Translations under genes and position numbers: made by a program
The notes under the pieces: model-generated
Told to the model about the DNA's origin: nothing
Databases searched by the model: none
The model's input: the letters and a program-made list of their open reading frames with translations, nothing else
Source of the DNA: Verrucomicrobiota bacterium
Lineage (GTDB): Bacteria; Verrucomicrobiota; Verrucomicrobiia; Chthoniobacterales; UBA10450
Length of the DNA stretch: 51,349 nt
Direction: 5' to 3'
NCBI GenBank assembly: GCA_003219465.1
Contig: QHOX01000060.1
Coordinates: forward strand, 1 to 51,349
Shown here: positions 1 to 51,349 of the stretch, piece by piece
Position numbering within the stretch: position 1 is the stretch's first letter
Layout of the letters: each line of letters starts with the position of its first letter

Positions 1-1438
1 CAGTACATCAACGAGGGAAAAGTGTTCGCCTGCAACGTCGAGAAGGGCGGCTTCTTTTACGAAATGCTCGCTGCCCAGCCGCGCGGCACTTCGGACACGT
101 CGCGAATCGCGACGGATCACATCAACAATCCAAATGCAATCAACGCAATTTTTTTGCTGGCAGAGAGGGAACGGATCGCAGCCACGGAGAAAGTGGCTGG
201 CGGGGCCCTGGCCTTGCCCGGTGAAAAAGAAGACATGTGCCCCGTCCCGCACGTCTTAAAGGATGGCGCAGATTCCATCGGCGTCGGCGGCGCAACAATC
301 CGTGTTTACGTCAACATCGGCATGTACGTGAACGAATTCACTCGGGATTATGGCGAGATTGGACGCGCGGCTATTCGAAAATTTCTCGCTGACGCGCACG
401 AGAAGGGATACATCGGGGCTCCAATCCACATTGGCAAATATCGCCGCGTTTTTCCGCAGGCTCAAACCGTTCCATCTGGCCGATGCGGCTGGCGGGCAGG
501 CTTACATCACTACGGATGCTGCCGCAATGACGCGCGGAAAAGAAGTTTTTGCCGAAAGCTGCGCCGCGTGTCACTCGAGCAAACAACCGGCGGCGAACAT
601 CGATCCGCACTCCGGCGAGGGAAAAGCGTGGTTCCGCGCGGCGGTAATCGCGCCCGATTTTCTGGAGAATAATTTTCTGTCAAACGACAAACGTTATCCA
701 CTGACAAAAATCGAAACGAATTCAGCACGCGCATTCGCAACCAATGCGAAGGCTGGCCATATCTGGGACAATTTTTCTTCAGTGACTTACAAGGAGCTTT
801 CCCCGGTCGACGAGCTCGACTTTTTCAACCCGTTTGATGAGACGCGGCCGATTAAGTTCAAGCCGAGAGAAAAAAATGTCGCACCCGGCTATTACCGCGT
901 GCCGTCGCTGGCCAGCGTGTGGAGTTCTGCCCCGCTATTGCATAACAACGCGCTGGGAAAATTTACTGGCGACCCTTCGGTAGTGGGCCGATTGGACGCG
1001 TTCAACGATGCGATCGAAAAATTGCTCTGGCCGGAGAAACGGCTCAACAAAGACTCGATCTGGCGAACTCAAAACGAATGCACACTGCATTTGCGCAAGG
1101 AGTTTGTGCCGAAACCGCTTCGACGCCTGGCTTACAGGGACGGCTACATCAGCATCGGCCCGATCCCGAAAGGCGTGCCTATTAATTTAATCGGCAACCT
1201 CGAGCCTGATCTCTGCCAATTGGTCGTGCTGCAGGCGAAGATCGGTAAGGCGCTCGTGAAAATTCACACCATGAATCTTTCACCGGAAGAAGCGACAGCT
1301 GAGTTGACAAAGGCAGTCCCCGAATTGGTGGCGGCGAATAAATGCCAAGATTTTATCGAGGACAAGGGACATTATTTCGGTACTGACCTGCCAGATTCAG
1401 ATAAACGCGCGCTGATCGAGTATTTGAAAACGCTTTAG
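1..1438 (+). CDS. c-type cytochrome, 5'-truncated, probable frameshift
   Basis: The left window edge cuts this gene. The first part reads in frame 1 (open from base 1, up to about base 340-420) and the rest in frame 2 to the stop at 1436-1438. The frame-2 part has one haem c attachment motif, CAACH, at bases 560-574, and later YYRVPSLASVWSSAPLLHNN, which resembles the distal region of large di-haem, cytochrome-c-peroxidase-like proteins. The C-terminus (GHYFGTDL then ALIEYLKTL) also looks like a natural family end. The two frames meet in a region where neither translation is convincing, so a small indel is likely. Role: probably periplasmic electron transfer. The real partner and any enzyme activity cannot be read from the sequence. 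Either natural decay or a sequencing error could explain the frame change. Confidence 0.65.
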
Positions 1439-1461
1439 CGCGTTGAAGGGAAAGGAAAAAC

Positions 1462-1905
1462 ATGGCAGCTACAGTTTCAGAAATGTTGAAGATGTCACAG
1501 GCGCAGCTGGATGATTTGTTCACGCAAAGTCCTGTGGGCGAAATCCCGAGCGGCGAGGCGAAGGGAACCGCGATCGTCGCGCCGGGGACAACTTACACGC
1601 AGGACATCGCGAATTTTATAAACCATTTTGCGTGGCAGGGAAAAGTTTTTGATCCAGCCAAGGGTGTGTTGCGAAACAAAATTTTACCGTTCGGACTGAA
1701 CGCGATCATCGCCAAAGTCTACAAAGGTCCCAGCTGGATGGATAACAAGGAGTGCATTGTCCTCGATTACTCTGAAACTTCGCTGCTGGCGCATTGGGTC
1801 CGTGACGAGATTCGGGAAATCGCGCCACATATTTACCTCGGCAAAGTTTACCTCGGCAAAAAGCGACTGATTGATTTCGCGCTCGAGTTTCCTGCTTCCG
1901 CGTAA
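1462..1905 (+). CDS. conserved hypothetical protein (147 aa)
   Basis: The protein is soluble, with no signal peptide or membrane segment. It starts at an ATG preceded by a purine-rich GGGAAAGGAAAAAC, a good ribosome binding site. It lies 23 bases downstream of the cytochrome gene on the same strand, so the two are probably co-transcribed. The composition is that of a folded alpha/beta protein, with a charged motif KVYKGPSWMDNKECIVLDYS in the middle and LIDFALEF near the end. I do not recognise a named domain. The link to the cytochrome suggests a role in the same process, but that is inference only. Confidence 0.8.
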   Translation: MAATVSEMLKMSQAQLDDLFTQSPVGEIPSGEAKGTAIVAPGTTYTQDIANFINHFAWQGKVFDPAKGVLRNKILPFGLNAIIAKVYKGPSWMDNKECIVLDYSETSLLAHWVRDEIREIAPHIYLGKVYLGKKRLIDFALEFPASA

Positions 1906-2317
1906 TCACGTCGTGCGGCCATCGCAGGTGCCGTGAATTCTGCGGCCATTTGTCACTGTCAACGGCGACGCCTATTTTTCTGCCAGGTTTGCGCGCCTTC
2001 CGCTACTTCGCCGAAAGCGGGGCTGGATACATCAGGAGCGCAAGCAATTCGCTTTGGTCCTTGCGGGCCTAAAGAAGAGGCAACCGGGCAACGCCCCCAA
2101 CGGCGCGAGGCAAAGACGGCGTTGCCACAGCCGTAGCTTAAACAGTCGAGATCATGACGCCACGCGGCTTTCGGGCGATGGATGCTAGAGCACGTATCAC
2201 GTCATTCGGAGAATTCTGTGAGACCAAGTCGTCGTCCACAGGGCCATTAATACCTTAGTAAATCGGCGCTTGACGTTCGATGTTTGAAATTGATAAAGGT
2301 CTAGTCGATCGCGACGT
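1906..2317. other. 412-base stretch without a supported gene
   Basis: Only short open frames occur here, on both strands, with no start-site signal and no recognisable domain. I see no tRNA, hairpin terminator or repeat that I can defend. The stretch marks the left border of the accessory island. Confidence 0.5.
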
Positions 2318-3279
2318 ATGGCGGACGGAAGCGAGCAAAATACGGGTTCAGGCGGAGATACAAGCTCCCCAAACGCCGAGGCTGGCGGAGCAGATCTCGG
2401 TGACCAAAATGTTGCCGCTCCTGTCTCTAAGCCTGAAGCTGCAAAAACGAATTTGACGAGCGCGGGCGAAGCTAGGACAGGCCCCGGGGGCGATGACGTC
2501 AGCACGAGAGGCATTGTATTTTTAGCGTTGTATCTCGTTGTCGCGATTCTGTTGTGTTTTTATGGCCTGATAGCCCTTTGGCCTGGTCCGTCTCCCTCGG
2601 GTCAGGTACCTCCTGGCAAATCGGCGGCTGCCCCGACTCCGACTCCTACCCCTTCAGCCGCGCCTTCATCTGAGGGCACACCTAGTTCCTTAGGGACATC
2701 TGCTCCCGCTAGCACTTTAACACCGACCCCTTCAGCAACACTTTCTTCCGGCAGCACAGCACAGACTTCTTCAATCGCATCTGTTTCCGGCGGCACTCCG
2801 ACACCAACTCCTTCAGTAGAACGCGCTCGCATTGCGATATTCGGATGGCACTTTGAAATTTGGGATGAAGTTAGGCTATTACTGATCGTCATTCTCGCTG
2901 GCGCCTTAGGGAGTCTGGTACACACGGTACGTTCCGTTTTTTGGTATGTCGGAAACCGGTTACTTAAGTGGAGTTGGGTTCCTAAATACATCCTTCAGCC
3001 TTTCGCAGGAAGCGCTCTGGCAGTGATTTTGAAAACACGAGTCCGTTTGGCTTCGCGGCGCTCGCGGCGCTGGTAGGTCTCTTTTCCGAGCAAGCCGTTC
3101 TAAAACTCAAGAAAGTAGCCGAAACTGTTCTAGAACCACCAGCCCCGGGCGAGGATGCTAAGCCACAAGAGGAAGTCGCCAAAGCGGTTTCTCCCAAATC
3201 AGTGCCAGGCTCGCAAGCTAAGCCAGAAGAGAAGGGTTCATCGAGTTCGCCAGGCGACACAACGACAGGGACACGGTAG
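2318..3279 (+). pseudogene. membrane protein with Ser/Thr/Pro linker, broken by an internal deletion
   Basis: The frame-2 part begins with a charged N-terminus. It has one membrane segment at about residues 66-88, then a long low-complexity linker of TPTPTPS-like runs (about 90-165), a second membrane segment at about 190-210, and a third that begins near 232 (PFAGSALAVI). The reading then leaves the natural frame. Frame 1 from about base 3020 carries the missing end: FENTSPFGFAALAALVGL, then FSEQAVLKLKKVAE and a charged tail stopping at 3277-3279. Related proteins that I recall have about 15-20 more residues between these two parts, so a frameshifting deletion of a few tens of bases is the simplest reading. 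Function unknown. Proteins of this layout are typical small-island membrane proteins and may sense or anchor. Confidence 0.65.
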
Positions 3280-3356
3280 AGCTAACATAGCGAGAGGGAA
3301 CCCCACGTCTCACTCTGTGACGCGGGTACGATCCTGGGAATCCTGGTGCGACATGA

Positions 3357-4878
3357 TCACTGGGCCGGGGGCAATGCCTTGAGCACTTCCTTTATAGCGG
3401 TGTCGTTTTGCACAACATCGTCATTGAGATGCAATTGATCCCGCATCGCTGTCGCCGCTCCGGCCGAAAGGATCCAGCCATGCGGCAACGGCACCTGAAT
3501 ATTGCGTAACCTGAAGTAAATAATGTCCTTGGTGAAGGACGGGGGCGCGGCCGTGCCGGCCTTGAAACGCCGCTGCTCGCCCCCAATTGCTTTTCGCGCG
3601 TAGATGCCTCGAGCATTGCGCGTTGAAGAACGGGTAGAGCAGCGCCATTAGCTCACTCATAAATGGACCCTGAATTGACGATTTGCGCGGATCGTTGCCG
3701 ATCATGATGACTCTCACATTGACGTTCTCAATTTTCTTAATGGCGCACCAAGTCTTGATGCGCGTGGCGATCTCCAAAGCAGCCGTGGCGCCGGAATTGT
3801 CGAAATAGGTGCCGCTGAGAATGTGTGAACCGTCTGGAAAGCGGCCGGCGGGAATTAGAAGGCCATCGCCGGAGCTTATTTGAACCGCCGTGCTAAGGGG
3901 CACGTAACAGCCAGCTTCAGTTAGCGCAGAACCCCGCGGAGAAAGCTTGGAGGCGGTGTCCTCAGCACCGATAAAGAAGTTAGTGAGGCGAAGATTGCTT
4001 GTAATGATGCGATTTCCTGTTTCGACGGACGTGCCGTTGAGGAAAAGAGCCGGCATCCATTCGCGCCTGCTTGGCTTCGCACTCCAGAGATCGACAAACG
4101 ACTGTGCGAAGCGATCGTTGTGCATCCTCTCGCGCCACGCCTTCTGCCAACCTATTTCAAGCGTATGCCCGCGGTCGAAATACGGGATTGGAAAAGGAAG
4201 AAAGCGTTGCAGCAAATCCGGGTAAAACATCGAAGCGAGTGCGGGAGAAAGAAAATCCTGCGCGAGGATTTCGGTGCCTGCGTCTTTGAACGAAGCGACG
4301 TTTGGCTCGGGCAGCAAAGCTTCAAAGACGGCTACGCCGAGGCTGCCGCCCGATACGCCATTGATCGCAAACAGATGCGCAGCAAAGTTCGGATTTTTGT
4401 CCTGAATTTCGCCGAGCACTGCCACGGTCCAGTATGCTGCCCTGATTCCGCCGCTCTCCGTGGCGACGATGTAAAGTGGATGCGTTTCGCCGCGTCGTTG
4501 ATCTTCAACCAGGACATACCAGTTATCGAACGCCTTTAAAACATCGAGGCGAGGGATCTCTTGCGGTGGTGCCAAGCGAACGATGTGATTGTCGTTCCAA
4601 AAGCTGAACAGGAGCGCGAGGACGAGGAGAGATGCGATGACGGGGAATCGCCAGATGCGGCTGAGATAGACGAGAAATCCGCCAAAGGTTACCCAAGATG
4701 CCGCAACCAGACAAAGAATCGTGCCCAAGCCGAAATTTTGCGCTGCAGTCGGTGTGATGGTGAAGAGAACAAGCAGTAACAGCGCAATGGCCGCCATCAC
4801 TCCAAGTCCAATCTGCGACGAGCGGCGCAGTTGAGTCAGCCGTTCAATCTTACGTTCCGACGGAGGGCCGATTATTTT
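3357..4878 (-). pseudogene. patatin-like phospholipase, 5'-deleted and frameshifted (copy A)
   Basis: This is a paralogue of the intact patatin at 6014-8128. The two align from IIGPPSE.KIERLTQL (residue about 169 of the intact copy) to near the end. The oxyanion-hole region reads ESGGIRAAYW and the nucleophile elbow GVSGGSLG, so the catalytic Ser is still there. The region that is DGGYFENS in the intact copy reads SGTYFDNS here, so the catalytic Asp is gone. Near base 3625 the reading frame slips by one base, and the true end (NIQVPLPHGWIL, then DDVVQNDTAI) continues in another frame to a stop at 3357-3359. The first about 165 residues, which carry four membrane segments in the intact copy, are missing because a deletion joins this gene to the SIR2-like gene. 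Almost certainly non-functional. Confidence 0.8.
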
Positions 4879-5818
4879 TCGAATCCCACACCCTCGCCAC
4901 GAGCGGATCGGGCCACGGATCGATCGAATAAGAACGCGGGAATCCATCTTTTTTGTGACGCAACGTCTTGAGAAGGAGACGCAGATTGTAGTCGAGCAGG
5001 CTGTAGCCGATGAAGAGCGTCGGCCAAATCGCAAGACGGTAATAAAATGTTTGTGGTACGGGATTGTAATTGCCGGGCGCGGTCATCTGGAGAACGAAGT
5101 CGATGTAGTCTTCGTCGGTGATCACGAGGGACTTTGGAGTGTTTATGTCGCCGTGAATCATGAAGATGAACGGATATTCAGGAGAAGGATCCGGGAAATC
5201 TTCAGGGGGAGCGTTTGACTTTGGCTGGTAAACGGATGTCCTTGGTTTTTTTGGGGGATCAACCGACAGCAAGGCCTCTTCGAAAAGGCGGTCGTAGTTT
5301 GTCGTGATGATCAGGGGAAAATTCAGTTCTGCCAGCGCGCGCAACGCTAGCGAAGGTGTCTTGCCAACAGTGACGGCGCGCTTGACAGCATCTCCGAGCC
5401 TTTCCCGGCCATCGCTGCGCAGCTTGATGGCTTCAGGTTGGGCCGCCGGAGGGGCCAAGGGCTGCGGAAGACCTTGGTTTTTGCCCTTCTTCTCCCAGTC
5501 CTTCCACTGTTCATCGAGAATGATGTTTAGTTCGTAATCCAGCGCGACACGCTAAAAGTGATCCTTTGGCGTTTTTTCGGAAAACGTTCCGTCCATCGAG
5601 TCTCACGGGCGAGCGCTTCGGCCAAGGCTCCCGCGAAGAGTGGCCGGCGCGGGTCTGGAGGCGGCTCAGCCTGTCCGGGCGGCGCGGGCTTTGATGCGTG
5701 AACGCCGGCGCCTAGAAACAAAACGACCCGGCCAGACCTAACACTCGCAGCGATCTGGTCGACCCCCGTCTCCGGCTGGCCTGTCTTGATAGAGGTTTGG
5801 ACCGCCGTTCATAATCCA
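4879..5818 (-). pseudogene. SIR2-like domain protein, truncated and frameshifted
   Basis: The N-terminal part contains GRVVLFLGAGVHA, the nucleotide-binding glycine motif of SIR2-like proteins, followed by LAEALARET. The frame changes near base 5555 and continues as YELNIILDEQWKDWEKKGK, then FPLIITTNYDRLFEEAL, FMIHGDINTPKSLVITDEDY and LFIGYSLLDYNLRLLLKTL. This order is that of the SIR2_2 type found in many bacterial defence and NAD-depletion proteins. The C-terminus breaks off after DPLVARVWDSK, where it runs into the patatin remnant. No in-frame ATG precedes the glycine motif, and a stop lies just upstream (5819-5821). The intact ancestor would probably have hydrolysed NAD or bound ADP-ribose in the cytoplasm. 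This copy is broken at both ends. Confidence 0.8.
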
Positions 5819-6013
5819 ATTTTTGAATCGCTAATCATCGGGTATCTCCGGCGCGAGTGAACATGCAACCTGATCGAGCAATTTTGGGTCAGCATGACTG
5901 TAGCTGATGAATACCTTGCTGCGTGGGGAGTTCTGCGCCATTTGCTGACCAGAAGATTGGAAGACCGTCGACCAGAATTCTAGTCGCTGATATTCAAATC
6001 AAGCAATTGTAAA

Positions 6014-8128
6014 TTATGGCTTCGGGGACGGGGGGAGATAATTGATCACCTGTGTGATCGCGGTGTTATTGCTCACGACGTCGTCATCAAGTTCGAGTTG
6101 CTCTCGCATGGTTTGCGCGGCAGCCTTCGACAACATCCAACCTAGCGGTAAGGGGACTTGTGTATCGCGAAGTCGAAAGTAGAAGATATGCTTCGGACGC
6201 GGCCCTGCTGGTTGCCCTTCGGTAACAGGCCTGGCTTCATCAGCTTTGACTGGGCGCTGTTCGAGTACAATTGCTTTTTGCGCGTAAGTACCCCGCGCAT
6301 TGCGCGTGTTTAGTAGCGAATAAATCGGCGCAGTCACGTCACCAAGGAAATTTCCGCTGACCGTCATTTTCTTCGTGTGTTTTGGTTCAGTCGGTTTTGG
6401 CGGTGGCGCTGCTGGGTCAATGGGCGGCTTGCGTGGATCGTTGCTAATCATAATGACTTTCACGTCCACGTTGGTGATCTCATGCTTCGGCAACTCACAC
6501 CGTTCCTTGATTCGGGTCGCAATCTCGTACGCCGTGGTCGCAGCAGAATTCTCAAAATAACCACCGTCGACGATGTGCGAGCCGTCGCGGAACCGACCTG
6601 CGGGGCTTACGAATGTGAAGCGCGCGCTCATATGCGCGGCGGTACTGAGCGGGATATGGCAGGCAGTCTTGTTTCGGGAATGTCGCGGAGAAAGCTTTTT
6701 CGCGGCATCTTGCGCATCCAAAAAAAAGTTCGCAACGCGAAGGTTGCTCGTAATGATCCGATTGCCCTTTTCAACGGAAGTGCCATTAAGGAAGAGTGCC
6801 GGCATCCACTCCCGAGAGGTAGATTTCCAAAGATCGACAAACGAACCAGCGAAGCGGTCGGTCTTCATTTTATCACGCCATGCCTTTTCCCAACCCAGCT
6901 CGAGGGCGCGCCCGCGATCGAAAAACGGGATCGGCCATGGGATGAAGCGTTGAACGAGGTCGGGATAGAGCATGGCGGCGAGTGTGGGCGAAAGGAAATC
7001 TCTTCCGAGAATTGCATCTCCCGCTTCTTTGAATGAGCCGAGATCCGGCTCGGCTAGCAATGCTTCGAAAACTGCGGCGCCAAGACTACCTCCGGAGACG
7101 CCGCTAATCGCGAAGAGATGCGGCGCAAAGTTCGCATTCTTATCCTGAATTCCACCCAACACGGTCGCAGTCCAATAAGCAGCACGAATTCCGCCTCCTT
7201 CGGTAGCAACGATATAAAGCGGATGCGTCGTCTCGGCTGGATAGTTTTTCTCCATCAGTTGGTGCCATTTCTGGAACGACTGCAGAACATCGAGTCGTTC
7301 TACCTGCTGCAGAGGAACGGTTCGAATGACATGGTTGTCATTCCAATAACTGAAAAGAAGAGCCAACAGGATAAGCACGGTAATCACTGGAAACTGCCAG
7401 CGACCACCGAGGTAAACAAACAAACTGCCAACGGCGACCCACGAGGCAGCAGCCAAAAACAGTATTGTTCCCATGCCCAGCCCTTGGGGCACTCGAACCG
7501 GATCGGCGGCGAAGAGAATGAAAAGCAGCACTGAGACAATCAACATCGTGCTCAGGGCGACAATCGTAGCCCGCCCAAGTTGAGTCACATGTTTGACCTT
7601 TTCCTCTGGCGCCGCGCCGATCCACTTTCGCCGCACAACGAGCAGAATGTAGAACGCGATTGCCAGCACGGCGCAAAGGCCGGCAAAGAAATACAGCCAA
7701 GACTTTGCCGGTGCTTTCCAGTCGTAGGAGCACGCGGCGACAAGAAATCCGCAGCTGACGACTAATATTGGCGCGACACCCAATAATCGCGGCACATGTT
7801 TTTCTGCGAGCTTCGAACGGAATTGACCATGGCCGGCGCGAGGGAAATCGAGATAGAGTAGGACGCGCGCCGCATACCAACTGGATAGCGCCCAAAGGAT
7901 CAACGCTGCGAAAAATCCGAAAACTCGTGGCAAGTACCACTGCCCACCAGCCATGCCCTCGCCGACAGTGCGTAAGATTTCTGTGCCTTGCGCGACACAA
8001 AGAAATACGGGACAGGCGATAATAACAACGATGACGCTGAAACGGCATTGTTTTAACTGGTGGTAAAGGTCGCGAATGCGCCACCATATCCGTTGAAGAA
8101 CGGTGCCAGACTTTTTGCCGTTAGACAT
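6014..8128 (-). CDS. patatin-like phospholipase with N-terminal membrane domain (704 aa)
   Basis: The first about 265 residues hold about seven hydrophobic segments (near 30-46, 67-90, 117-134, 145-165, 187-208, 217-240 and 246-262). The rest is a patatin-type lipid acyl hydrolase: oxyanion hole GGGIR (311-315), nucleophile elbow GVSGGS with Ser345, and DGGYFEN with Asp521 as the second member of the Ser-Asp dyad. The enzyme is expected to cleave membrane lipids from the cytoplasmic face. It is complete and in one frame, unlike its neighbour copy A, which suggests a tandem duplication with only this copy kept. In defence islands patatins often act as membrane-damaging effectors, but a housekeeping lipase role is also possible. 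No dedicated sensor gene is obviously in operon with it. Confidence 0.88.
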   Translation of the reverse strand: MSNGKKSGTVLQRIWWRIRDLYHQLKQCRFSVIVVIIACPVFLCVAQGTEILRTVGEGMAGGQWYLPRVFGFFAALILWALSSWYAARVLLYLDFPRAGHGQFRSKLAEKHVPRLLGVAPILVVSCGFLVAACSYDWKAPAKSWLYFFAGLCAVLAIAFYILLVVRRKWIGAAPEEKVKHVTQLGRATIVALSTMLIVSVLLFILFAADPVRVPQGLGMGTILFLAAASWVAVGSLFVYLGGRWQFPVITVLILLALLFSYWNDNHVIRTVPLQQVERLDVLQSFQKWHQLMEKNYPAETTHPLYIVATEGGGIRAAYWTATVLGGIQDKNANFAPHLFAISGVSGGSLGAAVFEALLAEPDLGSFKEAGDAILGRDFLSPTLAAMLYPDLVQRFIPWPIPFFDRGRALELGWEKAWRDKMKTDRFAGSFVDLWKSTSREWMPALFLNGTSVEKGNRIITSNLRVANFFLDAQDAAKKLSPRHSRNKTACHIPLSTAAHMSARFTFVSPAGRFRDGSHIVDGGYFENSAATTAYEIATRIKERCELPKHEITNVDVKVIMISNDPRKPPIDPAAPPPKPTEPKHTKKMTVSGNFLGDVTAPIYSLLNTRNARGTYAQKAIVLEQRPVKADEARPVTEGQPAGPRPKHIFYFRLRDTQVPLPLGWMLSKAAAQTMREQLELDDDVVSNNTAITQVINYLPPSPKP

Positions 8129-8200
8129 CGTCAGGCGATATTTGTCTTTTTACCTGAGTTCGCCAAGGAGCACGACTTTAGGTATTCAACCGCGCAAAGA

Positions 8201-8536
8201 TCATATTGCTGCGATGGCTGCCGTCACTGCGACTTTAACCACGATTTCTAGCACCGAATCTCTGAATTTTTCGATTTGCATCGTTCCTGCGTTCGCCTTT
8301 CGCAACGCCTCCATTTGCGCGGCGGCCTTCTGCGATTCCACCAGCCAGCGAAATTCATCCTCGTCGATCTTTTTCTCCGCCAAGAGTTGCATCCATTTTT
8401 CCAATTTGCCACGCGACTGGTTCAGAAACGCTTCCGCATCCTCCTTTCCCTGGCTGGAAAAGTCTTTCAGGTCTTTCTCCGCCAGTCCACCGACCTGGTC
8501 TTTAATGTCGTCGAATACTTGGTTGAAGTTGGCCAT
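8201..8536 (-). CDS. hypothetical protein (111 aa), charged helical with hydrophobic end
   Basis: The protein is rich in Lys, Glu and Gln, is predicted mostly helical, and ends in a short hydrophobic stretch (VLEIVVKVAVTAAIAAI). The start ATG at 8534-8536 follows GGGAGGAATT. The gene lies 16 bases downstream of the lipoprotein-like gene at 8553-9008, so the two form a probable operon. I do not recognise a family. Its tail could insert in a membrane, or pack as an amphipathic helix. Confidence 0.75.
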   Translation of the reverse strand: MANFNQVFDDIKDQVGGLAEKDLKDFSSQGKEDAEAFLNQSRGKLEKWMQLLAEKKIDEDEFRWLVESQKAAAQMEALRKANAGTMQIEKFRDSVLEIVVKVAVTAAIAAI

Positions 8537-8552
8537 ATCGAATTCCTCCCGA

Positions 8553-9008
8553 TTAACCGGTCGCGCGCTTGTCTTCTTCGGTCCGAATCAGCGTATCAAA
8601 AAGACCGCTGACCTGGTTCTTGCCCTCATCCACGAACGCCGGCGACAGCGTCCCCTTTGTTTTCCACAGATCAAAAAAGTGACTCAGCTGCGATTTAATC
8701 GTTTGCCATTGCGCAACGGTGGGATCGTTCTTCGTTCGAGCTTTCTCAGCGCTAATTGCAGAATCGATCTTTTGCATGAGCGCCTCTACGTCTGCCGCCA
8801 CGCTTGAGTAACTGGTCCGGCCTTTTGCCTTGTCAATTAATGCCAGGGATTCATCCTTTAGCCCCTTGTCCGTGTCGTAGGCAGCTTGACTAAAGCGCGT
8901 CGACGAAAGGAGATTCCCAGCGGTCTCACAACTGGAGAATCCGAGTATCATCGAAAAGCTTGCCAGCGACAGCGCCAGCCAGGCGCTATGTTTGCGGAAT
9001 CGCTTCAT
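8553..9008 (-). CDS. putative lipoprotein (151 aa)
   Basis: The N-terminus has basic residues (MKRFRKHS), a hydrophobic core and then GFSSCETAGN, a loose lipobox with the candidate lipidated Cys at about residue 27. The mature part is helical, with many Lys, Asp and Ser, and no known domain that I can name. It would sit on the outer side of the inner membrane or on the outer membrane. It is the first gene of a likely two-gene unit with 8201-8536, and is divergent from the SLATT gene at 9131. Function unknown. Confidence 0.78.
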   Translation of the reverse strand: MKRFRKHSAWLALSLASFSMILGFSSCETAGNLLSSTRFSQAAYDTDKGLKDESLALIDKAKGRTSYSSVAADVEALMQKIDSAISAEKARTKNDPTVAQWQTIKSQLSHFFDLWKTKGTLSPAFVDEGKNQVSGLFDTLIRTEEDKRATG

Positions 9009-9130
9009 GATTTCTTTTTAACCGCGAGACATTTCTCGTGTAAAGACAATTTTTGGCCTGTCGCGCGTTAACCTTGGCAATAAGCTGACCAGACGGTTTT
9101 GCTTTACTACCGCCGGTAACTGATGTTGAA

Positions 9131-9613
9131 ATGGACGCTGAAAGTCAGGACGATTTGTTGACCCCTGGTAAAATGATCTCAGCCGACGAGTACATCGAAC
9201 AGCGCTTGAACGATCAGATAAGCTGGTACGATCGGAAGAGCGGGACGAATCAACTTTGGTTCAAGCGGCTGCGGTTTGCGGAGATCGTTGCCGCCGCCAT
9301 AATTCCACTTCTATCCGGCTTCGCAGGCCAGTCGTTGTCGATCAAGATCGCGATCGGTGCTTTTGGCGTTGTCGTTGCCGTGATCGCGTCCCTCCTCGCA
9401 TTGCTGCGCCTTCAGGAACATTGGATCAGCTATCGCGCCACGGCTGAAGCGCTCAAAGCGGAGAAATTTCTGTTTCTGACGCAAACACAGCCTTACGATA
9501 AGGAAGATGCCCTCCATCTGCTCGTCCAGCGCGTCGAAGCTCTATTGTCGAAGGAGAGTACTGAGTGGATCCGGTCCACGGCGAAACCACCCGAAGGAGA
9601 GAATCGTACTTAA
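9131..9613 (+). CDS. SLATT-type two-TM protein (DUF4231 family)
   Basis: The N-terminal part contains DEYIEQRLNDQISWYDRKSG, and the second half LRLQEHWISYRATAEALKAE, FLFLTQTQPYD and VQRVEALLSKE, the pattern of DUF4231 proteins. Two membrane segments lie between (about residues 54-69 and 72-92). SLATT proteins are predicted to form pores or disturb membranes in nucleotide-signal conflict systems, often next to SLOG-domain sensors. A SLOG protein is encoded at 23226-23966 on the same strand, although far away. The start ATG comes shortly after a weak ribosome site. The gene is complete. Confidence 0.82.
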   Translation: MDAESQDDLLTPGKMISADEYIEQRLNDQISWYDRKSGTNQLWFKRLRFAEIVAAAIIPLLSGFAGQSLSIKIAIGAFGVVVAVIASLLALLRLQEHWISYRATAEALKAEKFLFLTQTQPYDKEDALHLLVQRVEALLSKESTEWIRSTAKPPEGENRT

Positions 9614-9802
9614 CATGTATCTTTTTGGCCTCGCATTGAAGGCGAGGGCAAAGATTTTTGGCAGAATTGTCTTAGCCGTTGGCTTGGGTATTTGAAAATT
9701 TCCGATTGCATCAAGTTGGTTCGTCGACTCGAGGCGCTTTGGTCGCTTCCCGCTCGGAACCCGCGAACTGAACGGTTGTTCGCGAACTTGAAGTAACATC
9801 TT

Positions 9803-12437
9803 ATGTCAGCAGCGTCCGGCGACAAACAGGCGCCGCGCCCACGAGAAGTCTTCATCTCGTATTCGCGCAAGGATAAGGAGTTCGTGCGCCGGTTGGACGA
9901 GGAACTGAAGCGTCGTGATCGGGAAGCCTGGGTCGATTGGGAAGGGATTCCGCCCGGAGACACATGGGAGAAAACGATCTACGGAGCAATCGAGGCTACC
10001 CATACCTTCATCTTCGTGCTCACACCGGATTCGATTGCATATGAGGTGTGCGGCAAGGAAATAGCGCACGCCGCGGCGAATAACAAACGTCTCGTGCCGA
10101 TCGTCCATCGCGATGTGGCGGCCGACAATGTACCGAAATCGCTCGGAGAGCTGAACTGGATTTTCTTCAGGGAGAGTGACGACTTTGAGGAAGCCACTGG
10201 TAAGCTGATCAGCGCGCTCGATACCGATCTCAAGTGGGTGCGTGTCCACACGCGCCTGCTCACGCGTGCGATTGAATGGAACACAAACGGCAGGAACAAC
10301 AGCTTTGCTTTGCGCGGTGAAGATCTACGCTCGGCTGAGCGATGGCTGGCGGAAGCTGGCGCGCAAAAAGAACGTCAGCCCACAGCGCTGCAAACTGAAT
10401 ACATCATTGCCAGCCGTAAAGCCGCCGCACGGCGGCAGCGGATCGCTTTGGGCGCTATCAATGTTCGGCGCGTTCGTCGCAGCAGTGCTCGGCACCGCGG
10501 CCTGGCTGCAATATGCCCGCGTCAAACGCGACACGAGTCAGTCGGAATTCCTGCGCGCCTCGGGGTGGCTGGATGCCGATGACGCTGCGGAGACGCTGCG
10601 GAGCCTCTCAAAATCACTTGAATGGCGCACTGTGGACCAAGAAAGTGTTCGAAGGCTTCCAAGCCGCTTTCCTGGACTCCGCGGGACGCGACGTCATTTC
10701 CTTCCACCAGGAAACCACGCAGGTCATATGCTCCCGCGATCGCCTGCAAACTTCGGAGGCGAAAAGCTTCAAGGTAAATGCGCCCGTTCTCTGCGCCGTT
10801 TTCGAGCCGAATTCAAACACCTTGCTTATGAGCATGCGCACCGGCGGACTGAGGCTTTGGGATATGGCAAACGCTCGTCCGCTCGGGGAAGCTCTGAGGG
10901 CGGATGGCGACTTGGTCAACGCCACCATCGCGCCTACCCGGCACCTTCTCGCGACCGGGTCACGCAATCACACCGCCAGGCTGTGGGATTCCCGCCCTTC
11001 CGCGTCCCTGGCATCGCCCCTTTTCAGAAGCGGACTTGGCCCTGTCTCTCCGCCGAAGGTCGAAACCGCGAGCCTTCGATTTGTTGACGGCGAAAACCTG
11101 AATCCCAATGAAATTACTGAAAAGGACGGCAAGGTGCTCTGGTCGTTCGAGCGCGAACCAGAATTCAAAAACCGGTTCATAAGCTTCAGCGCGGATGCAT
11201 CGCTCCTCGTGGCAGTGTCAAATGCGGCGCAGGATCCGTTGTTCACCAACTCCGTAACCGTCTACGAAGCTCGCACGGGCAAGGTCGTGGCAGGCCCCCT
11301 CGTTATACGCGAGCAAATGGCTGAATCTCAGTGGGCGCGTTTGAGTTCAGGCAACAAACTTCTGGCCTTGGGTTCGGGCGACATCGTTTACCTATGGGAT
11401 CTCACTAAAAAAGCGAACACCAATTTTTTCCGAGAGTTTCACGTCGGTGCGAAGGCTGTAGAAGTCAGTTTCTCGCCCGATGGCGGCGAATTGTTTGTCC
11501 GGACCGAACCGGGGCAAGTTGCCCAGTGGGATATCGAGAGCGGACAACGGCTCTCCGATTTTCAGCCCGTATCTGGCAACGCGAGTGACTCCTACGACCT
11601 GGCATGGAGGAGACTTCAGGCGCTTAAAAGCACTCCCCACTGGGTCGTCGATCTGGCATGCGCTGTGTGTGGTTTCGAACTTCGCGATAATCATCTTGTG
11701 CCAATTGCAAATCGCGTTCCGACCCTGCGGCGCCTGGCTCAGGAGCTGGACAAAGCGCAGGGCGACAATCTTTACACAGTTTTTGCCAAATGGTTCTTCG
11801 CAGACCGCGCTAAGCGCCCGATTGCACCCAATCACACGGTACCTTCGTCGGACTTCATCGAAAAGAAGCTTGCGGAGAATGACGAAGTTGCGGTGCGCCA
11901 AGCCGAAATTGCTGCATCGTTTGACTCCACCGTATTGGCTAAGGCGAGAGCCAGACGCGCGGAAATTGAAAACGCTTCCCCGACTCAGGCGCCCGAGCGC
12001 AGGTGATGAGTCCCCTTGCCGGAGGATCTCTTAAGTATCTTCAGGTGGATGCGCCGTCAGGTGCAGCGAGTAACATCGAGGCCGATCGCCAAGACCCTGT
12101 TCGCAGCCATCCTCGACCCTACCAGCCAAGAGGTCTGGCAAGCCCGCGCACAGGTATTGAAAGCGCTTAATCGTCCCCCGGAAGCCGAACAGGCGATTGC
12201 AAGAAAATCAGCCTTCCGGAGGCCGCCAAAGTAGTGATTGCGTCCAATGATTGGTTCATTCATTCTTCGGGAGCGGCGGCAAAGGCTTCCCTCTAGTCGC
12301 TGGCGAACCAACGCTTCGTCCAAAAGGAGAAGTTGACTTTCCTAACAAGGCGTCCGCTAAAGCTTGCTCCCGACAACGACGAAGTTAAGAGATTGCGCGA
12401 CGAAGTAGTCAAATTACTCGGACTGAAGGCGAACTGA
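9803..12437 (+). pseudogene. TIR - TM - WD40 - TPR protein, broken into several frames
   Basis: Frame 2 (from 9803) encodes a TIR domain: VFISYSRKDKEFVRRLDEEL, then WVDWEGIPPGDTW, IYGAIEATHTFIFVLTPDS and EVCGKEIAHAA, with the Glu typical of active TIR NADases. A linker follows with HTRLLTRAIEWN. Near 10455 the reading moves to frame 0, giving a membrane segment (MFGAFVAAVLGTAAWLQYA). Near 10620-10650 it moves to frame 1, giving beta-propeller repeats (GGLRLWDMANARPLG, LLATGSRNHTARLWD, DIVYLWDLTKK, FSPDGGELF). After a stop at 12004-12006, TPR-like pieces remain (EVWQARAQVLKALNRPPEAE), ending with LAPDNDEVKRLRDEVVKLLG and a stop at 12435-12437. TIR-WD40 proteins of this order are known in several phyla. 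This copy needs at least three repairs, so it is likely dead. Confidence 0.78.
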
Positions 12438-12520
12438 CTCGCACACGTACCGAATTGCGTAGAAAGGCCGGCGTCCCAACTTGGCGAGTCAGCAAATCAC
12501 GGTCGCAAGTCGCAAACAAT

Positions 12521-13063
12521 TTACTGCGACGTTTGCACAACGAGTTGAACCTGGGTGAGGTGTTGATTCTTCTCCAGAAGATCTTTTTCAATCTTGGCTG
12601 CCAACTTTGGTGCGACGGGGATTTCGAAGTCCTGGCTCGTCGCTTCGGCGCCCGGTGCGAACGCATTGGCGACCGTCTTAGGATAGCCGCGCAGCGGCTC
12701 TCCGTCAGCAGTCACGATTTTGACCTCAAGGATCCCAGCACCCTTCCCGCCCAGGTTAATTACGAAGCTATACGGTAGGTGCGCAACCCTGCCTTCGATC
12801 ACCTGCACTTGTTCTCCGTTCGAGGGAGCACTAGATGGCGGCAATTGCTCCGTTTCATAAGCCGGAGCGGAATACTGTTTCCCGCCTGGCTTTACCCCTT
12901 CCAGGCGCTCCCGGAAATGATAGCGGATCACGCCCACAATGGCGGGCGTCACCTCGTTCTCCGCTTTCGCCGGGAGACTTGCAAATCCGCATACAGCGAG
13001 GCAGAAGAGCGCCCGCATCCAGGGCCGAGCAACAAGTGCCGCCACTAAGCTGAAAATGGTCAC
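12521..13063 (-). CDS. secreted hypothetical protein (180 aa)
   Basis: A signal peptide is visible: basic start, hydrophobic ALFCLAVCGFASLPAKA, with cleavage likely after AKA near residue 34. The mature part is beta-rich and polar, with INLGGKGAGILEVKIVTADG in the middle. The stop of the GH75-like gene lies just 3 bases away (13067), so that gene is transcribed first and this one follows it directly. I do not recognise the family. It may work with the upstream enzyme outside the cytoplasm. Confidence 0.75.
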   Translation of the reverse strand: MTIFSLVAALVARPWMRALFCLAVCGFASLPAKAENEVTPAIVGVIRYHFRERLEGVKPGGKQYSAPAYETEQLPPSSAPSNGEQVQVIEGRVAHLPYSFVINLGGKGAGILEVKIVTADGEPLRGYPKTVANAFAPGAEATSQDFEIPVAPKLAAKIEKDLLEKNQHLTQVQLVVQTSQ

Positions 13064-13066
13064 CGC

Positions 13067-13747
13067 CTAGCTGGGCTGCAGAGGATAGGTCACACCATTC
13101 ACTACGGCTGCGACACCGGGAAAGAGCCGATAGTGAATAACGTGCGAGCTGGCGTCAATCCCGCCGCTGTTGGCAGGATACTTCGCGCCCTCACCCGCGG
13201 GGACTCCGATCGCCTTGGCGCAAGCCAGGCTGATCTCGCCGAGCTTATTGCGGGGGCCGGCGTCGGCAACCACCGCTTCGACGCTCTTGTTATTCTTCGT
13301 GTTTGTTACGACGGCGCGGCATCCCATCACAACGCCCGCGACTCCCTTGATGATCATCGGCGGCACCACCACGAAGGGCACCGTCGCGGAATCAACATAT
13401 TTGAACGGAGACGATTTCGGCAGCGGCTTTCCATCTTTATCAGGCAGATGGAGAGAGGTCGCCGAAACATAAGCCCCCGGACACGGATCTCCCGGTCCTT
13501 GGACAATGGGCGTCCCGTCTTCCTCCCCAGTGTCCGTCACGACGCCATACCAGTTGCCCGGACCGCCGGCATTCGCGAGGATATCAAGCGTCTTGCCCTT
13601 GTAGCTTGCAGGTGCATAACAGGGAGGTTCGCCGAATTGACCGTTCGCGCCGTCTCCGTCGAGCTGTGCGCCAGCGGCGAAGGTCACGCTTTTATCGTCC
13701 TCTTCCACAATATCGCTGCCTTTGATATTTCCAATGAGTCTGCCCAT
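13067..13747 (-). CDS. GH75 chitosanase-like protein (226 aa)
   Basis: The second half shows the order seen in glycoside hydrolase family 75 proteins: YVDSATVPFVVVPP, GVVMGCRAVV, then EAVVADAGPRNKLGEISLAC, AIGVP, SGGID and VIHYRLFPG. The ADAGP / GEIS region should contain the acidic catalytic residues of the family. The protein has no signal peptide, which is unusual for a secreted hydrolase, so the true N-terminus or an alternative export route is open. Some bacterial GH75-like proteins have lost activity and serve as binding domains. The first 60 residues are not covered by this similarity. Confidence 0.6.
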   Translation of the reverse strand: MGRLIGNIKGSDIVEEDDKSVTFAAGAQLDGDGANGQFGEPPCYAPASYKGKTLDILANAGGPGNWYGVVTDTGEEDGTPIVQGPGDPCPGAYVSATSLHLPDKDGKPLPKSSPFKYVDSATVPFVVVPPMIIKGVAGVVMGCRAVVTNTKNNKSVEAVVADAGPRNKLGEISLACAKAIGVPAGEGAKYPANSGGIDASSHVIHYRLFPGVAAVVNGVTYPLQPS

Positions 13748-13984
13748 GTGCTTCTTGTAGTCTCTCGTTTCTTGCTTTTCAATTCTATTTTGTCATGCCG
13801 CTTGTTTTGCGCGCCTGCCTGATCTCGCTGCCAGCTGAAAGAGCACCGAGTGACCGGAAAAAGATGAACTGACCCAAAAAATTATCGCCTTTGCATTGCA
13901 AGTCGCCCCTGTAATGGAACTGGATTTTATAGATCGCGGTGGGAAGCTGATAGAGGAATTGGTTCGGCTCTCTAATCGAAACCC

Positions 13985-15388
13985 ATGAATTACCGCGCTC
14001 TCTGTTTTGTGGACATGCCGTTTGGGCAGAAGGCTGATCTCAAGAGCGGCACAGTCGTCGATTTTGATCAAATCTATGATGAAGCGATCAAACCGGCCAT
14101 TGAACAGTGTGGGTTGGACGCCCTCAGAGGAGATGAAGAGCGGACGGGCGGGATCATTCACAGCGCAATGTTCGCGCGATTGCTGCTATCGGAATTTGTC
14201 GTGGCCGATCTCACACTTGCCAATGCAAATGTGTTTTACGAACTCGGAATCCGTCATGCCGCAAAGCCATTTACGACTGTGCCGATCCTGGCAAATGTGA
14301 GCGCGCTGCCGTTTGATGTGGCGCTGGTCCGTGCGGTCCCTTATCAATTGGAAAACGGCAAACTGACTGAAACGTCAGCGCAACAACTCCGGACTGAACT
14401 CGCAAAACGCTTGCGTGCAGCAATCGACGGAGTGGCGGCGAACGACAGCCCGTTGTTTCAACTGATCCCAAATTTTCCTGGAATCGATTTGCCCGATGAC
14501 GTGACCGAGACATTCAAGGACCGTCTTCAATACCTTGAGCAATTTCGCGAGACGCTTGCGACTGCGCGCTCGCAGTCAACATCCCAGGAAAAACGCGATG
14601 CGCTCTTGAAAATTCAGAGCGATCTAGGCGATCTGAAAGTTGTCCCGCGATCGGTGCTTATCGAGTTGATGTCTTCGTTTCGCGATGCAGAAGCCTTTGA
14701 GGAATTGGTCGCCCTTTACAACGCGTTCCCGGACAATTTGAAAGATTACATCGCTGCGAAGCAGCAATACGCGTTAGCGCTTAACCGACGGAACAAGCCG
14801 GGCGATCGCGAGAAGGCGCTCAAGCTCCTCGACGATCTGCTCAAAAATCGCGGCGCCGATTCGGAGACACTTGGGATCAAGGGACGCATTCACAAGGATA
14901 TCTACAAGGAGGCTGCGCAGGCCAAGAAGATTACTGCAATCGCCGCGCTTGATGATGCGATTAGCGCCTACACAAAAGGCTTCGAATCTGATCCGCGGGA
15001 TTATTATCCAGGCGTAAACGCAATCAACCTGCTCGTTCAGAAAGGTGACGAGGAAGCGCTGAAAGAAGTTGAGCGCTTGCTGCCTTTGGTGAGTTTCGCG
15101 GTTGCGCGTCGCGGCGGCGCGAGTTCCAGCGATTACTGGGATCTCGCCACTGTCCTCGAGCTTGCTTGCATTGGCGAAGATTGGGTGCTGGCCAGTCGAG
15201 TACTCCCGAGAGCGATTCTTGCTGCGACAGCCTCCTTTCAGACGGCAACGACGATTGGCAATTTGCGTTTACTGAAACAATCGCGCGAGCGAACGGGGCG
15301 CGAAGTCACGGAACTTGAGGACATCCTCAATGAGCTTTCAGCACGCCACATCGAGTTGCGGGGTGAAGAAAAGCCTCAAACGGGATGA
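13985..15388 (+). CDS. TIR/deoxyribosyltransferase-like domain plus DUF4071-type protein (467 aa)
   Basis: The N-terminal about 125 residues form a Rossmann-like domain, with DMPFGQK near the start and VADLTLANANVFYELGIRHA in the middle. This motif is shared by nucleoside 2-deoxyribosyltransferase-like and TIR-like proteins of conflict islands. The remaining about 300 residues are helical and TPR-like and resemble DUF4071, the MAP3K TRAFs-binding domain (KALKLLDDLLKNRGADSETLG, GRIHKDIYKEA, then YYPGVNAINLLVQKG and WDLATVLELACIG). The start ATG follows a run of AATCGAAACCC without a strong ribosome site. The protein is complete. A remnant of a second, similar 3' end occurs at 23143-23229. It probably acts as a sensor or adaptor for effectors in this island. 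Confidence 0.72.
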   Translation: MNYRALCFVDMPFGQKADLKSGTVVDFDQIYDEAIKPAIEQCGLDALRGDEERTGGIIHSAMFARLLLSEFVVADLTLANANVFYELGIRHAAKPFTTVPILANVSALPFDVALVRAVPYQLENGKLTETSAQQLRTELAKRLRAAIDGVAANDSPLFQLIPNFPGIDLPDDVTETFKDRLQYLEQFRETLATARSQSTSQEKRDALLKIQSDLGDLKVVPRSVLIELMSSFRDAEAFEELVALYNAFPDNLKDYIAAKQQYALALNRRNKPGDREKALKLLDDLLKNRGADSETLGIKGRIHKDIYKEAAQAKKITAIAALDDAISAYTKGFESDPRDYYPGVNAINLLVQKGDEEALKEVERLLPLVSFAVARRGGASSSDYWDLATVLELACIGEDWVLASRVLPRAILAATASFQTATTIGNLRLLKQSRERTGREVTELEDILNELSARHIELRGEEKPQTG

Positions 15389-16050
15389 GCCCAAATAGCG
15401 TTAAACAAATGCGCGTCCGCCACGTCGAGGACGTTTGATTATGAACCTCAGGTTGACTGGATGAACTATCGCAATTGGGATGCGACTGATTTCTAAATTG
15501 AAAGCGCACTGGGAGAAACGACCACCAAGGATATGATCGGGATCCGGCTCTATCCGGTTTTGCTTTACAATGCTCGGACAAGTTTGAATAACAGTCGCGC
15601 ACGTAGGTCTCGCAATTTGCTTCCTGCTCCAAAGTCTCCATACACTGATCGGTTTTGTTGTAATCGTGCTCGCCGCGAGAATATTCTCAGGAATCTCACC
15701 AGCCTCCGTCCGCCCCTATCGAAGCTCATCGGCGAGGAAAAGGCTGCAGAAAAGAAGATACGCTAGTTGAATTGACAGGACTTGCTAATGGCCTTTTATC
15801 AGAAAGAATTCTTGAACTGCAGGTCGTGTGCGATTTAAAAGCAAGCTGATCCTCACAACCCCTGTGTCCCCATTCGAAAGACCAGCTAAGGACGTGCCGG
15901 TAGCCTCGCACCTGCATCAGCGAATGAGGAGCAACACAAATTTCTCCACATTGCAGCGGAGACTTGAGAATTCAGAATCCTTTCGCACATGGAGAACCCC
16001 TCCGGATTCAAACGGTCGCTCGCCTGCGCACGACGACCCAGACTCTAGCA
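15389..16050. other. 660-base stretch with gene relics only
   Basis: No complete gene is supported. One frame near 15574-15720 would give a short hydrophobic segment (LAICFLLQSLHTLIGFVVIV), and 15722-15766 ends in GEEKAAEKKIR. The second resembles the end of DUF4071-type proteins, but too briefly to be sure. The stretch may be a graveyard of another member of the same system. Confidence 0.4.
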
Positions 16051-17827
16051 ATGGCTAAGTTTTACGTCTCGTGCACGACCAAAGACCTCGGCGAGGGGCG
16101 GCGGAAAGTCTGCAACATTTTGCGTTCTGCTGGCCACGATGTCGTCTCGATGGACATATACACGAGCGAAAGCAGACCTTCGCTGGTTAAGTGCCGGGAA
16201 GATGTCGAAAAATGCGATGTTTACCTCGGCATCTTCGCTCTGCGGTATGGTTGGCGGCCGCCGAACAAGGAAGCACCGGGCGATAACCCGCTTGGTCGTG
16301 CTATTACCGAACTGGAGTATCTCCATGCCAAGGCAAGGGGTAAGGATCGGCTGATCTTTATCCTCGACGAGGAGCAAGCACTTTGGCGCGCGGCTTTGAT
16401 CGACAGGGATCGCGCTGCGATCGACGCACTGCGCCAGATGCTGAGTGATGATGTCCTGACCACCCAGTTCACGAGTGAAGATGACCTGATCGCGAAGGTC
16501 GGTGCAACGCTGGCAAAGAAGTATGGCGCCGCGCAGCAGGCAGCCCCACCCGCGCCGGTGATTCCGCGCGTGCGAGAGATTAAGCACGATGTGGCGCTCT
16601 TTTGCGCAACGGCCAGGTGACGCGACTTTCGCGCAAGAGGTCTGCGCGTCTTTACAGCAGAAGGGCCTGGTCATGCTGGCTATCTCCGTTGATCTCTTCC
16701 CGCCCACAACCGCGGCCCATTTCGAGAAGCTCGAGTTGCGCGCAGGGGAGACGCGAAGTGCGTTGGTTGTGCTGAGCGACGCTGCCGTCGCATAACTCGC
16801 GACTGAAGCTCTGGCGCCAGTTGTTCAGACTCTTCAGGCACGGACAGGCAAATTGGTTGCTTTCTGTCGCGGTGAAGCGGCAAAGAGTGCAGCCGGAACA
16901 CGGCCGCGTTGTGCGGTGTTGGACGCCAGCGCCTGGCAAACAGGGCAAGAGAATGCGGACTTAGCGGCAACTTTGAGGCAAGAGTTACGCACTTCGGCGC
17001 CTTCATCAGAACTGCCTACGGTAGGTATTCCGGTCCTGATCGTCGCGATGATTGCGGATGAGGCGGCAGCGATCGAAGCTAACCCGCAGCAGATAGAAGA
17101 TGAGGCAGGGAAGATAGCTTTCGATCAATTCACCACGCTGTATCAGTCTTACGTTGCCGTGCTAAAGGCAGCGGCCGATCAACATCACGAGCCGTTACCT
17201 GCATCGCCGCTAACTGCGCGCTACCATACCGAGCGCGAACAATGGAAGCCGTTCGCCAGCAGCAGCTACACCGCAGCTGACCTGATCGCAGATGTTGCGC
17301 AGGAGTTGAATCGGAAACCGACTGTGCTGGAGGGTCGTATGATTTGGCCACAAATCTATCCCTTCGATGTGATGCTTGATCCGACACATCCGATGCGCGC
17401 TCTGTACGACGAGATCCTTCGCAGCGGTTGTGTCGTGTTGGCAGATGAGTTTTCGCTGTTCGAACCAAAACTCCGGCAGGCGCTCGCCAGCATAGTTGCC
17501 CTACCTAAGAGCCAGGTAGCGCTAGTGACGATCTCACCACTTAATCCGCGTTTGGTGCCGCCCCATTCCGAAGTTGAGAAGGAACTGCGTCGCGTCTTCG
17601 AAGCCGCGTTCAAGCGCTTCGATCAATACGATCCGCAATCAGAAGTTATGGTGGCCGATGAGCGGCGGCTGAAGCGTTGGCTTTACTTGAGTCTGCCACA
17701 AACGTTGCGCTCCTTGCAAAACCCGGGCGCCGATCCGGAGCGGCTCGAACAAGTCTGGGGATCGGCGGGGGTTGATCCCCTCGCGCAGGGTGTGATCAAT
17801 CGGCAGCGGCAGGCCAGCGTGCTATGA
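16051..17827 (+). pseudogene. DUF4062 protein with C-terminal regulatory region, one frameshift and one stop
   Basis: The start at 16051 is chosen because DUF4062 begins directly there (FYVSCTTKDLGEGRRKV). The domain continues with GHDVVSMDIYTSES, CDVYLGIFALRYGW and AITELEYLHAKARGKDRLIF, about 150 residues. A single extra base near 16618 turns ...LFCATAR into a stop; the frame-2 reading carries on as DATFAQEVCASLQQKGL. A TAA stop then interrupts frame 2 at 16793-16795. The rest is open to 17827: IWPQIYPFDVMLDPTHPMRA, then SGCVVLADEFSLFEPKLRQA and RLKRWLYLSLPQTL. The final TGA overlaps the ATG of the next gene (ATGA at 17824-17827), which indicates translational coupling and a joint system. 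DUF4062 is a TIR-like/nucleotide-processing relative found in conflict proteins. Function of the second half is unknown. Confidence 0.75.
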
Positions 17828-20800
17828 TTGTCGTCTTCTACTCTTTCAAAGGAGGAGTCGGTCGATCGATGGCGGTGGCAAATGTAGGCGATCTTCTGGC
17901 GCGCCGCGGCCTAAAGGTCTTGATGATTGATTTCGACATGGAGGCACCCGGTCTTGAACAATACTTTCCCATCAACCAGAGCGAGGCGCGAAGTCATCCT
18001 GGGTTGCTCGATCTTCTTCTACGTTATAAGCAAAGCGTCTCCCTCGGGGCGACAGCCGACAGCGCCTCCTTCAAAAATATTCAAGATTTCTCCTGCGGGT
18101 TTATAAGGACCTACCCACACCAGCGAAGCTGGACCTGATGCCGGCTGGCCAGCGCGAAGGCAACATCAGCCTGGCTGAATATGCCCATAGCCTGCGCACG
18201 TTTGATTGGCAGGATTTCCTTTCGCACTGGGCCGGCGATCGTTTCTTCGATTGGCTGCGCACATGCGTGGCCGACCTCTACGACGTAGTGCTGATCGACA
18301 GCCGAACTGGTGTAACTGAGATGGGTGGCATCTGTGCCTATCAGCTGGCCGATTGCATCCTCATGTTCTCTGGTGCGAACGTGCAGAATGTAGAAGGAAC
18401 CCAAAACCTGGTGCGTAACTTCAACCAGACCGGCGTGCAGATGCTGCGGCGATTTCGCCCGCTGCCAGTCGTAATCGTGCCCGCTCGGATCGAAGAAAGT
18501 GACGAGAGGCTGCTGGAGGCCGTGCGCCAGCGTTTCGCGCTCGCCTTTGATGACTTCACACCACCAGTTTTACGAAAAGCCGGGCTGCAGTTTTGGGACC
18601 TCCGCATCCCTTACCGGCCGCGTTATGCCTTCGAAGAGCGAGTCATCATCGATCCTAAGCTGGTCGATGAAGAGCGTCCAATCACGGAGTCATTCCGCCA
18701 CATTGTGCGGTGTCTTAGCTTGCTAGCCAATGATAGCTCGGCTCTCGCGCAGAAGCTCGAGCAGGGCCCCGACTTTGCTCCTACAGAAGCCACGCTCCGT
18801 TACGATCCTACGCGGCAACTAGCTACCTTCGACGCGTGCTTTCTTTACGACCGCAATGACAGTAGCGCAGTGGGAGCTATTGGCCAACGACTCGAGCAGG
18901 ACGCCGGTTTGCGAATATGGAGGGAGCGGAGTCTCGCACTTGGAACGCACTGGGAGGCACAGCTCGAAGAAGCACTACTCAATACCAATTCGATCGTAGT
19001 CGCAATTAGTGACGCCGGCGTAAAGGGTCTGTTCCTCGAGGAAGTTAACTTTGTCTTCGACGCCGCAGCGACCCGGCAGAGCTTTCGCATCATTCCGGTC
19101 ATCCTGCCGCATGCCACGATTCAGTTTCCTCAAATGCCACGGCGATTGCGGGAGATTGAGGCGCTTGATCTGCGCGAAAGCTATAAGCGGCGACTCGAGC
19201 AACTCATCGCCGCGATCCGTGGGGAAAGCACTTCCATTCCAGCGCCGCAGCCAGACGTTGATTACGGCAGCCCTTATGTCGGACCGCAACCGTTTACTGA
19301 GCAACAGGCGGTATTTTTTGCCGGGCGCGAGGCCATCCTACAGCATCTGCTAGGTCAAGTGCGTGCTCGCAGCTTCACCGTCCTCACCGGTACCGAAGGA
19401 AGTGGAAAGACGTCGCTCGTGCAAGCTGGACTCTGTCGCATTCTAAGGCAAGAAGGTTGGAAAATTCACGCGCTGCGTTTGGGAGAGACTCCAAAAGAAA
19501 CACTGCAGGAATTGGTCGCACTCTTTCAGGATAAAGCGAGTGCTGCTGGGTTTCCGTCCATCGATACTTCCTCTGACCCGGCAGAGGTTGCGCAATGGGT
19601 CACACGTGTAGCAGGAGAGGAACCCGCATTGATTTTTCTCGACCAATTCGAGGAATTCGCTGGCGCGGCGAGTAACGGGCAGTTGGCGAAGTTCTTTATA
19701 GCGCTCAGCGAAAGCGCGCAGAACGCAAAACTCTTGGCGGCGGTGCGGGATGATGCGATTCCAACCTTGGCGACCAAATATCCCGAGTTAGCTCCGCTGC
19801 TAAAACAAAACCAAGTAACTCTTCCACCGCTCGGGCCCGAGGAACTTCAGGACATCATCGAGCAACCAGCGCGTCGCGCCGGCCTCGCGTTTGAGCCTGG
19901 GGTGGTCAATCATATCCTGCGGGATTTTTCTTCCGATTTCCCTTCGCTTCCTCTCCTGCAGATGATTTTGCAAGAGTTGTATCGAAACGCCCGCGATGGC
20001 CGCCTGACGAATGATGCTTACGACCGCATTGGTGGTGCCGCGGGCCTCTTATCGGCCGTGGCCGAGACAACGTTTCGCGAGCTAACTACGCAAGAGCAAA
20101 AGTCCGCGTGCTGGCTGTTACTCAGGCTAGTCCGCTTAAGCACCAACGGTGCGCCGACGCGTCGGTTAGCTCTGGTGAACGAGCTTAGTAGCCCGGACCT
20201 AACCAAAGGCGATATTGATAGAGCGCTTCGCAAGCTTGGCGATGCTCATCCCCTCCGCATCTCGAAGCGGCATGGCGAGACAGCCGTCGAGTTGGCGCAC
20301 GAGGCGCTTGTTTATGATTGGCCACGATTGCAGGCGCTGATCGACGAAGCACGCCAAGACCTGATGCGGCGCGACAAGCTTGACGGCATCTCACAGACCA
20401 TCCGCCAAACCACCAGCACGATACGCAAATATTTTTCCGTTTCCAATGCACCTAAGAACACGCCGGCAGTAGAAGTAACGGACGCAAGTAGCACAACGCT
20501 GACTGAGCAGGCCAAGGAGGTTCTGCGCAACCGGCGCGGTACCGCGGATAACCTCTTTGCCCTCGCCAAGTCGCTCAAGAAGATTCAAAAGTTCAACCTC
20601 GCTCGGCGCATCCTTGCGCTTGCCAGTAAGCAGTGGGCTGATCCCGCCCTTGCCCGTCAAATTGTGCAGCAGCACGCCTCCTGCACAGAGAAAGATCCCG
20701 ACCTGCCTCTAGATCGCCGCTATCAAAGAGCGATCGACATCATCGCTGGCGAGCTGAAGAAAGCGGACGCATATTTGCTCGCATCCCCTAACGAGACCGA

Positions 20801-23144
20801 AGATCACTTAAAGAAATCGATTTACGCACACCAGGAAACCTTCGGTATTGCCGGGGCGATCCATAAGCGCTGGTGGCAAGTGGACGCGCAGATTCGTCAC
20901 CTCGTGAAGGCGCAGGAACTTTACGACAAAGGCTGGCAGTTGGCGACCTTGTGGTCCGGAGCAGGCATACCTGACCAGGGTTACACCGGAATCAACGCGG
21001 CGTTCGTATTGGATCTCCTCGCACAGCAGGTGCCTGAGGATGAGCAGCTCGTTAAACAGCGCCGCTCCGATGCGTCTGCGATTCGCGAGAAGATACGCGC
21101 CCGCTTAAGTCCGCTCCCGGCGGCCGAACGCGATAATTGGTGGACACTAGTTACATTGGCCGAAGCCTGTTTTGGGCTTGGCGACTATGAAGGCGCACGT
21201 CATTGGCTGCGGAGAACGGCGCAGATTGAACAGCCCCAGCGATGGGAGTACGAGACGACGGTCAAGCAGCTTGCCGAACTCGCTATGATCCAGGCCGGTG
21301 GCGACAAAACAGCGGAAGAATTTGTCGACACCGAAGCGTGGTCAGTGCTCCGCGAGTTGGTCGGAGAAGATGAAGCCGGCCTGCGCACAGCCTTTAGCGG
21401 CAAAGTCGGTCTTGCCCTCTCAGGCGGCGGGTTTCGCGCTTCGCTTTTTCACATTGGCGTGCTCGCCAGGCTGGCGGAACTCGACATGCTGCGCCATGTC
21501 GAGGTGCTCTCGTGCGTGTCGGGGGGTTCGATTATCGGAGCGCTTTATTACCTAAAAGTGCGCAAGCTGCTCGAGAGCAAGCCGGACAATGACATCACGC
21601 CCGCGGATTACATCCAGATCGTCCGAGAAATGGAGGAGGAGTTGACCGTGGTCACTGAGCACAACCCGCGGAGGCAGGTCTTCAGCCAGCTGGCGCTCCT
21701 TGGCACCCGCACCGAAGAGATGGGCAAGCTGCTCGATACGACCCCCTATGGAGCAGCAGCTGGACTGCCAATTGGCGAACGACCGCAGTTGCGGCACCTG
21801 ATAATCCGCCCGCCATTCAACCAAGCCGAAGTGGCGCTGCCACCGGAAGATAGGTCCCCATTCGTGCCCAAGTATGATAATTGGCGGCGGGCGCACAAGG
21901 TGCCGATCCTAATCATTAACGCCACTACGCTCAATACCGGGCACAATTGGCAATTCACCGCCACGTTTATGGGCGAATCGCCGAATCAGATCGTGCCTGA
22001 GGTGGATGGAAACGAGCGACTCCGGCGAATGCATTTCAGCGAATCAATGCCGACGCATCACAAATCAGTGCCGCTGGGGCTGGCGGTAGCAGCCTCAGCC
22101 GCAGTGCCTGGACTGTTTCGCCCGGTGAAGCTCGCCGGGTTATATGAGAATCGGGACGTGGAACTGGTCGATGGCGGCGTGCACGACAATCAAGGCATCG
22201 CAGGATTGCTGGAACAGGATTGCAAAGTAATTCTTGCCAGTGATGCATCGCGTCAATTGGTGAGTGAACCACACCCATCGCGCTTGGAGACATCGGTGCT
22301 GTGGCGCAGCAATAACACGCTCATGGCTCGAGTACGAGAGCTCGAATATCGGGAACTGACCGCACGGAAAGAGGCGGGCCTCCTGCGCGATTTACTTTTT
22401 GTTCATCTAAAAAAAGACCTCGCAGTCGAGCCTGTTGATTGGCTTGAATGCGACCTGGCGAAGGAATCGAGCGAAACGCCGGGAGTGCCGCCTGGTAGTC
22501 ACAAAGCCACGGACTACGAAGTGCGGGGAGACGTGCAAAACCTGCTCGCCGGAATCCGCACCGACCTGGATGTGTTTTCCGAGGCCGAAGCTTGTGCGCT
22601 CATGAGCTCTGGCTACAAAATGACTGCGCATCATTTTCCCGAATGCGTCAAGAGCTTCAAGTCGAACGTTGAGCAAACCGAACCGTGGCGTTTTCAACAA
22701 GTGGATGCTTTTCTCGCTGAACCTAAGAAAGCCAGCGTGAACTCTCCGGAACCATCTCAGATTTCAGATTTTCTCGCTCGACTAAAGTTGGGCGCGCAGT
22801 TGCTATTCAAAGCGCCACAACTCCTTCCGAGTTTTTCGCAGTTGCAATGGATGGTTTGGGTAGGCGTTATAGTCGCGATTCTCATTGCCTTTGGAATCGG
22901 CGCACTGGCATTGGTGGTGTTGCTCTGGCGTCTGCCCCTCCTAATCCTGCCACTCGTGAGTGGACTGATAATGTTGGTTGCAACTCTGGTTGTGCTGGCG
23001 CGGGGTGGACTCTATGCGATCAGCCGTTGGTTGGACGAGTTGTACATTCGAAAAGGCTCCCTGACAGAACTGCTGCGGCCCAGAGTCTCCCATGTAGCAC
23101 GGCACGCTAAAGGTCCGATTGCCCGATCTTCGTCGGATTTGTGA
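17824..23144 (+). CDS. giant KGGVGR ATPase - TIR - STAND - TPR - patatin - TM protein, one frameshift
   Basis: The N-terminus (17824 to about 18089) has the P-loop FYSFKGGVGRSMAVANV and DFDMEAPGLEQYF of a MinD/ParA-like family in which the final P-loop Lys is Arg. Near 18089 the frame shifts by one base. The remaining 1668-residue open stretch from 18138 contains, by its own numbering: end of the ATPase (IDSRTGVTE, 53-61), TIR-like domain (228-345), STAND NTPase with Walker A GTEGSGKTS (418-426) and Walker B ALIFLDQFEE (497-506), a winged-helix-like arm (560-740), a TPR-like/DUF4071-like region (860-1050), and a patatin with GGGFR (1096-1100), Ser1128 in CVSGGS and Asp1345 in VDGGVHDN. Two membrane segments follow (about 1571-1595 and 1600-1620). 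The protein joins sensing, switching and two effector domains in one chain. The long intact frame argues for recent or present use. Confidence 0.82.
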
Positions 23145-23229
23145 ACTTGACATCCTCAATGAACTTTCAGCGCGTGACATCGAGCTGCGAGGTGAGGAAA
23201 AGGCTCAATCCAACATGAAACAATCGTGA
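23143..23229 (+). pseudogene. 3'-end remnant of a second DUF4071-type gene
   Basis: The reading ELDILNELSARDIELRGEEK matches the C-terminus of the protein at 13985-15388 (EDILNELSARHIELRGEEK), and the two DNA stretches are also clearly alike. The remnant ends with TGA at 23227-23229, which overlaps the GTG start of the SLOG gene. The rest of that gene is missing. Its position suggests that a deletion brought the giant gene's 3' end next to this scrap, and that DUF4071-SLOG was once a coupled pair. Confidence 0.75.
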
Positions 23230-23966
23230 CGAAAAATGCGATTACTTTCGAGAATGGAAAGCGCGCGGTTGTAATCACCGCATCGCGCGATACAAGCGCG
23301 AAGGCGATTTTAGATGCGCTTGAAATCGCATCGCCTCACGCTGTCATCCTCCTGTTTGGTGGCGCGGCCGGCCTCGATAATTCACGCAAGGCTCACCTCG
23401 CGACGTTGTTTGCCGATGGAGTTACTCCAGTGGCCGCCCAATTGGGTGCGCTGATTATCGATGGTGGCACACAATCCGGTGTTATGGCGATGATGGGTGA
23501 GGCCGTCGCGGCACGTCCCGGAACATGTCAGTTGCTCGGAGTCGCGCCGAAAGGGAAAATTACGAATCCCGAAATTGCAGGCGCATCCAAAATCTCGGAC
23601 GGCGCTTCGCTCGAGCCAAATCATTCCCACTTCGTTTTGGTCGAGAGCAATCGATGGGGCGGCGAAACGGCGATGATGTTGGAACTGGCGCGCGCATTCA
23701 ATGCGCCCACCGTCGCGATCCTCGTCAACGGTGGCGAGATTGCGAGGAAAGAAGCTCTACAAAGCGTGCGCAATGGGTGGCGGCTTCTGGTCATTGAAGG
23801 CAGCGGAAGACTTGCGGACGAATTGAGCGCCGTCGTACGCGATGGCCAGTCAGCAAAATCCAGCGAATTGCGTGAGATCGCACACTCCGGCCGCGTTGCC
23901 TTATTTCATGTCCAGGACGCCGCTGAAAAACTAAGAGACGAACTGCGGCGAATGCTATGCTGTTAA
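23226..23966 (+). CDS. SLOG-superfamily protein, LSDAT (TRPM-like) type
   Basis: The start is GTG at 23226, overlapping the preceding stop (GTGA). The protein has the features of LSDAT-type SLOG domains: GGAAGLDNSRKAH, ALIIDGGTQSGVMAMMGEAV, LLGVAPKG, LEPNHSHFVLVESNRWGGET and AILVNGGEIA. These residues make a nucleotide- or ADP-ribose-like ligand pocket in the family. Soluble, 246 residues. In conflict systems such sensors are usually paired with SLATT or other membrane effectors. Here the direct partner next to it is lost or is the giant protein. It is complete. Confidence 0.82.
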   Translation: MTKNAITFENGKRAVVITASRDTSAKAILDALEIASPHAVILLFGGAAGLDNSRKAHLATLFADGVTPVAAQLGALIIDGGTQSGVMAMMGEAVAARPGTCQLLGVAPKGKITNPEIAGASKISDGASLEPNHSHFVLVESNRWGGETAMMLELARAFNAPTVAILVNGGEIARKEALQSVRNGWRLLVIEGSGRLADELSAVVRDGQSAKSSELREIAHSGRVALFHVQDAAEKLRDELRRMLCC

Positions 23967-24108
23967 TGCATTCTTGATTCCATCAGCTTTACGCTGGCTC
24001 ACTCGTACTGATTCATGCCGTCTTTTATAGCCCTTCCTCGAAAATATTCTTCTCGGGGCGCGCGATAAATCATCAGTCCTAAGACTCGAAAGCTCTCCTG
24101 CGCTCAGA

Positions 24109-25239
24109 TCACGAGAGCTTGAATTGGGAAGAGCTATGGTCTGCGCGCAGGCGTAGTGATGGTGTAGGCAAATCACGATGACCGGTAGGTTTCCGTGAAA
24201 CAATTTTAAGCGCGCCAGAGGTTTTGGAGATTACCCATTCCTGGCTGGGGCGACCGCTGTCGCTCCGGCCTGACGCAGGATCTCTGTAGGAAAACCGGTA
24301 TTCAAAATAAGCAGTCACCTTGTCAGGGGTATCGGAATGCACCACGCGAATGTCGCCGACAGCGAAGGAGCGGACGGGCCACTGCTTGAACAATTCGTTT
24401 AACTGATCTCGCCGGGACGCTTTATCGCGCCGCTCTGGCCCCCACCTGAACGCGTCGCCATATTGCGAAAGCATGTAATCGATGTCCCCCCGCTCTTCCG
24501 CGAGAAAAAAGCTGGCGATAAAGTTCCGCACTTCCTCATCATTGATCACGTTCGAACCTGGCAGCGGTGTCGTTAGAGTCGGAACCGGGGTCCGGACGGG
24601 TGTGAATACGGCCGGCGTTATCGGCACCGGCGTAGAAGTTCCTGTTGGAGTCACGGCCGGCTTTTCAGGAGGCCCATTTTTCTTCTGGCCGAGATACCAT
24701 CCCGCGCCGCCGACAATCACGAAGGCCGCAATTGTGATAGCGATGACAATTGATGTAGGTCTAGACGGACGAATTGGCGGCTTTGGAATCGACGGTTTCG
24801 CTGGTCGAGCTGGCACGTCTGCGGCGGGAAGAGAAGGCCTCTTCAGCACTGCCTTGACAATTTTTGCCAAGTTATCCAAATGGGGTTCCAAGGGAGGCGA
24901 GAAAGCGTCCATCCACTGCGAAGTCGAGATGAAATATTCAAGCGACTTGCTGGGCGGAATCTCATCAACCCGAAATGGAATGATGTAAACGCCCTTGTTA
25001 ACAGCGCGCTCTACTTCGCGTTTGATTTGTGGTGAAGCGTCCGCATTCCGGGAAAAGATCAAGATCATAATACGACTGGACTCGATCGCATCGATAATCG
25101 ATTCGCCCCAATCAGCGCCCGGAACAACATCACGCGGCGCTATCCAGCACATCACCGAGTCTGCTTCGAGCCGTGCCACGATCGCCTCAGCAACGGCTTT
25201 GTCCTTTACCGAGTGACTTACGAAGACATCATGCGCCAT
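24109..25239 (-). CDS. TIR - TM - NTF2-like receptor (376 aa)
   Basis: Residues 1-130 are a TIR domain: DVFVSHSVKDKAVAEAIVARL, then WIAPRDVVPGADWGESII, SSRIMILIFSRNADASPQIK and REVERAV with a candidate catalytic Glu (75). A Pro-rich stretch (about 134-162) is followed by one membrane segment (164-184) and a Thr/Pro-rich linker (190-225). The last part (230-350), NDEEVRNFIASFFLAEERGD, then AYFEYRFSYRD and EWVISKTSGALKIVSRK, looks like an NTF2/SnoaL-type fold on the outer side. The topology suggests an external sensor that controls a cytoplasmic TIR. It is divergent from sppA and complete. Confidence 0.82.
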   Translation of the reverse strand: MAHDVFVSHSVKDKAVAEAIVARLEADSVMCWIAPRDVVPGADWGESIIDAIESSRIMILIFSRNADASPQIKREVERAVNKGVYIIPFRVDEIPPSKSLEYFISTSQWMDAFSPPLEPHLDNLAKIVKAVLKRPSLPAADVPARPAKPSIPKPPIRPSRPTSIVIAITIAAFVIVGGAGWYLGQKKNGPPEKPAVTPTGTSTPVPITPAVFTPVRTPVPTLTTPLPGSNVINDEEVRNFIASFFLAEERGDIDYMLSQYGDAFRWGPERRDKASRRDQLNELFKQWPVRSFAVGDIRVVHSDTPDKVTAYFEYRFSYRDPASGRSDSGRPSQEWVISKTSGALKIVSRKPTGHRDLPTPSLRLRADHSSSQFKLS

Positions 25240-25599
25240 TCGCAGCCTCTGTTTCCCTTATTGTTCCTTTCCGATACCATGATGAAGCGACGGGATGTTA
25301 ATTCAAGACAAATCGACCGATTGACTGCCAGCACTAGCACGGGAGCAATCACATCGGCGAAATGCAAGAGGTTGGCCACGCCGTTGGCCCAACAAAAACT
25401 AAGAGCCGAACACTTGGCTGGTTTCCTGAAGGCGAGCTAAGCTGTCTGCTTCGAAAGTAGCAAGCATATCAACGCCGGGACCATTCGGGACCTGGCTACA
25501 TCGATTTTCCCCCTAAGGACTCAAATTTTGGGGTCCAATTTTGCCGCGGCTGGAAAAGTGCTTGTCCACGCGGCGGTTCTCCGGCAGTTTCGTTTTGGT

Positions 25600-26604
25600 A
25601 TGACACCGGATCGCAGACTGAGTTGTCTAAGCATCTTTTTGTTCGTGGCGCTTTGTGCCAGTCTGTTCGTGAACTTTGTATTGATAATCGCCGCATTTCA
25701 GCGTGTGAGCGGAATCCGTGAAGCAGAGCCGATCCCGCGTTTCCGCGAGATCCTGCTGCAAAGAGGCGCGCGCGTGACAACGGACAAGATCGCCGTTATC
25801 ACCATGCGCGGCCTGATCAGTACCTCGATCCCCGGAAATGTCAGCGACTCGATGGTGGACGATTTGCGTGCAGCACTGCAGCAGGCGCGCGATGACAGCC
25901 GCGTGAAAGCCATTGTGCTGGAGATCGATTCGCCCGGCGGAGAAGTCACCGCTTCCGATGAGATCTACAGCGCGGTTGTCAAGACGCGCGCGAGAAAACC
26001 GGTAGTCGTTTACATGGATTCATTGGCGGCCTCGGGCGGATATTATGTCTCCTGCGGCGGCAAATTTTTGATGGCTAATGAAACCACGATAACCGGGAGC
26101 ATCGGCGTAATCATTCAAACTCTGAATTACGAGCAGCTGTTTAACAAAGTCGGGCTCGCATCCGTAGTTTTTAAGAGCGGCAAATTCAAAGACATGCTCA
26201 ACGGAGCGCGACCGATTACGCCGGAAGAGCGGGAGCTCGTGCAGAACTTCATTATGAGCACGTACGACAAGTTTCTCGGAATTGTCGCAAAGGAGCGAAA
26301 TCTGCCGGCTGAGCTTCTGCGCAACACCATCGCCGACGGTCGAATTCTTTCGGGCAAAGAAGCATTGCAAAACAAACTCATAGACGGTCTCGGTGAGCTA
26401 GACGACGCCTTCGCCAAAGCAAAACAACTGGGGAACGCGCCCGAAGCCAAAGTCGTGAAGTACGGTCCGCCGTTTAGTCTGGCGCGGTTTCTCCGGATAT
26501 TTGGAGAATCGGACTCGAAGATCGAACTGCAACTGCCGAAACAACTCGTGCCGCAACTCGAATCTGGACGCGCGTATTTCCTGCCGAGTTATTACGCTCC
26601 GTAG
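25600..26604 (+). CDS. sppA: signal peptide peptidase SppA
   Basis: Membrane-anchored serine protease that degrades cleaved signal peptides in the membrane. The start ATG at 25600 is preferred because the membrane anchor (SIFLFVALCASLFVNFVLII, residues 11-30) then comes directly after a short basic end; an upstream TTG at 25528 is less likely. The core has VLEIDSPGGEVTASDEI, then DSLAASGGYYVSC with the nucleophile Ser145, and VFKSGKFKDML with the general base Lys197, a spacing like that of the Bacillus-type enzyme. At about 334 residues it is the short, single-domain form. It begins a run of same-strand core genes. Confidence 0.92.
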   Translation: MTPDRRLSCLSIFLFVALCASLFVNFVLIIAAFQRVSGIREAEPIPRFREILLQRGARVTTDKIAVITMRGLISTSIPGNVSDSMVDDLRAALQQARDDSRVKAIVLEIDSPGGEVTASDEIYSAVVKTRARKPVVVYMDSLAASGGYYVSCGGKFLMANETTITGSIGVIIQTLNYEQLFNKVGLASVVFKSGKFKDMLNGARPITPEERELVQNFIMSTYDKFLGIVAKERNLPAELLRNTIADGRILSGKEALQNKLIDGLGELDDAFAKAKQLGNAPEAKVVKYGPPFSLARFLRIFGESDSKIELQLPKQLVPQLESGRAYFLPSYYAP

Positions 26605-26638
26605 GCGCCGAGGGTAGCGCACACTTCAGCACGCCCTC

Positions 26639-27478
26639 ATGCTATTCGGGAACGTTTTTGCGACATTCGGAGCGGCCCCAAGCATTGCGTTGGCTTTACT
26701 TTCTTTTCTTTACCTCATCGCCAGTATTTGTGTCTATGTGTCGCTGATCTATCAAATCAGCACACGGATTCGGAGCGCTTCCGGGACCGACGCAGCAGCG
26801 CGCGGCTTCGGACTGCCGGAAGCAGTTCTCACCAGCGTGCTGATCCTTTTCTTTCTGTTAACGATTAGCTCAACAGCTCCGGACCCCACGCTTCAATTTC
26901 AACCACGCAATCTTTTGGCCAATTTCCTCCTCAGCGCTTTCGTGGTGCTCATCATCGTCACTCTTCTGCAATTTCGCGGTTTTGACGTGGGGACATTGGC
27001 CGGATTTTTCAGAATCAGTTTTTTTCGAACTTTGGGCACTGGAGCCATCCTGCTCTTTTTTGCTTACCCATTGATCGGTTTTTCGGAGGCCATTAATCAG
27101 CGCTTTTTCGGGGGCGGCTCAAGCAAGCAGAGCATCGTCGAGTTCTTCAGTGCATCGCGCACCATCGAGGAGCGAATCATGATCATTGTTTTTGCGGTCG
27201 CGATCGCGCCCATTGTCGAGGAGTTCGTTTTTCGATTTTTTATATACGGCGTGCTAAAACGCTACATTGGCTGTCTCCTGGGGCTGATACTTAGCTCGCT
27301 CCTATTCGCCGCTGCCCACGCACATTTTCCATCGTTCGTGCCGTTGTTTGTGTTGGGGATCTGTTTCGCGATTGCCTACGAGTGGAGCGGATCGATTCTT
27401 GTTTCGATGACGATGCATTCCCTCTTCAACTCGCTGACTCTCACTGCCCTCGCGTTTCCAGAGATCATTTCTCAATGA
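26639..27478 (+). CDS. CPBP family intramembrane metalloprotease
   Basis: A very hydrophobic protein with about seven or eight membrane segments. It carries the family motifs in order: VEEFVFRFFIYG (EExxxR), then AAAHAHFPSF and MHSLFNSL, which supply the Glu and His residues of the presumed zinc site. Family members process membrane proteins or peptides in prenyl-protein processing, immunity to bacteriocins or stress. The stop TGA at 27476-27478 overlaps the thiL start (ATGA), which shows coupling. Substrate unknown. Confidence 0.88.
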   Translation: MLFGNVFATFGAAPSIALALLSFLYLIASICVYVSLIYQISTRIRSASGTDAAARGFGLPEAVLTSVLILFFLLTISSTAPDPTLQFQPRNLLANFLLSAFVVLIIVTLLQFRGFDVGTLAGFFRISFFRTLGTGAILLFFAYPLIGFSEAINQRFFGGGSSKQSIVEFFSASRTIEERIMIIVFAVAIAPIVEEFVFRFFIYGVLKRYIGCLLGLILSSLLFAAAHAHFPSFVPLFVLGICFAIAYEWSGSILVSMTMHSLFNSLTLTALAFPEIISQ

Positions 27479-28368
27479 AACTTGGTGCCTTGGGCGAAAA
27501 CCGGCTGCTACACCAAATCTTGCGTCATCTTCCGCGTGGCAGAACCCGCAAAGTCTTTGCAGGCGCAGGCGACGACTGCGCGATTGTCGAAATACCGGGA
27601 AGCAAAAAATACCTCGTGCTAAAAACCGACTGTGTCGTCGAAGGCGTGCATTTTGTGCGCGGAACGAATGCGTCAGATGTCGGGTGGAAAGCGATGATGC
27701 GTCCGTTGAGCGATTTCGCCGCGGCTTCAGGTGTGCCTCATTTCTCGCTGATCACACTTATCGTTCCGCAGCAAACCAAGGTCGCGTGGGTGCAAGGACT
27801 TTATCGGGGACTGCGCCGAGCGGCGAACCGCTTCGAAGTAAGCATCGTCGGTGGCGAAACGAGCAACACGACAGGGCCAATCGCGATTTCGGTGACTGTG
27901 ATCGGATTTGTGGAGAAACGCCGCGCGGTTTCTCGCCGGGGCGGGAGATCGGGTGACGATCTTTTCGTTACCGGCTGGCTTGGGGGCGCGCTGAAACAAA
28001 AGCATTTGAAGTTCGTTCCGCGAATTGTGGAGTCGCGCTGGCTTACAAAAAATTTCTCGATCCACGCTATGATGGACTTAAGCGACGGACTCGGAGCCGA
28101 TCTTCCTCGCCTTGCGCGCGCAAGCAAAGTGGGATTCGACATCGAACTGGAAAACTTGCCGGTCGCCCGTGGTGCAACCATCGATACCGCGATCTCAGAA
28201 GGCGAGGACTACGAACTGCTGTTCGCCGTTTCGCCGCGCGCCAGAAATTCTCTGGAGCGACAATGGCGACGAAAATTTCCGAAGTTGCTGCTGACTCGAA
28301 TTGGCTCGCTCAATCGCAAATCGCAAATCGCAAATCGCAAATTGCCCCGTGGCTACCTTCATTTCTAA
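27475..28368 (+). CDS. thiL: thiamine-monophosphate kinase
   Basis: Phosphorylates thiamine monophosphate to thiamine diphosphate, the final step of the cofactor pathway, using ATP in the cytoplasm. Recognisable parts are FAGAGDDCAIVE, VLKTDCVVEGVHF, DVGWKAMMRPLSDFAA, SIVGGETS, MMDLSDGLGADLPRLA and ISEGEDYELLFAV. The start ATG overlaps the CPBP stop and the end overlaps tsaE by 20 bases. The last codons are written over a heptamer repeat (28313-28340), so the C-terminus (NRKSQIANRKLPRGYLHF) is likely variable between strains. Length (297 aa) is close to normal. Confidence 0.9.
   Translation: MKLGALGENRLLHQILRHLPRGRTRKVFAGAGDDCAIVEIPGSKKYLVLKTDCVVEGVHFVRGTNASDVGWKAMMRPLSDFAAASGVPHFSLITLIVPQQTKVAWVQGLYRGLRRAANRFEVSIVGGETSNTTGPIAISVTVIGFVEKRRAVSRRGGRSGDDLFVTGWLGGALKQKHLKFVPRIVESRWLTKNFSIHAMMDLSDGLGADLPRLARASKVGFDIELENLPVARGATIDTAISEGEDYELLFAVSPRARNSLERQWRRKFPKLLLTRIGSLNRKSQIANRKLPRGYLHF
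28313..28340. repeat. heptamer tandem repeat, four copies of ATCGCAA
   Basis: Four perfect copies of a 7-base unit lie in the 3' end of thiL and just before the tsaE start. Because seven is not a multiple of three, a change in copy number would change the thiL C-terminus and the length of its overlap with tsaE. Confidence 0.9.
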
Positions 28369-28789
28369 CAGCCCCGCTGAAACGGAAGCAATCGCGCGGC
28401 AACTTGCGGAGGATCTTGTCACCGGTTCCGTGTTGGCCCTCAAGGGCGAACTGGGCAGCGGCAAGACCTTGTTCACGCAAGGTCTCGTCGCGGGTCTGAA
28501 AAGCGACGCCGCAGTAACGAGTCCGACCTTTACTATCCTGCACGAATATCAAGGCGGGCGATTGCGCGTTTGCCATTTCGATTTCTTTCGCCTGGAAAAT
28601 CGAGAATCAGCCCTGCGGCTTGGACTGGAAGATTACTTTTTTAGTGACGGCGTTTCAGTGATCGAATGGGCCGATCGCTTCCCGGATTTGATTCCAGAGC
28701 AGGCCCGCTGGATTTCCTTTGAAATAAAATCGGAGCGTCAGCGGATCATAACGCTGCTTCATCACGATCATGAAAACTCTCGCGCTTGA
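28349..28789 (+). CDS. tsaE: tRNA threonylcarbamoyladenosine ATPase subunit TsaE
   Basis: ATPase needed for the t6A modification of ANN-decoding tRNAs, working with TsaB and TsaD in the cytoplasm. The P-loop is LKGELGSGKTLFTQGLV. Other family features are VTSPTFTILHEYQGG, HFDFFRL and LGLEDYFF..GVSVIEWADRF. The GTG at 28349 is taken as the start because the protein similarity begins at once (TFISNSPAETEAIARQLAE); a start further upstream would run through the heptamer repeat. It overlaps thiL by 20 bases and tsaB by 20 bases. Confidence 0.88.
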   Translation: MATFISNSPAETEAIARQLAEDLVTGSVLALKGELGSGKTLFTQGLVAGLKSDAAVTSPTFTILHEYQGGRLRVCHFDFFRLENRESALRLGLEDYFFSDGVSVIEWADRFPDLIPEQARWISFEIKSERQRIITLLHHDHENSRA

Positions 28790-29369
28790 ACTTTCCACCT
28801 CGCGCGGCAGCCTGGCCTGGCTGGACGGCGAAATCGAGTTCACACGCGAATGGCCTAACGACCGACAAAATTCCGCAGCGTTTTTCGAGAACCTCCAGGC
28901 GGTGCAAAGAAAATTTGGCGCTCCCGAAACGATCACTGTCGGACTTGGCCCCGGCTCGTATGCCGGAACGCGCATCGCGATTTCGGCCGCAATCGGGATA
29001 CAACTTTCTTGTGATGCGCGGTTGATCGGAGATCCCTCGATTTGCGCAATGGAATGCGATGCGCAGGAATACTGTGTGATTGGCGACGCGCGCAGGAAAT
29101 CTTTTTTCTTCGCGCGCATCTTCAAAAATGAAGTCATTGAAGGCCCAACGCTCTCTTCTGAGCTCGAGCTGAAAGCGAAACTCGATTCGCTCGACCCGGC
29201 AACGGCAATTTTCTCGTCAGAGTTGCTTCCGCAGTTTCACCGACCCGTGATTCGGTTTCCCTCGGCTCTCATTCTGGCCAGACTTGCGAAGGAGCCCCGA
29301 CGAAGCTTTTTTCTGCCACCGCTGCAACCAATTTATTTGCGCGAACCACACATCACCATACCGAAATGA
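28770..29369 (+). CDS. tsaB: tRNA threonylcarbamoyladenosine scaffold subunit TsaB
   Basis: Non-catalytic actin-like ASKHA-fold partner that binds TsaD and TsaE for t6A synthesis. The N-terminus LALELSTSRGSLAWLDG and the later VGLGPGSYAGTRIAISAA are the usual conserved parts. The protein is 199 residues, near the normal length. Its first codons overlap the end of tsaE and its stop overlaps the alr start (ATGA at 29366-29369), so these three genes must be translated together. Confidence 0.88.
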   Translation: MKTLALELSTSRGSLAWLDGEIEFTREWPNDRQNSAAFFENLQAVQRKFGAPETITVGLGPGSYAGTRIAISAAIGIQLSCDARLIGDPSICAMECDAQEYCVIGDARRKSFFFARIFKNEVIEGPTLSSELELKAKLDSLDPATAIFSSELLPQFHRPVIRFPSALILARLAKEPRRSFFLPPLQPIYLREPHITIPK

Positions 29370-30454
29370 AAGAAACTTACCGCTGCTGGGCTGAAATTGA
29401 TCGAGCCGCTTTGCGGCACAATGCGAAAGTCGTGCGGGATCGAATCGGATCCGCCGAGATGCTCGCCGTCGTGAAAGCGAATGCTTACGGCCACGGATTA
29501 ATCGGCGTGGCGAAAACGCTGGCCGACGACGCGCAACTATTTGGCGTCGCCAACGTGGAAGAAGCTCTGGCGCTGCGTGAATCGCTGCCGCATCCGATCG
29601 TGATTCTGGGCCCGGCAACTCCTGAGGAACGCCCGATAATCGCCATGCACGGATTTATCCCGACGATCTCTAGTTTGGAAGAGGCTCAGGCATTCGATCG
29701 ATTGAAGCCGGTGTCAGTCAATTTCAAAATCGACACCGGCATGGGGCGAATGGGCGTCGTGCAGAATGAGGCACGCGAGGTTTTCCAACGCGTGGCCGAA
29801 ATGGCGAATGTTGAGATCCACAGCATATCGACGCACATGCCGGTATCGAACGAAGACACAGCATACACGCGCGACCAGCTTGTTCGATTCCAGAGAATCG
29901 TTGCCCAAATTCGCGCAGAAGTTCCGGGCAGCTACAAGGCGCACGTGTTGCAAAGCGCCGGCACACTCGCGTTCAATCAGCCGACCTTCGAAATCGTACG
30001 CGCCGGTATCATACTCTACGGCATTTCTCCGCTGCCGGAATTTCGTGAGTTGCTCAAGCCGGTGATGACGTGGAAAACACGAATTTGTCTCGTGCGCGAC
30101 GTGCCGAAGGGCAGCTCAATCAGCTATGGCCGCACGTTTATCGCGCCGCAAAACATGCGCGTAGCAACCTTGTCAGCCGGCTACGCCGACGGTTACCTGT
30201 GGCATCTCTCAAATCGTGGCACCGCCGTTTTGGTGCGCGGAAAGCGCTGCCCTATTCTCGGCCGGGTGACAATGGACTTGATGGTGGTCGATGTGAGCGG
30301 GCTCGATGACGTGCAGGTAGGCGACGATGTTGTTCTCATGGGGCGCGACGGGAGCGAAGAAATTTCCTGCACTGAATTGAGTGAAAAAGCCGGAACGATT
30401 ACATGGGAAATCGTGACCCGCATTGGCGCGCGGGTGCGCCGGGTTTATGTTTAG
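29366..30454 (+). CDS. alr: alanine racemase
   Basis: PLP enzyme that makes D-alanine for peptidoglycan. Lys37 in AVVKANAYGHGL is the Schiff-base lysine. The second catalytic residue, a Tyr, lies in ISYGRTFIAP of the C-terminal beta domain. Other conserved parts are FKIDTGMGRMGV, STHMPVSNED, VRAGIILYGISP and GRVTMDLMVVDV. The length of 362 residues is normal. It ends the overlapping gene run that starts with the CPBP protease. Confidence 0.94.
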   Translation: MKETYRCWAEIDRAALRHNAKVVRDRIGSAEMLAVVKANAYGHGLIGVAKTLADDAQLFGVANVEEALALRESLPHPIVILGPATPEERPIIAMHGFIPTISSLEEAQAFDRLKPVSVNFKIDTGMGRMGVVQNEAREVFQRVAEMANVEIHSISTHMPVSNEDTAYTRDQLVRFQRIVAQIRAEVPGSYKAHVLQSAGTLAFNQPTFEIVRAGIILYGISPLPEFRELLKPVMTWKTRICLVRDVPKGSSISYGRTFIAPQNMRVATLSAGYADGYLWHLSNRGTAVLVRGKRCPILGRVTMDLMVVDVSGLDDVQVGDDVVLMGRDGSEEISCTELSEKAGTITWEIVTRIGARVRRVYV

Positions 30455-30527
30455 GACTTGTGGTCTCTTTTGTCCCTGCTCAGAAAGGGCAGAAATGACT
30501 GAAGCGACCCAGGTCCTCTGAGTGTCC

Positions 30528-30890
30528 ATGTTCCAAATCATCTTCAATGAGCTGAGCGCAGCCGAGATCTCGGCGTTGCCAAAAAGATTGCAGCTTGAGT
30601 TGCTGACGGAGTTTCAAATTGTGCCCGAAGATTTGGATCAGCTCGACTCCGAGCGTTTTGGCGTGATCGAACGCGAAGGGAAGAAGCTCTATCGCTATCG
30701 CGCGAAGAATTACCGTATTTACTTCGCCAAGACCGAGGAAGGCGTCAAAGTGCATCGCGTTTTGCACAAAAACACGCTTCGCGACTTCCTGTTCCGCAGC
30801 AAATTGCCTGTTTCCGAGGACGCGCAATTGGGCGAAACGCGCGAGTTCTGGAAATTAATTGAGGAAGGCGAGCGGACGCCGAAGGTGTAG
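30528..30890 (+). CDS. RelE/ParE-like small protein (120 aa), no antitoxin seen
   Basis: The pattern GKKLYRYRAKNYRIYFAKTE followed by VKVHRVLHKNTLRDFLFRSK resembles the second half of ParE/RelE-fold toxins. The N-terminus (FQIIFNELSAAEISALPKRL) also fits the fold's first strand and helices. It stands alone: no small antitoxin gene lies upstream or downstream, and the tail after FRSKLP is longer than in usual toxins. It may be a domesticated RNA- or ribosome-binding protein instead. ATG at 30528 is preferred over GTG at 30522. Confidence 0.65.
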   Translation: MFQIIFNELSAAEISALPKRLQLELLTEFQIVPEDLDQLDSERFGVIEREGKKLYRYRAKNYRIYFAKTEEGVKVHRVLHKNTLRDFLFRSKLPVSEDAQLGETREFWKLIEEGERTPKV

Positions 30891-30909
30891 CGCGCCAGAC
30901 CAGCGCGAA

Positions 30910-31149
30910 CTACTTCATCAACAGCACCGAACGGCTGCGCTTGATTTCGCGCGTGATCTTTCGGTGCATGTATGCGGGCATGCCGGTGACTCGACGCGGC
31001 AAAATTTTGCCGCTCTCGGTGACAAATTTTTTCAGAAGGTCAGGGTTCTTGTAATCGATTGCCTCCATGGCGATGTCGATCCGGCGCCGCGGCATGGGTC
31101 GATTGGCGCGGCGAAACGCGGAACGGCGTTTTGGAGTCTTCGGCTGCAT
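30910..31149 (-). CDS. rpsR: 30S ribosomal protein bS18
   Basis: Small-subunit protein that binds the central domain of 16S rRNA with bS6. The typical core [20 protein letters not shown] is followed by [20 protein letters not shown] and RSRSVLLM. The protein is 79 residues, with a basic N-terminus. It lies 6 bases after rpmG, so the two genes and the DksA-like gene upstream form one transcription unit. Confidence 0.95.
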
Positions 31150-31155
31150 CGTTAA

Positions 31156-31329
31156 TTACTTAATCTCCCGGTGCAAGGTGCGCCGCCGCAAGAACGGATT
31201 GTATTTTTTCTTCTCCAAGCGATTCGGCGTCCGTGGACTTTTCTTATTGCGCGTCGTCATGTAACGCGAAGTCGGCTTCCCAAGCGCTTTAGCTTCGGTG
31301 CATTCGAGGGTAACAATCTCCTGCGCCAT
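31156..31329 (-). CDS. rpmG: 50S ribosomal protein bL33
   Basis: Large-subunit protein of 57 residues. The pattern [10 protein letters not shown], then [23 protein letters not shown] and TLHREIK is that of bL33. It has only one Cys and so is the zinc-free form. The start at 31329 ([10 protein letters not shown]) is preferred to the in-frame ATG three codons upstream because family members begin close to the first strand. Confidence 0.93.
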
Positions 31330-31338
31330 AAGCGTCAA

Positions 31339-32016
31339 TCACTCTTTCACTTCCGGCGTAGTGGTCTCCTCCTCCTCGGATTCCGCGCCTTCCTCTTCAG
31401 TTAGGCCAAACAAAGAAGTAACCGACGGTCGAATCCGGGCAGCTCTACTTTGTTTCTCCAACTGTGATTGACACTCCACCGTGAAACGGGCGAAAGGAAT
31501 CGCCTCCAGCCGTGCGTGCAGGATTGGTTTGCCGGACATTTCGCACTTCCCATATGTTCCAAGCTCGATGCGCTTGAGCGCCTCATCGATTTCGTAAAGC
31601 GCGTCCTGCTCTTGTGAGAGCAAACTCAACGCGAAATCGCGATCGTATGCGTCAGATCCGGCATCAGCCTGGTGCATTCCGAAAGCGGAAGCTTCGCTGC
31701 CTTCAGCGCGCGAGCGAAGCGTGCCCTGAGCCACCCCAGCCATCGAATCCACAACCGCATCGCGAAGCTGAAGCAACTTCTGTTTTTGTTTGCGGACGAA
31801 CGGATCCAACTTCTTTTCGCGATGATTTAATCCCAACAGCACTGCTGCGGGCGACTCGGCGCCTTGCAACTTGGTTTTTGGCGAACGGCGCGCGATCTTC
31901 TTTTCGCGAGTGGGATTTTTCGGCTTGGCCTTCCTGGCGTGAAGTTTGCGACTCGGTCGACCCCTTCGTACCGCCGACTTTGCCGCAGAACTGTTCTTTT
32001 TCTTTGATTTGGCCAT
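31339..32016 (-). CDS. DksA/TraR-type protein with a partly lost zinc finger
   Basis: The N-terminal about 65 residues are a Lys/Arg/Ser-rich tail. The helical part includes SQEQDALYEIDEALKRIELG, typical of DksA-like coiled coils, followed by TYGKCEMSGKPILHARLEAI and PFARFTVECQSQLE. The usual four zinc Cys would be C..C and C..C. Here the first pair reads C-E-M-S and the second T-V-E-C, so two ligands are gone. It may still bind RNA polymerase through its coiled coil. It is the first gene of a unit with rpmG and rpsR. The start at 32016 (MAKSKKK) is chosen over the upstream ATG at 32037. Confidence 0.8.
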   Translation of the reverse strand: MAKSKKKNSSAAKSAVRRGRPSRKLHARKAKPKNPTREKKIARRSPKTKLQGAESPAAVLLGLNHREKKLDPFVRKQKQKLLQLRDAVVDSMAGVAQGTLRSRAEGSEASAFGMHQADAGSDAYDRDFALSLLSQEQDALYEIDEALKRIELGTYGKCEMSGKPILHARLEAIPFARFTVECQSQLEKQSRAARIRPSVTSLFGLTEEEGAESEEEETTTPEVKE

Positions 32017-32211
32017 AGTGACTGTTGCAAGCGCCATTTCTAATCGACTGGCGCCGGGAAAATGGACGCTTAATTAAGAACGTTTATCCGAGCACGCAAG
32101 CGGATTCGGCAAAAAAAAATTCGCTCGCTTCGCCCGCGATGTTCAGCTGTAACGCGGACCATGCCAACCGGATTTACTATCAAGCGTGCCGGAATGAAAT
32201 CGACCGGTGTG

Positions 32212-33339
32212 TCACTGAATCGCCAGTCGCAAACCTGCCGCTTGCTGATTAAGTCCGCAGCTTAGAACTATCGCGCGTCGCGCGTTTGTAATTGGGGTCC
32301 GCGAGAGTGGAAGCGGTAACCGGACGCTCTGGTCCGCGTGAAGCACGGGCGGAAGCTCTTCCGAATGCAGTGCTTGGGCCGCCAGGATGATCTGCCACAA
32401 TCCTGCCGCGCCAACGCTCTCGCCCAAGGCGGCTTTGCCCGTGTAAATCAGCGCATTTGGACCGAGCTCCCGAAGCGCTTGGCTTTCTGCTTGATCGACA
32501 AACGTCCCATTCGCACTCGAAACAACAAAATCGATTTCTGTTTGCCCGAGGTCACACGCAATGCGCTTCAAAATTTTTTCCGCTTCGACTTGTCTCCTAA
32601 AATATCCGCCCGGATGCGTTCGTTCGATCGTGACGACTCCGTCGCGTGCGAGCACGATAGCTCCTGCGCCTTCGCCCAAAATCATTCCGCGCTTGTGCTC
32701 GTTGAAGGGCTCAATCGGCGGCGCCACACGCAACAAACGCCATCGCCGGTAAGCATCGCATAATACCCAATCGATTTCTTCGGTGCCTACAACGAGACAA
32801 TAGTCGAGCGTCTCATTCGCCATCAATTCCTCGGCCATTTTTATCGCTGCGAGCCCGACGGCGCCGTCGCCTACGAGCGTGTACGTAGCGCCGGTCACAC
32901 CGAGGATGGCGGCAAGATGGCTTGCCGGCGCGTTGAACACGGTTTCCGGAAACAGCAGCGGACTGGCTGCCTGCGCGCCTGTGGTGACGATTTCACGGTA
33001 AAAACGTTTCGTGTAAATGACGCCTCCATTTGAGATCGCGAAGATGAGCGCAATTCGTTCAGCACTTTGCGACTCGAGTTTTAGTCCTGCAGACTCCAAC
33101 GCCTGCAACCCAGCTGCCGCGGCGAAACGCGAAATAGCACTGGCGCGGCGAAGGCGCGGATGGGAAACACCCTTCAGCTCTGATTCCGGTACACGAAAAA
33201 CGCTGTAAACGCGATCGGCGAATTGTTCGGAAATTGTCGTCGCGCGTGCCTCCTCACCGTGAAGCAATCGCTCCCAAACGAAATCAACACCAGTGCCCAG
33301 AGGGGTAACCCACCCCATGCCGGCAATCGCCAGACTCAT
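32212..33339 (-). CDS. catalytically inactive ketosynthase, chain-length-factor-like
   Basis: The fold of a beta-ketoacyl synthase is clear: GMGWVTPLGTGVDFVWERLL at the start, NAPASHLAAILGVTGATYTL, RGMILGEGAGAIVLARDGVV and the end GAAGLWQIILAAQ. All catalytic residues are replaced: the Cys site reads GDGAVG, the first His motif SANGTFVDQ (His to Asn) and the second GESVGAAG (His to Glu). This is the pattern of KS-beta or chain-length factors that pair with an active KS. The gene overlaps its active partner by 4 bases (ATGA at 33336-33339). Together they would form a heterodimer. Confidence 0.85.
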   Translation of the reverse strand: MSLAIAGMGWVTPLGTGVDFVWERLLHGEEARATTISEQFADRVYSVFRVPESELKGVSHPRLRRASAISRFAAAAGLQALESAGLKLESQSAERIALIFAISNGGVIYTKRFYREIVTTGAQAASPLLFPETVFNAPASHLAAILGVTGATYTLVGDGAVGLAAIKMAEELMANETLDYCLVVGTEEIDWVLCDAYRRWRLLRVAPPIEPFNEHKRGMILGEGAGAIVLARDGVVTIERTHPGGYFRRQVEAEKILKRIACDLGQTEIDFVVSSANGTFVDQAESQALRELGPNALIYTGKAALGESVGAAGLWQIILAAQALHSEELPPVLHADQSVRLPLPLSRTPITNARRAIVLSCGLNQQAAGLRLAIQ

Positions 33340-34535
33340 GCTTCCAATTTGCGCATTAGGATCGAAGCATTTGTCCCACCGAATCCAAACGAGTTCGAAA
33401 GCGCTATGCTCACCGCAGATGGTTGCGCTTCGTTCGCGATGATGTTGAGATCGAGATCTTCATCTGGAGTGGTGAAATTGATGTTAGCTGGAAGTAATTG
33501 GTGTTGAAGCGTGAGCAAACAAACGATGGCCTCGATCGCTCCCGCCGCGCCCAGGGAATGACCCATCATGCTTTTGGTTGAGCTTACCGGAACACCATTA
33601 AACAACGCGCTGATTGCCTTGCCCTCGGCTGCATCGTTGAAGGCCGTGGCTGTTCCATGCGCGTTAATATAATCAACGTCGGCCGCGAAGATATGCGCGC
33701 TCTCAAGAGCCCGCTCCATTGCTTGTCGCGCTCCGACGCCGGAGGGCTCCGGTTGCGTGATATGAAAGTTGTCGGTGGAAATGCCGTAACCGATGATTTC
33801 GGCGAGAACAGGTGCGCCGCGCTCGCGAGCGAGGTCGAGATTTTCCAAAGCCAGAACCGCGGCGCCTTCACCGAGCACCATACCAGAGCGATGCCGATCA
33901 AACGGGCGGCATTTTTCCGGCGTTGAAGCTTGAAGGGAATCAAAGCCGACGAAGACCATTTCCGCAAGCGCGTCGTAGCCGCCCGCTAACACTCGTTGAT
34001 AACGACCGGAGCGCACGCATTCAAACGCGTGACCGATCGCATTTGTCCCAGACGCGCACGCGTTCGCGATCACGTGACATGGCGCTGAAATTCCAAAAGC
34101 CGTCTGTGCGTCGATCACCGGTTTTTGCGCCGGGTAATTGGCGATCCATGTCGGCGCATGCAGCAGATCCCCTGCTCCAGTTAACGAGCGGTAATAGCGC
34201 TCGCCGTATGACATACCACCGCTTGTCGTTCCGACGATCGTCAACTCCGGTTCAAACTCAGGCTGTTGCGTCAGGAGTTCTTGCAGCGCCTGAATCATCA
34301 TGTGCGACGCGCGATGCAGGCGTCCCGAACGGCGCATTTGGGCGCGGCTGGCAAGCAGCCGCGAGTCGGAAACCTGGCCCGCGATTTTGCAGCGGCATTG
34401 CGTGACTGAAAAGCGCATCACGGGACTCACACAATCCCGTGCACTCTGGAGCGATTCGAGCGTTTCGGCCAATCCGAACCCGAGCGGACTAACTACGCCT
34501 GCGGCTGTAACTGCCACTCGGGCTGGATCATTCAT
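33336..34535 (-). CDS. beta-ketoacyl-[acyl carrier protein] synthase (FabF-like, KS-alpha)
   Basis: Condenses acyl chains with malonyl-ACP. The triad is intact: Cys160 in ANACASGTNA, His293 in NAHGTATAFND and His326 in KSMMGHSLGAAG. Start at 34535 (MNDPARVAV) is preferred because the fold begins directly there. It is followed without a gap by the inactive partner. No acyl carrier protein, ketoreductase or acyltransferase gene lies next to the pair, so they are either a fatty-acid accessory pair or part of an aryl-polyene-like pathway whose other genes are elsewhere. Confidence 0.88.
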   Translation of the reverse strand: MNDPARVAVTAAGVVSPLGFGLAETLESLQSARDCVSPVMRFSVTQCRCKIAGQVSDSRLLASRAQMRRSGRLHRASHMMIQALQELLTQQPEFEPELTIVGTTSGGMSYGERYYRSLTGAGDLLHAPTWIANYPAQKPVIDAQTAFGISAPCHVIANACASGTNAIGHAFECVRSGRYQRVLAGGYDALAEMVFVGFDSLQASTPEKCRPFDRHRSGMVLGEGAAVLALENLDLARERGAPVLAEIIGYGISTDNFHITQPEPSGVGARQAMERALESAHIFAADVDYINAHGTATAFNDAAEGKAISALFNGVPVSSTKSMMGHSLGAAGAIEAIVCLLTLQHQLLPANINFTTPDEDLDLNIIANEAQPSAVSIALSNSFGFGGTNASILMRKLEA

Positions 34536-34746
34536 GCTTTCTCGCCTGTCTTCTTGAGCCATTATCTGACGCGAAAAATTGACCTTGATTTCTATTGCTT
34601 TCTTAAAAGAAGCATTTTACAAGTGACCGCAAAACGGGAAACGGAAGCCCGGAAGTTGGTGGATTGTCAGTTGAGTTTATTCAATGGCGATTTGAAATCC
34701 GATAAGCGGAAACAGTTACCTGGCTGCGTTTTCTAGAATAAACTCA

Positions 34747-35085
34747 ATGGGAACCAAATTATACGTAGGCAATCTCCCCTTCAACACCACGGAGAACGAA
34801 CTGCAGGAACTTTTTTCGCAGGCTGGCGCTGTGCAGGAAGTGACTCTCATGCAGGACAGATTCACTGGCAAATCACGTGGGTTCGCCTTTGTGACCATGG
34901 GTTCGGAGGAGGACGCACAGAATGCTATCTCCAAACTCAACGGCCAAACCATGGACGGCCGGCCGATGACTGTGAATGAAGCACGTCCCCGCGAGCAGCG
35001 GCCGCCGGGTGGCGGCGGTGGTGGACGCTACGGCGGCGGATACGGCGGTCGGCGTGAGGGTGGCCAGCGAAGGGGCGGCTACTAG
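34747..35085 (+). CDS. RNA-binding protein, RRM with glycine-rich tail
   Basis: A single RRM with RNP2 LYVGNLPF at residues 5-12 and RNP1 KSRGFAFVTM near 42-51. The C-terminus is Gly/Arg-rich (GGGGGGRYGGGYGGRREGG). This matches small bacterial RRM proteins, which bind single-stranded RNA and often respond to cold. A ribosome site is weak; the ATG is followed by GGAACC. The gene is convergent with tRNA-Tyr, with a palindromic repeat between the two. Confidence 0.93.
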   Translation: MGTKLYVGNLPFNTTENELQELFSQAGAVQEVTLMQDRFTGKSRGFAFVTMGSEEDAQNAISKLNGQTMDGRPMTVNEARPREQRPPGGGGGGRYGGGYGGRREGGQRRGGY

Positions 35086-35109
35086 CCAACTAACGTTGCC
35101 TGCAGCCAC

Positions 35110-35190
35110 GGCTGTAGAGTCCGCTGTCTCAGCGGATTTGCGCTTGCTCCCGATTTTATCTCTGCGCTGAGGACAGCGCACGCTACAGCC
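35110..35190. repeat. palindromic repeat, family A (intergenic)
   Basis: Arms GGCTGTAGAGTCCGCTGT and ACAGCGCACGCTACAGCC pair with two mismatches. Each arm also holds its own small hairpin (CCGCTG/CAGCGG and TGCGCTG/CAGCGCA). It sits between the convergent RRM and tRNA-Tyr genes and may also end transcription. Confidence 0.88.
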
Positions 35191-35204
35191 CCATTGGGCA
35201 AATT

Positions 35205-35288
35205 TGGGCAGGGCTGGATTCGAACCAGCGAAGGCGTAAAGCCAGCAGATTTACAGTCTGCCCCGTTTGGCCACTTCGGTACCTACCC
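35205..35288 (-). tRNA. tRNA-Tyr (GTA)
   Basis: Reading the minus strand, the acceptor stem GGGTAGG pairs with CCTGCCC. The anticodon stem GCAGA/TCTGC holds a loop CTGTAAA, giving anticodon GTA. The long variable arm and the TTCGAAT T-loop fit a type II tRNA of 84 bases. The 3' CCA is not encoded. Confidence 0.95.
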
Positions 35289-35390
35289 GTTTCCCGCGAG
35301 GGATTTCATATATCCTTGCGCCTTACAGCTTGCAACTCGCGTCAGCTTTCGCCGCTGTTGATAGCACTATTGCAACCGTTACTTTGCGAG

Positions 35391-35573
35391 ATGGCACTTC
35401 TGCGCGGCCTTTTTTGGTTCGGGCTGTTCCTGGTCCTGACTTTTTGCTTCGTGGTACTGTTCGAGTACGGGCCACGCGATTTTGCCAAGGGAGCGCAGAA
35501 AGAGTATGCCCGAATAAAATCATTCCTGGTAAAGCGAACCGAAGAAATCAGGCAAGATAAAAAGGACCGCTGA
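35391..35573 (+). CDS. small membrane protein (60 aa)
   Basis: One membrane segment (LLRGLFWFGLFLVLTFCFVV, about residues 3-22) is followed by a charged helical tail with FAKGAQKEYARIKSFL. The ATG at 35391 comes just after TTTGCGAGA. It lies between the tRNA and the truncated imuB, convergent with the latter. Function unknown. The charge pattern is that of a real peptide, but it has no named family that I recognise. Confidence 0.6.
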   Translation: MALLRGLFWFGLFLVLTFCFVVLFEYGPRDFAKGAQKEYARIKSFLVKRTEEIRQDKKDR

Positions 35574-35588
35574 GCCTGGGTAGTCAAT

Positions 35589-36116
35589 CTAGGTCGCAGC
35601 GATGGCGAGAGTTTCTATCGGCAGGGGCGCGAGAAATTCTTTTGCGTTCTCGATCTGCAAGACGGGCCCAGCCAGATGCGCTGCCAGAAAGCTGCTATCC
35701 GACGTCGGAGCAACCGCAGCTTGAGCGCGAATTTCGCACTCGGCTAATTGCTCGATAACGCGACATACCTTCTCACTCAAATTGCGGCAGTCCGTAAACT
35801 GAACTGTGCAAATACCCGGCGCAGTGTCTTCCACAAAAGGGCTGAGAGTAAACGCGTGGTGAAGCAAAATTTCCTCCATCGATTTTTCCTGCGTGTGTGC
35901 ACGAACTTTGATGACCACCCGCAATGATCGCGCCAATGCCTGGCTCGGGGTCATTCCTTTTCGAATACCGGCGTTTTCTGCGGCTTCATTGAGTTGAATG
36001 ATGACCGGTTTCCTTTCCTGTCCTTCGATTAACGCTACTGGTGTTTCGCAGAGTTCCGGCTGATGCCGCGTAGCTGCCTGCAAACAGAAATTCGGCAAAT
36101 AAATCGTGGCGAACAT
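35589..36116 (-). pseudogene. imuB: ImuB, truncated (175 aa)
   Basis: The N-terminus MFATIYLPNFCLQAATRHQP, then VALIEGQERKPVIIQLNEAA and GIRKGMTPSQALARS, is that of ImuB, a polymerase-like beta-clamp adaptor of the SOS mutasome. Full-length proteins are near 450-500 residues and continue after LPIETLAI; here a stop follows LAIAAT. Thumb, little-finger and clamp-binding parts are absent, and no dnaE2 follows. It starts 4 bases after the end of imuA, so the operon order is normal. A short functional variant is possible but less likely. Confidence 0.78.
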
Positions 36117-36120
36117 CGTT

Positions 36121-36813
36121 CTAGCTGACCGCTGATTTCTGACTTCCCTGGCTCGCCGTAGCCAAATAGCGAAGGCGGCTGACTTCTGGTTGGAGATGCG
36201 ATCGTTTCACAACAATTCGGAGTCGTGAAAGCGCGTCCTCGGTTTCAAAAGTTTGAATGTCCCACGAATTTTCGAGCACCAATTTCAGTTGCGCGCTACT
36301 AACCATTTCATATCGCGTGAGAACCAGACATACGGTGGGGACCACCTCGACCAACTGTTGCAAGCGGTACCAATTCGTTTGCGGAATTTTACGCAATTCG
36401 TCCGGTGCGTTCAGCACCAGATCGACAATCACCAGCGGGAAATTACCGTCGCGCAAAAGGAGATCAGCCGCTTTCACCGCTTCAGGTGCTTTGCTGCACC
36501 GGATCCAAAGCAGGTGTTGCAGCCACGTATTATCCAACCCGCAGGGGTCAAACGAATCGCGTCCATCAATCAGAGCCAGGAAATAATGATCGCGATACGC
36601 GCAATGGACGAGCGTGCGAATGAGGGATGCGCTGCCCGCGCTTGTTCCTGAGCTGATCAACTCCGTGATTGCTGCACGCGGCAATCCGCCGCCAATCGGT
36701 TCATCAAGAAAAGATAAACCTGTCAACAGGCGCGTTGCCGTCGGGAGCGCGACATGAGGGAAACGCTCCGCCAGCAGCTTCTGAAGATCGATAATCTTGG
36801 CGCTCGCAGCCAT
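36121..36813 (-). CDS. imuA: ImuA-like RecA-fold protein
   Basis: A RecA-like protein of the SOS mutagenesis cassette, thought to help ImuB and DnaE2 at damaged DNA. The N-terminus has LPTATRLLTGLSFLDEPIGGG, followed by AAITELISSGTSAGSASLI, where a P-loop would be. Middle parts are LALIDGRDSFDPCGL and FPLVIVDLVLNAPDELR. The gene is complete at 230 residues. Two candidate LexA-type palindromes lie directly upstream (36829-36857). Its partner imuB is truncated. Confidence 0.8.
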   Translation of the reverse strand: MAASAKIIDLQKLLAERFPHVALPTATRLLTGLSFLDEPIGGGLPRAAITELISSGTSAGSASLIRTLVHCAYRDHYFLALIDGRDSFDPCGLDNTWLQHLLWIRCSKAPEAVKAADLLLRDGNFPLVIVDLVLNAPDELRKIPQTNWYRLQQLVEVVPTVCLVLTRYEMVSSAQLKLVLENSWDIQTFETEDALSRLRIVVKRSHLQPEVSRLRYLATASQGSQKSAVS

Positions 36814-36828
36814 GAGGAGAAAAACATG

Positions 36829-36857
36829 ACATATTGAATCAATATGTTCAAGTGAAC
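36829..36857. promoter_or_regulatory. two overlapping palindromes upstream of imuA, candidate LexA site
   Basis: ACATATTGAATCAATATGT at 36829-36847 is a perfect 9-base inverted repeat around one central base. GTTCAAGTGAAC at 36846-36857 is a second palindrome, differing by one base from the one upstream of lexA (37619-37630). The latter lies 32 bases before the imuA start, a usual operator position. Confidence 0.65.
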
Positions 36858-36867
36858 TTACTCGCTG

Positions 36868-36958
36868 TCGTCCTGAGCGGAGTGAAGCGGAGTCGAAGGA
36901 TCCTGTTGAGCTAGCTTTACGTATTGCTACGGGATTCCTCGACTTCGCTCGGAATGAC
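36868..36958. repeat. REP-like imperfect inverted repeat
   Basis: TCCTGAGCGGAGTGAAGCGG and the end TCGACTTCGCTCGGAATGAC form loosely complementary arms about 40 bases apart. The sequence style (CCTGAGCGAAG, GTCGAAGGAT) is that of dispersed repeats in many genomes. A half copy is seen at about 48346-48365. It separates lexA from imuA. Confidence 0.65.
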
Positions 36959-36965
36959 GGCTCAT

Positions 36966-37583
36966 TCAGTGCCTTTTCCGCCGCTCTTGTTTCCGAATCA
37001 GCGACACCATCACACCTTGAATCTTCAGCTCGCGAGCCGGAACCAGATCCGGATAACGCGGGTTTTCCGCCTTCAGATATGGGCGGCCCCGCTCCACCAC
37101 ATAACGCTTTAATGAAGTTTCGCCGTCGATCAATGCCGCAACGATATCGCCGTCGTGCACCTCTTTCGTGTCTTCCAAAATCACAATATCGCCATCGACA
37201 ATGTGCGCCTCGATCATTGAGTCGCCCCGCACTCGTAACGCAAATGTCCCCCGGTTTTTCAACACATTTGCCGAGCGCGCGTCCAGCGACACGTGCCCTT
37301 CAATGCTCTGCTCTGTCAACGCCGACATGCCAGCAGGAATCTGGCCGTAAATTGGAATGTCGGTAATTCGAACCTTCATGGCCGGCGTGATCAACGCGCG
37401 AGCCTTCCGCGCGTGCCGGTCGAGAAAACCTTTTCGCTCGAGTGCTGCGATGTATTGCATCACCGATGTCTGGCTGGCGAAGCCGAAATGATTCTGGATT
37501 TCGCGCGTGCTCGGCGTAATGCCTTTTTCCCGTTGCTCGCGCTGAATAAAATCAAGCACGCTCCGTTGCCTGTCGGTGAGCAT
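36966..37583 (-). CDS. lexA: LexA repressor
   Basis: SOS repressor of 205 residues. The winged helix (1-65) includes SVLDFIQREQREKGITPSTR and SVMQYIAALERKGFL. The cleavage pair Ala84-Gly85 lies in QIPAGMS, the catalytic Ser122 in RGDSMIEAHI and Lys159 in GETSLKRY, so self-cleavage should be intact. The ATG at 37583 (MLTDRQRSV) is preferred over 37601, because family members begin there. A palindrome GTTCAAATGAAC lies 36 bases upstream and suggests autoregulation. Confidence 0.94.
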   Translation of the reverse strand: MLTDRQRSVLDFIQREQREKGITPSTREIQNHFGFASQTSVMQYIAALERKGFLDRHARKARALITPAMKVRITDIPIYGQIPAGMSALTEQSIEGHVSLDARSANVLKNRGTFALRVRGDSMIEAHIVDGDIVILEDTKEVHDGDIVAALIDGETSLKRYVVERGRPYLKAENPRYPDLVPARELKIQGVMVSLIRKQERRKRH

Positions 37584-37618
37584 GCAAGCACCATCCTTCA
37601 AAGCGCAGCATCATGCAA

Positions 37619-37630
37619 GTTCAAATGAAC
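37619..37630. promoter_or_regulatory. candidate LexA operator upstream of lexA
   Basis: GTTCAAATGAAC is a palindrome (GTTCA-NN-TGAAC) that matches the element before imuA in 11 of 12 bases, at a similar distance from the start codon. Both are on the transcribed side of LexA-linked genes. Confidence 0.7.
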
Positions 37631-37647
37631 ATTGCCGCATCTGCTTT

Positions 37648-37722
37648 GGTAGGGCGGGCGGTCCTCTGCACGCCGCGGGATGTTACGAGCGACGTGCGTG
37701 CACGGAGTGACGCGCCCTACCA
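37648..37722. repeat. palindromic repeat, family B
   Basis: Perfect arms TGGTAGGGCG and CGCCCTACCA surround about 55 bases of GC-rich sequence. It lies between the lexA promoter region and the 3' end of the gene at 37758. Probably a dispersed non-coding repeat. Confidence 0.85.
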
Positions 37723-37757
37723 TGCGAAGGGAGCCGAAGGAGCTTCGCTCAAGATGA

Positions 37758-38576
37758 TTACAGGCGCACCAGATCGACCAGGAACTGGCACCAAAGGTAA
37801 ATCATCCCGCGCCAGGAATATTTCACGTCGCCTGTAGCGGTTTGCTTCAGAACGCCTTTATGAATGTTGTGCGCGATTTGGTCGCGCAGATCTTTCTCGA
37901 TGTCCGTCTCGATCTGCTCTTCATTGAGGGGTTCGATCTCGGCAGGATCAACTTTATTTCGCCGCAAAAATTCGCGATGACTCTGATCAAGCTGCCAGAA
38001 CGATCGGTCCGGCCGCTGCCGATTGATCCGGAACGCGGGAGACAGTTTTAAGCCGTACGACAATGGATAATTCCATGTTGTCCAAACCGTGCCGTCCCTA
38101 GTGCGCGACGAAATGCGCAGGTAATAAAATGAAAAATCGCGCTGCTCATTTAGGCAGATCGCGGCCTGGGCGCGATCTTCTTGTCTGTAAAACAACCGGA
38201 AAAATTGCCGGTAATCTTCCCAATCCCACCCGGCATCGCTTACGTAAACAAATCCTTCGTCCTCGATCTCGCGCGTGATTTCGCTAAGCGCCGGGAACGT
38301 GTCTGACGATGGCGGACTTTTCGGTCGAAGCTGTTTTTCTTTTGGAAGTCGCAACGCACGAATCCGGGTGAGAATTTCCAGCCACGGCAGAAACAGCCAA
38401 GCCACAGCGGCGACTAAACCCCACACCCAATTGTTGGTGGCGAAATAAAATCCAAGAAACGTGGCGGCGAGAATCCCCAGCGCCCCGGCCTTTTGCGCAT
38501 ACGAATTGTGAAACGTGCGGAGACCGAAGCTGAGCACGGCCACGCCGAGCGTAAGAAGGAGACCGAAAAGCATCAC
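37758..38576 (-). CDS. conserved hypothetical membrane protein (272 aa)
   Basis: Two membrane segments stand at the N-terminus (about 2-20 and 31-66, the latter possibly two helices), followed by a large soluble part with EDEGFVYVSDAGWDWEDYRQ, SFYYLRISSRTRDG, WNYPLSYGLKLSPAF and RRNKVDPAEIEPLNE. The pattern is that of a conserved protein, but I do not recognise a domain. It is 12 bases downstream of the glutaredoxin gene, so both may be in one operon. Confidence 0.78.
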   Translation of the reverse strand: MMLFGLLLTLGVAVLSFGLRTFHNSYAQKAGALGILAATFLGFYFATNNWVWGLVAAVAWLFLPWLEILTRIRALRLPKEKQLRPKSPPSSDTFPALSEITREIEDEGFVYVSDAGWDWEDYRQFFRLFYRQEDRAQAAICLNEQRDFSFYYLRISSRTRDGTVWTTWNYPLSYGLKLSPAFRINRQRPDRSFWQLDQSHREFLRRNKVDPAEIEPLNEEQIETDIEKDLRDQIAHNIHKGVLKQTATGDVKYSWRGMIYLWCQFLVDLVRL

Positions 38577-38588
38577 GGTACAGCGTGC

Positions 38589-38834
38589 CTACGGATTGAT
38601 CTGGTGGTCGTTCAGAAATTTTTGAAGCTGATTCGTATCAAAATTTGCCAAAACTCTATCGCCCGCCACAAACGTGGGCACGTACGTTTGAGCAGAAAGC
38701 TGCTTCATCTCCTCGTACGCCTGGCGATCTTTGCCAACGTCGATCTCCTGGAAGCAATAGCCTTTCTCGCTGAGATAATCCTTCGCATCAATACACCAGG
38801 AACACCACTCGCGGCTGTAGAGCTTTAACTGCAT
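38589..38834 (-). CDS. glutaredoxin
   Basis: Small thiol-disulfide exchange protein, 81 residues. The active site is C11-S-W-C14 (REWCSWCIDA), followed by the usual YVPTFVAGDRVLANF with the cis-Pro and GSH-binding loop. It probably reduces protein disulfides in the cytoplasm. It precedes the membrane protein at 37758-38576. Confidence 0.9.
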   Translation of the reverse strand: MQLKLYSREWCSWCIDAKDYLSEKGYCFQEIDVGKDRQAYEEMKQLSAQTYVPTFVAGDRVLANFDTNQLQKFLNDHQINP

Positions 38835-38907
38835 CGGCGGGCGGAAATAAACCAGTCACCGCCTCGCCGTCAACTCATACGTCACAACGTCTCTTGCAGG
38901 CCTGTCA

Positions 38908-40434
38908 CTAATACGATTTCGCCCAGACGACGCGACGCACGCTCGGTTCACCCGTAAAGATGCATTGGCCCGGCTCGGACGAACCATCGAGCGGAATAAC
39001 GCGGATCGTGACTTTCAGATCGTTCTTGATCTGTTCCTCGACTTCGCGTGACCCGTTCCAGTGCGCGAGCGCAAAGCCGGCGTGGATTTCGGGTTTCGAA
39101 GGGTTTTTCGCGGTGAAGAAATCGTAGAAATCCTTCTTCGAATTTATCACGTGCGTGTTCGCGTCCCGGAACTCTTTCGCACGCGCATACAGCAAATCCT
39201 GAATCGAGACGAGAATTTCTGGAGCGCGCGCTGTGAATTCGTCCATCCGCATCCACTCCTTGTCTTTCACCGGTTGATCGCGCCGGCTGACTGTGACCGA
39301 ATTTTTTTCGAGATCACGCGGCCCAATCTCAACTCGCAGCGGTACGCCCTTCTTGATCCATTCCCAATTTTTAATGCCGCCGCCGAGATCGCGGCGGTCG
39401 ACTTCGACTTCGATTGGAGCATCGGCAAACCGTTTTCCTCGCAATTGAAGCGCGAGCGCATCGCATGCTTCCAAGACTTTCGCGCGCGTATCCTCTCTGG
39501 GCGTGATCGGCAAAATCACAATTTGCGTTGGCGCGATTCGCGGCGGCAACACGAGACCGTCGTCGTCGCCGTGCATCATGACCACAGTTCCCACCATTCG
39601 CGTGGTCATTCCCCAGCTGGTGGTCCAGCCAAACTCCTGTTTCCCTTCACGGTTTTGAAATTGAATGCCGCTCGCTTTGGCAAAGTTTTGCCCGAGGAAA
39701 TGCGAAGTGCCGGCCTGAATCGCTTTACGGTCCTGCACCATTGCTTCAAGGGTTAGCGTCTCGACCGCGCCAGGGAATTTTTCGCTTTCGGATTTCGCGC
39801 CGGTAAAAACCGGGAGACCAAGATGTTCCCGGGCGAATCGTTCGTAGATCTCGAGAATCAACTTAGCTTCAGCCCGGGCCTGTTGTTCGGTTTCGTGAAC
39901 GGTGTGGCCCTCCTGCCAGAGAAATTCCGTCGTGCGCAAAAACAAACGCGGCCGCATCTCCCATCGCACCACGTTGGCCCATTGATTTAGAAGTATCGGA
40001 AGATCGCGGTACGATTGCACCCATTTGGCGTAGCTCGCGCCGATAATTGTCTCTGAAGTCGGGCGAACGACGAGCGGTTCGTTTAGGGGACTGCCTGGTT
40101 TCAATTTTCCATCTGCCTCGGCTTCGAGACGCGTGTGCGTGACTACGGCGCACTCCTTGGCAAAACCTTCGACGTGTTCCGCTTCCTTCGCGAAATAACT
40201 TAGTGGAATGAACAGCGGGAAATAGGCGTTGCGATGGCCGGTGGCGCGAAACATCGCATCAAGCTGACGCTGCATGTTTTCCCAGATGCCATAGCCCCAC
40301 GGACGAATGACCATGCAACCGCGCACATCCGAGGGTTCGGCCAATTCGGCGGCGCGAATCACCTGCTGATACCACTCCGGGAAATCTTCGTCGCGCCGCG
40401 GCGAGATCGCAGTCTTTGGGGCCGAGTTCGACAT
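38908..40434 (-). CDS. proS: prolyl-tRNA synthetase, archaeal/eukaryotic type
   Basis: Class II synthetase that charges tRNA-Pro. Motif 2 lies in RWEMRPRLFLRTTEFLWQEG and motif 3 later in the chain; other typical parts are VRPTSETIIGASYAKW, FGWTTSWGMTTRMVG and MHGDDDGLVLPPRIAP. The length of 508 residues and the lack of the INS editing domain show the short type, not the long bacterial type. It is divergent from rplM. Confidence 0.95.
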   Translation of the reverse strand: MSNSAPKTAISPRRDEDFPEWYQQVIRAAELAEPSDVRGCMVIRPWGYGIWENMQRQLDAMFRATGHRNAYFPLFIPLSYFAKEAEHVEGFAKECAVVTHTRLEAEADGKLKPGSPLNEPLVVRPTSETIIGASYAKWVQSYRDLPILLNQWANVVRWEMRPRLFLRTTEFLWQEGHTVHETEQQARAEAKLILEIYERFAREHLGLPVFTGAKSESEKFPGAVETLTLEAMVQDRKAIQAGTSHFLGQNFAKASGIQFQNREGKQEFGWTTSWGMTTRMVGTVVMMHGDDDGLVLPPRIAPTQIVILPITPREDTRAKVLEACDALALQLRGKRFADAPIEVEVDRRDLGGGIKNWEWIKKGVPLRVEIGPRDLEKNSVTVSRRDQPVKDKEWMRMDEFTARAPEILVSIQDLLYARAKEFRDANTHVINSKKDFYDFFTAKNPSKPEIHAGFALAHWNGSREVEEQIKNDLKVTIRVIPLDGSSEPGQCIFTGEPSVRRVVWAKSY

Positions 40435-40564
40435 GGGCAGAGAATTAAGCGCGCAGAATAAAGTTAGCCAGCGAGCATTTAGCCATAGGTCCTATAAGAC
40501 CTATATGTCGCGTCCGTTGACAGGCCCTTACGTCACTCGTAGTTTCCGTGCTCTTTTTCCTGAC

Positions 40565-40993
40565 ATGAAAACGTTTTCTGCAAAAGCGACCGAACTGCCG
40601 CGCAAGTGGTGGGTCATCGACGCCCAAGACCAGGTACTCGGCCGTGTCGCGGTGAAAGCTGCCAACTTGCTGCGCGGGAAAGGAAAAACGATTTTCACGC
40701 CACACGTCGACACCGGAGATTTTGTTATTGTCATCAACGCGGAAAAGGTTCGGCTCACCGGAAAGAAGGAAGAGCAGAAAAATTACATGAGTTTCTCCGG
40801 TTACGTCGGCGGCCACAAATCTGAGAGTGTCCGGGCGCGCCGTGCTCGCCATCCCGAATTACTCATCGAACGCGCCGTGCGCGGGATGATTCCGCACAAT
40901 CGGCTCGGTCGGCATGTTTATCGGAAGCTGAAGGTATATCGCGGTGATTCGCATCCGCATACCGCGCAACAGCCCGAAGCTGTCAAAATTTAG
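40565..40993 (+). CDS. rplM: 50S ribosomal protein uL13
   Basis: Large-subunit protein, 142 residues. The start ATG at 40565 (MKTFSAKATELPRKWWVIDA) matches the family's N-terminus. Other parts are VLGRVAVKAANLLRGKGK, FVIVINAEKVRLTGKK and AVRGMIPHNRLGRHVYRKLK. It is followed 12 bases later by rpsI in the usual pair. Confidence 0.95.
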   Translation: MKTFSAKATELPRKWWVIDAQDQVLGRVAVKAANLLRGKGKTIFTPHVDTGDFVIVINAEKVRLTGKKEEQKNYMSFSGYVGGHKSESVRARRARHPELLIERAVRGMIPHNRLGRHVYRKLKVYRGDSHPHTAQQPEAVKI

Positions 40994-41005
40994 AGGTTTC
41001 AATCT

Positions 41006-41401
41006 ATGCCACAAAGTGAGGAATTCATCGCCACAGGTCGCCGCAAAACATCAGTGGCACGCGTTCGCATGATGGCGGGGAGCGGAAAAATCGATATCAA
41101 CGGCCGGACCTTCGAAGATTATTTCCCGACTGTGCCGTTGCAGAATGTGGTGTTGCAACCTCTGCAGAATGCGAAGGCCGTTAACACTTACGACGTGTTC
41201 ATTCACGCCAGCGGCGGCGGCATTATGGGTCAAGCCGGCGCGGCACAACTCGCGATCGCGCGAGCACTTCTTCAAGTCGACACAAATTTGCGAGGCCCGC
41301 TTAAATCCGAGGGGCTGCTGCGTCGCGATCCGCGCATGAAAGAGCGAAAAAAATCCGGGCAACCCGGGGCGCGGAAGCGGTTCCAGTTCTCCAAACGTTA
41401 G
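41006..41401 (+). CDS. rpsI: 30S ribosomal protein uS9
   Basis: Small-subunit protein, 131 residues, whose C-terminal tail reaches the P site. ATGRRKTSVARVRMMAGSGK at the start, GGGIMGQAGAAQLAIARALL in the middle and the end RKRFQFSKR are all typical. It shares an operon with rplM. A perfect palindrome (41425-41506) follows and may end the transcript. Confidence 0.95.
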   Translation: MPQSEEFIATGRRKTSVARVRMMAGSGKIDINGRTFEDYFPTVPLQNVVLQPLQNAKAVNTYDVFIHASGGGIMGQAGAAQLAIARALLQVDTNLRGPLKSEGLLRRDPRMKERKKSGQPGARKRFQFSKR

Positions 41402-41424
41402 GCGAATTACCGATTCGCCTGACC

Positions 41425-41506
41425 GCTGTAGTGTCCGCTGCCCTTAGCGCAGTGGCTGGTACGGCAATGCCATGGCGGTTCCGCTGAGGACAGCGGACAC
41501 TACAGC
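41425..41506. repeat. palindromic repeat, family A (intergenic), perfect arms
   Basis: GCTGTAGTGTCCGCTG at 41425-41440 pairs perfectly with CAGCGGACACTACAGC at 41491-41506. It lies between the convergent rpsI and the TPR protein gene and so can act as a two-way terminator. Confidence 0.92.
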
Positions 41507-41509
41507 GCT

Positions 41510-42253
41510 CTACGGTTTCTTTGGCGACGGAACGCTCTGCGGCTGATTTGGCGCGGGTGGAGCTTGCGGCGCGGGCACAGGAGGAATCGCCAGCATTGGC
41601 GGGATACTTGCCGCCGCTGCCGGTGGCGGCGTCGATGTTGTAATCGGCTTCAGCAAACGCAGTTGCTGCATCGCCTCGCCCGCCCAAAAACTCGTTCGGT
41701 ATTGGGTGAAAATGGTTTCGCAGATGCGCCGCGCGTCGTCGTTCCGATTTTTCGCCTTCAGAATGTACACCTGGGAAAGCATAGCGAGCGGCGCAGCGTA
41801 ACTGTTGGGATAAGCCGACGCGATTTGTTGATACGTGGCGAGCGCTTCATCCGTTTTACCCATCGCCTCGAGATTGTTCGCCATTGCCATCTTCGCGGTG
41901 CTCACAAGCTCATGCTTGGGATACTTCGCGATGAAAGTTTCGAGCGTTTTGTTCGCCTCGGTGAATTTCCTTTCCTTCCGTTGTGCTTGCGCGAGCAAAA
42001 TGTATGCATCAGCGGCGGCAGACGTATTGGGATAACGAGCGATTACCTGTTCGTACTCTTGCGCGGTATTCGCGCTCGCCAACGCGGCTGATGCAGTGGC
42101 CGCGCGGCGATCGGAATAAAACCGATAACCGGTGAACGCAGTAGCTGCGAGCAGGACGACGATCGCCGCCGTGATAATTGGGTTTTTGAAGCGCTCCCAA
42201 AAAAAACGCGTTTCCAGTGCGACATCACGAGATGGAGGTGGCGCTGTTGGCAT
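41510..42253 (-). CDS. TPR membrane protein (247 aa)
   Basis: One membrane segment (about 27-44) is followed by about four TPR-like repeats (NTAQEYEQVIARYPNTSAAA, EANKTLETFIAKYPKHELVS, DEALATYQQIASAYPNSYAA), with the extracytoplasmic side expected. The C-terminus is Pro/Ala-rich (PPAPNQPQSVPSPKKP). The architecture is that of YfgM-type or other periplasmic scaffold proteins. Its role cannot be fixed from sequence. Confidence 0.82.
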   Translation of the reverse strand: MPTAPPPSRDVALETRFFWERFKNPIITAAIVVLLAATAFTGYRFYSDRRAATASAALASANTAQEYEQVIARYPNTSAAADAYILLAQAQRKERKFTEANKTLETFIAKYPKHELVSTAKMAMANNLEAMGKTDEALATYQQIASAYPNSYAAPLAMLSQVYILKAKNRNDDARRICETIFTQYRTSFWAGEAMQQLRLLKPITTSTPPPAAAASIPPMLAIPPVPAPQAPPAPNQPQSVPSPKKP

Positions 42254-42474
42254 AAACGTCGTGCGCTGGATAAGTTCGAAAACCGGGTGAGCGTGGTCTT
42301 ATGCCACGCGAAGGTTTCTCGCGCAAGCGGTGGATCGGCTTCCCCCGAAGACGATGACAGCGGAATCGCGGAAGGCGCGAATATCAGGCAGCGAGCCGGC
42401 ATGGTTCCAAAGGTTGAGGACCACGCGATCCACCATTGGCCCTGCGTGTCCGGAGAATTGCCTGCCACGATACA

Positions 42475-42990
42475 ATGTCGGCCATGAATGCATTCTCGAA
42501 CTCTGTTGAAACATTGCTTGGCTTGGGCGTGGAGCCAAAGGATTTGACGTTCGTTCAAGTCTCGCTGCGTGGGATCATCGTCTTCCTTGTCACACTGATC
42601 ACAGTGCGGCTCGGGCACAAACGTTCACTCTCAAGGAAAACTCCGTTCGACGCCGTCCTGCTTGTCATTCTTGCCGCAGTACTTTCCCGCGCCATCAACG
42701 GCTCGGCAGCATTTTTCGCGACGCTCGGCGGAGGCGTGGTTTTGGTGCTGGTCCATCGCCTGTTCGCATTTCTGACATTCTATTCCCATGGATTTGGAAT
42801 GTTGGTCAAAGGCAAGCCCGATGTCATTGTGCGCGATGGACAATGCGATGTAGTCATGATGCGGCGCAACCACGTCTCAACGCATGATCTGGACGAAGAC
42901 ATGCGTCTTAGCGCTCACACCGACGACGTTTCGGAGATCGGCGTTGCGCGTGTCGAACGCAGTGGCGACATCAGCTTCATCAAAAAATAA
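42475..42990 (+). CDS. DUF421-like membrane protein (YetF/YcaP type)
   Basis: Two to three membrane segments in the first half (SLRGIIVFLVTLITVRL, FDAVLLVILAAVLSRAI, VVLVLVHRLFAFLTFYS) are followed by GMLVKGKPDVIVRDGQCDV, and LDEDMRLSAHTDDVSEIGVA near the end. This is the order of DUF421 proteins. Start at 42475 or 42484 cannot be decided. It lies upstream of pqqA but with no overlap. Confidence 0.8.
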   Translation: MSAMNAFSNSVETLLGLGVEPKDLTFVQVSLRGIIVFLVTLITVRLGHKRSLSRKTPFDAVLLVILAAVLSRAINGSAAFFATLGGGVVLVLVHRLFAFLTFYSHGFGMLVKGKPDVIVRDGQCDVVMMRRNHVSTHDLDEDMRLSAHTDDVSEIGVARVERSGDISFIKK

Positions 42991-43033
42991 GTTGACCCGC
43001 ATTTGCGATCGACCTATGAAACGGGTGGGACTT

Positions 43034-43123
43034 ATGAGGCGCAACAAAAAGCGATGGATTAAGCCGACACTCAAAACAGTGCCGATCTTTTTTGAGTGCA
43101 CCTGTTACGCGGGGGCGATCTGA
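43034..43123 (+). CDS. pqqA: PQQ precursor peptide PqqA (29 aa)
   Basis: The peptide ends with WIKPTLKTVPIFFECTCYAG. PqqA peptides typically have WxKP near the start and ExTxY near the end; the Glu and Tyr in ECTCY are the residues that become cross-linked to form the PQQ skeleton. The two Cys flanking Thr are unusual. It lies 30 bases before pqqB. The ATG at 43034 follows GGGTGGGACTT, a good ribosome site; an upstream in-frame ATG (43016) would add six residues. Too short for usual gene callers. Confidence 0.85.
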   Translation: MRRNKKRWIKPTLKTVPIFFECTCYAGAI

Positions 43124-43153
43124 TCGAACGGCAAATCACGGCTCACACCCCGG

Positions 43154-44002
43154 TTGATTCGCATCCAAATTCTCGGCAGCGCGGCCGGCGGCGGTTTGCC
43201 CCAGTGGAATTGCGCGTGCGCAAACTGTGTCGCGGCGCGAACGGGGAAAATTGAAGCGCAAACTCAATCCAGCATCGCGATCAGCGCCGACTCGGAAGAA
43301 TTTCAGAACTGTTGGTTAATAAACGCCTCGCCTGATCTGCCACGGCAAATCGAAAACACGACGCGATTGCAACCGCGCCGCGATGCATCGCGCAATACTC
43401 CGATCGCGGGCGTTCTTTTGACTAATGCAGATATCGATCATGCACTGGGCTTGTTGCTCCTGCGCCAACAGGAGAAGCCGCTTGTCGTTTACGCTGCGGA
43501 TGAAACCCGAGCTATGCTCGCGTGGCTTGACCGCACTCTTGCGCGGTTCTGCGGAATCGAATGGCGGAAGATCAGTTCGACTTTTCAATCATTGGACAGC
43601 AGTCTCGGGTTTCGCGCGATTGAATTGGCGCATAGCGTCGCGTTTCAGTTTCTGGACCAAGCATCGGGCCGGTTGGCGCTAGTCGCACCAGCGGTTAGCG
43701 AGCTTACCCGCGAATTGTCGGAAGCGTCCGCCGGCTCCGACGTGATTTTGTTCGACGGCACATTCTGGAGTGACCATGAACTTGCTTGCGTCCGGGCCGG
43801 CGCTCGCAGAGCGCGAGAGATGAATCATCTGCCCGTCAGCAGTGGCAGCCTGAACTTCTTGCGCCAATCGCCGGCACGCCGGAAGATTTACACGCATGTT
43901 AACAACACAAACCCGATTTTCATGCCCGGCTCTCCAGAACGTGTAGAACTCGAGCAGGCTGGCATCGAAGTCGCGCGGGATGGACTAGAGATCGTTCTAT
44001 GA
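43154..44002 (+). CDS. pqqB: PqqB, PQQ biosynthesis hydroxylase
   Basis: Metallo-beta-lactamase-fold protein that acts on the PQQ precursor. The N-terminus IRIQILGSAAGGGLPQWNCA with CAC..C is the family signature. Other parts are VLLTNADIDHALGLLLLRQ, ILFDGTFWSDHEL, REMNHLPVSSGS and IYTHVNNTNPIF. The only fitting start is TTG at 43154, since the fold begins at once and no ATG precedes it; it may limit expression. The stop overlaps pqqC by 4 bases (ATGA). Confidence 0.93.
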   Translation: MIRIQILGSAAGGGLPQWNCACANCVAARTGKIEAQTQSSIAISADSEEFQNCWLINASPDLPRQIENTTRLQPRRDASRNTPIAGVLLTNADIDHALGLLLLRQQEKPLVVYAADETRAMLAWLDRTLARFCGIEWRKISSTFQSLDSSLGFRAIELAHSVAFQFLDQASGRLALVAPAVSELTRELSEASAGSDVILFDGTFWSDHELACVRAGARRAREMNHLPVSSGSLNFLRQSPARRKIYTHVNNTNPIFMPGSPERVELEQAGIEVARDGLEIVL

Positions 44003-44790
44003 CCACTGAGCTTTGGGACCGCGAAACCTTTGTCGAAAAATTACGCACGATCGGCGTGCGCGCTTATCACGATAAACATCCGTTCCATATCGCGATGAAC
44101 GAAGGCCGCCTTTCGCAGGAATCGGTGCGCGGCTGGGTCGCAAATCGGTTCTACTATCAGCAAAACATTCCGATTAAAGACGCCGCGATTCTAGCCAACT
44201 GCCCGGTGCGCCAAGTGCGACAGGCGTGGATTCATCGCATTCTGGACCACGACGGGGTTTCGTCCGGGGCCGTAGAGTCCACTGTCCTCAGCGGAGAATC
44301 CGCGGCGCCTCATGCGCCGAGGACAGCGCACACTACAGCAAACGAAGGCGGCGTCGAAGCGTGGCTCCGACTGGGTGAAGCGTGCGGGTTATCGCGGGAG
44401 GAGCTACTGGATAATCGCCATCTGTTGCCCGGAATGCGATTCGCCGTGGATGCCTACGTGAATTTTGCGCGCAGTCAGCCCTGGCCGATCGCCATCGCGT
44501 CTTCGCTAACCGAGCTTTTTGCGCCAGAGCTGATGTCTGCACGGCTTGCAGCCTTCGAAAAGTTTTATTCGTGGATCGACGCTCGCGGTCTTGATTATTT
44601 CCGCCGGCGAGTCACGCAGGCGCGGCGCGATTCTGACGACGCGCTTGCGATTACCTTGGAATATTGCGACACGCCCGCGCTTCAGCGGCAAGCCGTACGC
44701 GCGCTCGAGTTCAAATGCGATGTGCTCTGGTCCATGCTCGACGCAATTCATCACGCCTATGGCGGTTTGGAGATCGCCGCTCCTGCTTAA
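43999..44790 (+). CDS. pqqC: PqqC, pyrroloquinoline-quinone synthase, with in-frame repeat insertion
   Basis: Oxidase that makes the final ring closure and eight-electron oxidation in PQQ synthesis, cofactor-free and cytoplasmic. The N-terminal part YHDKHPFHIAMNEGRLSQES, then GWVANRFYYQQNIPIKDAAI and RILDHDG, is typical. In relatives, DHDG is followed within about five residues by GGxEAWLRLGEA. Here residues 91-114 (from repeat 44269-44339) lie between them, about 25 extra residues. The reading frame is kept and the rest (FAVDAYVNFARSQPWPIAIA, TLEYCDTPALQRQAVRALEF) is intact, so the protein may still fold with a surface loop. Confidence 0.93.
   Translation: MTTELWDRETFVEKLRTIGVRAYHDKHPFHIAMNEGRLSQESVRGWVANRFYYQQNIPIKDAAILANCPVRQVRQAWIHRILDHDGVSSGAVESTVLSGESAAPHAPRTAHTTANEGGVEAWLRLGEACGLSREELLDNRHLLPGMRFAVDAYVNFARSQPWPIAIASSLTELFAPELMSARLAAFEKFYSWIDARGLDYFRRRVTQARRDSDDALAITLEYCDTPALQRQAVRALEFKCDVLWSMLDAIHHAYGGLEIAAPA
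44269..44339. repeat. palindromic repeat, family A, inside pqqC
   Basis: The arms GCCGTAGAGTCCACTGTCC and GGACAGCGCACACTACAGC pair with several mismatches. The element is 71 bases long and belongs to the same family as those at 35110, 41425 and 45156. It is read as protein in the phase giving VESTVLSGES...HTTA. Confidence 0.9.
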
Positions 44791-45075
44791 ATGCGCGCCA
44801 CGACAATTTCTGATTTGGCTCGGCCGAGCCTGGCGAAGGGCGTTCGGTTACAAATCGATTCTGCCACGGGCAAAAGCGTGCTGCTTTACCCCGAAGGCAT
44901 TGTCGAACTAAACGAAACCGCGCACGAAATTCTTTCCCGCTGCGACGGACGAACACTGGGCGAGATCGTTTACGAATTGGCCGAAGAATATGAGGCGGAC
45001 TCTAACGCGCTCGCCGCGGATGTACGCGATACGCTCTCGGATTTGCAGCGTCGAAAGCTGGTCAAACTGACATGA
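44791..45075 (+). CDS. pqqD: PqqD, PqqA peptide chaperone
   Basis: Small protein that binds PqqA and hands it to PqqE. RPSLAKGVRLQIDSATGKSV, LLYPEGIVELNETAHEIL and CDGRTLGEIVYELAEEY are the usual parts. It starts directly after the pqqC stop (TAAATG) and its stop overlaps the pqqE start by 4 bases (ATGA at 45072-45075). Confidence 0.94.
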   Translation: MRATTISDLARPSLAKGVRLQIDSATGKSVLLYPEGIVELNETAHEILSRCDGRTLGEIVYELAEEYEADSNALAADVRDTLSDLQRRKLVKLT

Positions 45076-46241
45076 GAGTGCCGCGACCATACGCATTGCT
45101 CGCGGAGATAACGTACCAGTGTCCACTGCACTGCCCGTATTGCTCAAACCCTGTGACTGTAAAGTCCGCTGTCCCCAGCGGAGAACATATTGGGCCCACT
45201 GCGCTGAGGGCAGCGCACACTACAGCAGGCAACGGCGAGCTCACGACGGAAGAATGGCAACGTGTCATTCGCGAGGCCGCTGCGCTTGGCGTTCTGCAAA
45301 TCGGCTTTTCCGGAGGCGAACCACTTGCTCGGCGCGATCTCGTCGAACTGATTCGCGCGGCGCGTGAGGCAAAGCTTTACACGAACCTCATCACCAGCGG
45401 CATCGGTGTTGATCACGATCGCGTGCGCATGTTGCGCGATGCTGGATTAGATTCGATCCAATTAAGTTTTCAGTCAGATAGATCAAGCCTGGCGGACGAA
45501 ATCGCCGGCGTGCGTGCGCATGACCGTAAGCTTGATGTCGCTGCGAAAATTCGCGCAGCGGGAATTCCGCTGAGCCTCAATTTCGTGATTCACAGGCGGA
45601 ACATCGATCGACTGCCGCAAATGATTGACCTGACGGAAGCCCTGGGCGCCGAGAGAGTCGAGTTGGCGAACGTGCAGTTCTACGGTTGGGCGTTTCGCAA
45701 TCGTGCAGCGTTGCTCCCCACACGTGAGCAAGTGGACCGGGCACGCGACGTCGCGACCACAGCTAAAGCGCGGCTCGCGGGCAAGATCGCCATCTTTTAT
45801 GTGTTTCCGGACTACTACGAAGCTCGCCCTAAACCCTGTCTTAACGGGTGGGGACAACGATATCTCACCGTCAATCCAATCGGCGACGTCCTTCCCTGCC
45901 CAACCGCGTCATCTGCGATTCCGGATTTGCGTTTTGAAAACGTGCGGGAGAGCGCGCTCGATTGGATTTGGCAGGAATCGGAAAGCTTCAACCGGTTTCG
46001 CGGAACCGAATGGATGCCCGAGCCGTGCCGGAGTTGTCCGCAGCGGGAAATCGATTTTGGCGGGTGCCGTTGTCAGGCTGCGTTGCTGACCGGAACCGCC
46101 GCGAACACCGACCCGGTTTGCGAATTCTCACCAAATCGCGCAGTCGTGGACGCTGTGCTGCACGACATCAATTCCTCAAGCGAGCATATGCGTGAGTGGA
46201 CATATCGTACTAACCCATCCGCGTCGCCTATTTCGGTTTAG
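45072..46241 (+). CDS. pqqE: PqqE, radical SAM peptide cyclase, with in-frame repeat insertion
   Basis: Radical SAM/SPASM enzyme that links Glu and Tyr of PqqA. The SAM cluster motif is C17PLHC21PYC24 and the SAM-binding GFSGGEP follows. The C-terminal SPASM part has LNGWGQRYLTVNPIGDVLPC, CRSCPQREIDFGGCRCQA and later Cys residues. Between SNP (after Cys24) and ELTTEEW a repeat (45156-45226) adds about 20 residues that relatives do not have, close to the active-site loop. The reading frame is open throughout, which suggests it is tolerated. Confidence 0.94.
   Translation: MRVPRPYALLAEITYQCPLHCPYCSNPVTVKSAVPSGEHIGPTALRAAHTTAGNGELTTEEWQRVIREAAALGVLQIGFSGGEPLARRDLVELIRAAREAKLYTNLITSGIGVDHDRVRMLRDAGLDSIQLSFQSDRSSLADEIAGVRAHDRKLDVAAKIRAAGIPLSLNFVIHRRNIDRLPQMIDLTEALGAERVELANVQFYGWAFRNRAALLPTREQVDRARDVATTAKARLAGKIAIFYVFPDYYEARPKPCLNGWGQRYLTVNPIGDVLPCPTASSAIPDLRFENVRESALDWIWQESESFNRFRGTEWMPEPCRSCPQREIDFGGCRCQAALLTGTAANTDPVCEFSPNRAVVDAVLHDINSSSEHMREWTYRTNPSASPISV
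45156..45226. repeat. palindromic repeat, family A, inside pqqE
   Basis: The arms ACTGTAAAGTCCGCTGTCC and GGGCAGCGCACACTACAGC pair imperfectly. Length is 71 bases, as in pqqC. It is read in the same phase and orientation as in pqqC, giving VKSAVPSGEH...HTTA. Confidence 0.9.
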
Positions 46242-46288
46242 GCGAATTGCTCTGCCATTGTCTCCAGGACAAGCCGATCCACCAAGGT

Positions 46289-46314
46289 GGAACGCGCTGT
46301 CCTCAACGCGTTCC
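46289..46314. terminator. hairpin after pqqE, possible two-way terminator
   Basis: GGAACGCG and CGCGTTCC form a perfect 8-base stem around CTGTCCTCAA. It lies between the convergent pqqE and beta-propeller genes. There is no T-run, so it may also be a dispersed repeat rather than a classical terminator. Confidence 0.55.
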
Positions 46315-46465
46315 GGAAATGATGCGCCTTTTGCACCGGTCAAATGCGGATCGCGAAGTGGATTTGTTTTTCATAACTAAGGGCACTTCGACTGATAATA
46401 GTGGATTATCTCGATTCAATTTCCTTTGCCGAACCGCCCTTTCTAGCTCGGAGTGCGCGTGGCTG

Positions 46466-48199
46466 TCAATATCTCAAAGTTCGACGATCGCCTCTGCGGC
46501 TCTGCGTATGGCGTCGGGCGCGACGCCGGCGCGTGGCGCGGCCAGGCGCGTCGCTACGGCGTGGGACGCGGTGCTGGCGTAAACCCCCGGCGTGTGGCCA
46601 GCAGGCGGCGTGGCCGTCGGTTGCGGGCGTGGCGCGTGTCGGCCTAGGCCAAGGAGTGCCAGTCATCCCCCCAGTAGTGCTCGGGATCACCGGCCGCGGC
46701 GCCGGTGTAGGACGTGGCCTCGGCGTGACGGCGGGCCTTGTTCCTGTTGGCAGCTTAAATGCATACACTTTGTTATCGGCAGCGAAGTAAATCCGACCAC
46801 GAGCAGCTATCCCGGTGTTCCACTGGCGGGTGCCTGTCATCAACTCGTTAGCGCCGCCGCCTGCATAGATCACAGCGCCGGTATCGCCATCGTACGCATG
46901 CAAGCGCTGGTCGCCTGCAACACCGGCCACCCAGACAATAAAATTGGTCGCCCCATTAGTCGTAACCCAGGGCGAGCCGCGGCCGGTCTGACTCATGCTC
47001 CAAGCGAAAGTTATGGTGGGTGGATTTGTCGGAGTAATTTTGTAGGCCCTGATCGCGTTGGCCTCGTTATGAAACGCGAAATAAGTTCCCTGGCTGGTGT
47101 GGTACGTGACAGCTGACGTTCCTCTGTTAATACCAGAGACACCAGCCTGGGCCACGGGTGAAGTCACACCGCCGAGATTGTTGCGATCAACCAGGTAGGC
47201 ATTCGAATCTTTGCCGAGGGCAAGGACCAACTGCGAAGGCGTAGCTCCGGGCACATCGATCACGGTGGCGCTGACACCGCCCAGATCGATGTCGCCTTCG
47301 TCGAGATTAATCCAGTTGGTGGGCGCCCAAAAATCGCTAAAGACCGGCCCGGCTTGCAGCCGTATGATTGCTTCGCCACCCATCCAATTACCGCCGGTGT
47401 TAAATGTGTTGCCGGTGACCACGAACATGTTCGTGCCATCACTGGCGACGCCGCCGTGCCCCCAAATCCCGCCGCCGACAGCTATTGTGGCCCAGGCAAG
47501 AACGTTAGTTGGGCTATTGATATCGACGCCGACAACCCAGCCATGATAAGTCTCGCAGTCACCCGAGTAGCCGGAGTAGGACACATACACGATCCCGTCC
47601 ACAAGGGCCAGTGCCCCGCGTTCTTCCTGTATCCGGGACTCAAAGGTCATGCCGTTGTAGTTGGCGGTCGCATTGACATCCACGGGCCAGCCCAGGTTCG
47701 TTTCGCCGGTGTCCACGTCCAACGAGTAAATGAAATGTTTTATGGTTGCGCCATTGATCAGCGCGTCGAAGAAAAGTCGCCGAGAGGCGAGCTCGACAAC
47801 AGGCGTGCCGGTGATGCCTACGGGATTAATGTTGCTGCAGGGAAGGCTGGAGCTCGGCACTGACGGTCCGATGTCTGATCGCTGCCAAATCACTGTCCCC
47901 GTCGTGGCATCAAGCGCGTAAACGTTGTTCGATTCGGTCACGGCGATGATCATCGGTCCATTCGGACCGCCCTCGATGTAAAGTGGCTGGGCGTAAACAT
48001 TGCCGGAGATCGTGCCGTCGAAGTTGAGATCGCGGGTCAGGTTGGCAACGGCATCAGGCGTAAAGACCGGATCGATGTAAACGCCGTCGCGGGAGGGATT
48101 GTTGTGCTCCTGCGTGACGTTCACCTGCGCACTTGTTCGCGGCACCACAATGCACGGGCTGGCAATGAGAATTGCGAGAATGGAAATAGAACACCTCAT
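46466..48199 (-). CDS. secreted PQQ-type beta-propeller protein, C-terminal frame unsure
   Basis: Start at 48199 gives a signal peptide (MRCSISILAILIASPCIVV...SAQ). The mature protein has the repeats of PQQ-like propellers: NVYAQPLYIEGG, NVYALDATTGTVIWQRSDIG, GGVASDGTNMFVVTGNTFNT, LVLALGKDSNAYLVDRNN and GRIYFAADNKVYAFKLPTG. No haem motif is seen. Whether it binds PQQ or only has the fold is open, although a pqq operon lies next to it. The tail is Pro/Arg-rich (PRPRPTPAPRP), and after about base 46680 the reading looks unnatural; another frame gives FTPAPRPTP and a stop, so a late indel is likely. Confidence 0.82.
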   Translation of the reverse strand: MRCSISILAILIASPCIVVPRTSAQVNVTQEHNNPSRDGVYIDPVFTPDAVANLTRDLNFDGTISGNVYAQPLYIEGGPNGPMIIAVTESNNVYALDATTGTVIWQRSDIGPSVPSSSLPCSNINPVGITGTPVVELASRRLFFDALINGATIKHFIYSLDVDTGETNLGWPVDVNATANYNGMTFESRIQEERGALALVDGIVYVSYSGYSGDCETYHGWVVGVDINSPTNVLAWATIAVGGGIWGHGGVASDGTNMFVVTGNTFNTGGNWMGGEAIIRLQAGPVFSDFWAPTNWINLDEGDIDLGGVSATVIDVPGATPSQLVLALGKDSNAYLVDRNNLGGVTSPVAQAGVSGINRGTSAVTYHTSQGTYFAFHNEANAIRAYKITPTNPPTITFAWSMSQTGRGSPWVTTNGATNFIVWVAGVAGDQRLHAYDGDTGAVIYAGGGANELMTGTRQWNTGIAARGRIYFAADNKVYAFKLPTGTRPAVTPRPRPTPAPRPVIPSTTGGMTGTPWPRPTRATPATDGHAACWPHAGGLRQHRVPRRSDAPGRATRRRRARRHTQSRRGDRRTLRY

Positions 48200-48488
48200 A
48201 CGTCCGCCACCGGGTTGCTCCCGGATTCCTTCTACAACAGCACGCCGGTTCTCTGTCAAGGCATTACGCCAGCAAGGCCCTGGCAGAAGAATTGTCAGTT
48301 TCTGGAGAGCGCACGGGCCTCATCGCGTCTCGCGTGCTGGTGCAGCTTGTCCTGAGGGAAGCCGAAGGAGCGTCACCCCGAAACGACCTTTCAGATATGC
48401 TTCACTACACCATGCGCTTTTGAATATTAGAAGAGTCCCCGATCGCAAGGATGCCATTACCGACACGCGATACGCGTGCGCTAGCCAA

Positions 48489-50876
48489 TTATTCGCGTGC
48501 TGGCCTGCCTGGACGCGGTGCTGGTGTGGGACGTGGCCTTGGTGTTACTGCGGGCCTGGCGGTGGGCGTTGGCCGGGCCGTGGCGGTAGCTGTGGCAGTA
48601 GGTGTCACGGTTACTGTGGCCGTTGGTGTGGCGCTGGGGTTGATCGTAGGTGTTGCCGTCGGCGTTACTGTAGGCGTAGGTGTAAAAGTCGCCGTTGGTG
48701 ACGCACAAGGCGTTCCGTGCCCCTGGCACCAAGTAATGTTGACCGTGTCAACACGCCAACCCTCATTGGACTCACCGGTATCGCTGGCCATCCGCCAGCG
48801 AAGCCTGCCAAGAGTTTGAATCGCTGGTAGATCCACCACGGTCGTGATAAAACCTTCCGAGTTGCCGCTCCAAGCCTCACGACCTGCGATCGGGTTCCCA
48901 CGATCGGTGCTGATCGTGCGGTTATAGCCGCCCATGAAGAAGCTGCCGCCAGCGGCAAGAATATCATGAAACGTATTTCCCCCGTCAGTGCTGAGCTCCA
49001 GCACACCGCCGTCATACCCGAGGTTGGGATCCCCGCTCGATGCTTGAAGATTGAAGTTCTGCCGGAAGGTTAAACGTGCGGGGCCGCTTTCAAAAAAACT
49101 GAACTGGAATGAGTCGAGCCGTTTGTCGGTCACTACGGCCGGATCATCAATGAATGCGGCGTCGGGCGGCGTGTCCACGGGCGGGATCGGCACTCCGGAA
49201 TTAGATGTGACCCAAAGCGGCGGCGGTCCTTGCGCGTTCGTCGCTATCCAGTCCGGAGGCAGAGCCGGTGGGGTGACGTTGTCGAATGCCTCGTTTGTCA
49301 TCTCTAGCGTCCAACAGGGAAAACACTGCAGCGGACTCGGAGTGACGGCCGCAAGGATATCGACCCGACCCCATCCAGCGACATTGTTTGGAGGGCCGGG
49401 CGTCCCGCATTGCTTGTAGGCGATAAAATAGGCCGCCTCATTCAAGGCTGTCCGACTGCCAGAAATGTTGTGACGCAATTCTGGTCGGGCGCACCAGAGC
49501 AATGTCATGGCGCCAGCAATGTGCGGCGTTGCCATGGATGTGCCACTAAGAATGGCATAATCAGTGTCGGAGCCGTTATAGCTTGAGCGAATGTTCGTGC
49601 CCGGAGCGGTGATATCGGGCTTTATTCGATTGCTCCCGTCGATTATTACCGGACCGCGGCTGCTAAAAGAAGCAACCACGTCCTGGCCCGTAGTCAGCGC
49701 GCCGACCGTGTAAGACGCTTCGTAAATGGACGGCGGATCTTCCATCGTAGAACAGTTGGGGCCTGTGCTATCAGCCCTCACCACCATCATAATGCCGGCG
49801 GCGGCTTGAGCTTCGACAGCAGCCTGCAACGTATCGACCGAACAACCTTCCGAAGGCGGACAGTACCATGAGTTAGTGGTAATATCGGGAGCCCGAAGCG
49901 GGTCGCCCTGGCCGCCACCTATCGGATACGGTGCAAGGAACCATTCCATGCACTCCAGGTATCTGGCCGGTGTACCGTTCCCCTGGTCCATGTTACGGCA
50001 ACCTATCCATTTCGCGCCGGGCGCCATCCCGATCTGGTTGCCCATGCCATCATCACCAACTGCCGTCCCGATCGTATGCGTGCCATGCCCAATGTCGTCA
50101 CATGGGAAAGGCGAATCATTGCCACATGGGTTTCCAATGCTGTCGTGAATGGCGTCATGCCAGTTGTAGTTGTGATCGGCCGTGACTCCATCCCAGCCGC
50201 GGTACTGAGCCTTCAGCGCGTTGTGTGTCCAACGCTGACCAGTATCTGCGCCGCCAACTGTAATTCCCTGGCCTCTGAACCCCAGCGCCCAGACGTCCGG
50301 CGCGTGCGTATAGGTGATGTTCGGCTCAACCGTGTCCGGCTTCTGCGGTTGCGACGAGCCGCCAACAAACGCGGCAGAGCCAGGCAGCTGGTTTAGAATG
50401 TGCGGATTGCCTTCGAGTCGCGCCACGTCTTGCCGGGTAGCCAACGCTTCAGCTACCTCGCGGCTGCCTTTCACCAAAACCGCGTTCACAATGTAAAAGG
50501 AGCGATGCTCGATGCCGCGTTCACGCAACCATTGAAGTATCGGTTGTTGCGTTGCTTGACTCTTGTTCCTTAGCGCAGCGTAAACAAAACGACCCTTCGC
50601 AGCCTTTGTCGCTAAATTCATGGCCTTGCTTAGGTCCGCCTGGTCCGCGAGCACGACAAAGAATTCTGCCTTCTCGCCGTTAGCAGTGTGCTCAATCACC
50701 CATGGCGCGATTTTGACGTCTAACCGTCGCCGCGGCGACTCTTCAACGCGTCGGGTGATGCCACGTGACGGGCTGATCGCCCGCGTCACTGCGATCCCGG
50801 CTGCGATGAAAAAGAATAAGCAAAGGACAACTCGCAATCGCGACAATGCGGACATGCGGTTTAAGTTGGCGATCAT
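48489..50876 (-). CDS. secreted subtilisin-family (S8) serine protease
   Basis: A signal sequence (VVLCLFFFIAAGIAVTRA) is followed by an inhibitor-like propeptide (about 60-160) and the S8 domain: Asp211 in GGADTGQRW, His264 in DIGHGTHTIGTAV, Asn335 in TTNSWY and Ser447 in LSGTSMATPHIAGA. A beta-sandwich-like domain follows (LTFRQNFNLQASSGDPNLGY, GGVLELSTDGGNTFHDIL). The end is a Thr/Pro-rich linker (TPTPTVTPTATPT) and then PRPRPTPAPRPGRPARE. The enzyme should act outside the cell. The tail is shared with the neighbouring secreted proteins. Confidence 0.93.
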   Translation of the reverse strand: MIANLNRMSALSRLRVVLCLFFFIAAGIAVTRAISPSRGITRRVEESPRRRLDVKIAPWVIEHTANGEKAEFFVVLADQADLSKAMNLATKAAKGRFVYAALRNKSQATQQPILQWLRERGIEHRSFYIVNAVLVKGSREVAEALATRQDVARLEGNPHILNQLPGSAAFVGGSSQPQKPDTVEPNITYTHAPDVWALGFRGQGITVGGADTGQRWTHNALKAQYRGWDGVTADHNYNWHDAIHDSIGNPCGNDSPFPCDDIGHGTHTIGTAVGDDGMGNQIGMAPGAKWIGCRNMDQGNGTPARYLECMEWFLAPYPIGGGQGDPLRAPDITTNSWYCPPSEGCSVDTLQAAVEAQAAAGIMMVVRADSTGPNCSTMEDPPSIYEASYTVGALTTGQDVVASFSSRGPVIIDGSNRIKPDITAPGTNIRSSYNGSDTDYAILSGTSMATPHIAGAMTLLWCARPELRHNISGSRTALNEAAYFIAYKQCGTPGPPNNVAGWGRVDILAAVTPSPLQCFPCWTLEMTNEAFDNVTPPALPPDWIATNAQGPPPLWVTSNSGVPIPPVDTPPDAAFIDDPAVVTDKRLDSFQFSFFESGPARLTFRQNFNLQASSGDPNLGYDGGVLELSTDGGNTFHDILAAGGSFFMGGYNRTISTDRGNPIAGREAWSGNSEGFITTVVDLPAIQTLGRLRWRMASDTGESNEGWRVDTVNITWCQGHGTPCASPTATFTPTPTVTPTATPTINPSATPTATVTVTPTATATATARPTPTARPAVTPRPRPTPAPRPGRPARE

Positions 50877-50988
50877 TGACGCACCGGACCAGCTCCGTCT
50901 TTACCCAAAACCCCAGAAGACTGTCAACACTTCTGCGACGTAATTCGAGCTCGCTTCGGCGCGCTCGCCGGTCGTGTACGACTCTAAC

Positions 50989-51349
50989 TTACGGCGTGGG
51001 GCGCGGCGCTGGCGTTGGGCGTAGCCTCCTCGGGCTCGGTCGTGGCGGTTCAAAAGGAAGCACGTTGACGACGCCACTCATGCCGTATTCGCAGTGCGCA
51101 AAGCAGAAGTAGGAATAAGTGCCCGCCTGGCCAAAGGTGTACTCATAAACGGTGCCTGTATCTGAAAGAACGCCCGCGTTGCAGTTGGTATTATTAGGGG
51201 AACAAAATTGTCCATCTGTTATGCAAGGCGTGCCGCTGGTAACGCTGTGGCCGCTGGCTCACCCAAGTCCATCGCACTGTGTCGCCCGCCACGATGGTGA
51301 TTGAGCTTGGTACAAACTGAAACCCTTGACCTACGGTGATATCATGAAT
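50989..51349 (-). CDS. cupredoxin-domain protein, 5'-truncated, one frameshift
   Basis: The window edge removes the start. On the minus strand the domain reads DITVGQGFQFVPSSITIVAG, TVRWTW, then after a one-base slip near 51262 GHSVTSGTPC and TYSYFCFAHCEYGMSGVVNV, a plastocyanin-like copper site with His, Cys, His and Met. It ends in RPTPAPRPTP and a stop at 50989-50991. It probably carries electrons outside the cytoplasm. The frameshift may be real or a sequencing error. Confidence 0.8.

Follow-up and report, generated by a model that had tools for sequence, protein, structure and literature searches.

The precursor peptide PqqA is described, in the available part of PMC2294125, as a peptide of about 23-39 residues with a Glu-x-x-x-Tyr motif, and all carbon and nitrogen atoms of PQQ come from this Glu and this Tyr, between which a three-residue linker is located. 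For this motif a beta-strand with Glu and Tyr on one side is proposed (PMC2294125). The maturase PqqE is a radical SAM/SPASM enzyme, whose QxYxW motif is reported as unique to PqqE and near AuxI in the accessible part of PMC10906245. Cys268 and Cys323 of PqqE are placed at AuxI, and among SPASM enzymes there are auxiliary clusters that have a site open to substrate (PMC5715301, available in part).

The window analyzed here is the whole stretch of 51,349 nucleotides from contig QHOX01000060.1 (assembly GCA_003219465.1), and its host genus is Candidatus Udaeobacter. We regard it as very probable that a 29-residue peptide encoded in this window is the PQQ precursor PqqA of a species of Ca. Udaeobacter, and that its Cys-Thr-Cys linker makes it a form specific to this lineage.

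The pqq operon and its probable precursor gene

The features of the locus are as follows.
42484 to 42990, + strand: DUF421/YetF-like gene, upstream context of pqqA (PF04239, 35.5 bits, cut-off 23.6)
43034 to 43123, + strand: very probable pqqA, 29-residue PQQ precursor peptide and stop (open reading frame, 27 conserved genus copies)
43094 to 43108, + strand: codons of the ECTCY core (Glu21-Cys22-Thr23-Cys24-Tyr25)
43154 to 44002, + strand: pqqB, TTG start (TIGR02108, 294.1 bits, cut-off 245)
43999 to 44790, + strand: pqqC, carrying a REP-like insert in frame at about 44272-44340 (TIGR02111, 309.6 bits, cut-off 240)
44791 to 45075, + strand: pqqD (TIGR03859, 81.1 bits, cut-off 46)
45072 to 46241, + strand: pqqE, radical SAM/SPASM maturase, carrying a REP-like insert in frame at about 45159-45227 (TIGR02109, 503.6 bits, cut-off 381.35)

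The operon order pqqA-B-C-D-E is intact, and PqqB, PqqC, PqqD and PqqE each score above their NCBIfam equivalog cut-offs. A preliminary description had placed an easily missed pqqA, with WIKP and ExTxY in PqqA spacing, between the DUF421 gene and pqqB, and this is borne out by the operon, by conservation, by the spacing and by a PqqE with all motifs. The reading frame starts 43 bp past the DUF421/YetF-like gene, ends 30 bp before pqqB and translates to MRRNKKRWIKPTLKTVPIFFECTCYAGAI, in which W8-I-K-P11 is followed by E21-C-T-C-Y25. The distance from W to E is 13 residues, the value also seen in the PqqAs read from other groups, and the Glu-x-x-x-Tyr motif within 29 residues agrees with both length and motif of PqqA. 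The pattern WxKP-9-ECTxY matched once in the window vs no match in 100 shuffles.

The peptide is matched by neither the NCBIfam nor the Pfam PqqA model, and the same holds for all Cys-Thr-Cys peptides tested; the TIGR02107 cut-off of 20 bits is a detection threshold and marks neither a chemical nor a genetic trait. Among the non-CTC PqqAs tested on this model, only that of genome G347 fell below the cut-off (18.5 bits). A second pqqA was not found in the window's genome (G000, assembly 88.8% complete): the motif search gave one match, and TIGR02107, run over the genome up to E 10, gave two matches, both elsewhere and below the cut-off (12.9 and 11.1 bits), so that this candidate explanation was rejected. 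A PDB search with the peptide returned a single match, NDUFA3, at E 0.15.

Most copies in the genus retain the tail of the DUF421 gene ahead of pqqA, and the two may perhaps share one transcript. While Udaeobacter has a single operon, pqqAB and pqqCDE of Chthoniobacter flavus (locus L116) lie divergently on opposite strands. The in-frame inserts in pqqC and pqqE are palindromic repeats of about 65-70 bp that are related to each other; at their ends they read GTAG..., resembling GTAG-REP pairs, and with 40 candidates scored, 33 matches were obtained in the genome. In many genus members these two loops, which follow DHDG in PqqC and CPYCSNP in PqqE, also have in-frame inserts, but of differing sequence, and loci L087, L183, L116 and L182 are without inserts there. 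REPs inside genes are already known (PMC3733652, available in part).

Conservation and spread of the Cys-Thr-Cys linker

Within the genus, 27 pqqA copies match with E values of at most 2e-11 and are distributed over 25 of the 35 genomes, with weak matches above E 1e-10 not counted as pqqA. Glu21, Cys22, Thr23, Tyr25, Ala26 and Gly27 are present in all 27 copies and Cys24 in 26, and the Cys codons show synonymous variation only, save for one change to Phe (C24F). Conservation of both cysteines, which the preliminary description had proposed to check, is thereby supported for the genus, and the Glu/Tyr pair is retained in each of its 27 copies. Pooled over all pairs of the 27 rows, including L079 and L088 with their non-homologous first codons, pN/pS is 0.118 (pN 0.057, pS 0.48). 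PqqC is above its cut-off in 18 of the 35 genomes, several of which are incomplete or have contig ends within the operon.

Two CTC copies of pqqA, L193:919 (genome G020) and L194:8448 (G022), have no pqqB-E on their contigs, and their neighbors are unrelated by Pfam; G020 contains a complete pqqA-E operon besides its solo copy. Genome G030 possesses two full pqq operons, one with ECTCY and one with ECTFY (L195, L196).

A profile search of the order with the peptide (E 0.01) matched 34 of 213 genomes. Of these, 25 belong to the genus and three (G522, G544, G562) to other genera of its family; the others are C. flavus (G439, with the same peptide as L116), four members of family f6, and G424. 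The last of these (E 0.008) was dropped as pqqA, its locus L192 having neither pqq genes nor a motif peptide, and in a further peptide search only the matches of G000 and G347 were counted as pqqA. The CTC linker occurs in the genus, in the three genomes from other genera of the family and in C. flavus, i.e. both cysteines are kept in four genomes of four genera beyond the window's own; the f6 genomes have EVSLY.

Genome contigs were also scanned for the exact pattern W..P-9 residues-ECTCY, a scan that covered only linkers with both Cys and the Thr, in this one spacing. It found 44 loci, 29 of which encode a PqqA-like peptide. Every one of these 29 is labelled Verrucomicrobia, Spartobacteria, Chthoniobacterales, Chthoniobacter or Udaeobacter, and the cultured Chthoniobacter flavus Ellin428 is among them. 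The fetched stretch contains pqqB at 26 of the 29; of the others, L114 and L132 are copies that lack pqqB, and L117 is cut by the stretch (L074, from the same place, has pqqB). The remaining 15 of the 44 loci are non-Verrucomicrobia, are not PqqA-like and show no pqq gene nearby within the stretch fetched, and a Cys pair spread across many phyla was therefore rejected.

That C-T-C is unusual, as had been supposed, is supported by 21 other PqqA records (11 plasmid, six f9, four f6), none of which has a Cys between Glu and Tyr. The linkers of the plasmid records, from which L150, L152 and L158 were left out as they have no motif peptide, are EVTMY, EITRY, EINAY, EVTLY, EINMY and EITMY, and within the phylum they are EVTAY/EVTTY in the six f9 genomes and EVSLY in the four f6 genomes. 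Outside the linker but close to the core, a Cys is common in these PqqAs (CAMEITRY, LCMEVTAY, ECGMEINMY, EINAYAC), and hence Cys in PqqA is not new, only its place is. Among the matches listed, no description of a PqqA with linker cysteines was found in the open-access literature, none of the matches listed for the letters ECTCY concerns PqqA by its title, and PMC7343977 on Udaeobacter does not mention PQQ. Judged by the sequences compared, a single lineage has the Cys-Thr-Cys linker as a fixed trait.

Could the Cys pair simply be a neutral historical accident of this order, in which a tolerant linker has kept its cysteines through short divergence and small target size? The wide variation of the linker elsewhere (EVTMY, EITRY, EINAY, EVSLY, EVTAY) and the one Cys24Phe copy would fit such a history. 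However, the 12-position C-terminal core is almost unchanged in spite of many synonymous differences, and CTC persists as far as C. flavus, with a PqqB that shares only 50% identity with that of the window. We therefore consider neutrality possible but rather unlikely.

PqqE and the role of the cysteines

For the lineage-specific PqqA that we favor, we infer the reactions, their product and what the cysteines do as follows. The peptide most likely functions as an ordinary PqqA, in which Glu and Tyr would be joined by PqqE and the Cys linker discarded. As in the known pathway, PqqD would hold the N-terminal half, which is basic and contains WIKP, PqqE would link the side chain of Glu21 to the ring of Tyr25, proteases would remove the flanks together with the three-residue linker, and PqqB and PqqC would complete PQQ. 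As all carbon and nitrogen of PQQ comes from Glu and Tyr, both cysteines would be lost from the product, and they most likely matter only within the surface that is recognized by PqqE, perhaps also by the protease. The beta-strand geometry (PMC2294125, available in part) would put both of them on the face opposite to Glu, Thr and Tyr. In the simplest view, the linker would be fitted to its own PqqE in an otherwise normal PqqA, and soil bacteria related to Udaeobacter probably make PQQ from this peptide.

The PqqE of the window aligns to the M. extorquens PqqE 6c8v (E 5e-104) with CX3CX2C, GGEP, QxYxW and the SPASM cysteines all present, and the PqqE Cys columns of the CTC rows are conserved in 15/15 to 19/19 rows, with two columns at 18/19. 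In the PqqE tree (SH-aLRT support), the CTC rows are united with the ECTFY row L087 (86), and their neighbors are the EVSLY rows (99); L087 itself groups with L090 and L183 (98). From this place inside the CTC group it follows that CTC is older there and Phe24 a later change. If the ECTFY operon, which looks intact, is functional, the second cysteine (Cys24) would be dispensable.

In the CTC rows, 165 PqqE columns are invariant, and seven of these mark CTC vs other rows; columns with fewer than eight CTC or nine other rows were skipped, one other row sharing the CTC letter was allowed, and L081, L088 and L184, with no or partial pqqB-E, were left out. The PqqE of L087 departs at four of the 165 columns, two of the seven CTC-marking ones and two of the 158 others (hypergeometric 0.009, or 0.017 when pooled over PqqB-E, in a test that was post hoc and concerns one event). 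The two CTC-marking changes are H20R, inside CX3CX2C (CPLHC), and P277Q, directly after the Cys that aligns to the AuxI ligand Cys268 (numbering in our own count, 6c8v minus 10). L090, the nearest CTC operon to L087, keeps His20 and Pro277; it adjoins L084, which encodes a CTC peptide, and with 131 of 132 overlap bases identical, the two contigs are halves of one operon. The PqqE change at two Fe-S-adjacent positions together with ECTFY may hint at a co-evolution of peptide and enzyme, seen post hoc in one event.

It is conceivable that the cysteines themselves act in maturation, as a disulfide or metal clamp giving the linker its shape, as a transient ligand or electron/hydrogen donor near the AuxI cluster of PqqE, or as a second modification site; the precursor would then be processed in another way than standard PqqA, with PQQ still being made. 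The conservation of both cysteines within and beyond the genus, the enrichment of the L087 changes at CTC-marking columns, the unchanged His and Pro in the L084/L090 operon, and the open substrate sites at SPASM auxiliary clusters (PMC5715301, available in part) are all in line with such a role. Against it stand the single loss event and the post hoc test, the occurrence of Pro277 in a Streptomyces PqqE with an EVTMY peptide and of His20 in one EVSLY (f6) row, i.e. outside the clade, the seemingly intact ECTFY operon, and the fact that the known pathway discards every linker residue. Such a chemistry is doubtful, and it likewise appears improbable that the Chthoniobacterales evolved a PqqA in which the Cys-x-Cys functions in the PqqE step itself (as a redox or metal clamp, or an AuxI contact), with matching PqqE changes beside the radical-SAM motif and the AuxI ligand.

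The reading as PqqA is weakened by the following observations: the PqqA models miss the peptide, no clear PQQ user was found in G000, where the PQQ alcohol dehydrogenase TIGR03075 is absent, and two copies lack pqqB. TIGR03075 is above its cut-off in two of the 35 genus genomes, and GSDH (PF07995) occurs in 21 of 35, but also in six of 14 controls. A beta-propeller protein (46466-48259, - strand) is convergent with pqqE and scores just under the cut-offs of PQQ_2 (27.3 vs 27.6) and PQQ (24.5 vs 26.7).

These same points (the failure of the models, the absence of obvious PQQ users in G000 and the two solo copies without pqqB-E) could be taken to indicate that a PqqE-like enzyme turns the peptide into another RiPP instead of PQQ. 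This is very improbable, since PqqB, PqqC, PqqD and PqqE all exceed equivalog cut-offs, the Glu/Tyr spacing is exact, and PqqC has no other role than PQQ ring closure. A chance reading frame, suggested by the shortness of the frame and the lack of a model match, can be dismissed in view of the pN/pS over 27 copies, the fixed place before pqqB and the absence of matches in 100 shuffles.

Relation to known PqqA peptides

The Udaeobacter-related lineage is among the most abundant lineages in soil, and the PQQ precursor of this lineage is invisible to the usual models, so that its PQQ capacity may be scored as lacking pqqA. Together with their matching PqqEs, the ECTCY, ECTFY and EVSLY peptides constitute a natural set of linker variants for the question of how PqqE reads the Glu-Tyr linker, and a linker variant is available in a cultured strain (C. 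flavus). As far as the peptides compared here go, the novelty is the place of the Cys pair, between the two reacting residues, as PqqA itself is known.

With the TIGR02107 PqqAs of the Rahnella, Acinetobacter, Sinorhizobium and Azospirillum plasmid operons, the peptide shares the W..P motif, the 13-residue distance from W to E, the E-x-x-x-Y motif and the position before pqqB, but their linkers are V-T-M, I-T-R, I-N-A, V-T-L, I-N-M or I-T-M, whereas that of the window peptide is C-T-C and is not recognized by the model. The f9 PqqAs, from genomes that we take to be Methylacidiphilum-like, are verrucomicrobial and also lie before pqqB, but they have MEVTAY or MEVTTY and score above the TIGR02107 cut-off. 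The PqqAs of the sister family f6 (G347, G466-G468) share xIPxFFE, the Y-A/S core and the operon order with the window, and the G347 peptide, the one just below the TIGR02107 cut-off, is 43% identical to the window peptide; they differ in their EVSLY, which has no Cys.

Follow-up and report, generated by a model that had tools for sequence, protein, structure and literature searches.

The palindromic elements of Rickettsia, reportedly treated by Ogata in 2000, are in-frame palindromes in unrelated genes. They are the classic parallel for the insertions described here, and the extra peptide they add is tolerated (reviewed in PMC10969869). REPINs, dimers of GTAG-headed REPs that occur with RAYT transposases (Bertels and Rainey 2011, PMC3116915; Nunvar 2010, PMC2817692), have been described as extragenic, and a CT dinucleotide is the reported cleavage site of TnpA-REP (PMC8266576). 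The sections of Di Nocera 2013 drawn on here (PMC3733652) record in-frame REPs with GTAG and CGTC heads, the GTAG cases coming mostly from Opitutus terrae, a verrucomicrobium. These REPs lie in unrelated proteins, often as dimers coding for 20–30 amino acids, and in two Xanthomonas species recB carries one at roughly the same position; pqq genes are not among the hosts named in these sections. In-frame REPIN insertion is a known, little-studied habit, and the case from soil Verrucomicrobia reported here extends it. To those sections it adds a multi-species series of empty and occupied loops, several repeat families per loop, a test of neutrality and a RAYT lying within RarA. Most striking is that one and the same loop can hold different repeat families, depending on the species.

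The source metagenome-assembled genome (MAG; 4.19 Mb, 413 contigs, 88.8% complete, 5.5% contamination) is closest, among named relatives, to the 'AV' series of MAGs from soil Verrucomicrobia and is more distantly related to Chthoniobacter flavus. In the window, by which we mean the whole stretch of 51,349 nucleotides analysed, the genes follow the order pqqABCDE (Table 1), with pqqA putative; the short ORF assigned to it, likely pqqA by its sequence, has the C-terminal end FECTCYAGAI. A sequence-only reading of this DNA had proposed that palindromes of one family lie inside pqqC and pqqE in the same orientation and reading phase and that both genes remain open. The coordinates and open reading frames in Table 1 agree with this, and the family models for PqqC and PqqE match on either side of each insert. 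In addition, the window contains the arm motif of the element, here called R1, 12 times, where 2.4 occurrences are expected, and single-strand folding of the inserts beats shuffled sequences (z −4.2 and −3.7). Each insert measures 71 nt, or 65 nt counted from GTAG to CTAC. The pqqC copy codes for about AVESTVLSGESAAPHAPRTAHTTA (PqqC residues 91–114) and the pqqE copy for about TVKSAVPSGEHIGPTALRAAHTTA (PqqE residues 29–52), and we infer that both are read through into protein.

Table 1 Features of the pqq locus and R1 copies in the window.
Feature	Position	Strand	Remarks
Decayed lone R1 arm	26603..26630	+	75% identity
R1 REPIN copy	35114..35186	+	Outside any recognised gene
R1 REPIN copy	41428..41503	+	Apparently intergenic
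Putative pqqA	43034..43123	+	MRRNKKRWIKPTLKTVPIFFECTCYAGAI, ExxxY motif; pattern search only, no family-model support; 5' of pqqB
pqqB	43154..44002	+	TIGR02108
pqqC, pyrroloquinoline-quinone synthase	43999..44790	+	TIGR02111; ORF open across insert, 263 aa
R1 REPIN in pqqC	44269..44339	+	Core GTAG..CTAC 44272-44336; covariance-model score 73.3 bits
pqqD	44791..45075	+	TIGR03859
pqqE, radical SAM/SPASM maturase	45072..46241	+	TIGR02109; ORF open across insert, 389 aa
R1 REPIN in pqqE	45156..45226	+	Core GTAA..CTAC 45159-45223; covariance-model score 74.8 bits

Alignment with relatives of known crystal structure supplied the insert borders that the earlier reading had asked for. PqqC residues 88–114 stand where these relatives have 2 residues and PqqE residues 31–53 where they have 3, and both proteins align to the structures on either side of the insert and nowhere within it. 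The PqqE insert begins ~5 residues past C24, the third cluster cysteine of the CxxxCxxC motif (residues 17–24), close to the SAM cluster as had been noticed. In PqqC the insert begins 3–8 residues past the near-invariant D83-H84-D85-G86 motif, which shows almost no variation in the alignment and includes H84, which we take to be catalytic.

Eleven aligned R1 copies read GCTGTAGAGTCCGCTGTCCTCAGCGGA, followed by a variable loop and TGCGCTGAGGACAGCGCACNCTACAGC. Each half consists of a GTAG head and a hairpin (TCCGCTG..CAGCGGA; on the other strand TGCGCTG..CAGCGCA), and the halves are mutually inverted. Because two inverted GTAG-headed REPs with imperfect hairpins are the anatomy of a REPIN, R1 is, on this sequence evidence, a REPIN of the GTAG superfamily. 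It is multi-copy, dispersed and mainly extragenic, with ~52 loci in the MAG (covariance model, 104 both-strand matches), of which ~5 lie in recognised genes, and a covariance-model search detected it in 58 of 83 family genomes. Of 93 readable R1 ends, 73 have the dinucleotide CT directly 5' to the GTAG head, as expected of REPINs. A RAYT-like HUH transposase gene has R1 REPINs on either side in two relatives, G056 (L243:2242-2772, with a second, apparently shortened RAYT-like gene as neighbour) and G028 (L242:4564-5319). No R1-flanked RAYT was found in the MAG (88.8% complete), and no R1 arm lay near any of its six Y1-transposase matches. R1 thus resembles known REPIN/RAYT systems in being a non-autonomous, multi-copy pair of inverted GTAG REPs with hairpins and in the REPIN-flanked RAYT of its relatives, but several of its copies lie inside conserved enzymes and are apparently translated. 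The evidence for R1 mobility consists of the presence/absence polymorphism of the inserts among species.

The likeness to Rickettsia palindromic elements drawn in the sequence-only reading stood in part. These are, as predicted, mobile loop inserts lying in frame in unrelated protein genes (pqqC, pqqE, S9 peptidase, hydrolase and AMP-binding enzyme), but the family is another one, a GTAG REPIN with a RAYT in relatives. Membership of R1 in the Rickettsia family was considered and rejected, since R1 is GTAG-headed, 65–71 nt long and set apart from the Rickettsia elements by description. The latter include the longer RPE-1; they are about 100–150 nt long or, in Di Nocera's scheme as given in the sections used, CGTC-tagged (RPE-4/6), and they belong to Rickettsia, whereas the pqq-loop inserts occur in a different bacterial group and have GTAG or GGAG heads and a link to RAYT. 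R1 dimers share with the intragenic REPs of those sections an in-frame position in unrelated proteins. The bacterial group itself, which had been pointed out as quite different, is no surprise, because in-frame GTAG REP dimers were already recorded from Verrucomicrobia there (PMC3733652).

The genome search suggested earlier did find the element in further coding genes. At least five R1 copies are read through in frame in genes that a family model or a homologue identifies, namely pqqC, pqqE and the genes for an S9 peptidase (C124), an alpha/beta hydrolase (C336) and an AMP-binding enzyme (C319). All five share one reading phase, compared to 22 of 93 background open frames (coordinate-based count), a bias with a probability of ~7e-4 if frames are independent, which is only roughly true. 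In this phase the peptide reads V-x-S-A/T-V-x-S/T-G ... TA-x-T-T or a close variant; the remaining phases are also open, yet their peptides are Cys/Arg-rich. Since the R1 core measures 62–65 nt and is not a fixed multiple of three, it is selection acting on inserted copies, rather than the build of the element, that preserves the reading frame.

Eight congeneric species have an empty PqqC loop, with three residues between the DHDG and EGG-side codons, and 11 an occupied one; for the PqqE loop the numbers are 5 empty and 12 occupied, one of the latter holding a short remnant. Besides R1, the occupants belong to two GGAG-headed families and to two more with GTAG heads. All non-R1 occupants are repeated in their own genomes, with about 6–32 matches for GTAGcc, 7–12 for GGAGa, 2–5 for GGAGb and 2–3 for GTAGgg, each count including the query site. 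Even sister species differ: in pqqE, G071 holds R1 and G076 a GGAG element (bootstrap 99), and in pqqC, G073 holds R1 and G068 a GGAG element (bootstrap 100). Outside the genus, both loops are short in the pqq operons of Chthoniobacter and in ~60 others, and loop length is almost constant. Relatives with the same extra residues and no palindrome, which would have spoken against insertion, were thus not what the operons outside the genus revealed; they have no extra residues. The net insert length is divisible by 3 in 10 of 11 occupied pqqC and 11 of 12 occupied pqqE alleles and departs from the core of 62–65 nt, by a few nucleotides in some cases and ~10 or more in others; the old insertions have therefore been edited and retain no exact insertion footprint. 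Weak support for the species-tree backbone prevents an exact count of insertion events; the Fitch counts on this tree (9 changes in pqqC and 9 in pqqE) are indistinguishable from those with shuffled labels and are taken merely as high turnover. Because shared inserts, such as those of pqqC in the MAG itself (G000) and in G080, are about as similar as random R1 members, vertical descent and re-insertion are not always separable. Taken together, the alignments indicate that the PqqC and PqqE loops are repeatedly hit and that the repeat family involved varies from species to species.

By the same kind of comparison, the loops of the S9 peptidase and of RarA, an AAA ATPase, follow the PqqC/PqqE pattern. 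The S9 gene loop holds R1 in four species and another insert in two and is empty in six. In the RarA ORF of G000 (C245:23378-25195, ~606–685 aa; L230, also L042 and L119), a complete RAYT-like Y1 transposase domain lies in frame with its own GTAG REP, GTAGCCGCGACGTCCTCGTCGCG, before the domain; G000 is the only one of the genomes compared with a whole RAYT at this site. The RarA loop of congeners is mostly empty, with GTAGCCGG-type REPINs in G050, G065, G066, G073 and G078 and other short inserts in some further congeners. The alpha/beta hydrolase insert occurs only in G000 and its sister G080, and the site is empty in nearly all other congeners that have the gene.

Loop modelling, also proposed earlier, placed the inserts in otherwise well-predicted folds. 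The AlphaFold models of PqqC and PqqE matched 1otw and 6c8v with target-normalised TM scores of 0.85 and 0.90, respectively, and pLDDT fell below 50 only in the inserts (PqqC 92–111; PqqE 31–53) and the C-terminal tails. The inserts are hence predicted to be disordered loops. Their pN/pS ratios (Nei-Gojobori) are about 0.6–1.5, compared to 0.09–0.19 for the remainder of the same genes, although each insert offers few sites, so that single values are rough, and one pair has no synonymous change. With near-neutral ratios beside constrained flanks, the inserts are, as far as these substitution patterns tell, tolerated and not selected, neither preserved in sequence nor destructive to the gene.

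We regard it as very probable that REPINs mobilised by a RAYT pile up in tolerant loops and that the peptide has no selected function. The pqq inserts would be non-autonomous REPINs, each a pair of inverted REP hairpins, and would be moved in trans by a RAYT (TnpA-REP, an HUH Y1 transposase), with insertion probably beginning at the CT just 5' of the GTAG head. Selection would remove most insertions into genes, and a few exposed loops would accept 20–30 extra residues, given the right frame and no stops. In such loops insertions would accumulate, decay, be deleted and be replaced, and those of PqqC and PqqE would be two of them, despite their nearness to active-site motifs.

An alternative is that the DNA of the loop, for example the CCT of an invariant proline, or a resident REPIN attracts the RAYT, so that newly arriving elements would enter or displace older ones, and that tolerance is irrelevant. 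Different families do sit at almost the same nucleotide in pqqC, pqqE, S9 and rarA, CT precedes GTAG, and rarA alleles are CCGCCT-GATT when empty and CCACCT-GTAG when occupied. Palimpsests such as G082 pqqE, where a GTAGgg element is joined to an apparent R1 tail that recurs in G053, also fit. However, CT is much too frequent to single out a loop, empty pqqE alleles are mostly CCG, and the element heads in pqqC start 9, 10 and ~15 nt past the DHDG codons, with no common starting base. Selection in favour of tolerated loops is the simpler account of the data, and we consider target preference of this kind rather unlikely. Only tentatively can the loops be seen as landing pads, into which REPIN families and sometimes a whole RAYT insert or replace one another, with target choice and tolerance both driving the repetition; if so, protein loops would turn over via transposition with the frame preserved. 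That the peptides are now useful, for instance as flexible linkers or interaction tags in a PQQ enzyme complex, would suit the persistence of inserts across species, the involvement of two genes of one operon and the one phase shared by five genes. It is improbable, given that the insert sequence is nearly without constraint and predicted to be disordered, that unrelated peptides substitute in sister species, that many congeners have no insert and that unrelated proteins carry inserts too. An assembly or binning artefact could be suspected from the 413 contigs and 5.5% contamination of the MAG and from the broken frames of the G056 copies, but is very improbable, because the same inserts (~80% identity) recur in independent genomes, including the separately named GenBank MAGs L121, L122 and L124. 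Finally, ordinary length variation with a chance palindrome, conceivable in that loops are variable regions, is hardly credible when the insert DNA matches a genome-wide family (E about 1e-16), folds far more strongly than shuffles and interrupts a loop almost invariant in length outside the genus.

Returning to RAYT-mobilised insertion into tolerant loops, we know of few if any cases in which REPIN insertion has been caught in the act, or of established target rules. Loops that are empty or hold element A, B or C in relatives represent natural empty/occupied pairs, and also allow tolerance to be assayed and supply a neutral clock within conserved enzymes. They further illustrate the way mobile DNA may generate new protein segments, predicted to be disordered, near active sites without destroying function.

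Several individual alleles deserve mention. In G082 pqqE a tail similar to the R1 end comes after the GTAGgg element, and in G053 pqqE such a tail stands alone (L020/L027); these tails look like layered insertions or deletion scars. In the pqqE of L011, a partial REP head (GTAGCATGCGCCGAT) lies immediately 5' of a complete R1 REPIN, possibly a nested insertion. At G056:C90 (L019, L258), stops occur in the pqqC insert and a frameshift near or at the CxxxCxxC motif of pqqE, and these genes may be decaying or reflect an assembly error. At L044 (G000:C277), a RAYT gene lies between GGAG-headed REPs (GGAGCCGGCCTGCCCTCAGGCCG), which suggests that GGAG heads form a second type, served by a RAYT of their own.
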